Positions 1-48,995 of a stretch of DNA of 48,995 bases are shown in pieces. The translations under genes were made by a program, and so were the position numbers. Source of the DNA: Ectocarpus siliculosus (taxonomy: Eukaryota; Sar; Phaeophyceae; Ectocarpales; Ectocarpaceae); the NCBI GenBank assembly GCA_000310025.1, contig FN649740.1:3318244-3367238 (forward strand). Reading direction: 5' to 3'. Position 1 is the stretch's first letter; every line of letters begins with the position of its first letter. The notes below the pieces were generated by a model. The model had not been told where the DNA came from. It was given only the letters and a program-made list of their open reading frames with translations, and did not search any database.

Positions 1-2117
1 GGTCGAAGCCAGTCCCGAGCTCAGCAGCAGGGCTCCGTTCGAGCGACAACTCATTGTTGTTTATCATTGCATGCTATTCGTTGTCCACCCCGGATCCGAC
101 TACCTACTGAGATGGCGGCAATGGTCGAAGCCAGCCCCGAGCTCAGCAGCAGTACACCGTTCGAGCGACAACTCATTGTTGTTAAACATTGCATGTTATT
201 CATTGTCCACCCCATTTCCGACCTTCTACTGAGTTGGCGGCAATGGTCGAAGCCAGCCCCGAGCTCAGCAGAAAGGGCACCGTTCCAGCGACAATTCAGT
301 GTTGTTTAACGTTGCTTGATTCATTGTCCTCCCCGGATCCGACTACCTGCTGAGGTCGTTGCGACGGCCGAAGCCGGCCCCGAGCTCAGCAGCAGGGCAC
401 CGTTCGAGCGACAATTCATTGTTGTTTGTCACTGGATGTCATTCGTTGTCCACGCCGGATCCGACTACCTACTGAGTTGGCGGCAATGGTCAAAGCCAGC
501 CCCGAACTCATCAACAGGGCCCTGTTCGAGCGACAATTTATCGTTGTTTGACATTGCATGTCATTTATTGTCCACCCCGGATCCGACCTTCTACTGAGTT
601 GGCGGCAATGGTCGAAGCCAGCCCCGAGATCAGCAGAAAGGGCACCGTTCGAGCGACAATTCAGTGTTGTTGAACGTTGCATGATTCATTGTCCACCCCG
701 GATCCGACTACCTGCTGAGGTCGTTGCGACGGCCGAAGCCGGCCCCGAGCTCAGCAGCAGGGCACCATTAGAGCGACAATTCATTGTTGTTTGTCATTGG
801 ATGTCATTCGTTGTCCACGCCGGATCCGACTACCTACTGAGATGGCGGCAATGGTCGAAGCCAGCCCCGAGCTCAGCAGCAGGGCACCGTTCGAGCGACA
901 ACTCATTGTTGTTTATCATTGCATGTTATTCATTGTCCACCCCGGATCCGACCTTCTACTGACTTGGCGGCAATGGTCGAAGCCAGCCCCGAGCTCAGCA
1001 GAAAGGGCACCGTTCGAGCGACAATTCAGTGTTGTTGAACGTTGCTTGATTCATTGTTCACCCCGGATCCGACTACCTGCTGAGGTCGTTGCGACGGCCG
1101 AAGCCGGTCCCGAGCTCAGCAGCAGGGCACCATTCGAGCGACAATTCATTGTTGTTTGTCATTGGATGTCATTCGTTGTCCACGCCGGATCCGACTACCT
1201 ACTGAGTTGGCGGCCAACGGCCGAAGCCAGCCCCGAACTCACCAACAGGGCCCTGTTCGAGCGACAATTTATCGTTGTTTGACATTGCATGTTATTCATT
1301 GTCCACCCCGGATCCGACTACCTGCTGTGGTGGCGGCAATGGTCGAAGCCAGTCCCGAGCTCAGCAACAGGGCCCTGTTCGAGCGACAATTTATCGTTGT
1401 TTGACATTTCATGTCATTTATTGTCCACCCCGGATCCGACTACCTGCTGAGGTGGCGGCAATGGTCGAAGCCAGCCCCGAGCTCAGCAGCAGGGCACCGT
1501 TCGAGCGACAACTCATTGTTGTTTAACATTGGATGTTATTCATTGTCCACCCCGGATCCGACTTTCTACTGAGTTGGCGGCAATGGTCGAAGCCAGCCCA
1601 GACCTCAGCAGCAGGGCACCGTTCGAGCGACAATTCAGTGTTGTTTAACGTTGCTTGATTCATTGTCCACCCCGGATCCGACTACCTCCTGAGGTGATTG
1701 CGTCGGCCGAAGCCGGCCCCGAGCTCAGCAGCAGGGCACCGTTCGAGCGACAACTTATTGTTGTTTATCATTGCATGCTATTCGTTGTCCACCCCGGATC
1801 CGACTACCTACTGAGTTGGCGGGAATGGTCGAAGCCAGCCCCGATCTCAGCAGCAGGGCACTCTTCGAGCGACAATTTATCGTTGTTTGACATTGCATGT
1901 CATTTGTTGTCCACCCCGGATCCGACTACCTGCTGAGGTGGCGGCAATGGTCGAAGCCAGCCCCGCGTTAAGCAGCAGGGCACCGTTCGAGCGACAACTC
2001 ATTGTTGTTTAACATTGCACGCTATTCATTGTCCACCCCGGATCCGACTTTCCACTGAGTTGGCGGCAATGGTCGAAGCCAGCCCCGAGCTCAGCAGCAG
2101 GGCACCGTTCTAGCGAC
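1..2117. repeat. Left satellite array, ~121-bp units
   Basis: About 17 head-to-tail units of roughly 120–123 bp. Landmarks recur in each unit: a GAGCGACAA box, a CATTGTTGTTT box, GTCCACCCCGGATCCGAC, then TGGCGGCAATGGTCGAAGCC. The array starts before the window and stops abruptly near 2117, at GCGACATTATTCC. Several frames stay open for 80–160 codons, but they only re-read the repeat and the unit length is not a fixed multiple of three, so I do not call them genes. Variant units marked by TTGCGACGGCCGAAGCC recur near 357, 725, 1087 and 1697, which suggests a higher-order pattern. The units are related to those of the right-hand array starting at 42749. Confidence 0.93.
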
Positions 2118-4175
2118 ATTATTCCGCCTGATGCTATGGGGAGTGGTATCATACATCATCAGCCGCGCCTACGACTTCGTTTCTATTTTCTCGTTTTCAT
2201 GGCGTACCTACATTCCCACACGGGAGTTCAATCATGTGTAGTGCGTTGGTTCAATCACGTTTAGTGCATTGGGTGGTGGAGACGGTTACGCATGGTTGCG
2301 CATAGATAGCCGAATACCAGCATCCCCGTACAGGTGGCGTCATGATGAGGATGTACCGGTATGTATATAGGCACAACAGTAGCCCTCGATTGCTGTTCGC
2401 CTGCCGCTCGGTTGCAGAAACTGAACGTTGGCCGAGGCAGACGAGAAGTACAAATGGGAGCACACAGCAGACTGCTGTCGAGCAGACTGGGCGAACTGTG
2501 TGATCTCATGTGGCGGCGTCCTATGCATACCTCCAGCATGACACACGACGGAGTTGCACCGCGGGCAAGGTGACACGGTGACGGCACGGCTGTCTATTGA
2601 TAACGATGGTGGTGGATGAGATTTGATTAGCCAGCCCTAGATGAGATTTGACACGAAGACACATACTACGCGGGTTGTCAAGCCCCCAGAGTAGGTAGTA
2701 GTCCCCTCGTAGTTCCACGGCTGGTCGCTCCAGCCGAGCGTGTTCCATCATCATCTTGCCCTCGTCGCGTACGCTACGAATTTCTGCTAGCTACGGGTCC
2801 AAACTTCGATGTGGCTAGCTGCTGCCCTCCTTCCCGGGTGACCCTCCGACGCGGGCTGCGTGTTACACACTGTGCATTCCTCAACACGTGGCCCTTGGTC
2901 CAGTAGACACGCGTCTATCATACTCTTGATGCAGGAGCAGCGAGAGGCAGCAGAATGAGAACTCCGTGAGACCTTTCTTTTTGTAAGACCCCAGAAAACC
3001 AAACCAAGACTACCCAACCAACACGCCACAACAAGAACTCAAATACAACCGTAGATCTGGGTGATGTTCCGAATTCTTCCGTGCACAATAAACTACAGTT
3101 TATTCGGTCTTCGACAACAAACTTTCGAGTCATGCTACGGTAGGGGTGTCACTTTTTGGGGACTATATTTCACTACCGTTTCCATGCCTATGTCATACGC
3201 CAGTAGGCATACTTGTTTCAAACATGTTCTGCCCGACATGCACGGGGCCGGCGATATGCAAGGGGCTTGTCGACGCGAAACGTCGTACCCTCACCAAAAA
3301 ATCTAGACGGTCGAACGAGTGGTATAATCACCGAGTGGTCCGTCCATATAGGAGCCTTCAAGCCGCACTGCTGAGCTTGTTAAAGCAAGATGATTCGGGA
3401 AAGAACATGATGACCGATTGTATTTTTACGAGTCCAGTCAACCTCCTTGCTCTTGGTGCCATCGTTACATTCTACCGTGGAGGCTATTTGTCTAGGGTGT
3501 CGCCAAATTAGAAAAACCAAACCAACTGGAGGGCACACCGTCGTCGAAGCCCTAGCGACGGGACGCCACTGAATACCATACAGCCCTCAATCAACGTTCC
3601 AGGACATGCTGGAACGATGCTGGGAACGTTCATCCCGTAATCACTTGGATGTGTAGTCGATCGAGGATACTCCTCGTCCAAGATCGATCCTGGTCAACAC
3701 CGCGTCAAAGTATCTGGGACACAGAACAGATGCATGCAGAACAACTCGCACAACTTCAAGCCACATAGCCCCACATGTATGTCCATATGTTCAAAGTTCC
3801 AATAGATATTTCTATGCGTCACTTCCCCACAGCGCAGTCTCGTATCTACTGAGGTGACGGACAGCACAGCCATAGGGACTTATTGCCATCCATCCAGCTG
3901 ATGCCCAAAAACGTAACACGTGGGCGCCAGGACGTCCGCCACAGTCTACAGCAAGAGCTTTCTTAGGAAAATGATCAAAGACGGCCCCCCTCCTGATTTA
4001 TCGAGGAGATCTCTTGGCCACAAGAACAAGTAGCACATTTTTCCCCGGGGGGACCACTAGATGCTCATTCGCAACCAGGCCTTGCCTGAGGAGTTGCGCC
4101 TAACGCTAGCGCTATACCTGCTACCGTCTTGCCCCCCAGCAGACAGGCGATACTCGGTTGATATCTTGACCATCA
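2118..4175. other. Intergenic stretch between the left satellite and the minus-strand gene
   Basis: Two kilobases of non-repetitive DNA. I see no exon chain with matching splice phases, no RNA gene and no clear promoter. The only open frame worth noting is the one at 3146–3511. This stretch holds the region downstream of the minus-strand gene that ends at 4176, so its 3' UTR and polyadenylation signal should lie near 4000–4175; no motif there is convincing. Confidence 0.5.
3146..3511 (+). CDS. Unrecognised open frame, possible exon
   Basis: An open frame of 121 codons beginning at GTG; the first ATG lies internally, just before a CPTC motif. The translation has a Cys-containing segment (PCLC, then CPTC, then IC), a basic stretch (KRRTLTKKSRR) and a leucine-rich helix-like part, so it could be a genuine exon. 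No splice partners with matching phase were found and no family is recognised. A chance open frame is an equally good explanation. Confidence 0.22.
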   Translation: MSLFGDYISLPFPCLCHTPVGILVSNMFCPTCTGPAICKGLVDAKRRTLTKKSRRSNEWYNHRVVRPYRSLQAALLSLLKQDDSGKNMMTDCIFTSPVNLLALGAIVTFYRGGYLSRVSPN

Positions 4176-5052
4176 TCAACTCGACAAGGACGACAAACGT
4201 TCGCAACGCTCGAGGTAACCCTCATCGACATCACGCCGAACGGCCGCCAACGCAAGAACTCGTGACTCTCCTCTCCACTGTAGCCTATAGCGATTGCGTC
4301 GTTCTTCGGGGGACGTTATCACGTCCACAACCGCTGCCTCAATCGCTTTCAAACCTCTCCACGCTGTGTTCCTCCCCTGCGGTGGAGCTTTGAACCCTTT
4401 CCTCACTACTTCACCCGGTTGGAAAAGGTTTTCCCTGACGTGGGCCCGCCTCTCGTCAGAACCTTTCATTATTTCCGGCAGGAAGTCCACGAAAGCATCT
4501 TGTGGACGCTCTGACATGATGACCAGATTGGAGCGAGCATTCTCTATAACACCTGGACGCATTCGATATCTCCTTGTCGCACTAGTTCCGTCTCCCCGCA
4601 ACCTCTCCATGTACCCCCCTATTCCCTGGCCTAGCCCTGCAAGAGAGGTGAGCGGAACCGCTCTATTTTCGTCGACTGGCAGAACTTTGGGCACGTCATA
4701 CTCTACGCCGCGTACGTGACTAAAAACGTCGTGAATCCACACCATAACATCGCCTTCGGAAAACATGCCATCCGTCGCGAAGCTACTAGTGTAGTCGGAT
4801 GGAGCCTTGCGCCCGATGAAAATCGGGACTACATCTTGGCCTTGGTACTCTTCTGGGTGAACACGCATCAAAGCGACTGATCCATATGGTAGTGCGCTCC
4901 TCATTCGAGTGAACACGAGTTCCATCTCCCTCTCCTTTGGGGTCTCCTCGTCGTCGTGGCTTCCTCGCCGGGACCACTCTGCAGGTGCCTCCATGATGCC
5001 TTCGCGGAACAAATTACACTTCTCCGTTTTTCCATCTCTGCAGAGCTCACAA
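4176..5052 (-). CDS. Exon 8 (last) of the minus-strand gene
   Basis: Starts after a TCCCACAG acceptor, phase 2, and runs 291 codons to a stop at 4176. It opens with CELCRDGKTEKC, which looks like a small zinc site. The rest is a mixed α/β-looking domain with no recognised family. The C-terminus is rich in Arg and Ser. The open frame continues upstream of the acceptor for about 15 codons; I prefer the spliced start because its phase matches exon 7. Confidence 0.68.
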
Positions 5053-8000
5053 CTGTGGGAAATCAATGCAGGGGTCAACAATCGAACCAGGGACAACAAT
5101 TACCTCTGGAATGGACGATTCTGACGCGGCTACTCGACCGATCAGATACCAAATACGATGCCGAGTGACGGCAGGAACACCACACTATTGTAGCTCGCTA
5201 CATTTCGACCGACCAGCTCCAAATACACAGATAATATGCATACTGAGTGATGGTGAGTATTGCACAAAAGTAGTAGTTACCCTGGTTCCGTCGGTGAAAC
5301 TTACCAGCCGAACATCATCCAAGGAATTGGTATATACTGTTTTGACCGATCAGCGTAAATACCAAACCCAAAATGCCAATTTGAAGCCAAAGTGACAATT
5401 TGTTCCAAACATTTGGGATGTAAGTGAACGCAGGAACACCAAGCTAACTCTCTGCTCTTCGACCGAGGAGCTTCAAATACATGTATAGAATGTTGGGGGA
5501 TAGTTGTACTGGACGAAAGAGAGTTGGCGTTGTTTTCGTCGCGCAACTTACCAGCACAACATGAAGGAATTTTGGTGGCGGCTGTTCGACCGAAGAGCGT
5601 AAATACCAAAGGCAAAAAAAGAAAGTGCCAAGTCACAAGTTATTATTCACCAAACAATGTATAGTGATCGCAGGAACACCAGGCTAACTCGCTATTCGAC
5701 CGAGGAGCTCCGAACATCTCTACAGAATATGGAATGATAGTTGTACTGGACGAAAGAGAGACGACCTTGTTTCCCTCCCGCAACTGACCAGCACAAAATG
5801 CACGGAAGTGGGTCATGGCTGTTCGACCGATCAGCGTAAATACCAAAAAACGAAATGCCAAGCCCCAAAATGTTACTCACGAAACACCTAAATACTTGGA
5901 GTTGGATGTAGTAAGTGATCGCAGGAACACCAGGCTAACCCAAACATCTCTACGGGATTTCGAATGGTAGTTGTATTGAACGAAAGAGAGGCGACCTTGT
6001 TTCCCTCCCGCAACTTACCAGCACAACCTGCAGGAAAGTGGGTCGTGGCTGTTCGACCGATCAGCGTAAATACCAAAAAAAAAATGCCAAGTTACAAAAT
6101 GCTGTGCACCAAACACTTGGATGTAACGCAGGTCGGGTGCTATTCGACCGACATACCGGGTATATTTTCAGTGAGAGTGTGTTGGCAAAGATAATGACCG
6201 TGAACTTACCTGCAGGACAAGGTGTAGGTAGCCAGGACGCCTGGCGTTTCGGTGGCGACGGTTTTGCTGATGGCTTGGCATCCTTGAACCTTGATCGCCT
6301 TCGCTTCGGAGCGACAAGCTGAACGAACTGCTCCCGAAATGGCCCCTGCGGCTTGGAAAATGTACTTTCTGCCTAGGAGCGTATTCGGCTTCTTCGTGAT
6401 CAGAAGTGTCTTTCTCTCGTCTGATCTGCTTTCGCCTCCCCACACCTAACGGTAGAATCATCAGGCGATATGAAGGTGGTCGGGTCAGTTTGACACGCAG
6501 GTGTCCCCATGCCAATGTTTTTCGGTGTGGCCACGTGGAAAGGCGATAGTGTTTTGGTTGGATATAGATCGCCAGCTCCGTCCGAGGTTTCATCCGTCCC
6601 TGATTCTGCCTAACTGCATTGTCGGCTACAGCTCAAAGTACGTATGCCGTCATACTTGCAATTTCATCTGGACGGTTAGGTTGTAGGCAATCACCACTAT
6701 CTATTATTTTCATAACGCAGAAAAAATGAAAATAAAGATCCACACCCTACACCACCCTCCATGTCAGGACCATCGTATACTCGCCTTGGTCATGAGCAAC
6801 TGATCTCCACCTCTGCTGCTTGTCCTGGCAGTCTCAAAGGTCATCGCTTCGTCTTCGGTCGGCTCCAAAAGCATGAAGTCCATCGATTCACCGAGGAGGG
6901 TACAGAGGTGTCTGGGGCTCTGGACTACCCAGGACTGGTTGATGATGTTGTGCCTCGTTACGCCTTTGGTGTTGGCCCCTTCGCTATCAGAAGAGCTTTT
7001 TCCGTGGCAACTACCAAAGTAGTGATGCTCAATGTGCACTGGTACGTTGGTAGACTCGCCGTTGGTGTCACAAACCATCACCGCGCGGGAAGCAAGCCAG
7101 CCGAAATGAAACCTGCACTTGAACTGCTTGGCGCAGTTATCGGTGAAGAAGATCGCTAGCACCATGGCGGGAGCGCCTAGTTTCCGCATCAACGCTGGGA
7201 CATGCTCCGTCAGAATCTTGAACATGACATGCTGCACCCACGCATGGTCCTGGGTTCTATCGTCGCTGAGAACTTGGAAAGAGTAGGACCACACACGGCC
7301 CTTCCACTTGAAGTAGATGGGACAGGGGAATATCGTTACACTTTCGTGCTGCCAGTGCTGGGCTTGTACTTCGTCCTGCTCGATGAGCTGAAGCTGCTCC
7401 TGGAAGTCGAAGACGAAAACCACCGTACCTTCCTCCAGGGTACGTAGGGTTTCGTGGAACGCGCTCCGTTGGTTGTGATACTGCCTCCGGTGAGGAATGT
7501 ATCGCCGGAATATGTCCTTAAATTCTTTGGTGAAATCGTCGACAGTCCCCGTCTTGGTAGCAACAGCCTGGGACGGGATATGGCCAAATGATAGACATCG
7601 ACGTGGTGCTGTTCGTATTCACCCCGAGATTACATGGGTACACGCCACTCTTGTCTGTTTCCGATGATCAGGGACAGCCCTTCAGGACCACACAAGCACG
7701 CACGTTCTCGCTACCAGCTGCTCTATCGACTAGCTTGAGGTGGGTCATCAGCGAGGAGGTAGGGGACAGTTGGACGAGCTTATTCAATTGTAGTCCATAG
7801 TCTATCTGAGAGTTTTCAAGCTCCAGGTTGTTGATTCAAGCATAAGCAATGCAATCTACAGAGCCGGGAGGCAGTAAACCACGATTAAGGGATGTTATGA
7901 TGTGCGTATACTATCAAACACCCGAACGCTGAGAAACAGTATTGCGTACAACGCTGCGTCCAGTACAGAGTAATCCCTTCACGAATCGATCGATGGCTCG

Positions 8001-11000
8001 ATGCCAGCTAATTCCGCAACTACCACGCCGTACTGCTTGTCGATCTTAGGAAAGTCACAACAACGAGGTGTAGCGCGCCGGTGGCAATCTTTGTCGTGGG
8101 CGAGGGCCTACGTGCCCAAAGCTATGTAGATCATTACGTATCGAGTTCTTAGGAGACAGCTTTAAGGCATGGGTAGCATCTCATTTTCACGTGTTTCACG
8201 TGGTGGCCGCTGATCGGTCGAGGAGCCTACACCCGCGGCCGTAGCTATGTACTTGCCATACCTACTTGCCGAAAGTCAGGAAACTGAGGAAAGTAAACGA
8301 CTGGGAATAGCCGGTCATGTTTTTCGAGACCAGCGGGCTCTATAATACGCAAACATTGACCGACCCCAGCACATCACTGCGATCGTTTCGGTAACCTCGC
8401 ATTCACCTTTTTCGGCCTAGATGTATCCGACGCCACTCTTGGTTCCCAGTCGCCATCATCGTCGTCGGGTGGCTGCGGTCCAGCGAGGCGGCGGGCGTCC
8501 GTTGCGCGTCCTTCAGCATCCACAGAGGTAAACATGGACCACTTCACCCTTCCTGGCTGGCCTTCCATGGCGCTAGGGCACGCGCCCAAGGTGGCGGCAG
8601 AAGAAGGGAAACGTCGATCGGTAGTGCCCTGATGACGGGGACAACCGAAGAACGCCGCTTGCTTGCGCTGGCATGTTGGGCAATGTCCTGACACACAGAC
8701 CGACCTATGTGCCTTGACGTCTTTGCCATTTTGACCTCTGTAGATGAAGACCTTTTCGCACAGGAGCAGGTCGCTGAGGTCCCCCATGCCGTGCACCGAC
8801 TTTTCCGTGGCGAACGGCAGGAAGGTCCGACATGCTCCATCCGAGCAAAACCCGCAGTTGCACGTGCAGCCTGAACCCGAGTTATCGCCATGGTGAAGGG
8901 TTGGCCACAGCTGGTACAGGGCAACAGTGATAAGTTTTGCCTTGTAGCAATGGACGCAGAGGCAGGATCGTATTGATTGCTCCACCACGTAGAAGGGGAC
9001 CATCTTGTCGAAAGAACTTCGGGAAATAGAGGCAATTTCAGCTCTCCCGGCACTAAACTTCGATACGCGCGGCGCCGGACGTATGCAGGACGGACACGGT
9101 GGGGCGTCAGTTACTTGTGAAGGCCTCATGTAGCCGGATACGTGCAGACTGAGAGGTGACGCCAATGGAGACTCCTGAAGTTCTCTTCATCATATACTGG
9201 TATCGTATGTCAACCAAACGGCACATACCAACCGATTACACAGACAACTACTGTGCTGTGCGTGCATAGCGAGTATGGCACTCACAGCCACTTGTAGGTC
9301 ATCCATGCACTGGTGATACAGGTGCTGCTGGGTCCCAGTCATGTAGTGCACTCTGTGAGTTTCACACTTCTCCGGGTGGACGCAGACCAAAGAGTTGTCC
9401 GCGTCAGACCGAATGTGATCCCCACGCTGCCGGTAGTCGTGATTCGTCTTCGTAAGGTTTGGAGAAGGCTGGGTGCGCTCGAGAATACTCTGCTCCACCC
9501 GACAGCATGCCATTGGGTACTTCTCCTGCAAGTTATCGGACCTCATTTTTCTCTTCCCTGCCCTGCATGGATAAGGTACAGAAACGTGGCATGCGTGAAT
9601 GGTTCGCAACTGCTACCCCCAGCCGAACAAGTGAGTGTTTTGCAGCGTATTCAGGTCCTCGGCCGACCAGCTACCTTGGGTCGCTGTCATGCTCTTTCAT
9701 AACCTAGCGTCGACAGACGGTAGAGGCACGACGAGGCCGCACAACCGATGTGTCCTGCTCGATTCCCTGTCGGGTGCGGCAGATCCACCGCCACGGACTG
9801 ACGAAAACAAACAGTACCCTGGCTGTCACACAACCTTGACGTACTTGACGTACTTACAATGCCGACACGTCGCCGTCTTCGAGAGCCGTCAATCTCCGTT
9901 CCTTTGCCTCGTTGAAGGATTTCCGGCTCAGAGTACCTCCTAGGAATTCGTTGGCGTGTTTGTACTTCACCTTCTCGCCGGCGATCGCACCGAGGATGGT
10001 CCGTCGCGCATTATACCCGGCCTCGGCCGCTACGACGTGGGGCTGATTAATTTTCGCCCAGGTTTCCCTGATGGCGTGCATGGGCTTGTCCGGAGATGCC
10101 GGGTCTCCTTCGCCTATTGTTCGACCACCGTTGTGAGACACGAGACTCTGGCGAGCCAATGTGGTGAAGTCGTCGACAGGCCTTCCGAACTCGTTGGCCG
10201 CAGTTTGACACGCTATCTCCACCGCAGTATCCACGGTTTTGTTCAACCTGGCCTTGAACCTGCATTTTTGTACATCCTGAAACTTCCTGAACACACTGAA
10301 AGCACCAAGGTCGTGGTGCAGCGTCGGGTGTGAAAGGGAGGTTTGTTAAGCGCATTTTCAACAGCAAATACGCACGGACAATCTCACTCACAGAGGTGGC
10401 AAGTGCCACACTCAGGGGAAGGTTCCTCGAGATGCACAAACACCAAGGTCGTCGGGTTTTACAGGATTGTGCGGGCTCCGAAAATCAACACATGTACAAC
10501 ATGCCTTGAACGAGCGCGATGGTCCGGCCTGCGAGAAAGACAGCCCAGGGGTATTAAGGGTTCAGTTGCGAGATACGTGTTCGTCCGAGAATCCCCCTAC
10601 CTCTGAGCACACGCACCCCACAGGGACGATGGACTTTTGCGATGGCCCGTTATACGACAGCTAGTGCCCCCGATCAAATATTTGTCTCTTTTTCTAGGAA
10701 TAACTCGGCAAAGGAGCGCTACCTATCGGTATGTCGGAACCTGTCGCGTGACAAATTCCTTTTTCAGGGCGTGACTAAGTACGTTTTTTTGTGTACTGCA
10801 GATCGGCGCCAGAAATTTGGAAACAGTCGTCGTACATGTCCATTTTCGAGCCAAATATAAATCAGGAAACGATGTCCTCGGCCGATTGACCGAGATCGGT
10901 TGTAACCGGTAGTATCAAATGTCTCAACACGTGGCGGCGCCAACTGGGAAACTTGTAGTATGTTTTGAAATATTTCACAAACAAACGTAACCCCGGAGCC

Positions 11001-13225
11001 CGTATACACCCCCACCTCGGGTGAGTGCTCTTCGAGAAAATGCCTCATTGATCAAGCTCGATGCTATTTAATCGTCTTCAACGTACTCTGTTTAATCAAG
11101 GCCACCAATGAGACACAAATTCGGCAACCCTGAGGCAGGAAATCACAAATCCACCGAGATGCGATATAGGCCACAAAGAATCATCAAGGTTATGCAACGG
11201 ATCGTACAATATGTCGAAACACACTCACACGACGCCTTAGCTCTATGGTCGATAGAATAGCGGCGGTGAGGTGTGACAAAGGGAGGGCCCGAAGTGTACG
11301 TTGCTCGACATATGTATTCAAAATGTATCTGGACACACACCCCATCGCGAAGATCGCCTGACGGCCGGGTTTGCCACAGCGAGTTCCGGAGGGTCTGTTG
11401 TCGTTGTTTACACCCTCTATGACTTCCTCGGTCGAGGAGCGACGATGTGATGACAACTTTGCCTGACATATTTAGACTAGATAATTCTTGGCGCGGCGAT
11501 TGCGTGTTGTTGGTGTACTGCAGTTCGCCGACAAAGTTTCAACACAAACACAGTCTTTCTTCAACCGACATATATCTGGAACCCCATGTCCTCGGCCGAC
11601 TAGGTTCGACTGATTGGACTCGGATTTATCCAGGTCGGGAGAGATTCGTAACCTATGGCCGGGTTTGCCACAGCGAGTTCCGGAGGGTCTATTTACGTTG
11701 TTTACGCCCTCTAGGACCCCCTCGGCCGAGGAGCAACGATATGATTCCAACTGTATCTGACATGCTTTCTCTAATCCTTTGCGCGGCGATTGCGTGTTGT
11801 TGGTGTACTGCAGTTCGCCTGAACTGCAGTTCGCCGACGAAGTTTCAACACAAACACAGTTGTTCGGAGGTCTTTCTTCTTCAACCGACGTATATCTGAA
11901 CCCCCCCATGTCCTCGGCCGACTAGCTGCGACTGATTGGATTTGGATTTATCCAGGTCGGGAGAGATTCGTAACCCCGCACACGGCCTATGGCCAGGTTT
12001 GCCACAGCGAGTTCCGGAGGGTCTGTTGACGTTGTTTACACCCTCTAGGACCCCCTCGGCCGAGGAGCAACGATGTAATTACAACTTTGTCTGACATGTC
12101 TTCTCTAATCCTTTGCGCGGCGATTGCGTGTTGTTGGTGTACTGCAGTTCGCCTACGAAGTTTCAACACAAACACAGTTGTTCGGGGGTCTTTGTTCAAC
12201 CGCCATATAACTGAAACCCCCCCATGTCCTCGGCCGCTGGCTGGACTGATCGGATTCACTACCTCACACGTTTGTCTGTGCATGCCGTTCACCGTCTCAA
12301 CAACCTCCGGTAAGCGTGATGGCCAGCTGCAAGTGGAGCGGATGTGTCCCATGTCCACTTTGCTGCTGTAAGCGCATTGTGAGTAGCCTCGGAATGAAGA
12401 TACCACGCACGCACGCGTATCAAAAAATTAGACTTCGGGACTATTCGGGCGTGTTGGATTTCAAAGTTTTATCGAGAGCCGTGTGTTTCCGGCTGCCCCC
12501 CTGTCCATCACGTGGCTGTCCTCACAACGACACGCTTGCCATATACCACGCGTCTGCACACGAGCAGTTCCTGCGATTATTCCAACTCGGGCTTACTCTG
12601 TTGGCGATGGTGCGGCGGCCAAAATCAACGTGGACCACACGAGGCTTGCCGCTTTCGCAGTATTGTAGTCTCTGACTGACGAAGCGTGACACATGCGACT
12701 ACAGTATACTCCTTCTCGTGTTGAGTGACGTTAGCCCATACTGTAGCCTAGGCAATACGGTCGATGTGCTGCAATCATGAAACATATGCGCGACAAAGGC
12801 TAGACTCGTCCGTGTAGTAAGCGTCCCAACCAAGTATGCAAGTCACAGGCGAACGTCTGCCTGTAGACTTCAGTATTGTCCAGGAAGACGCTTGTATGGC
12901 TATAAATCGTTATTTAGTGAAATAGACACACCCAGCACTGCTGCACGATAGCTTACGTGTTTGGAGAAGGTGTAGCGTTGAGGTCGACTGAGCCTAGTGT
13001 GTGGCGCCGAGTGTTCTCCCCCGACGAGGAGCGTGCTGGGGTTGTCGACGACAGGCCACCTGCAATATCACGCAGTGATGAGTTGATCGCAGTGTCTGGA
13101 GATGCGGCATCCAAATGTTGGGGCGGTGGCAAGCTCATCCCAACGCTCCCAGCCGCGATCCCCAACAGGGTGAGGGTGGTAAGGACCAGGTGGCGGGCCA
13201 CGAACCGTATGCCTGGAGAGTACAT
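4176..13225 (-). CDS. Eight-exon gene for a DDE-like transposase-type protein (~1,210 aa)
   Basis: Exons on the minus strand: 13225–12957, 12365–12263, 10276–9858, 9562–9286, 9174–8407, 7567–6811, 6372–6210 and 5052–4176. Each junction has AG acceptor and GT donor, phases match at all seven joins, and the total (3,633 nt) divides by three and ends in a stop. Exon 5 is Cys-rich with a CLCVHC motif. Exon 6 carries the core I recognise: FDF, then QDEVQAQHW, SDD, FTDNCAKQFK, and CHGK followed by DSEGA. This resembles the RNase-H-fold, DDE-like core of a large group of transposon-derived proteins in animals and algae whose members show QDxxQxxHW, SDGCxxQ(Y/F)K and HGKxxxD. Likely acids are D666, D755 and D806 or E808. 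I infer a transposase or a host gene derived from one; terminal inverted repeats were not found. The first two exons are less certain members: they give a hydrophobic N-terminus odd for a nuclear enzyme. Confidence 0.62.
5160..6110. repeat. Intronic tandem array, ~240–260-bp units
   Basis: Four imperfect units fill most of the intron between exons 7 and 8 of the minus-strand gene. Landmarks are GCAGGAACACCA near 5171, 5429, 5669 and 5919, and a box TTCGACCGATCAGCGTAAAT (with AAATGCCAA following) near the end of units. Units also contain TTCGACCGAGGAGC. They are diverged, so the expansion is not recent. Confidence 0.85.
6210..6372 (-). CDS. Exon 7 of the minus-strand gene
   Basis: A 163-nt exon with a GCTCCTAG acceptor and a consensus GTAAGT donor, phase 1 in and 2 out. 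It encodes GRKYIFQAAGAISG and a lysine/alanine-rich stretch ending in TLSC. A second frame is also open here, but only this one gives matching phase with exons 6 and 8. Exon 8 begins CELC, so a CxCELC cluster is built across the join. Confidence 0.6.
6811..7567 (-). CDS. Exon 6 of the minus-strand gene: DDE-like catalytic core
   Basis: From a TCCCAG acceptor to a GTGGAG donor, 757 nt, phase 0 in and 1 out. Motifs in order by residue of this exon: FDF (D54), QDEVQAQHW (62–72), SDD (101–103), FTDNCAKQFK (D143), HHYFGSCHGK (181–190) and SSSDSEGA (D194, E196). The order and spacing match an RNase-H-like fold with D, D and D/E. The first, middle and last acids are all present, so the site looks intact. 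If translation ran through the donor, it would stop at 6764. Confidence 0.75.
8407..9174 (-). CDS. Exon 5 of the minus-strand gene: Cys-rich region
   Basis: A 768-nt exon (256 codons, phase 0 both sides), from a CTTCAG acceptor to a GTGAAT donor. It encodes CPSC, then a predicted helical segment ending in CLCVHCYKAKL, then a dense cluster (CTCNCGFCSDGAC) and a later CPTC with CPRH. The CLC(V/K)xxxxxxxL segment before the catalytic core is a feature I recall from this transposase group. The tail is acidic (PDDDDGDWE). Confidence 0.7.
9286..9562 (-). CDS. Exon 4 of the minus-strand gene
   Basis: Between a CCATGCAG acceptor and a GTGAGT donor, 277 nt, phase 2 in and 0 out. It encodes Cys pairs and His (CVHPEKCETHRVHY; LYHQCMD) of the kind that precede the core in related transposon proteins. 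Metal binding is an inference. Confidence 0.65.
9858..10276 (-). CDS. Exon 3 of the minus-strand gene
   Basis: Runs from a GTTTCAG acceptor at phase 0 to a consensus GTAAGT donor, leaving two bases of a codon (TT, completed by G in exon 4 to give Leu). The ~140 residues are hydrophilic and helical in appearance, with no family recognised. The same frame is open a little further upstream, so an alternative acceptor (GCTTTCAG, ~26 bases earlier) is possible; that would break the phase link to exon 2. Confidence 0.6.
10780..12260. repeat. Intronic tandem array, ~300–330-bp units
   Basis: Three clear units, with a more diverged fourth near 10780–10940. Landmarks: CGGTCGAGGAGCGACGATG at 11429 and CGGCCGAGGAGCAACGAT at about 11727 and 12057, each followed by a TCTGACATG-like box, a GTGTACTGCAGTTCGCC box and TGTCCTCGGCCGACT. 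The GGGTTTGCCACAGCGAGTT box also repeats. The array lies in the proposed intron between exons 2 and 3 of the minus-strand gene. Confidence 0.85.
12263..12365 (-). CDS. Exon 2 of the minus-strand gene
   Basis: A 103-nt exon between a CGCTTACAG acceptor and a GTAGTG donor. It takes up exon 1's phase (two bases carried over) and leaves at phase 0. It encodes ~34 residues with two Cys and no recognised motif. The following intron, if it runs to 10276, is about 2 kb and filled by a tandem array. Confidence 0.45.
12957..13225 (-). CDS. Exon 1 of the minus-strand gene: signal-anchor-like N-terminus
   Basis: Starts at ATG (13225) and runs 89 codons plus two bases to a GTAAGC donor. Residues ~7–32 combine basic residues (R7, R11, H12) with a hydrophobic run (LVLTTLTLLGIAAGSVGM), as in a type II membrane anchor or uncleaved signal. 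A Pro/Ser/Thr-rich stem follows, a layout common in Golgi enzymes. A secretory-pathway anchor does not fit a nuclear transposase, so this exon and the next could be the 5' end of an unrelated gene. The join to exon 3 rests only on phase. Confidence 0.5.
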
Positions 13226-15574
13226 GCGTTGAAAGGTCCAGTCGTCTCCCAAAGGATTGGTGTGATCGGTTTTGGGCCGGTCTGGAAGCAAGTGAGGGTC
13301 ACTCTTTTCCCGATGATCGGCACACGCTCGAATAATTTTGGTTTGCGCGTGCGCCCGTCACCATGGATACTGTAGTCTGTGCAGATCGAACATTGCAAGA
13401 ACAACGTAGGCTCTATGTCATGCAACCATTGCTGTTACGTCCCCACGAAGCTCACCACAAATGATTTGGCCACGCCCTGTCGGCTTCCGACAATCCACAG
13501 AGTGAAAGGGCCGAATATCCAGCCCCAGTATTGTAACGCTGCGAGGAGAGAAGAAATGGTATCGGAAATCTACAGAAGAAAACAGAAATATGAAGAGAGA
13601 GTCGGTGTTTCGGTGCCTCTGTACCATGTTGAGCTTGGGGGTTGTACTCTATATTCGCATCCCTCCCTTTCTCTCTTCCCATGAAATTTGCCCTGGGGCA
13701 GAGTCTACATCAGTTCTCATAGACTAAGGGTTGCAGGAGGAGAGCAGACCATAATTGCTGTTACCAGAAAAGAGTCTAACCCGCACGACGATCGACGCTA
13801 CACACTAACTGAGCGCCAGCTTGGCGTATGAGTAGAAAGGGGAGCAAGCTCCTCTTCACAACCACTACTTCTCTGCATACACGTATGTGTATTTACGGAA
13901 AAAACATTATTGTGCGTGTCTCGACTCGCAAGCGTTCCACTTGTGGTTCGAGGCAGAGAGATAAGGTGTTGGAAAAAAAAGTATTTGTGGCCAGGATCGA
14001 ACCCCCATCGGTACCAATCATTGTCGAGTTGTTAATCCATTCTCTCTCTGCATCAGAAAAATGGCGTCGTGTATTTCTTGCTCGACAACAACAGGCACAC
14101 TTCAGTGAGGGTTGCCCTTAGCTCGATCTTTCACCGCTTTGCACTACTGATAAAAGCCATCACAACACTGCCACGTGGACCGAGGGTACGTGGGGACGCC
14201 GAGGATAATAGGTCCACCACATTACGCTTTGGGAATGTCTTTACTACACGTTCGTTCTGTTCTTCTATCCGGAGTCCCATATCTACACGTAGCAAGTAAG
14301 AAGCACAGAATAAGCCGCGTATACTTCGCTGCAAGGAAGGGCGGTTTCAATCATCTCGGTGCCCTTTGCCGTGATGTCGTTAAAAGCTAGCCATATCTGA
14401 TATCGGCACACAAGACGCAAACATATAGAAGTTGGGGGGGGGGGGGGCACATACGTTTTCGTTTGTTGGTCATTAACTTCGACGTACTATGCCCAACCCT
14501 AACTAAGCCCCTCCCGGGCGCGTTAGGCATTGCCTTACGCGCAACTAGCTTACTGGCAATGATCCGTCCAGCTCCCAAAGCATTGTTCAAATACGCAGGA
14601 TTAACCAAGTGCTCAGCGGGACAAAAACCCGTGGGGCGATGTTGTGGTTGTTCCGCCCGTAATGCACGTGCGGCCGGATATTACGTCTCGAAGGGTTGTA
14701 AGCCGCCGCACCGGAGCTCTGGTGGTAAGTCGTCGCATCCGGGCTCTATGCCTCACGCAAAGATGCACCTCTGTCTTTCTGGGCGCGCGCTTGCCCCGCT
14801 TTCAAACAACTAAAAGTGGGATGCAAAACTGCACCACCGGGAACCGCGGTGGATGGAGTCCCTTACTCTCTGACCTTCAAAGGGCCATTTTGAACCTGAG
14901 CGCTGCTATAGTTGACAGGCCAGACTTGTTTAGACCTCCGCCTATCCTCCTCAATCAACAAACGAGGAAAAGAGCTGGGTTTCCCTACTGCATGGGGGCG
15001 AAACTATTATGTTGCTGGAGTTTTGACCGTTTTTTCTCCGATGGCCGCACGCCAAGGTGGCCGTCACGGGTGTATCTCGTGTCAACCACTAATAATCTCG
15101 CAACGGCTGTGTCGTTTCCGCCTTGTTTTTTGTTTTGACAGCGTCCTTTCCGCCTGTGGAATGTTCGGGGAGAGAAAAACGAGGGGTTGTCTCTACGTCG
15201 GGCGCGGTTTCACCCACCGATGCGCCGCTTGGTTTTGTGGGTCGGAAAGACTGGGTGATTCCAACCCGGTTGGGTTTCTTAACACGTTACTGGGCGAGGG
15301 AATTTCTCGTTTAATTTCGACCGAACCTTAACGCCAACCCACCTACCCCCGACTGGAGGCATCGCCAACAAGCACTGACAAAAGCGGAGGCCCCGTTAAG
15401 AAGTTGAAGCGTATTAAGTCGCTGACCGTTTTTATCACCACTCATCCCCTACTCACGAACGCAATCTCCCAAGACCTAGCTCATTTTGCCGGCGAGACCT
15501 TTTTGGCGAAGCAACTGTTCAACGTCGAAACTCTTCGCCGTTTTGAGTACCCGACCATTTCAGAGCATGGGAAA
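13226..15574. other. Region without a supported gene; overlapping weak open frames and a G14 tract
   Basis: Holds the presumed 5' flank of the minus-strand gene and ~1.3 kb (14463–15331) with overlapping plus-strand open frames of 60–165 codons in all three frames. These could be one decayed coding region broken by frameshifts, but no motif is recognisable and no restored reading is claimed. A run of 14 G occupies 14434–14447. On the minus strand at ~13990–14010 there is a short tRNA T-arm-like string with poor stems. Confidence 0.4.
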
Positions 15575-15791
15575 TCATATTCCTTGGGCGCCACACACAC
15601 CCCTCCATGTTTCGGTGATGAATCGTTTTATTTTGCCCACGCGATTGCACCGCTCCATCGCCGGAAGGTAGGAAAGCTTCTCGCCAGTCATGTGTCCCCC
15701 GATAAAGTACACCTCTTCCATGCGCCCATGGATGATGACGAGGGCCATTCTATATTCACTCGACACAAACCAGGCGGTAGGCGGCATGATT
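15575..15791 (-). CDS. Last exon (tentative) of a minus-strand gene of unknown function
   Basis: Follows a CCTTGAG acceptor, takes one base to complete an Arg codon left by the exon at 15998–16392, and runs 71 more codons to a stop. It encodes IMPPTAWFV, then MALVIIHGRMEEVYFIGG and a basic/aromatic tail. The opposite strand is open for 157 codons across 15331–15802, with plausible codon use, so strand choice is uncertain. I prefer minus because phase and total length agree with two upstream exons. Confidence 0.35.
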
Positions 15792-15997
15792 CTCAAGGTT
15801 AATTATGTCCCTTTTGGATAGTTCAAGACAACGATCAATTTTCCTCGAAGAAGAAGTACGAATATCTGTTTTGGCAGCCCTAAGCTCGGAAATGGCCTTT
15901 TTATTATTGTTGGTAGAGGTCCGTGCCCCCCAATCTATGGCCACTTCCTACCGTAACAAAAAGACAAAGTCCAAACGATAAGATTCGACGCACACAC

Positions 15998-16392
15998 CTA
16001 ATGGACCCGTCATTTCCCGGTAGTCCTGGGATGACGAAGACGTCAGGTGTCTGCGGTGAGGCCGTAGTGCGCATGTCCCTGTAGAACTCCCGGACTCGTT
16101 TTCCCGCCGCAACATAGATGTCCATGCTGGCGAGCCTCGTGTCCACAACGCCAACGACTGTGACAGGGGGTGAGCACAACACGGGGTAAAGGGCTTGTGT
16201 GTTTACTTTCGCGTTAGCTTCGTCGTCGTCGAGTCCCCTCACCAATATTCCTCTTTTCACTAATATACTTGCCTTTGTGCACCTTAAGTCCGCAGAGCTG
16301 TACCCACCCCAACAGAACGAACGCTCCCCAATCTTCAGAGGGCATCCAGAGCATCGGACGAAGGTAGCGATCAACGACCCAGTCGTATGTGA
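15998..16392 (-). CDS. Middle exon of a minus-strand gene of unknown function
   Basis: A 395-nt exon between a CTGACCCAG acceptor and a GTGTGT donor, phase 0 in and 2 out. An in-frame TGA just upstream forces the acceptor. It encodes a Cys-containing start (FVRCSGCPLKIG, FCWGG, LRC), an acidic turn (LDDDEAN) and β-rich segments (VTVVGVVDTRLASMDIYVAA; DVFVIPGLPGND). No family is recognised. An upstream minus-strand open frame starting with ATG at 16537 overlaps it in another frame and may be an extra exon. Confidence 0.45.
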
Positions 16393-17162
16393 CTGGGTCA
16401 GCGTCTAGGCCGTACGCGTTGTCGAAGAAGTACCAACCCCGGTATGTCCCACACGTTTCTTGCCACTTCCCACACGCGCTAGAAGGAACCTTCCCTTGGA
16501 AATAGCCCAACGGAATGGCCCGGCGTAGATACGACATCTAGAGCTCCCACAAACAAGGGAGCTTAACGGAGGGCGACCAACGGACAAGACAGCGAACACA
16601 GGCGGGCGGTGTCGTGCTTCGCGATCAAACCACCTTTCGCAAGAGGTTACTGGGCTCCCAGCAGCACCAACAACAACACAAACGAGTACTCCCAGTGATC
16701 ACGAAAGAAACGACGATGGGAACCTCGCACGTGTATGGCCCGGAACGCGACAACCATCTGCCCCCTAGCTTTTTGTAGTGCCGACCCGAAGCCTTTTGAG
16801 GTGCCAATCTATGTTGACCTGGGCATTTGGTTGAGGGCCATCTCACCGGATTGGAGCATGCCCACGAAGGAGTACTATACAACTAAAACACTATCACTTA
16901 TGCATGTATCCAGAACATAGTTCCGGCATCCAATCCCTAAACCCTATTGAGGAGCCAAACCAATTAGCAACCCTAACGCTGCCACTCCCCGGTGCGGGGT
17001 CTCCTTAGATCGAGCACACTGACAATTACTCCACCGCCCGCCCTTGTCCACACCACGGGAGACGCTTGCCTTGCACTCCAGATCAAGAAGGGTGACATGT
17101 GCGGCGGATTTCACACTAGTCTTCCCCGGTATATAGTGCGGTGCGAGGTATAGCCGCATGAC

Positions 17163-17365
17163 CTTGCGGTGCGGCACGGCTGTTTCTACGTGGAAATCTG
17201 AGGGGTGCTGCTCGTTGTTGTGGTTCCATATCGCTCCAGTAGTGACAAGTTTGCGGCAAGCGGTGCACCTACGCGGCAGGGGGTGCGCTACAACGGCACC
17301 GCAAGGCACCTCTTCGCACCACGTTGCATTGGCCGTTGTCGGCCGATGCAACTTGGTGAGTACAT
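17163..17365 (-). CDS. Exon with a Cys2-His2-like motif
   Basis: Between a CTAACACAG acceptor and a GTCATG donor; phase 1 in, 0 out, which fits the exon at 15998–16392. The ~67 residues include CTACRKLVTTGAIWNHNNEQH, i.e. C-x2-C-x11-H-x4-H, similar in spacing to a C2H2 zinc finger, preceded by WCEEVPCG. DNA or RNA binding is an inference. The 770-bp intron to the next exon contains no obvious array. Confidence 0.45.
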
Positions 17366-17559
17366 CTGTGTTAGATCTCCTTGGGGGATTCGCGGAAAGA
17401 TGACAAAGAAACACCAGCTTTTCTCGGCCAACCATTGGAAAACCAAATCCCAAATGGCTACGTCTGAATTGCGTGCTCATCGCGTTGCCCGCGCGCCGAG
17501 CCGCGATAACCTTGCAATAACACAGGGGGCAACATGAAAGTGGAAACTGCCCCGAGATT

Positions 17560-17576
17560 GGGGGGGGGGGGGGGGG
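17560..17576. repeat. G17 homopolymer
   Basis: A run of 17 G on the plus strand. On the minus strand an open frame crosses it as a polyproline stretch. Length errors are common at such runs, so nearby frames should not be trusted. Confidence 0.9.
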
Positions 17577-17737
17577 AGGCAGGAGGGGAGAAGAAGAACA
17601 GTAATCGGCCGGCGAGTCGTCCTTTCTGGCCGCGCACGGGTACCTGTCCCAATGTACCCCATACAAGGTTGAATAAACACATAGCCCTCACCGTTACAGG
17701 TGTAGTACGCCCTGGAACGAACACCTGGTGCTGTTCG

Positions 17738-17935
17738 TTATAGCTTCCTTTTTGCCGCCACGATAGCGTCCTTCATCCAGCCAACTGGCTTCACCACGTT
17801 GTTCGTCTCCCACCTGACCTTCGCGCGTAACTGTTCGAGCTTCCGATCATTCACCCCCCCCCCCCCCCTCATATTTAGCGTCAACGTTTGCTTCATCCGC
17901 GCCACCCCCATCCTCCCCAATTTCGTCCTTTGCTC
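17738..17935 (-). pseudogene. 3' coding end interrupted by a G15 tract
   Basis: Minus-strand reading from ~17935 gives an acidic segment (KDEIGEDGGGADEANVD, then KYE) that enters a run of 15 G at 17868–17854 and meets a stop at once. One G fewer would lead into an open frame of about 38 codons (beginning VNDRKLEQLRAK) that ends in a stop at 17738. Both halves look coding, so this is either a true frameshift, a length polymorphism or an assembly error. Upstream exons were not identified and no family is recognised. Confidence 0.4.
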
Positions 17936-19945
17936 AACCGCCGGAGCATTCCAACGAGCTGGTCAACATACATACCTCAGGTGAGGGCTAACATACGCAG
18001 GTAGACTTCTTCCTGTGTATTCAACCCCGGAAGCGACTGTATGGTCATGGCGCACGGTCGGGCAGTGCAAACTTTGCCTGTCCCCAAACGAACGCAAGTA
18101 TGCCCGGTCGGTTTTCGTGGGAGGGGAGACTAAGGCAGCAGTTTAAATCAGCAGGAACAACTCGCATCGAACCGAATTTTCGCTTGTCTGTGGCTGCTAT
18201 CATTCCAGCGGCATACTCTATGTTTTGTTTTACGTTGTCGCCTACAGCTAGTGAGCCTGTTCACTACACACCGTCGTCATGGTGCAACTATCGTAAGCAG
18301 AATACTTATGGAACCCATGCACATATGTACAGCATTGCTGGAGACACTCGACGAGATACCCCCTGTACCGATCTCCGCAACGGTCGATACTACACGCCGA
18401 AGAGCTCGACAGGTTCTGAAGGCTCTTGAAAAGACAGCCTGAACGTCCATCGTTTCCGCGCATTTTTAGGCGCCTGGGTAAACCAACACCTAGAATATGT
18501 CCCTCGAGTATTGAGTTTGCGTTGTTTCGATTGTGGACGTACATTGTGCGAGGCCAGCATGCATTGTCCGTCGCAACCTACGATAGACCGTTTTCACCGT
18601 GAGTCGATACCTGATACCCACAGAGGAAAGTTACATTATCTGATTTCGATTGTGGTTGAACGAGCTAGCTCTCATCAAACTCTGTCCACCATTGTATCCG
18701 ACAACAGGCCTGAAAACCCTGGGTCGCCTTGCTTTTGCACTCTACCTCCTCTGTTGACCTTGCGATTTGTTATGTACTAATTGTTGCACTAGAGTCGTGG
18801 GTGACGTGCCGAGGGTTGACCTCTTACCCATAGGTATGCAAGCCCCTCACCTGAAGAGGTTTATCCCAAACCTATGTCCGAACGCCGCCAGAGGTCGATC
18901 AAGGGCAAGACCGAGACAGTGCAGGGAGGAATGCAACGCTCGAAGGTGTTTATCGTCATCATTTGAAGTGAAAGAAATTACGAGGCCGCGCTATTGCCCG
19001 GCCGAAAAACACGCAACGACTGAAAAGTACAACCTTTTGTACCTGTGGCAGGACACAAGAAGGTGGTGTCAAACCCTCGCAGGTTTTTAGCAACAATAGC
19101 TGGAGTTTTAGGGGAAAATGACATCAAAGCCAGAGATCAGAAACCTGGGGAAAAATTATTATTAACATACATCTAGTTGTCGTTGAGAAATGCGGGGTGG
19201 TGCGAATGCGGGGTGGTGGTGAAAAACGCGGCTGCGTGTGTTCGGCATGAGTCTTCAAATTAATTTCATTGCCTCGCAACCACCCTGGAAACGATCATTT
19301 CCAGACCCATGAGTTATTCAATGATAGAATCCTTAGCGGGGCTACATTTCCCGCGGCAATGACATGAGGTGGTGTACTTTTTTTGCGTAGGCCGTGTTGC
19401 GGGTTTCGTTGGTAGGCCGTGTTGCGGGTTTCGTTGGTAAAGACTTTGGCTAAGCTGGTGACAAAAACCCAAACAAATGTATTTTTGTGCGGTTACGCCA
19501 TGCGGCGGTATTTGTTTGGCGGTTGACGGAGGTTGCGTCTTTCGGCGGTATTGAGTTCGGTGGTGGCGGAAAAACGGAGAACAACGGCAAAATGGCGTCA
19601 CACCGCTCGGCGCCGCCGCCCACGAAAACTGTTCATGGTATTTGTACTACATGCGGGGGGGGTAATGAGCCGCGGGTGACGACTCAATACCTTGCAGTAG
19701 TCTATCTGCGATGCTGTGCAAGGTGTGCGAGACACGCTGCTTCCTTCCGCAGGCAGCAACGCAGCAACCCGCAGAGGAACGCGAAATTTGCGGAATATAT
19801 ATGTTCACATCTTCAGGACTGAGGCACCCGCTCCCGCTGGAAAGTTGCTGACGGAGGAGGAACACATCCAACCACCTTTGCTCTATACCTAACAGCATAT
19901 GTATGTATGTACTGACCACACAGAGCAGACACAAATGGACAGCAG

Positions 19946-19947
<2 letters not shown>

Positions 19948-19980
<33 letters not shown>
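19948..19980. repeat. (TGC)11 trinucleotide microsatellite
   Basis: An uninterrupted run of about eleven TGC triplets (CTG/CAG class), followed by one imperfect triplet. It is open in several frames on both strands (polyalanine or polyleucine-like), but no supported exon contains it. Confidence 0.92.
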
Positions 19981-20094
19981 ATGCTAAGTGGCAAAGACTC
20001 TCATCTGTCTTATACTCATTCGGCAACGTGAGAATATATATCACCCGCGTGGCGCCTGGCATGAAGAAAAAAGCGTGCTTCTCTTTTTTTTTTA

Positions 20095-20500
20095 CTCGAA
20101 GATGATCCCTCCCCACACACCAAACGAAGCAAGTGAAGAATGGCAATGATGGCATCCCTCGGCCACGAGCTGTGTGTACGGCCCCCTTCCCTCTCCAGGC
20201 AGTCAGCGCTGTCTTGCCCCTCCCAGCAGCGGTGCGTGTTTATAGCTGAGTGCTTCCTGATCTGCCGGTCTGTCGGTTGTTGTTGTGTGGTTTTTGAAGG
20301 AAGCAACTAACTGCTGCTGCTGCGTGTGTGTGTTTACTGATGATGATAATCCTCTCCACACACCGGACGAAGCAACAGCAATGGCAATGGTATCCGTCAC
20401 GAGCTTCTTGTGTGGCTCCCTTCTCCCGCCTGTCTGTGTGCTATGTTGACAATCGCGGTGTTGTTGCGTGTTTTGCTGAGTGCTTCCTCAGTTTTCTTCT
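20095..20500. repeat. Imperfect tandem duplication, ~235 bp
   Basis: The block around 20100 (GATGAT, CCTC-CCACACACC, ACGAAGCAA, AATGGCAATG, CACGAGCT, CCCTTC) recurs in the same order from ~20340. Copies have diverged by substitutions and small gaps. No coding role is visible. Confidence 0.65.
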
Positions 20501-23415
20501 GTGGGGTTGAACTGCTGGGTTTGTTGCATCGTGCGCGCGGCAGATCTCCGCTTTTGGTGTTACCCATTGTGTGGAAACCCAAGGGGTCGGGGAGCACAAT
20601 CTCCTACGAATTTGGGGCACATACGGCCGTGAAGCACGGCCATCTCTCGCCGAAGCACGACCAAACCAGTGCGACGAAGAGCGCGCTATTTGTCTTCTTC
20701 CTCAGCAGTTAACACATCGTCAATTGGTGCCGCCCTGTACGTGCCGTTCTGGTTCCAAAAGTGCGTAAAACCGGCTTCACGGTAATCAAGTTTAGGGGCC
20801 CCTACAAAACGCGGCGCAACTCAGGCCGATATATAGAGCCTTTTTTTCCCTGCTGGGGGTGAGAAAGGAAAAAAGGTCGCGCGACTCGCTCGCTCCGCGG
20901 CTCATTAAAATTAAACAGAAGACCCCTGGAAACATCGTTGACTTCGAAGCGCACCTGAGAACAGCGGCCATCCCCATCCCACTTGATGTAGAGCTATACG
21001 AAGCGGGCCGGTGTGATTCATCCCGGTTGGTTTGGCGTGTCGAACCGGTGTCATCCTCTAAAAAGAAGGGTGGACTGTTGTCCACACCCAGCAAGCATCG
21101 CCAGAAGGTAGACGCAATCCAGTTGTACCAGGGAGTAAAGCCTTCCCTCGTCCCACTGATTCACTGAAGACAGTGACGCTTCCAGTACGTCCGCCTTCAA
21201 AGCGCACGCCGCCAATAAACAAGACTTCCCACTTCTGATAATCTCTTCCGAAGTCGGGTTCTGAGGGGGCCTCAATCAAACATCATGTTCTTTCGTTGTC
21301 GACCTAGATAAATTGTGCTCGACATCCTGATAGCTTGTGAGACTCGATATGTTCTAAACCGGCGGTGCTTCCCGGGGGTGTAGGCTAACCCAAGGCCGTT
21401 TGCCGGCGGACTTTTGTCACAAACTACGCGACCAGTCCTTTCACTAACGCACAAAACGGAGAGCTCTACGTCCTACAGAAACGTGCAATGCCACGACATT
21501 TACCGGTGACCTCTAGACCAGACATCAGTCCACCACACTCCTCCTGCCGCACCTTCAGAACTATACAAAACAAGTGTCATCCCTTCAGAAGCCTAGGTTT
21601 CATCGCACGTACACTTAACCGTTTTATTTTTTGGCCCACGAAGCACCTACATGTAGTTTCACTTATTATGAGATCGTCGACGACACGCATTGTGTCCTTG
21701 TAGAAACACCCTATGCGTATGTAGACTACATGTTAAAGATCTTTTTTTTTTTATACACTGGACACTGCGGACACAAGATATCACACCCACCCCTCGACCG
21801 AGTTGGAAAGGTTGACTTCTCAACATCAGAAAGGGCAGCGACGCCGACAACGGTGGCCTTCAAATCGCGTCGTCAAGAGCTTTGCGAAAACCTGTTGTTT
21901 CTTTCATGCGTCCTCTTTGTGGTGGAGTAATCGAGTTGTGCAGATTGGTCCTCTGGGGTTGTGTTATCTCGTGTCGTGGTATATCATTCCGAATGTAGGC
22001 GTTTTCGCAACTCATTCCATCAGTTACGCCAGGCAACGACACGCATGCCTGAATCTGAAAGCAAGCATAGCCATGCGTCGCTTTCACAAGGATCTACTAC
22101 ACACTTGACAAAAGAGAGTTTCGACCAAACTGTCGCCGGCGGCCTCATGGGCAGCCAAACTGCTGTGCCCCCACCTCACGCAGCAATACATCACGACATC
22201 ACACGACCTGATTTAGGTTTCAGAACACCGACAGATTAGACAATGAGCAGCCCGGTCGTTCTGTTGGGGGCATGTTTCGCGTAGCTCAGCGGCGACACGT
22301 CCACCCCGGCGCCCTCCTCAATGTCACATCGCACGTCGCGTGCCCTAGTCTTGATGGATACCGCACGCCAGCTCACAAAGAGAGAGCACTGTACTCCGCT
22401 GTACTGCTGTAGATCGTCATCCAAAACATCAAGACTCACTGGTGTAAATGCACGCGAGACACAACAAAAGCACAAGAGCACACTAGCGGTGCGGGAGTGC
22501 GTGGCTTCATCGGCGCAGCGACACCAACTTGCAACAGTGTCGGATCGGTGCGCGGGATAACCACTGCTGTTTCGCAGTTTAGATGTACACAGTGCTTTAC
22601 ATGCAGCAGTTCGACCGCATCCTTGTGTGGTTCGACCGCATTTTTTATTGGTAAAAAAAAAAATTACATCACCTGGTAGTTTTTAACCAGGTGGATGACA
22701 GAAGATACCGCACCCCCTGGACCGATTTGATACGCATAGACTATGCTTTCCTAGTCGTTTCAATGAAAGACACCCAACGACTTGGCAGTAAGCTATAACC
22801 TGGAGTGTGCTGCAGCGACACAACAGCAGTAGACTACAGCGGTACAAACTACACGTGAGACCGCCCGTGGTCTGCCATGAAGAAAAAAAAATAAAAACAG
22901 TGGTCTCCTTCGAGCCACACACGCACACTGCTGTGAGAGACTGAGCTTGGAAAGAACAGCAAGAACTGCTTATACCGCTGTTGTTGGATATCTGGTGCGC
23001 CAGAAGGTCGATGGGCCGACGTACTGCAGTTAGAAATACTGTAGTTAGAAATAAAGCTCTTCTTATAAAGTGTTTTCGTCTCCCCCCACCTTGAGGCCCT
23101 CTAGGTATGTTCCTGGTCAGAAAGACTAGATACCCCGTTCGAGATATGACCACAGTCGAAAGGTATGTTTAAAAACACCGTGCTAGACTTGGGCTACTGC
23201 TGTTGATCTTGTTGGTTCGACTTTGCAATGTCTAGTCTAGACTATGCATTTTTGTTTTTTTGGTCTGACCGTCTACTGCTGTATGAGCCCTTCGGTTACG
23301 AAATGACATCATCCGGAATATGGCAGCTGCGATTTGGTTGAAATAAGAGTGGAACCCTGGCGCAAGTGACTCTGAGCCCATGGACGGACGTCCAACTTGA
23401 TAACTTAATATGTCC

Positions 23416-23590
23416 TCATCTGCTACCGATATCTTCACGCCAACCACTTTTATCACCTCTTGGCTGGGATTCGGAAAAGGGGTCGCTCGCCGGTGGTAAG
23501 TCCGGGACGATGCACACCACACGCATGCCTTTTTCCCACATACTGACGTCCAGACTGTATTGACCGCGGAGCGCGTATTGTTTTTTCTGC
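23416..23590 (-). CDS. Possible last exon of a minus-strand gene
   Basis: Starts after a GTGCGCAG acceptor, phase 2, and gives 57 codons to a stop at 23416. The translation is balanced and non-repetitive (LRGQYSLDVSMWEKGM; RVVCIVPDLPPASDPFSES). Upstream exons would lie beyond 23600, where the plus-strand gene begins, and I found none. No family is recognised. Confidence 0.3.
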
Positions 23591-23767
23591 CTGCGCACGG
23601 AGATTTAGTCTATGCATATGCGTGCCGACCTTATATGTACCTGTGCGCCCGCTATCTCCAACCATCGATACAGCGTGCACAAGAACAAATCGTTGACCCC
23701 CCTCCCCACAACCAACCCTCCTCCCTGGCCTAGAGAACACACCAGCAGCAGCACTTCTCATTACAGG

Positions 23768-23827
23768 ATGCCGCCAGAAACGGCAGACGAAGAACGGCCA
23801 CGGACCGGCGAAGCAGTTGTGCTGAAG
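23768..23827 (+). CDS. Exon 1 of the plus-strand gene
   Basis: ATG at 23768 follows a CTCATTACAG, so a 5'-UTR intron may precede it. Twenty codons (MPPETADEERPRTGEAVVLK) lead to a GTATCT donor at phase 0, matching the exon at 30444. Intron sequence on this side is 71 bp before the mobile element begins; with the 28 bp on the far side the intron without the element would be 99 bp. Confidence 0.5.
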
Positions 23828-26800
23828 GTATCTGATTTCGTGCAGATCGTCGACAACGGTTGCTTAGCGCCGGGCCGACCTATGTTCGGTTTAAATACAG
23901 GAAGGTTTGTTCGTCGAAGCAGATAGAATAAACTGGTGTTTATTTTGTAACAGTCGAATTAGAATTTGGGCTTCATTTTCTACCGGAAAACCCAGGGTCA
24001 CGGTGTTTGGAATTATTAGTCTATAGTTGGGGGTGTCATTCCGTGATCGAGTCCACGCAGGGGCTGTAGCAAAGTCGGGTAACGTGTGACAGCTACAGAG
24101 CGCGTGAAGCAACGGAAGGACAGCAGCAGCCGCCTAACGCAGTAGCGGCGGCAGTTTAGAAAAGGGCGGGACGGGACACGGCGCAAGCATTGGGGAAGTG
24201 ACCAGCACGCGACTCTCCATATAAAGGTGTGTACTCGTGTCCAACATCCATCGTGTCGGCCGTGTTCCTATTCGCGTCCCGCTACTCTTGTGACCTCACC
24301 GCTGCGTGCATTTAGCACGAGGGGGGAGGGTGCAGTAAGATAAGCGGCGGCAAGCCAACGCAGTCTCGCTCGCCGCGCCGCTCAGATAGGTCCCTTCCCA
24401 AACATGGGATGCGGTTCATCCCAACCGAGACGTACTCTCGCTGAAGAAAAAAAATGCGGTTCGTCCCAACCAGACGTACTCTCTCTGAAGAAAAAAATCA
24501 ACGGCAAAAAGAAAGAGCGGGGCCTGTTGTATGGTCGCACGCTGACTTGTCGCGGTTGATAGCAGCCATTGTACTGCACGGGGTGGAGGAACCCTGCGGC
24601 ATCGGACATAACCAATCGACCCGCGGCAGTAGGGCATGATGCTGTCACGATTATGCACATGAGGCAGGTGCCTTGTTTTCTGTTTCCCCCGGCTTACTAG
24701 GGACTACTTGCCGGTACAATCTTGTCTGTGCCGCGCACAGAGGGGCATATAGCTGAAGGAATCGACGATAATATGCCCACTCACGTAAGCAATCGTCTCC
24801 ACGGATGGTATTGACAAGTCCCCACTGATGGTATCGACAAGTCCCATGGCATACAAAGCGGCCGCATACGTAATCGGAAAGTGCATTCAACAGCATTCAC
24901 GGGAACGGATAAAAGCAAAAACACATGCATGCGAGAGAAAGACTCAAAGAAAAAGACTGAAAAACAATGAAGACGAGAAAAAAAAAACGAGACAGCGAAC
25001 TACGTGCTGTATGCATAAGGAAAAAAGAAGATGAGAAAAAAATAGGGGGGGGGGAGGTGGATGTGACACGCGAGGTTCGAACTCGCGAGGAACGTCAGGT
25101 AGCGGTCCATGTGAGTGCATCACGGTCTCGAGGGGCATCACGTCAAATTTATTGCCGCCGTGACACAAACCTTCTATAAGAATACGTCACGTCCATCGAC
25201 GATTAAGCGACCAAAAACGCCCGGACAGCAATTGATGCATGCCAAAAACTCGTCAACCTGCCGTAGGATTGTCTATGCGGAAGTGATCTCAATGAAAATA
25301 AAAAAAAACAAGGACACGCACCAGCACGGGACGCGCCAATAGTGGAAGCACTCGTCCGTGCTGTTGGCGAGTGGAAGTTAACCGATCTCAACGCAACGAA
25401 ACACGAAGTCATACATGTATCAGCACGGGATGCGCCAATGAGTGGAAGCACCCGCGCTGTTGGCGAGTAGAGTTAACCGAATTCAACGCAGCGGTAGAAA
25501 AATACCACAAATCAAACATCAGTACGGGACGCGCCAATGAGTGGAAGCACCCGTGCTGCATATGTGATGTCAGCCTCAGCACGGGACGCGCCAATGAGTG
25601 GAAGCACTCGTGCGGTTGGTGAGTAGAGTTAACCGATCTCAAAAAGAAAGAACAAAACGCCGTACATGTATCAGCACGGGACGCGCCAATGAGTGGAAGC
25701 ACCCGCGCTGTTGGCGAGTAGAGTTAACCGAATTCAACGCAGCGGTAGAAAAATACCACAAATCATGCATCAGTACGGGACGCGCCAATGAGTGGAAGCA
25801 CCCGTGCTGCATATGTGATGTCAGCCTCAGCACGGGACGCGCCAATGAGTGGAAGCACTCGTGCTGTTGGCGAGTAGAGTTAACCGATCTCAAAAAGAAA
25901 GAACAAAACGCCGTACATGTATCAGCACGGGACGCGCCAATGAGTGGAAGCACCCGCGCTGTTGGCGAGTAGAGTTAACCGAATTCAACGCAGCGGTAGG
26001 AAATACCACAAATCATGCATCAGTACGGGACGCGCCAATGAGTGGAAGCACCCGTGCTGCATATGTGTTGTCAGCCTCAGCACGGGACGCGCCAACGAGT
26101 GGAAGCACTCGTGCTGTTGGCGAGTAGAGTTAACCGATCTCAAAAAGAAAGAACAAAACGCCGTACACGTATCAGCACGGGACGCACCAATGAGTGGAAG
26201 CACCCGCGCTGTTGGCGAGTAGAGTTAACCGAATTCAACGCAGCGGTAGGAAATACCACAAATCATGCATCAGTACGGGACGCGCCAATGAGTGGAAGCA
26301 CCCGTGCTGTATATGTGTTGTCAGCCTCAGCACGGGACGCGCCAACGAGTGGAAGCACTCGTGCTGTTGGCGAGTAGAGTTAACCGATCTCAAAAAGAAA
26401 GAACAAAAACGCCGTACACGTATTAGCACGGGACGCGCCAATGAGTGGACGCACCCGTGCTGTTGGCGAGTAGAGTTAACCGAATTCAACGCATCGAAAA
26501 CGAAGTCGTACACGTATCAGTACGGGACGCGCCAATGAGTGGAAGCACCCGTGCTGCATATGTGTTGTCAGTTTCAGCAAGGGACGCGCCAATGAGTGCT
26601 GTTGGCGAGTAGAGTTAACCGATCTCAAAAAGAAAGAACAAAAACGCCGTACACGTATCAGTACGGGACGCGCCAATGAGTGGGCGCACCCGTGCTGTTG
26701 GGCGAGTAGAATTAACCGATCTCCACGCATCGAAAACGAAGTCATACACGTATCAGTACGGGACGCGCCAATGAGTGGAAGCACCCGTGCTCATATGTGT

Positions 26801-29800
26801 TGTCAGTTTCAGCAAGGGACGCGCCAATGAGTGGAAGCACCCGCGCTGCGTACAAGTATCATCAGTGCGGGTCGCGCCAATGAGTGGAAGCACCCGTGCT
26901 GCATATGTGTTGTCAGTTTCAGCGAGGGACGCGCCAATGAGTGGAAGCACCCGCGCTGTTGGCAAGTGGAGTTCACCGTATCCAACGCATCGAAAAAAAA
27001 AAAAAACACGTATCAGCACGGGACGCGCCAATGAGTGGAAGCACCCGTGCCGATGGCGAACCGGGGTTCACCGAATCCAAGAAAATATATATATAAAAAA
27101 AAAAAAGAGAAACCATCGCTAGTGTTCCAAAGAGAGAAATATTCGGGATTGGTCGACGTCCGGTGACCGTAGCGTCAGCAGCAATAATCACTCCATTCAA
27201 TCCACAGGCGTCGAGAATGAACTAACGCGAGCTCGCGATATAACAACGCGTCGTTCTGGGCCCGACGAAAACCCACGTCAGATAGTTTCGCCCGAAGATA
27301 GGATTTGTAGACCATTCTAACTGCAGATCCAGGCGCGCGATCGACTACGCCCACGATGAAGAGGAAAAGAAGTGTTCCCGCAACGCCGCCCTGACGCTCG
27401 CCCGCCGCCTGCCGCCGGTCCGCTGCTTATACGACTCCAACCGCGACCAGATGCCGACACGGGCCTCCACGCGGAGCGGCAGGGCAGCGGCTGGGCAAGC
27501 AGGGCGAGGTCGGGCGGCGACACCTTCGACACCACGCACGAGAGGTCTACCGCGCGATCGGTGGCGAGCTCGACGGCTCGCCCCTCGACGCGCAGCGGAT
27601 CACGTACTCCCGCGAGGCGTCGAGCGGTATCCTCCTCGCGAGCGCCAGGGACAGGCACCCGCGGCGACCCCCCCGCTGATGAGACTGAGCTCGCTTCTCT
27701 CCGCGGGCTGGTGGACGGCCTGAGGGAGGAGCTGCAGCGGAAGCGCGATGAGGCTGCCGGTGATCGCCAGCAGCTTCAAGCAACGATCGACGACCTGATC
27801 GCCACCCAAGCAGCAGGACCTGGCCTTCCGGGGGGGGGTGCAACTTGTGGGCACAACCGCCCCACCATCGGCCTCTCGGGCCCCCGCTACACCCAGCGCC
27901 GAGGCGGCTAAGGCTACGGCAAAGGATAGAGCGCGGATGTGGGGGGACCTCCGCCGGGTAAAAGCGTGGCTCATCCTGGGGCGGCCCCCGGCAGTTTCAA
28001 AACTGTCGCAGATGGAGTGGCAATCCTTGCTTCGCAAAGGCGTCCTGGTGACAGAGAAAGTGGCGGCATCGCTCGACACGCTCGTGGTTACTGCTTCGCC
28101 TTCAACTCGTCGTCCGGTTGCCATGATCGTAACTGCCCACACATCCACGCCCAGAACCCTTCCCACGCTAGGCGCGGAGCGTCCGAAACTCCGGCAACCG
28201 GCGCGCGCGGCGTTGGCCACGGCAACGGGGGAGGGCGCGGAGGAGAGGCGCGCGCCGCTGGCGAGGGCGGCGCGAGACCCAAGGCCGCTGGCTTCTTCAC
28301 CCACGGGAAAGACAAATAGGGGTGCGGGCTCTCCCGCGTAGCGGGGGGGCCTACCTCGGATGGCAGCGCACCTGCGGCTAAATCGAACGGCAGCACGCCG
28401 GTCTACACGAGGTTGGCTCCAGGGCTATCAGCAGGTTCAGGACCTGGGACAGGCAGGACGGGACTTTGTTACCGACGTCTTGGCATGCAGCTCGTCGAGC
28501 ACTCAGTTGCGTCTTCGTCTAGAAGGACTTACACGTCAGGCTTCAACTCTTGGTGCACGTTTCGCAGGCTGACGGAGAAGCCCAAGTTCCTAGGGCAACG
28601 TGCCGGGGACCTTCATGTGTGGGAGTTGATAGACTTCGTAGCCTGGTGTTTCGAGTCTGAGGGTAATCTAGCGAGTACAATATCCGGAAAACTCACGGCT
28701 GTACAACATTTTCATAGGCTGGAAGCTTCTGTCGAGCTAGACTTGTCGTCTCCGATGTTGAAATGTGCGCTAAGGGGGATTGCGAGGAACCACGTGGCTG
28801 TGGGGACGGTACGCCGTGTGCGCCTGCCTGTGTCTTGGCGTATGCTGCTGGACGGGGAAAGCGCAAGCCAGAACTGGGGGGAAGGGGGCAGAGTGATGTG
28901 GCTGTGTCTGTGCTTGTCCTATCTCTTTATCACACGGTCTGATGAGGTGTTCGCGAATGATGCGGGCAGGGTGCATGAGGCACACTGTCTTACGAGGGCG
29001 GACGTAGCATTGTTTGCTGGCGAGACGCAATTAGTCTTTAGTCACTATCGTAGAGCAGACCGTGTCGAAATGAGGTTTAGAGGGCACAAGGCCGATCAAG
29101 AGCAGAAAGGAAACATACGGGTTCGTACGCGAGACGAAGTCACCGGACCGCAGTCAGGTGTGAGAGCACGCGGTGGCGCGGTGGCTCTTGTGGTGGAGCT
29201 GTTATCGTGTCATGCGACGTTCCCTGACTCCGCACCGTTGGCTTCGTACCGTAGTGGAAGAGCAGTGAGAGTAGTGAGGTATACTGCTGCCCTCCGTGCA
29301 CTCAGAGAAGTGGTAGCGAGGTCGGGGCGTAACCCCCAGGAGTACGCGTTGCACTCGTTGCGAATTGGAGGCGCGACGGCTCTTGCATCGGGCGGAGACA
29401 TCGCAGAACGAGTGATTCAGAGAGAAGGGAAGTGGAGGTCGGATGCATACAAGCCGTACGCGCGAAACAATGTAGAGGATTCGCGGCGAGTGTCACGGAA
29501 ACTTACAGACGGCAGTAGGATCGTATCGAGACAGCCGGGGGAGGGGACCGTCTGGGGGAACGGATAGTTGACTTATTCGGTAGTCGTCCAGAAACTGACC
29601 TCGATGTGGGTGTTGTAGAATGGTGTGTACCATTTGAGGACTTGGTCAGTTTTGGGACTCCTGCGTTTGCAGTCGTAGTCCCCCGGCTAGTATTTGTGGG
29701 GAGAGAGATGGATTTGTAAGAGTTGACGCCGGCCTTTGCAGCTAACGCGGCCGGAGAGACGATGAGCGTTTCGTGCGTCTCTCTCCCCAACACGTAGCCT

Positions 29801-32800
29801 AGAAACCGAAGAAATAATGAAGCAATTCGAAAGAAAACAAAATAAAAGGAAGGTTTGTTCGTCGAAGCAGATAGAATAAACTGGTGTTTATTTTGTAACA
29901 GTCGAATTAGAATTTGGCTTCATTTTCTACCGGAAACCCAGGGTCACGGTGTTTGGAATTATTAGTCTATAGTTGGGGGTGTCATTCCGTGATCGAGTCC
30001 ACGCAGGGGCTGTAGCAAAGTCGGGTAACGTGTGACAGCTACAGAGCGCGTGAAGCAACGGAAGGACAGCAGCAGCCGCCTAACGCAGTAGCGGCGGCAG
30101 TTTAGAAAATCCCGCCCTCCCATCCCTTTTCTTTCGAAGGTGGGGGCATAAGTTCGGGAATATTCGGTATCTAGTCAGGTGTTGTAGAATGGTGTGTACC
30201 ATTTGAGGACTTGGTCAGTTTTGGGACTCCTGCGTTTGCAGTCGTAGTCCCCCGGCTAGTATTTGTGGGGAGAGAGATGGATTTGTAAGAGTTGACGCCG
30301 GCCTTTGCAGCTAACGCGGCCGGAGAGACGATGAGCGTTTCGTGCGTCTCTCTCCCCAACACGTAGCCTAGAAACCGAAGAAATAATGAAGCAATTCGAA
30401 AGAAAACAAAATAAACAATGCTTTTAGACCTGTTACTGCACAGCACATCGCGAGGGAGATTGAGGACAGGAATGGCCTGTCCACCTCGACCACGGCAGTG
30501 GCATTGACCCCGCCTCGGGAAGATTGGGGGACGCCGGAGGGCTGGCTGGATGCAGTCGAGAACGCGCTGAAGAAAACCAAAGACGGCGAGGTGAGACATC
30601 CTAACCACGGTGACACATGTCTTGATAATGCTTCAGCGATTCAAACGTGGCCGGAACCCAGCAGCTGCATCCGGCGAAAACATAGAACGAGTGGTTATAT
30701 GGGTGTTGTGTGGTCTAGGCTACAACAGTCAACTCGTCGACGGCAATGCCGGATCACCACACGATTACCCGATGTAGTCTATATATAATTCGACAGCTGG
30801 AAGCTGCTGGTTGTTTTTCTGAGACACAAATCTTCGGTCTTTTCTAGGGCTGGTTTTGTATTTTATCTTGTTCTTGCCTCGCAGCCTCCCTCAACACCAC
30901 TCACTCGATCTTGGGTTGCGCTCTCAATTTATGGTACAGGGCAAGGCCGACATTTCTCGGCGGATTGAGACCGTCCGGAGCTCCCAATCCAAAATATCAT
31001 GGGACGCCGCCCTGAAAGCATCCACGTGGGTAAGTGTTGTGGAGCTGCTGCCATGGTCTCGGGTGTAGAAGCGTAGGTTGTCCACCTAACTTGCCACAAC
31101 AGTAGCGTTTGGCCGCGTGGTCACCCCTGTGGGATATTTGAGTGGAATAAAATGTGTTGGACAAAGTTGGAACTGTTTCTTTTCAAGAACAAGGGAGTAC
31201 GAAGACGAGACATCCACCATCGAAAACCGTGCTCGGGCTACCCTGCCGTTAACACTGTCGCCCGAAGTCTACCCTGTTTTCCCGGAAAGCCGCGATCCAC
31301 GATGAAGTAGGGTAAGGATGATTGAGTTGTAAATTGCCCTAGTTTTCAACCGAATGTAGGACATCGTGTTTCCAAAGTTTCCCAACCCCCCACGCCCTTG
31401 GTCTTACCGTTCGATCCGATTTCGCGCAGGACATCGAGCACGGCCAGGTTGAGCACGAGTTCGAGGATCACCGCCCGCACATGGTCACGACTCAAGGTCA
31501 ACATCGTTTCGCGGTGCTCAATGCCGCGTTGCACGAGCAACTGGGCCTGTCACTTTCACGAGGCGGAGACCTTGGGGAAGAAGGGGTCTTCCACGGCGAA
31601 AAAGGTCAGTGTTAGCTTGATCGGTCGAGGAGCCATGAGGAACACATGGAGTATCCCTCGATACACACTGAATCGTCTTAGAGCAATGAGGAAATAAATG
31701 TAAATATATAGTGTAGACGAATATATCCGGTCAAGGAGATACTTCTAGGAGGGAAGCATGGAGTATCCCTCAATTCAACCTGATCGGCCAAGGAGCGATG
31801 ACATAACGAGGCAAACACTGGGTGCGTCCGAAATAATGCACACTGACCGACTGATCGGTCGAGGAGCAATAATGAAAAACCAAGGCAAACCACGTCCCTC
31901 GATATAAGCTTTTCGATCCCCCACAGCCACGGGGAACACATGGAGTATACATCAATACACATTGAATGGCCTGAGAGCTATGAGGAAATACCAATTTGTT
32001 GTGGGTCGAAAAGTTAGGAGGGAAGCGTGAAGTATCCCTCAACGCAACCTGATCGGCCGAGTAGCGATGACGGAATAACGGGGCAAACAATGGGTAAGTC
32101 CGAAAGTTGTGCACATTGATCGGCCTGGGAGCAATACTGAAAGGTATAGGCAAACGCTCGGTACGCCCCGCGTTTTGAGTCTTTCGGCCCCCCAGAGCCA
32201 CGGGGAACACATGGAGCATTCCTTGTTAAGATGTAGAGCATACCATGCTACGAGTCAGTCAGCGCTGACGTAGCAAAGTGGATGTGCTGTACATCTTAAC
32301 AAAAGTGCGACCGGGATCCTTCCGCCTGTTATAGAGCTGTTGGACCTCGGTAAACCCCAGAGTTGTAATCCCTGTAATCAGCGCTGCCCCCATGCGGTTC
32401 ATCGCATTACAGGGCGGGAATATGTGTCTTCCCTTGAACGACTGGAATGTAAACCGTCTTGCTGACTTGATGCATAGTGGATATGCTGTACATGTTAACA
32501 TCCCTCAATACACAGTGATTTGCCATCACCGCAACGAGGAGATATCAATTTCTAGTGTAGCATATGTATACCGATCAAGGACCTAGTAAGGAATCATGAG
32601 TCTACCTAATCGGCCGAGGAACGATGACGGAATAGAACGGGGCAAACAATGGGTAGTCTAAGTCCGAAAATTATGCACACTAATCGGTCTGGGAGCAATA
32701 TTTTAAATACAAGGAAAACACAGGATACGTCACTCGCTACAGGACGTGTCGGTCGAGGAGAAACGAGGTCAAATTAGAAGAGTACACAAAGGTACACGGC

Positions 32801-35800
32801 GAGCGGTTGAGGAACCTCAAGGCCATAATACTTGCAGTCGGTCAGTGTTTATTAATATGTTGATGTTCAGATTCCGTTCTACTCCTGCAGGACCGCCGCG
32901 ATAACGCTGCACCACCCCCATAACGTATTGTTTCTATCTTGGTGCACAAGGTATAGGAGGTATGGATGAATATTACGCGCAGATACTCGGTCAATCGGCG
33001 GTATACAGAGGTGGTCTTTACAGTACATACCTCCTCACAGGCTTAAAACGTGAACAATTTTCAACCGTGCTCAAACACGGTCTTCTATGCTAGGCTGGGG
33101 TATGCGCCACGTTCTGTTTGACACGAGAGATACTGTCTAGCACTGACATGGTTGTGTACGCATGGTGAATGCAGATGCAGCGCGCAGGGAGGCTCTCGAA
33201 GACAAGCTCAAGACTGCAGTGAAGGGCTGCACGGTCTCCTTCGCCATACATTCCTACATGACCCACGAGGCGGCCAGAAAGATTGCGCATGACTTACGCC
33301 AGGCGGAGTCTCGTACGACGGTAAGGAACACTTCCGAACAGAAAGGAGGATGCTCGTAGCAAAGTACCACATGGCCACAAGTCACTCTTCATTTCTCACC
33401 TCACCAGTCGAAAGTGATATATATCACTCTACGAGGGTGAGGGGCCAATAATGTTTTAGCCGCCAATCTGTACTTTGCAGGGTGCCAGAGTTGGTTTCAC
33501 CGGTGCGTCCATCGATTCCTCTACAAATTTCCAGACGTTTGGTATTCCTTTGTAGAACAACTTCGGCTTGTATGACAGGTTGCGGTGCATACGATGAGGT
33601 AGCGTCTGATACAGCGGTTGTTTCAAAGCTACCATGAGGTAGCGTCTGATACAACGGTTGTTTCAAAGCTACCATGAGGTAGCGTCTGATACAGCGGTTG
33701 TTTCAAAGCTACCATGAGGTAGCGTCTGATACAGCGGTTGTTTCAAAGCTATTTCATCAAGAAGCTGGAGTTCTGTTAACACTCAACCCCCTCGTCCGGC
33801 ACAGCTCCGAACTATGCATACTCGAAGTGGGTATCGGGTTACCAGCGTTTTCACAGCTACTTGACCGAGAAGCTGTAATTCTGAAATCACTCAACTCTCT
33901 CGTAGCACAGCTGGCCCAACAGTAGGTAGGGTTCTTTTGACTACAATGCGCCTTGTACTTCCCATTGCTACGCAAACACACTATGCATTGTGGGTATTGA
34001 GGTGACCACGAGATAGTTGTTGTCTCGTGGTTTATGTTAAACGGGTCCGTTGTGTACACTGTTACAGTAGTAATCCAAACGTCTATCGAGGTCTTGTGCA
34101 CAATACGGTAATCTTCGCGCTTGCTGTCGCTATGATGGTACGTTGTTATTAAATCAATGCAGTATCAAAAGCAGCGACGACTCTTGAGTGTACATCACGT
34201 TCACAAACGTTTGGAAACGGCTAAATACTTGATCGAGGAGCTTGGCATTTACAATCAACCAATGTAATCCAATCCATTTTTTTACTATGATTTCCCAAGT
34301 TTATGCCTGTTTTGGCCACACGGGCAACTACTGACATCCGGCCTCTACGACTTTCCCTGCCTCAATTCGTGCCATGCTACACAGAAAGAGTCTTTGGTTG
34401 ACGTTGCAAAGACAATGGCGCCGCTCATCAAGCAGGTCTACGACCCTGAGCAGAAGATCTGCCACGATCGCGCAGCTAAAACGTTCGGCGATACCTGGAA
34501 TTTCAACCTGACGGAGCCCAGATTCGCAGAGGCAGGCAACCGCACTAAGCAGACCTTAGCGAAAACCGTTAAAGATGCCCTCGACTTAATCAACATCAAC
34601 ACGAGGCAGCAGGCGACTTCGTTGTTTGTTTTCGCGTACGCGATGTGCCCGGCAAACGAAACTGTCAAGTGGTTAGTGAACTACCTGGAGCAGCAGGGGA
34701 CGATCAAGGCTGACGCCAACAGAGGTACCTCCGTGCCTTCCCCCCCGGTGATGCCCGCATTCTTGAAGAAGGAAGGGATGCCATGACCGGTAGCGCGCGC
34801 ATCCGAATAGCGGGTTGTTGGAATTTAATGCGACGTTGCGTCTCACCGGAAATAGGATTTCATCCTTCACAATACCACGAGTTGAATATATTGGTTGGTT
34901 TCTCAGCTGTCTTATTCCAGCTTCACATGTTCAACCACTAATTATCTCACGTTTTCCAGTTTCCCACATATCTTCAACGACTTTGTTCTGATGTACTCCC
35001 GACCGGACGGTGCCCCACACATGACATTGTGCGTATTGCTTTTAATTTCAATCCCATGTCCGTTGTTGTTACCGTCGCGTGCCTATCATTCGCGCAGCAG
35101 GGAATACCTGAAGCCAGGACGGTACACCCGCTCAAGGAGTTTGCTCTCCAAGGTTTCTTCTCGTTGACCGCGAGGACCCAAACTTCGCCGGATGTGCAGT
35201 CATATATTGAGAACAACGGTTTTTGCGAGCATTTCCGCACGAAGTACGCCATTCAGCTGGCTACATGCGAGATCATAGACGCGATGGTCATGTCTCTTCT
35301 CACACGACAGCACTTGCCTCGCCGGGAGCAGAGTTCGACTAAGGCACACCCGGCTCAGGATGTACAACTCCTGGCCAACGTCATGACAGACTTAGTCAGC
35401 AAAGAAGAGACGACATACTTCGGAAAGTGTGGGGAGGGCACGCGGGGTGAGTTCCGGTCGGCCGTGAAGCGTCTGACTCCGGTCCTGGCACGATATTTCG
35501 GACTCCCCGCGCTGGACTCATCGAACAACAAGATCAACAGGACGAAGCTCAAGAAATCAGTAGCGCGGAGGTCCAAGGCCTACAACGACGCCTTTACCTC
35601 GGGGCAGACGCTCTCCGAAGATATGAACCCTTCGAACACCACAATTTTGGTGGTCAACGGCTACGCCAATAAGCCCTTCCTGTCGATTAGCGGGTCACAA
35701 GCGATATTTTCGGACGAGACATGGAACGATTGGGTGAGGGCAGTCCGAATATGGTCCATCGCACCAAAAGGCACTACTTTTCTGTACTGTTGAACTGTGG

Positions 35801-38800
35801 TGTTCGATTTCTGCGACCTGGTTGGTTCTCGATATCTGAACATGTTTCCTGCAGTACCATAGGCAGTCCACCTTGCCCGAAAGAACATATGCCCTTGAAG
35901 TTTACTTCTACTACTAACCAATTTTCTATTCCGTCGCTCGATTTCTTCCTTTCCTCCGTCCCTTGGTTTCGCAGGTTAGCTCGAAGACTTCACGCCAACC
36001 CCCCAAACCGATGGCCCCCAAACCGATGGCGACAGCAGTACAGCAGACAAGGAGGAGGGTAAGGGGGAGACGACGAAGGATAAGAAGGGCAAGGGCAGGA
36101 AGGGCAAGGGCAAACGGCAGCAAAAGGTTGCGGCGACTGCAGCTGCGCAGAAGGCGAAGGCGGAAGAGGCGAAGGGCAACAGGCGGCAAAGGGTTGTGGC
36201 GACTTTCATGGCCTGCTTCATCGTAGATTGGTTCTTGGAGCCGATCTGCAAGACGCACAAATTTGCATCGAGGGCGGACAGATTCAAGAGCCTTGTTCGC
36301 GCTGTCCGTGCAGGGGGCGATACGGTACCCAAGCTGATGCTCAAGGCGCTCGAGGACAACCCTGGAAAGGTCAAAGACGGGGAGTTCGGGTTCTTCAACT
36401 CCGAAAGACTGAAGATCCTGACATCTACAGCATCTACAGCAGGTGAACACTCAATAGACTAGGCTACAGCAGGTGAAAACTCTAAAACTACTGTAGTAGG
36501 CTAGGCTAGGTATTGAGCTTGCACAGTCTGGGACCCTTTGTTTAAGGCGGTGGCGACCTAATCATGATTGCTCGTGACGACCCGCCCTCACCCAATTACC
36601 TGTAGGCCCGAAGACGAAGGCCGATGGAGCAGCACCACAAAACGACGATGACGGAGGCCAAGGGGGATCCTCGCGTGATGACCCTCCTGGTGGTGCACCT
36701 GGGTGGACTGGCCGGAGGGTGCAGCTTTCCGTGGGAGCCGGAGAATCCAAGGTGCAGGTACTGGTATCATTTACCGAAGAGGAAATGAGTCGGTGCGGCT
36801 TGATGGATGAGGGGGGCATCGTCAAAAAGGAGCCAGTTATTTGCTACTTCGCCCAAACAGACACGTGAGTGCAACAGCGGGGTACGGCCAAGCTAAGACA
36901 GTTACGTTTTTGACATACCACTCGATCCTTTAAGCGGCGTCTCTAGTGTTGTTTTTGTTAGTGTTGTTGTTGAGACGTCCGAAAGAGGGCAACAAGCCCA
37001 ACAAACGCCCTACTCGACCGATCAGATGAAAAGGTTGTTGGGTGAGTATTTCATAGCCGTGCAATACCTTGCTCGAGCATTTCACCGATTAAACGCGCAA
37101 TTCGACCGATCAGGTCAAAAGGGGTTGGATGAGTATTTCATAGCCATGCCACAACTTTGTTTTCCTCGAGCTAGACAGTTACCACGTTTTTTTAACACGC
37201 CACTCGATCCCTTAAGTGTTGTCTTTAAGTGTTGTTGTTGAGATGTCAAAGGAGAGCAACTAAGCCCAACAAACGCCCTACTCGACCGATCAGATGAAAA
37301 GGTTGATGGGTGAGTATTTCATAGCCGTGCAATACCTTGCTCGAGCACTACACCGATTAATCGCGCAATTCGACCGATAAGGTCAAAAGGGGTTGGATGA
37401 GTATTTCATAGGCATGCAATAACTTCTGCTCGAGCTAGACAGTTACCACGTTTTTTTAACACGCCACTCGATCCCTTCAGTGTTGTCTCTAGTGTTGTTT
37501 TTGAGACGTCAAAGGAGAGCAACTAAGCCCAACAAACGCCCTACTCGACCGATCAAATGAAAAGGTAGATGGGTGAGTATTTCATTGCCGTTCAATACCT
37601 TGCTCGGGCTTTTCGACCCATCAGGTCAAAAGGTTTCTGAATGAGTATTTCATAGCCGTGCAATAACTTTTGCTCGAGCATTACACCGGTTTCATAGTCG
37701 ATCAAAAAAGCAAACGAGAAGAGACGGACCGAGTGGCACGACACGTGCCGGATTGAATTTCTTTTCGCCAATTCCCCCCCCCCCAACGCTGCACCATTGC
37801 ACCAACCGCCCAGTAGTAGTGATTTCGTACCACTACAATGTATCGCTGGTTGGTGGCCATGTTTGCGTGTTTGCTTGTTCGTTAGTGGTCTCTCCACCGT
37901 GTGCCTTGTTCTGCCTCATACTTCCTGTTATTTTCGGCCTGGTCCCTCTTTGTCCTCGCCCTTTTTCATTTTATTTTCATTTATTTTCTCTTCTCCTTAC
38001 GGTTTCCATTTTTATTTTTTTCTCCTTTTTTTTTCTCTTTTTTCTTTTTTTCTCTCTCTTTTTTTCTCTCTTTTTCTGGGCCAGATGGCCTTGTCTCTGC
38101 TTGCGTTGTGAAGTACCAAGATTGAACCTAGGGGGTGTACCTCTTTCTCTCGGGCCCATGATAGATAGTAGCTGATAATCTTAGTTGATACCTCGCATAG
38201 CGCGAAGTAGGAGCGGAGGATCCCAGAATATCTGTCGTTGATTTCTATTGACTTGCGGACCCCTCGGGGCCAGTTTATTTGAGGGTACCTTTTTAGGGTA
38301 AGTTAACCTGTGACCACGGGAATCGACCGCGTCGAGTGTTGGATCAGTACGGACATACGAAGGTACTGGGTAGAGAGAGATCGGAACGGTTTTTAATGTG
38401 AAGACAACAACAATCACTTGCCGGTAAATATTGATCTGAGCGATGGGTGCTTTACCAGGTGTTTTCACTAAGTGGGCTCTACGTAGTCGCACGCTGAGTT
38501 GATGCATCTTTACGAACAAACAAGAAAGACAACCCGGGCCACACGGCTGAGGCCCAGACGTTTGACGAATACCATGATCATGGCAGCCACAAGGCATCCA
38601 GGACAAGAGGCGATAGTTGCGGACGTCTTCGTCTCACACGGAATCGCTATTTTTCCATATCGACGTGGATTTCGGAACAATCACTCCGTACCGAACATTC
38701 CGCGGCGAACCAAGGGCCAGTTGTCTCGATTTCGCACGTAACCCAGCGAGGACAAGAAGCGCAATGAGGAGAAGGACACTGCCAAGAACACGAAGAAGTC

Positions 38801-40931
38801 GGGCAGCAATAAGCGCTACCGTTCGACACTACCCGACACAAAGTGAGAGCATCAAGTCGTCCACAGTCGAAGTCACTGCCGAAGTGTTTCCATTGTCCAA
38901 GTTGTTGGTCACTCCTGTTCACTCACGAGTTGGAAAACCGTACGTGGCAACCACAGCCCCATTGCTACAGACCAATTTCAAAAGTTCATTACCGCCCCCC
39001 TCCGCCATTCATTCGCCAGCTCGATTGATTAGCTCTGTTACAACTTCGAATCGGCTGATCAATCGTCTCGTCTACCGAATGAGCGCATTCCACAAATGTG
39101 TTCGAATGGTCAGCAGCCTCCTCGACCGATCAGCGTAATCACCATAGACGAAATACTGGATCGCTCCATCAGATACAAAGTTACCCGTTCTCTGTTAACA
39201 ACCGTTCTCCCTCCAGCAGCGGTGCGGGGGACTCTGATCCCTGTGTAACACCGGCGGAGCGATCACTCATGTTGTCGATCCCTCATCGATGTTACATAAT
39301 GTGCGCTCACTCAGCACCAATACAAAACGTCCATAACCGGCCCCATAGACCGTTCGCCTCCTCGATCGACCAGCTCTGTTACAAAATGGATTCGACCGAT
39401 CGTTTCACTCCTTGAACGATCACTCGCCTCCGCGACCGATCAGCGCATTCCCAATTCTGTTCCGGCTGTCATTATCCTCCTCGATCGGTCAGTGCTATTA
39501 TTGCAGGGAACGATATTTTGCACACACCAAGCATTTTATCGTTGTTCCATCAGATGCTACGCTACCCGTGTCAACAACCTTTCTCTGTCCAGCAGCGGTG
39601 CGGGAGACCAAGGCGACACGCCCACAGCACAGCCTAACAAGAAGAAGAAGAAAAGTCTTAGGAAGGCACCCGATGGTACCGATTCCTCTGGTGACGAGGT
39701 GTTGGCTTCAGACAACCACGGCGGGAGTGGTGGCATTCTCCTAGAAAACACGTCCTCGTCGAGCGACGATGATTCACAAGATGATTGCTCACAACAGCAG
39801 AGGGCCAAGGTGAACTACAAGAAGAAGGCCTTTCCTAAGGATATTGGCGCTTCACCTACCTCATCTTCTGAGGCGCCAGACGACGCAAAGAGGTGCGCCT
39901 GTATTTTCATATATATGATGGTGCTCAACGTTTGTTTGTCCCTGCCGAAGAACCAAATACGCTGGTTGGAGCCACCCACCCGGCTTGAGAGTACACCGGA
40001 TAACGCAATCTGCTCCTCGCTCGAGTAGCTACACGAAACGTGATTGAGAGAGCACGTGTGTTTGTAGCCACCTACCTGGCTTGAAAGCACACCAAACAAC
40101 GGTAGCTGCTCCTCGCTCGAATAGCTACACGGAACGCGATTCCAGCCAAACAAGAGCGCGTGTGCTGGTTGCGTTTGGTATTATTATGCCCGAGGTTAAC
40201 GACAACACCATGTACATAATCTTCACGCCGTCGTATTGCCAACCCAAATTCAACCAGGGAGGGTGCAGACGAAGGCGCTCATGGGTCGGGAGCCGAGAAC
40301 ACAACCGACAGTGAGGTTCCCGAATCCGGTTCCACCGCGGCTCCAACTGACGAGTAAGAAGTGAGAACATTATTGAGTTCGTTTCTGAATGCCTTTCTCA
40401 TGCCAGGATACACCAAGAGTGAAACCGAAGATGTGAGGTGTGAAGTTCACATTATAAATTGAATACAAATAAATTGAATACATTCAAGGTACACCGAAGA
40501 ATTACTATTCTCACCCTAATACTCCTCAACTTCGCGTCGCAACCTTTTGATGCAGGGAAACAATCAGGTCAATTGTGAAGTCAGCGAAGAAAGAGGGCAT
40601 CATTTCAGTCGGGGGGTTGCCCAATTATTTCCAAAACAGATTGGAAGCGAACCAGTTCAAGAGCCTGAACATCACGCAGGATTCCAAGGCCACCACCGGC
40701 CGCACCACCGCCTACGTCATTGTGGCGGACCGTCTACAACCACCAGGGCAAATCAACACGAAATGGCTCAAGGATCCAGAGAAGGCAACGTACACCTATA
40801 GCGATGGTGATGCTCGTGGTTCCCTTGTAGATCTCGTCCTGGGAAAACACGGAACCACGTTTCCTCGCGATGGCACAGAACAATGGAAACCGCCTGTATT
40901 AGAGCGCACGAGGGGTCGATCCTCAACGTAG
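23768..40931 (+). CDS. Thirteen-exon gene, ~1,114-aa protein of unknown function
   Basis: Exons: 23768–23827, 30444–30590, 30940–31029, 31430–31604, 33175–33320, 34385–34747, 34960–35733, 35980–36442, 36606–36864, 38747–38842, 39593–39892, 40258–40353, 40556–40931. All twelve joins are GT–AG with matching phase, and the total of 3,345 nt divides by three. The N-terminal ~300 residues look helical. Exon 7 (258 codons) is the most globular part. Exons 8–12 alternate lysine-rich and Ser/Asp-rich low-complexity linkers with short globular pieces, and exon 13 ends with a compact domain. I do not recognise any domain. Basic linkers suggest a nuclear or nucleic-acid-binding role, which is an inference. 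The first intron holds a 6.5-kb mobile element, and most other long introns hold tandem arrays. Confidence 0.68.
23899..24163 (+). repeat. Terminal repeat A1
   Basis: Starts AGGAAGGTTTGTTCGTCG and ends GGCGGCAGTTTAGAAAA. Its partner is at 29847–30109. The two are nearly identical, differing by a G at GGGCTTC and an A at GAAAACCC. Just past the end A1 continues GGGCGGGA, while A2 continues with its reverse complement. Confidence 0.9.
24164..25315. other. Left interior of the mobile element, non-coding
   Basis: No open frame of note. It contains two copies of a ~44-bp unit (GATGCGGTTC…GTACTCTC…GAAGAAAAAAA) at 24409–24497, two copies of a 21-bp unit (GATGGTAT-GACAAGTCCC) at 24803–24845, A-rich stretches near 24900–25050, and a G9 run near 25045. 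A palindromic tRNA-T-arm-like string (GCGAGGTTCGAACTCGC) lies at ~25072–25088, but no tRNA fold supports it. Confidence 0.55.
25316..27056. repeat. Tandem array of hairpin-forming units inside the mobile element
   Basis: About two dozen copies of a ~39-bp core: CAGCACGGG, ACGCGCCAATGAGTGGAAGCA, then CCCGTGCTG. The ends of the core are perfect 9-bp inverted repeats, and an inner CGCCAA can also pair with TTGGCG just outside. Cores are joined by three linkers in fixed order: one with GAATTCAACGCAGCGGTAG, one with CATATGTG-TGTCAG, and one with GATCTCAAAAAGAAAGAAC. This gives a ~251-bp higher-order unit repeated from about 25427. Later units (26500–27056) are shuffled. Open frames of 60–124 codons on both strands only re-read the repeat. 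Confidence 0.9.
27372..27911 (+). CDS. Gag-like ORF, N-terminal part with coiled coil
   Basis: An open frame of 179 codons rich in Arg, Ser, Pro and Ala. Near residues 100–146 there is a heptad-patterned segment (LASLRGLVDGLREELQRKR…LQATIDDLIA) that predicts a coiled coil. The frame then crosses a run of nine G at ~27831–27839 and ends at 27911. The adjacent frame stays open through 28341, so the product may be longer through a frameshift. Gag-like is inferred from position, coiled coil and the zinc finger that follows. Confidence 0.5.
   Translation: MFPQRRPDARPPPAAGPLLIRLQPRPDADTGLHAERQGSGWASRARSGGDTFDTTHERSTARSVASSTARPSTRSGSRTPARRRAVSSSRAPGTGTRGDPPADETELASLRGLVDGLREELQRKRDEAAGDRQQLQATIDDLIATQAAGPGLPGGGATCGHNRPTIGLSGPRYTQRRGG
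27939..28319 (+). CDS. Gag-like ORF, C-terminal part with CCCH zinc finger
   Basis: In the same frame as the coiled-coil ORF but separated from it by two stops. It contains RGYCFAFNSSSGCHDRNC then PHIH, i.e. C-x8-C-x4-C-x3-H, the CCCH pattern typical of the nucleic-acid-binding part of Gag in tyrosine-recombinase retroelements (often CxxFN…GC…C…H). Gly/Ala/Arg-rich sequence follows. It ends ~95 bp before the recombinase frame. A G6 run at ~27940 could be where frames rejoin. Confidence 0.55.
   Translation: MGGPPPGKSVAHPGAAPGSFKTVADGVAILASQRRPGDRESGGIARHARGYCFAFNSSSGCHDRNCPHIHAQNPSHARRGASETPATGARGVGHGNGGGRGGEARAAGEGGARPKAAGFFTHGKDK
28413..29567 (+). CDS. Tyrosine recombinase
   Basis: An intact 384-codon frame (first codon TTG; first in-frame ATG at 28485). 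Residues ~31–130 look like the core-binding domain (SSSRRTYTSGFNSWCTF; ISGKLTAVQHFHRL). Catalytic-domain residues are all visible: R175 in ITRSDEV, K226 in GHKADQEQKG, H314 and R317 in HSLRIGGATALA, W341 in GKWRSDAY, and nucleophile Tyr, most likely Y349 (KPYAR), with Y346 the alternative. The HSLRIGGATALAxxG pattern is characteristic of DIRS/Ngaro and Crypton recombinases. It would catalyse recombination of a circular intermediate with target DNA at the repeats. The frame ends 41 bp before B1. Conservation of every key residue suggests recent activity. Confidence 0.88.
   Translation: MAPGLSAGSGPGTGRTGLCYRRLGMQLVEHSVASSSRRTYTSGFNSWCTFRRLTEKPKFLGQRAGDLHVWELIDFVAWCFESEGNLASTISGKLTAVQHFHRLEASVELDLSSPMLKCALRGIARNHVAVGTVRRVRLPVSWRMLLDGESASQNWGEGGRVMWLCLCLSYLFITRSDEVFANDAGRVHEAHCLTRADVALFAGETQLVFSHYRRADRVEMRFRGHKADQEQKGNIRVRTRDEVTGPQSGVRARGGAVALVVELLSCHATFPDSAPLASYRSGRAVRVVRYTAALRALREVVARSGRNPQEYALHSLRIGGATALASGGDIAERVIQREGKWRSDAYKPYARNNVEDSRRVSRKLTDGSRIVSRQPGEGTVWGNG
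29609..29846 (+). repeat. Repeat B1
   Basis: Begins GGTGTTGTAGAATGG, ends AAAACAAAATAAA, and abuts A2 directly. It contains two inverted repeats: CCGGCC/GGCCGG around a short loop, and GAGAGACG (29754–29761) with CGTCTCTC (29776–29783). Identical by eye to 30178–30415. Confidence 0.9.
29847..30109 (+). repeat. Repeat A2
   Basis: Second copy of A1, placed between B1 and B2. It joins B1 with no spacer and is followed by 68 bp before B2, part of which (TATTCGGTA…CAG) resembles sequence just left of B1. Confidence 0.9.
30178..30415 (+). repeat. Terminal repeat B2
   Basis: Second copy of B1 and the right end of the element. Host intron sequence CAATGCTTTTAGACC follows at 30416. Both internal inverted repeats are kept. 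Confidence 0.9.
30444..30590 (+). CDS. Exon 2 of the plus-strand gene
   Basis: A 49-codon exon between a TTACTGCACAG acceptor and a GTGAGA donor, phase 0 on both sides. It encodes HIAREIEDRNG and EGWLDAVENALKKTKDGE, helical in appearance. Its acceptor is only 28 bp beyond the right end of the mobile element. Confidence 0.7.
30940..31029 (+). CDS. Exon 3 of the plus-strand gene
   Basis: Thirty codons between an ATGGTACAG acceptor and a consensus GTAAGT donor, phase 0. It encodes GKADISRRIETVRSSQ and ends in Trp. Confidence 0.68.
31430..31604 (+). CDS. Exon 4 of the plus-strand gene
   Basis: Between a TTCGCGCAG acceptor and a GTCAGT donor, 175 nt, phase 0 in and 1 out. It encodes an acidic/His-rich start (DIEHGQVEHEFEDHRPHM) and a Gly-rich end. 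The next intron contains a ~290-bp-unit array. Confidence 0.68.
31637..32800. repeat. Intronic tandem array, ~290-bp units
   Basis: Within intron 31605–33174. Landmarks GGAACACATGGAG at ~31640, 31934 and 32203; CTGATCGGCC-AGGAGCGATGAC or variants at ~31779, 32050 and 32610; TGATCGGTC-GGGAGCAAT-like boxes at ~31850, 32118 and 32683. The last unit is separated from the others by ~350 bp of unrelated sequence. Most units carry two copies of the shared core. Confidence 0.8.
33175..33320 (+). CDS. Exon 5 of the plus-strand gene
   Basis: Between a GTGAATGCAG acceptor and a GTAAGG donor, 146 nt; phase 1 in (Asp codon split across the join), 0 out. It encodes an amphipathic helix-like stretch (REALEDKLKTAVKG) and a second (THEAARKIAHDLRQAE). 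Confidence 0.68.
33593..33750. repeat. Four copies of a 40-bp unit
   Basis: Unit ATGAGGTAGCGTCTGATACA followed by GCGGTTGTTTCAAAGCTACC, at 33593, 33633, 33673 and 33713, near-identical. A looser ~105-bp duplication (AGAAGCTG…CACTCAAC…CACAGCT) follows to ~33910. Both lie in intron 33321–34384. Confidence 0.93.
34385..34747 (+). CDS. Exon 6 of the plus-strand gene
   Basis: Begins after a GCTACACAG acceptor and runs 121 codons to a GTGATG donor in a C-rich stretch, phase 0. It is helical in appearance, with HDRAAKTFGDTW and FVFAYAMCPANE segments. Without splicing the frame would stop at 34786; the spliced form is preferred because the next exon opens in the same phase. Confidence 0.65.
34960..35733 (+). 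CDS. Exon 7 of the plus-strand gene, largest exon
   Basis: A 258-codon exon from a CGTTTTCCAG acceptor to a GTGAGG donor, phase 0 both sides. Segments include FNFNPMSVVVTVACLSFAQQ, a Phe/Thr-rich stretch, a Cys-containing helix (YAIQLATCEIIDAMVMSLL), FGKCGEGTRGEFRSAVKRL, and TILVVNGYANKPFLSI near the end. It looks globular; no family is recognised. This is the best query for a profile search. Confidence 0.75.
35980..36442 (+). CDS. Exon 8 of the plus-strand gene, lysine-rich linker plus globular part
   Basis: An in-frame TAG at 35977–35979 is removed if the acceptor is GCAGGTTAG. The exon then reads 154 codons plus one base to a GTGAAC donor. It begins with a Pro/Thr/Asp segment, then ~45 residues very rich in Lys, Gly and Ala (EEGKGETTKDKKGKGRK), then a globular piece (FMACFIVDWFLEPICK). 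A different frame is open over the first half as an Arg-rich peptide; it is not favoured because its phase does not fit. Confidence 0.68.
36606..36864 (+). CDS. Exon 9 of the plus-strand gene
   Basis: From a TTACCTGTAG acceptor (phase 1) to a GTGAGT donor (phase 2). It encodes a Gly/Asp/Pro-rich linker followed by a β-rich piece (VQLSVGAGESKVQVLVSFTE) and CGLMDEGGIVKKEPVICYF. Confidence 0.65.
36890..37700. repeat. Intronic tandem array, ~266-bp units
   Basis: Three units in intron 36865–38746. Landmark CGCCCTACTCGACCGATCA at about 37006, 37272 and 37538, followed by GATGAAAAGGT. Each unit is itself a double: a second CGACCGATCAGGTCAAAAGG-like half with TGAGTATTTCATAG follows ~90 bp later. 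TTTTAACACGCCACTCGATCC marks the unit ends. Confidence 0.88.
37900..38090 (+). repeat. Pyrimidine-rich tract
   Basis: About 190 bp dominated by T and C, nearly pure from 38005 to 38079. It lies in intron 36865–38746, far from the acceptor used. Open frames here are low-complexity Phe/Ser/Leu peptides and are not called. Confidence 0.85.
38747..38842 (+). CDS. Exon 10 of the plus-strand gene
   Basis: Between a GTAACCCAG acceptor and a GTGAGA donor, 96 nt, phase 2 in and out. It encodes a charged Lys/Glu/Asn segment (EDKKRNEEKDTAKNTKK). The 150 bp upstream are also open (38595–38740) but separated by an in-frame stop. The preceding intron is ~1.9 kb, so a missed small exon is possible. Confidence 0.55.
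39060..39625. repeat. Intronic duplication that includes a decayed exon edge
   Basis: Two ~370-bp copies. The first has CTCGACCGATCAGCG, CCATCAGATAC, TACCCGT and CTCCCTCCAGCAGCGGTGCG (ending ~39232). The second has CTCGATCGGTCAGTG, CCATCAGATGC, TACCCGT and CTCTGTCCAGCAGCGGTGCG (ending ~39602), where it becomes exon 11. The first copy's exon edge is followed by a stop within about ten codons. Confidence 0.75.
39593..39892 (+). CDS. Exon 11 of the plus-strand gene
   Basis: Exactly 300 nt from a CTCTGTCCAG acceptor to a GTGCGC donor, phase 2 in and out. Low-complexity: NKKKKKSLRK, then Ser/Asp-rich (SSSSDDDSQDD), then NYKKKAF and SPTSSSEAPDD. The Ser-Asp runs resemble casein-kinase-2 target sites, an inference. 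A decayed copy of its 5' edge lies ~365 bp upstream. Confidence 0.65.
40258..40353 (+). CDS. Exon 12 of the plus-strand gene
   Basis: Between an AATTCAACCAG acceptor and a GTAAGA donor, 96 nt, phase 2 in and out. It encodes an acidic, Gly/Ser/Thr-rich linker (EGADEGAHGSGAENTTDSE). Confidence 0.65.
40556..40931 (+). CDS. Exon 13 (last) of the plus-strand gene
   Basis: Begins after a TTTTGATGCAG acceptor, phase 2, and gives 124 codons to a TAG at 40929. It looks globular: IRSIVKSAKKEGIISVGG, then NYFQNRLEANQFKSLNIT, RTTAYVIVADRLQ, and a charged end. No family is recognised. No polyadenylation signal is obvious in the 200 bp that follow. Confidence 0.7.
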
Positions 40932-41779
40932 AGGTGTATGCATTTCGACCACCACTACCAGTACGCTGTTGCTCCTCGGCAGGCATCCATGACAGGACAT
41001 TTTTAGGATTGTAGACCCTTATCCTTTTTCTCTCTTAGGTAAAGTAGGACGCCCACGGAAGACATATCGGAACCGCTGCATGGAGGTCGAGAGAGGGCGG
41101 TCTTGGTGTGTTTGCGTGTTGGTGTGGGTGGAGAGGTGTGCAGTGAGAGTAAAGACCTACAGATGGTTGCGCGCGGAGATCTTGTGCCGTTGCTTCGATT
41201 TTCGTAGGGCACTGCTGCTGGCTTGGCGAAAGATGCAACAGATTTCGCTCTATTGGTTCGTTTTACTGCACGTTTGGGATAGGTTTTCGTTTACACCAAC
41301 AATTCATGACCGTTGGTGTGCGGGGGGAAATAAATGTGTACCTTACGTGCGGGGGACTTTTAAGTGTAAGCTCAATAGATTGATCCTCGGCCGATCAAGT
41401 GGTGTGCGGGGGCGTTCACCTTTCGTGTGGGCGACGTGTGAGTGAAGATTGAATGTACATCTACGCGGCAACCGTGTTGCCAACTATATCGTAGGTGTTG
41501 ACCCGCGGGGGGTTACATTCATTCCTTGCCGTCAGTGTTGCACCTGCAGTTCGGAGGGAATATACGTTTAACATATGTGTCTTGAAGCTTGACGGTGGCA
41601 ATGACGGGGGACCACAAGACGACGAACTAAAGCTGAGAAAAGTGGGTTAGACTTTTCGTTTCCAAACATTCTCGTAGGGGCTTCCTCGCCTTTTTTGACT
41701 ATCTCCAAGCTCCTTGACGTACCACGTTGTGCGCTGGGATATATTCTAAGAGTGTGCCCGTTGTTCGTCCCTTTTCCAG
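40932..41779. other. Intergenic stretch downstream of the plus-strand gene
   Basis: No supported gene. A 121-codon plus-strand frame (41080–41445) is rich in Trp, Cys and Arg and has no splice partners; I treat it as chance. No terminator or polyadenylation signal stands out. Confidence 0.4.
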
Positions 41780-42069
41780 AGGTTGTGACATGGTCACATC
41801 CTGAAGTGTTTGGAAACAGCGAAGCTCTTGTCGACGCCTATTGTGCTAGCACAGCGACGACGGAGCCGATGCACCACGACACCCACGCGATGCTTTTCTT
41901 GCAACGGGGAGAAGTGCACGGTGCACTTCTCAGTTGTATGTTGAGGACATTTTCGACCGAAAGACATATTCCAGCCATTCGCCGCATCATCAACGCGCCG
42001 ATTAACGGCAAATGTTCACACGGCGGTGTGCGAAAGCGATTTGTGCCCAATATATTGACTTGGTTTTAA
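41780..42069 (+). CDS. Possible exon of an unrecognised gene
   Basis: Follows a good acceptor (polypyrimidine stretch then TTTTCCAG), phase 1, and gives 95 codons to a TAA. Sequence such as TWSHPEVFGNSEALVDAYC and HHDTHAMLFLQRGE is balanced and non-repetitive. A perfect 23-bp palindrome lies inside. No upstream exon with a matching donor was identified and no family is recognised. Confidence 0.33.
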
Positions 42070-42109
42070 TGTGCTGTAATTCGAGGTGCCCCCCCTACCG
42101 TAGCATGAC

Positions 42110-42748
42110 TCCAAGGCAGACGGCGGAGCAGTTGCTCTGGTGGTGGCGTCGTTGTCATGTTGTGCAACGTTACCCGATGACGCGCCGCTAACATCCTGTC
42201 TTAGTTAAAGGTTGTGCAGTGCAAGTTCTGAAGTATGCCCAAGCCCGCGGAGCTTCGAGGCAAATAGTTACGAAATAGGGGTGAATCCCAGAAACTAACG
42301 CGCGCTGCACCATTTAGCTAAGGATTTGGGAATTTGCTGCATATGGCTGTTGGGGGCAACACATTGGAACGAGTATCCCGAAGGGCGGGAAGATGAGGTC
42401 AGAGGAATGTGTAGCAGACGCTCACAATAGAGGACTCGCAAGGGGTGTCCCGTTCGGTACGACATAGCGAGTCGGGAGGCAATCGGGGGAAAGCACTGTG
42501 TGCGGTAGGTAGGCAGTAACAGGAGCTAATCCCACTGCACGAGTAGTGTCATGATGACCTCGATGTTGGCGAAGAAAATGGTAGGGTACTATTTTAGGGA
42601 CTTGGTCATCTGAGACTACTGTGTGCAGTAAGATTGGTTCCCTCCACCGCAGGAGAGGGCACCCTCAGTTGCTGTTTGGAGGGAAGTAGAGAGACTGTCT
42701 TTATTGGGAGAGAGGGAGAGGCACGATAGAAAGGCCGCAGAAACGTTC
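42110..42748 (+). pseudogene. Decayed copy of the tyrosine recombinase and B repeat
   Basis: From ~42120 the DNA parallels the recombinase gene: GGCGGAGCAGTTGCTCTGGT matches the region encoding GGAVALVVELLSCHATFPD, and ~42300–42445 matches the region from HSLRIGG through GKWRS to the frame's end, with stops and gaps throughout. The active-site His-Arg-Tyr residues are not preserved. From ~42550 it parallels the start of B (ACCTCGATGT, AGGACTTGGTC, then TTTG-AG and GAGAGAGGGAGAG). It ends where the right satellite begins. It is much older than the 23899–30415 element and no A repeat was found with it. Confidence 0.72.
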
Positions 42749-45700
42749 GCACCTCGTATCCGACAAACATACTGAGAGTGCGGCGGTGGCCGAAGCAAGC
42801 CACACACTCAGTAGCAGGGCACCGTACAAGAGACGAATACCCGTATTTTGTGCTCCGGGTCAGTTTAAAATACCGAAAGTGCGGCGGTGGCCGAGGCCAG
42901 TCTCGCGCTCAATAACAGGGCACAATACAAGCGACATATTGTGTCAAACAGTGTCAACGTTTGCACTTCGTATCCGACTAACCTAGCGAGAGCTTGGCCG
43001 TCGCCAAACCAGTCTCGCGCTCATTAACAGGGCGCCGTACAATCGACATGTTGTGTCAAACAGTATGTACGTTCGCGTTTCGTATCCGACAAACATACTG
43101 AGAGTGCGGCGGTGGCCGAAGCCAGCCACACACTCACCAGCAGGGCACCGTCCAAGCGAGGTTTCGTGTCAAATAGTATATACTTTGGCACTTCGCATCC
43201 GACGAACATACTGAGAAGGCGGCGGTGGCCGAAGCCAGCCACACTCTCAGTAGTAGAGCACCGTACAAGATACGAATACCCGTATTTGTGCTCCGGGTCA
43301 GACTAAACTACGGTAACTGCGGCGGTGGCCGACGCCAGTCTCATGCTCAGTAACAGGGCACAATACAAGCGACACATTGTGTCAAACAATATCAACCTTT
43401 GCACTTCGTATCCGACTAACCTAGCGAGAGCTTGGCCGTCACCAAACCAGTCTCGCGCTCAGGAACAGGGCGCCCTACAATCGACATGTTGTGCCAAACA
43501 TTGTATACGTTTGCACTTTGTATACGACAAACATACTGAGAGTGCGGCGGTGGCCGAAGCAAGCCACACACTTAGTAGCAGGGCACCGTACAAGAGATGA
43601 ATACCCGTATTTTGTGCTCCGGATCAGTTTAAATTACCGAAGGTGCGGCGGTGGCCGAGGCCAGTCTCGCGCTCAATAACAGGGCACAATACAAGCGACA
43701 TATTCTGTCAAACAGTGTCAACGTTTGCACTTCGTATCCGACTAACCTAGCTAGAGCTTGGCCGTCGCCAAACCAGTCTCGCGCTCATTAACAGGGCGCC
43801 GTACAATCGACATGTTGTGCCAAACATTGTATACGTTTGCACTTCGTATACGACAAACATACTGAGAGTGCGGCGGTGGCCGAAGCTAGCCACTACACTC
43901 ACCAGCAGGGCACCGTACAAGCGACGTTTCGTGTCAAATAGTATATACTTTGGCACTTCGCATCCGACGAACATACTGAGAAGGCGGCGGTGGCCGAAGC
44001 CAGCCACACTCTCAGTAGTAGAACACCGTACAAGCGACATATAGTGTAAAACCTTATATACGTTCGCGCTTCGTATCCGACAAACATGCCAAGAGTGCGG
44101 CCGTGGCCGAAGCACACCACACACCAGTAACAGGGCACCGCACAAGAGACGAATACCTGTGTTTGTGCTCCAGGACAGACTAAACTACCGAAAGTGCGAC
44201 GTTGGCCGAGGCCTGTCTCGCGCTTAGTAACAGGGCAGGGTACAAGCGACATATTGTGTCAAACAGTGTCAACTTTTGCACTTCGTATCCGACTAACGTA
44301 GCCAGAACCTGGCCGTCGCCAAACCAGTCTCACGCTAAGTAACAGGGCACCGTACAAGCGACGTTTCGTGTCAAACAGTGTATACGTTCGCACCTCGTAT
44401 CCGACAAACATACTGAGAGTGCGGCGGTGGCCGAAGCAAGCCACACACTCAGTAGCAGGGCACCGTACAAGAGATGAATACCCGTATTTTGTGCTCCGGG
44501 TCAGTGTAAAATACCGAAAGTGCGGCGGTGGCCGAGGCCAGTCTCGCGCTCAATAACAGGGTACAATACAAGCGACATATTGTGTCAAGCAGTGTCAACG
44601 TTTGCACTTCGTATCCGACTAACCTAGCGAGAGCTTGGCCGTCGCCAAACCAGTCTCGCGCTCAGTAACGGGGCGCTGTACAATCGACATGTTGTGCCAA
44701 ACATTGTATACGTTTGCACTTCGTATACGACAAACATACTGAGAGTGCGGCGGTGGCCGAAGCCAGCCACACACGTACTAGCAGGGCACTGTACAATCGA
44801 CGTTTTGTGTCAAACAGTATATACTTTGGCACTTCGCATCCGAAGAACATACTGAGAGTGCGGCGGTGGCCGAAGCCAGCCACACACTTACTCGCAGGGC
44901 ACTGTACAATCGACGTTTCGTGTCAAACAGTATATACTTTGGCACTTCGCATCCGAAGAACATACTGACAGTGCGGCGGTGGCCGAAGCCAGTCACACTC
45001 TCAGTAGTAAAGCACCGTACAAGATACGAATACCCGTATTTGTGCTCCGGGTCAGACTAAACTACGGAGGTTGCGGCGGTGGCCAAGGCAGTCTCATGCT
45101 CAGTAACAGGACACAATGCCAGCGACACATTGTGTTAAACAATATCAACCTTTGCACTTCGTATCCGAAGAACCTAGTGAGAGCGCGGTCGTCGCCGAAG
45201 CCAGTCTCCCGCCCAGTAGTAGGGCACCGTTCAACCGACATCTTGTGTGAAACCTTATATACGTTCGCACTTCGTATCCGACAAACATACCAAGAGTGGG
45301 GCGGTGGCCGAAGCACGCAACACACCAGTAGCAGGGCACCGCACAAGAGACGAATACCTGTGTTTGTGCTCCGGGTCAGACTAAACTACCGAAGATGCGG
45401 CGTTGGCCGAGGCCTGTCTCGCGCTTAGTAACAGGGCAGCGTACAAGCGACATATTGTGTCAAACAGTGTCAACTTTTGCACTTCGTATCCGACTAACGT
45501 AGCCAGAACCTGGCCGTCGCCAAATCAGTCACACGCTCAGTAACAGGGCACCGTACAAGCGACACATTGTGTCAAACAGTGTATACGTTCGCACCTCGTA
45601 TCCGACAAACATACTGAGAGTGCGGCGGTGACCGAAGCAAGTCACACACTCAGTAGCAGGGCACCGTACAAGAGACGAATACCCGTATTTTGTGCTCCGG

Positions 45701-48700
45701 GTCAGTGTAAAATACCGAAAATGCGGCGGTGGCCGAGGCCAGTCTCGCGCTCAATAACAGGGCACAATACAAGCGACATATTGTGTCAAGCAGTGTCAAC
45801 GTTTGCACTTCGTATCCGACTAACGTAGCCAGAACCTGGCCGTCGCCAAACCAGTCGCACGCTCAGTAACAGGGCACCGTACAAGCGACACATCGTGTCA
45901 AACAGTGTATACGTTCGCACCTCGTATCCGACAAACATACTGAGAGTGCGGCGGTGGCCGAAGCAAGCCACACACTCAGTAGCAGGGCCTCGTACAAGAG
46001 ATGAATACCCGTATTTTGTGCTCCGGGTCAGTGTATAATCCCGAAAGTTCGGCGGTGGCCGAGGCCAGTCTCGCGCTCAATAACAGGGTACAATACAAGC
46101 GACATATTGTGTCAAGCAGTGTCAACGTTTGCACTTCGTATCCGACTAACCTAGCGAGAGCTTGGCGGTCGCCAAACCAGTCTCGCGCTCAGTAACAGGG
46201 CGCCGTACAATCAACATGTTGTGCCAAACATTGTATACGTTTGCACTTCGTATACGACAAACATACTGAGAGTGCGGCGGTGGCCGAAGCCAGCCACACA
46301 CTTACTAGCAGGGCACTGTACAATCGACGTTTAACAGTATATACTTTGGCACTTCGCAACGGACGAACATACAGAGAGTGCGGCGGTGGCCGGAGCCAGT
46401 CACACTCTCAGTAGTAGAGCACCGTACAAGATACGACTACCTGTATATGTGCTCCGGGTCAGACTAAACTACGGTAACTGAGGCGGTGGCCGACGCCACT
46501 CTCATGCTCAGTAACAGGACACAATACAAGCGACACATTGTGTCAAACAATGTCAACCTTTGCACTTCGTATCCGAACAACCTAGTGAGAGCGCGATCGT
46601 CGCCGAAGCCAGTCTTCCGCTCAGTAGTAGGGCACCGTACAAGCGACATATTGTGTGAAACCGTATATTCGTTCGCACTTCGTATCCGACAAACATACCA
46701 AGAGTGCGGCGGTGGCCGAAGCACGCCAAACACCAGTAGCAGGGCACCGCACAAGAGACGAATACCTGTGTTTGTGCTCCAGGTCAGACTAAACTACCGA
46801 AGGTGCGACGTTGGCCAAGGCCTGTCTCGCGCTTAGTTACAGGGCAGCGTACAAGCGGCATATTGTGTCAAAGAGTGTCAACTTTTGCACTTCGTATCCG
46901 ACTAACGTAGCCAGAACCTGGCCGTCGCCAAACCAGTCTCACGCTCAGTAACAGGGCACGGTACAAGCCACACATTGTGTCAAACAGTGTATACGTTCGC
47001 ACCTCGTATCCGACAAACATACTGAGAGTGCGGCGGTGACCGAAGCAAGTCACACACTCAGTAGCAGGGCAGCGTACAAGAGATGAATACCCGTATTTTG
47101 TGCTCCGGGTCAGTGTAAAATACCGAAAGTGCGGCGGTGGCCGAGGCCAGTCTCGCGCTCAATAACAGGGCACAATACAAGCGACATATTGTGTCAAGCA
47201 GTGTCAACGTTTGCACTTCGTATCCGACTAACCTAGCGAGACCTTGTCCGTCGCCAAACCAGTCGCACGCTCAGTAACAGGGCGCCGTACAATCGACATG
47301 TTGTGCTAAACATTGTATACGTTTGCACTTCGTATACGACAAACATACTGAGAGTGCGGCGGTGGCCGAAGCCAGTCACACTCTCAGTAGTAAAGCACCG
47401 TACTAGATACGAATACCCGTATTTGTGCTCCGGGTCAGACTAAACTACGGAGGTTGCGGCGGTGGCCAAGGCAGTCTCATGCTCAGTAACAGGACACAAT
47501 ACCAGCGACACATTGTGTCAAACAATATCAACCTTTGCACTTCGTATCCCAAAAACCTAGTGAGAGCGCGGTCGTTGCCGAAGCCAGTCTCCCGCTCAGT
47601 AGTAGGGCACCGCACAAGAGACGAATACCTGTGTTTGTGCTCCGGTTCAGACTAAACTACCGAAAGTGCGCCGTTGGCCGAGGCCTGTCTCGCGCTTAGT
47701 AACGAGGCAGCGTACAAGCGACATATTGTGCCAAACAGTGTATACGTTTGCACTTTGTTTGCGACCAACACACTGAGAGTGCGGGGGTGGCCGAAGCCAG
47801 CAACACATTAGTAGCAGGGCACCGTACAAGATACGAGTACCCGTATTTGTGCTCCGGGTCAGACTAAACTACGGAGGTTGCCGCGGTGGCCAAAGCCAGT
47901 CTCACGCTCAATAAGAGGGCACCATACAACGACATAGTGTGTGAAACAGTATATACGTTCGCACTTCGTATCCGACAAACATAACAAGAGTGCGGCGGTG
48001 GCCGAAGCACGCCACACACCAGTAGCAGGGCACCGCACAAGAGACGAATACCTGTGTTTGTGCTCCGGTTCAGACCAAACTACCTAAAGTTCCGCGTTGG
48101 CCGGAGCCAGTCTCGCGCTTAGTAACAGGGCAGCGTACACGCGACATATTGTGTCAAACAGTATTAACTTTTGCACTTCGTATCCGACGAACCTGGGGAG
48201 CCCTTGGCCGTCGCCAAACCAGTCTCGCGCTCAGTAACAGGGCACCGTCCAAGCGACATATTGTGCCAAACAGTGCATACGTTCGCACTTCGTATACGAC
48301 AAACCTACTGAGAGTGCGGCGGTGGCCGAAGCCAGCCACACACTCAGTAGCATGGAACCGTACAAGCGACGTTTTGTGTCAACCAGTATATACTTTGGCA
48401 CTTCGTATCCGACGAACATAATGAGAGTGCGGCGGTGGCCAAAGCCAGCCACACACTCAGTAGCAGAGCACAGTACAAGATACGAACACCCGTATTTGTG
48501 CTCCGGGTCAGACTACATTACGGAGGTTGCGGCAGTGGCCGAAGCCAGCCACACACTCAGAACCAGGGCACCGTACAAGAGACGAATACCTGTATTTGTG
48601 CTCCGGGTCAGACTAAACTACGGTAACTGCGGCGGTGGCCGAGGCAAGTCTCGCGCTCAGTAACAGGGCAAAGCACATTCGACGTATTGTGTCTAACAGT

Positions 48701-48995
48701 AGCACCTGTTGCACTTCGAATCCGACCAACCTAGTGAGAGCGCGGTCGTCGCCGAATCCAGTCTCGCGCATAGTAACAGGGCAGCGTACGAGAGACTGAT
48801 ATTTGTATGTGTGCTTTGTATCCGACAAACATACTGAGTGTGCGGAGGTGGCCGGAGCAAGCACACACTCAGAAGCAGGGCACCGTACAAGAGACCCTAT
48901 CATGAATCTGCGCTCCGGAAAAGCTTCGGGGGGTGCGGCGGTGGCCGAGGCAAGTCTCGCGTTCAGTAACAGGGCACCGTACGAGAGACTGATAT
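42749..48995. repeat. Right satellite array, ~100–115-bp units
   Basis: About 57 head-to-tail units running off the window end. Shared box: GCGGCGGTGGCCGAAGCCAG, then CACTCAGTAGCAGGGCACCG. After this, units split into two kinds: one (~100 bp) with ACGAATACCCGTAT, TGTGCTCCGGGTCAG and ACTAAACTAC; one (~110–115 bp) with GCGACATATTGTGTCAAACAG and GCACTTCGTATCCGACAAAC. The kinds are interleaved, giving mixed higher-order blocks. Many open frames of 60–149 codons simply re-read the units. Confidence 0.93.

Follow-up and report, generated by a model that had tools for sequence, protein, structure and literature searches.

We analysed a 48,995-nucleotide stretch of the Ectocarpus siliculosus genome (the window), which contains an element related to the Ngaro-like tyrosine recombinase (YR) retrotransposons that carries no reverse transcriptase (RT). 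Its features are:

23899..30415, forward strand: whole RT-less Ngaro-like element with split repeats; matching ends occur elsewhere in different flanks, and L025 is an RT-bearing sister
23899..24163, forward strand: repeat A1, left end, 265 nt
24164..25284, forward strand: leader, 85-88% identical to RT-bearing sisters
25322..27050, forward strand: tandem array of 251-bp units, found in RT-bearing sisters too
27286..28319, forward strand: Gag remnant in several frames, with two internal deletions (28083; ~28206-28210), ending in TAG at 28317-28319; L037 has an intact relative of this Gag
28320..29567, forward strand: YR ORF, 415 codons, the first ~38 of which derive from the RT ORF leader
28432..28569, forward strand: RNase H relic, the last 46 codons, overlapping the beginning of the YR ORF in a different frame (tblastn, 72% identity, E 6e-14)
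28434..28435, forward strand: junction marking the loss of 2,054 nt of RT-RNase H, a piece with GT...AG ends in the sister
29609..29846, forward strand: repeat B1, 238 nt, adjoining A2
29847..30109, forward strand: repeat A2, 263 nt
30110..30177, forward strand: A2-B2 spacer, 68 nt, conserved in sisters
30178..30415, forward strand: repeat B2, right end, 238 nt

An earlier note on this DNA had described a PAT/Ngaro-type A1...B1-A2-B2 architecture as complete, with nearly identical copies, and both its order and its coordinates are right: B1 and B2 are identical over their whole length, and A1 and A2 differ by two single-base indels. The joint between B1 and A2 resembles the element's two ends joined together. 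We inspected 14 further loci of the family for the repeats (L003-L008 and L012-L019), and 10 of them hold all four in the window's order within unrelated flanks, so the arrangement exceeds chance. Four loci deviate: L014 has a second leader in place of B2, running from A2 into the new leader; L017 has a single B (A...B without A2-B2); in L018, A1 was not found within the stretch inspected; and L019 is a solo A-spacer-B whose left end lies beyond the stretch inspected. The family occupies many genomic sites, and a target duplication is not visible at them. The tandem array, absent from the earlier note, takes up about half of the interior upstream of Gag.

The YR ORF contains the tyrosine recombinase hallmark R, K, H-x-x-R, W and Y. 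The residues previously listed as kept (R175, K226, H314, R317, W341 and Y349) correspond, by an offset of 31 that we infer, to R206, K257, H345, R348, W372 and Y380 of the ORF, all of which are invariant in an alignment of six YRs, one of them partial. The window YR had no match among Pfam and PHROGs profiles or in a PDB sequence search, and a single-sequence AlphaFold model was unusable (pLDDT 31.4); its predicted identity as a YR comes from motif, position and relatives. A genome search with PF00589 gave one weak place, and the surrounding locus (L011) showed only a 47-residue, 34% match to the YR. No YR was found in viral contigs. A 1,341-codon frame at C241 was rejected on account of an N run in L008 (2,883 N).

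Upstream of the YR, the Gag-like CCCH region reported before is real (motif at about 28092-28148). However, the Gag frame in which it lies is broken by deletions and frameshifts. The recombinase ORF is intact, and the RNase H tail relic is present as well. The absence of RT itself holds up: the sequence upstream of Gag outside the array comes to about 1.1 + 0.3 kb, no part of the leader runs for more than 103 codons without a stop, the five leader ORFs scanned had no RT profile match, and tblastn of the window with RT-RNase H returned the tail relic alone at E up to 10.

Elsewhere in the genome we found sisters of this element that do encode an RT. In L025 the order is A1, leader, array, Gag (564 codons), RT-RNase H (768), YR (392) and B1-A2-spacer-B2, with no further ORF between RT-RNase H and B1, and its ends are 97-98% identical to those of the window element. 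YR identity to the window is 96-98% in L025, L026, L027, L035 and L036, and 93% in L034, while L021, L022, L024 and L038 represent more distant RT-bearing families. The split direct repeats A1-[ORFs]-B1A2B2, with the internal repeats downstream of the YR, are common to the window, L025 and L026, and the window element equals an RT-bearing sister minus three internal pieces. Because RT and RNase H are absent in the window and present in the sisters, the window element is, judged by its sequence, a non-autonomous derivative, and neither a complete Ngaro nor a new class.

The RT of the sisters matches Pfam RVT_1 weakly (E 0.0081 to 0.14, below the cut-off), and by eye none of the best 150 of 1,041 PF00078 candidates lies within 10 kb of the 102 matches of our genome search with the YR. 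DIRS-type RTs score far below these PF00078 candidates, so that search would have missed them. L009 and L010, but not L020, carry an additional 2.6 kb or so that we suspected of containing an RT, but the four L010 ORFs scanned had no Pfam match. A genome search with the YR of L022 gave 105 matches. PF19114 (EsV-1-7), a domain that has proliferated in brown algae (PMC12477816), scored 150 of 880 candidates in this genome and 0 of 14 controls, as expected of a brown-algal host.

RT-less copies far outnumber RT-bearing ones in the 189 Mb genome: an RT match stands directly upstream of 6 of the 102 YR matches, whereas at least 61 of the 102 span the RT-excision junction. The copies sharing one RT-less layout that the earlier note had suggested looking for are thus plentiful, and this amplified form is not a single deletion product. 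Abundance would also be expected if the RT-less form were ancestral and the RT-bearing form had acquired RT-RNase H by insertion, but the RT-less form still carries the end of RNase H as a relic, and RT-bearing copies fall to either side in the tree as well as making up the four distant families; this order of events is extremely improbable.

The earlier note had raised the possibility of a distinct class moving by its recombinase alone, and had named longer sister copies with RT as evidence that would speak against it; such sisters, with the same ends, do exist. Cryptons are YR DNA transposons that lack split repeats and any RT ancestry, and are considered to move as DNA circles that the YR excises and inserts. 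The window element, with its RNase H relic, split repeats and RT-bearing sisters, does not fit that description, and we regard RT-free, Crypton-like movement as very unlikely. The intact YR ORF of many copies (48 of 102 matches cover residues 1 to 413 or more) is in line with such movement, and the L019, L017 and L014 forms could arise by recombination at A or B repeats. Yet ordinary homologous recombination gives the same solo and tandem forms, and youth explains the intactness of the YR (mean distance in the YR region within the window family 0.0065), selection on the YR in RT-less copies being not demonstrated. Furthermore, the RNase H relic points to descent from a retroelement, and a retro route is available because the RT-bearing sisters have these ends and this YR in common with the window element. 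Where such sisters exist, complete split repeats around a YR but no RT give no support to a recombinase-only class.

At the junction, the missing 2,054 nt read GTGTGG...TGGCAG in the sister, with the GT...AG ends of an intron, and across the join the Gag/RT leader continues in frame into the YR. The identical join occurs in a second RT-less family. A third RT-less copy, L037, has an intact Gag, a stop and the YR in frame; compared with L038 it lacks 2,063 nt, with a split compatible with GT...AG at the homologous acceptor, although of the placements that fit L037 another has fewer mismatches (3, against 4 for GT...AG). A clear pyrimidine tract is lacking at the acceptor, whose TGGCAG encodes a conserved Trp-Gln and could thus be conserved for reasons other than splicing.

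Because the joins sit on a 6-nt repeat (GCAGGT) in both RT-less families and on a 3-nt repeat (AGG) in L037, microhomology-mediated loss is possible. In an ordinary deletion derivative of this kind, microhomology-mediated repair or template switching would have removed RT-RNase H, spread would still have occurred in trans, and the GT...AG ends would be coincidental. Other deletions in these elements do show short overlaps without intron ends: GT...AG ends are absent, as printed, from four internal deletions (two in the window Gag, one in L009/L010/L020 and one in L034), as they are from the YR loss in L028. However, the areas around the join share 19 6-mers locally and 254 in the wider search, of which 1 and 2 contain AGGT, and still one breakpoint pair was used twice. 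The independent third case, L037, again has a homologous acceptor and is in frame. On balance we consider simple deletion unlikely, though the most serious competitor of excision by splicing.

Recurrence of the excision is also suggested by the trees. Placing all RT-less copies in one group, as a single shared RT loss would demand, was rejected in two tests (p-AU 1.6e-5 and 3.6e-6). The second RT-less family adjoins L034 (support 91 or 100), and L025, L026, L027, L035 and L036 are nearer the window family. At the ninth base ahead of the join the window family has T, as do L025, L026, L027 and L036; the second family and L034 have A, and L035, against this pattern, has G. Recombination may have shifted a very short tract near the join between families. 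In early trees and site counts with three RT-bearing copies the root was ambiguous: 9 sites united the window family and the RT copies, 5 united the two RT-less families and 1 fitted a third grouping. The addition of L034, L035 and L036 altered this picture. L023 was dropped as outgroup after that count, the later trees omit L028 and L031, neither the window-family majority nor the two AU tests include L032 and L033, which are truncated where the YR begins, and L008 was excluded from the 25-copy test for its N run. Overall, the same RT excision appears to have occurred two or more times, and L037 is a third, similar case.

The best explanation of the window element is probably that it is a non-autonomous, recently amplified member of a Ngaro-like YR retrotransposon family. 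RT, RNase H and Gag would very probably be supplied in trans by the RT-bearing sisters, the B1-A2 joint would assist the copying of its RNA, and its own or a sister's YR would insert a circle carrying a B|A joint. Of the two alternatives left by the earlier note, mobilisation in trans is the better supported. For the RT-bearing element we think it fairly likely that RT-RNase H acts as an optional GT-AG intron: with reading beyond the Gag stop codon, unspliced RNA would yield RT-RNase H in addition to Gag, and spliced RNA would yield YR in addition to Gag; and RT-less families would have started by reverse transcription of spliced RNA.

Somewhat more cautiously, we propose for brown-algal Ngaro-like elements in general that RT-RNase H is an optional spliceosomal intron, that splicing and the Gag stop together split the transcript between RT and recombinase, and that RT-less Gag/YR families, or 'processed retrotransposons', have been born repeatedly, with at least one out-copying its parents in trans. 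Recurrent excision would offer a possible answer to how a recombinase ORF overlapping RNase H is expressed, and a route from autonomous elements to their own parasites. Splicing to a subgenomic RNA is known in BARE and the retroviruses, and it would extend to YR retrotransposons if RNA confirms our proposal. BARE of barley has spliced retroelement RNA and a parasitic subfamily (PMC3735527), and in HBV encapsidated spliced RNA is converted to DNA (PMC8668879); neither is a YR element, and the portions of these two reports drawn on here do not describe an RT-less genomic family arising from spliced RNA.

TOC1 of Chlamydomonas is not known to encode an RT and contains an internal tandem array. 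TOC1 and TOC3 resemble the window element as algal elements with split repeats (Toc3: PMC4157794). Toc3 is placed among PAT, with a methyltransferase and, in the part of that account used here, no Gag zinc finger (PMC4157794), whereas the window family has a CCCH motif and a methyltransferase was not found; the genome has no candidate for PF05869, a model that may miss the DIRS methyltransferase. A methyltransferase alongside split direct repeats would point to PAT, and the lack of one to Ngaro. We placed the element by repeat layout and ORF order. Ngaro-like YR retrotransposons (order DIRS) are present in Cafeteria burkhardae (PMC8547959), and 15 Ngaro families have been counted in Ectocarpus sp. 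7 (PMC12477816). As far as those excerpts describe Ngaro-like elements, the likeness lies in the A1-[ORFs]-B1A2B2 layout with internal repeats downstream of the YR, and in the order Gag, RT-RNase H, YR of the sisters, in which a Dam-type methyltransferase was not found; the window family differs in lacking RT-RNase H and in its broken Gag and long tandem array. The type 2b deletion variants of Cafeteria, as excerpted, lack ORF1 and not RT (PMC8547959), unlike the window family. SIRE, a truncated relative of VIPER, is likewise a non-autonomous YR retrotransposon derivative with split repeats; in the section consulted it keeps the ends only (PMC6681497), whereas the window family retains its YR ORF.

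All four split repeats that the earlier note had called complete and nearly identical are present in the window element, the B pair being identical and the A pair two one-base indels apart. The stretch 27360-29567 is a single frame with three internal stops.

Features of the window element
23899-24163, repeat A1, differing from A2 by two one-base indels
28317-28319, TAG, last internal stop of the frame, immediately 5' of the 415-codon tyrosine recombinase (YR) ORF
28432-28569, RNase H relic (last 46 codons), 72% identical to L024, a more distant reverse transcriptase (RT)-bearing locus
29609-29846, repeat B1, identical to B2
29847-30109, repeat A2, two one-base indels from A1
30178-30415, repeat B2, identical to B1

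A1 and the coding region are separated by a 1.1-kb leader and by an array of 251-bp tandem units. The B1-A2 joint in the window family, with small variants in a few copies, is AAAATAAA/AGGAAGG and reads like both element ends put together. The six catalytic residues reported for the recombinase are invariant among six aligned relatives, one of them partial, but the protein was not recognised by profile or structure searches.

A genome search with the recombinase for RT-less sister copies, as the earlier note had proposed, returned at least 102 YR rows in the window's own 189-Mb assembly (tblastn; 101 of 756 candidates scored), at least 13 of which, the window among them, are identical over 415/415 residues. 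Sorted by reading of the tblastn listing, the rows fall into five groups. At least 61 show 94% identity or more, begin no later than residue 23 and thus span the RT junction; 12 (81-85% identity) are a second RT-less family; three lie at 86-88%, two of which were read as L029 and L030 and belong to the second family; at least six are RT-adjacent; and the other 20 are either truncated or not assigned. Because L006, L007 and L019, within the 20, do carry the junction, 61 is a lower bound. Two short variants, L032 and L033 (C247 and C33), in which the YR begins at about L025 7525-7533, roughly 0.4-0.7 kb past an A start, are another RT-less deletion form.

We read 14 further loci of the window family and found all four repeats in order at 10, one of which (L008) has an N run inside. 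The copies have sharp ends and differing flanks, frequently with A-rich sequence 5' of A1, and no target duplication was seen at the loci read. At L014 (C26:3443100-3450900, 6605-7138), the spacer and B2 that would come after A2 are replaced by a second leader, a layout that resembles two elements with one common A repeat. L017 has a single B repeat, A1 was not found at L018, and at L019 a solo unit of 569 nt (A-spacer-B, about 530-1098) sits within an A run in the leader of another copy, with no clear target duplication.

Searching with a degenerate form of the HxLRxG(G/A)AT motif, designed to skip the window family, gave 28 matches in the genome and none in the control. Four of these places were read: long frames for RT-RNase H and for the YR are present in L021, L022 and L024, and in L023 the pieces are split by a LINE-like insertion. 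The 746-codon ORF of L024 as query gave at least 64 rows (60 of 514 candidates scored), and an RT row lies directly 5' of at least six YR rows (C74, C79, C27, C187, C147 and C156). Longer RT-bearing sister copies, named beforehand among the findings that would count against a distinct class, were found, L025 (C74) having window-like ends. Its order is A1, leader, array, Gag ORF (564 codons), RT-RNase H ORF (768), YR ORF (392) and B1-A2-spacer-B2, and its A and B repeats match those of the window element at 97-98% identity. L026 is laid out similarly, apart from a short duplicated stretch in A2, and for L027 the sequence read ends at A2; in both, the Gag stop is followed immediately by the RT ORF in the same frame. 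Pfam matches to the sisters' RTs are weak and below the cut-off (E 0.0081 to 0.14), and their YVDD and RNase H motifs were identified by eye. Another RT-bearing sister, L028 (C85:167300-171300; 95.5% to L025 over 1.9 kb), shows the opposite loss: most of the YR (L025 7519 to 8577) is gone, and the missing piece as printed does not have GT...AG ends.

Relative to L025, the window element has lost two pieces of Gag, of about 0.51 kb and 0.08 kb, together with 2,054 nt of RT-RNase H, and the three breakpoints are common to 13 of the 14 window-family loci (L008 is N there). The reported lack of an RT in the interior holds: tblastn of the window with an RT-RNase H query found, at E up to 10, only the 46-codon RNase H relic. 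Mobilisation in trans and a recombinase-only arrangement had both been offered; given the shared ends, the relic and the youth of the element, the former is the simplest account, and RT-bearing sisters very probably move the RT-less copies, a recombinase-only arrangement being unlikely.

The missing 2,054-nt piece, which starts with GTGTGG after CAG and ends with TGGCAG before GTTC, has the ends of a canonical intron. The reading frame is kept across the join, which yields the 415-codon ORF. The second RT-less family (L009, L010, L020, L029 and L030) has the same join with a different Gag deletion, and in L029 some bases directly 5' of the join are also gone. In trees with six RT-bearing copies, L034 groups with this second family (support 91 for the YR, 100 for three regions), and L025, L026, L027, L035 and L036 are closer to the window family. 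Forcing all RT-less copies together was rejected, both with 25 copies, 1,586 columns and no outgroup (p-AU 1.6e-5) and for the YR with L024 as outgroup (p-AU 3.6e-6). At the ninth base 5' of the join, the window family, L025, L026, L027 and L036 carry T, the second family and L034 carry A, and L035 carries G.

Among the rows of a further YR search, 12 are 59-61% identical to the query, with a 398-codon frame in seven and 422 codons in one, C183. This locus, L037, is a single copy in which a 496-codon Gag ORF containing a CCCH motif is followed by one stop and then by the YR in the same frame; 2,063 nt are absent compared to L038, whose flanks are 97-98% identical. An intron-like split fits this loss (AAG/GTGGGA...TGGCAG/GAAC), its acceptor falling at the codon that corresponds by homology to the acceptor codon of the window element. 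Neighbouring placements also fit, one with 3 mismatches vs 4 for the intron-like split.

Because the in-frame loss is recurrent and has intron ends, the likeliest source of the RT-less families is probably spliced element RNA, which would be reverse-transcribed to give RT-less copies. The donor CAG/GTGTGGATGC is also found in L024, about 32% divergent in the YR, where it lends weak support to splicing because it is coding sequence. Microhomology could instead have produced the loss, as a 6-nt repeat lies at the join of both RT-less families and a 3-nt repeat at that of L037; the 6-nt repeat is one of 19 shared 6-mers in the local area and one of 254 in the wider area. The dN/dS of the RT-less YR is 0.16 vs L025, 0.47 vs L035 and 0.27 vs L034, that of the second family vs L034 is 0.70, and window and L016 differ by five replacement changes and one silent change; all these counts are small and are no proof of selection.

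Ngaro elements are described in PMC4157794 and PMC8547959 as having split repeats, an RT and a YR and no methyltransferase; here the methyltransferase profile PF05869, which may miss a DIRS methyltransferase, had no match in the genome. For Ectocarpus, PMC12477816 gives 15 Ngaro families and 5 PAT-like ones, so a library of this kind may already include the lineage of the window element. SIRE is a non-autonomous VIPER (PMC6681497), and a spliced subgenomic RNA was shown for BARE (PMC3735527); the titles and abstract openings listed from the open-licence literature yielded no report of splicing in Ngaro or PAT RNA.

The genome is very rich in EsV-1-7 cysteine repeats (PF19114), with at least 150 matches (the best 150 of 880 candidates scored), those listed all being above the cut-off and often several per frame. 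Towards its two ends the window contains two more large tandem arrays (1-2118 and 42743-48677), which have periods of about 122/365 and 113/326 bp and carry a similar-looking GCCGAAGCCAGCC motif.
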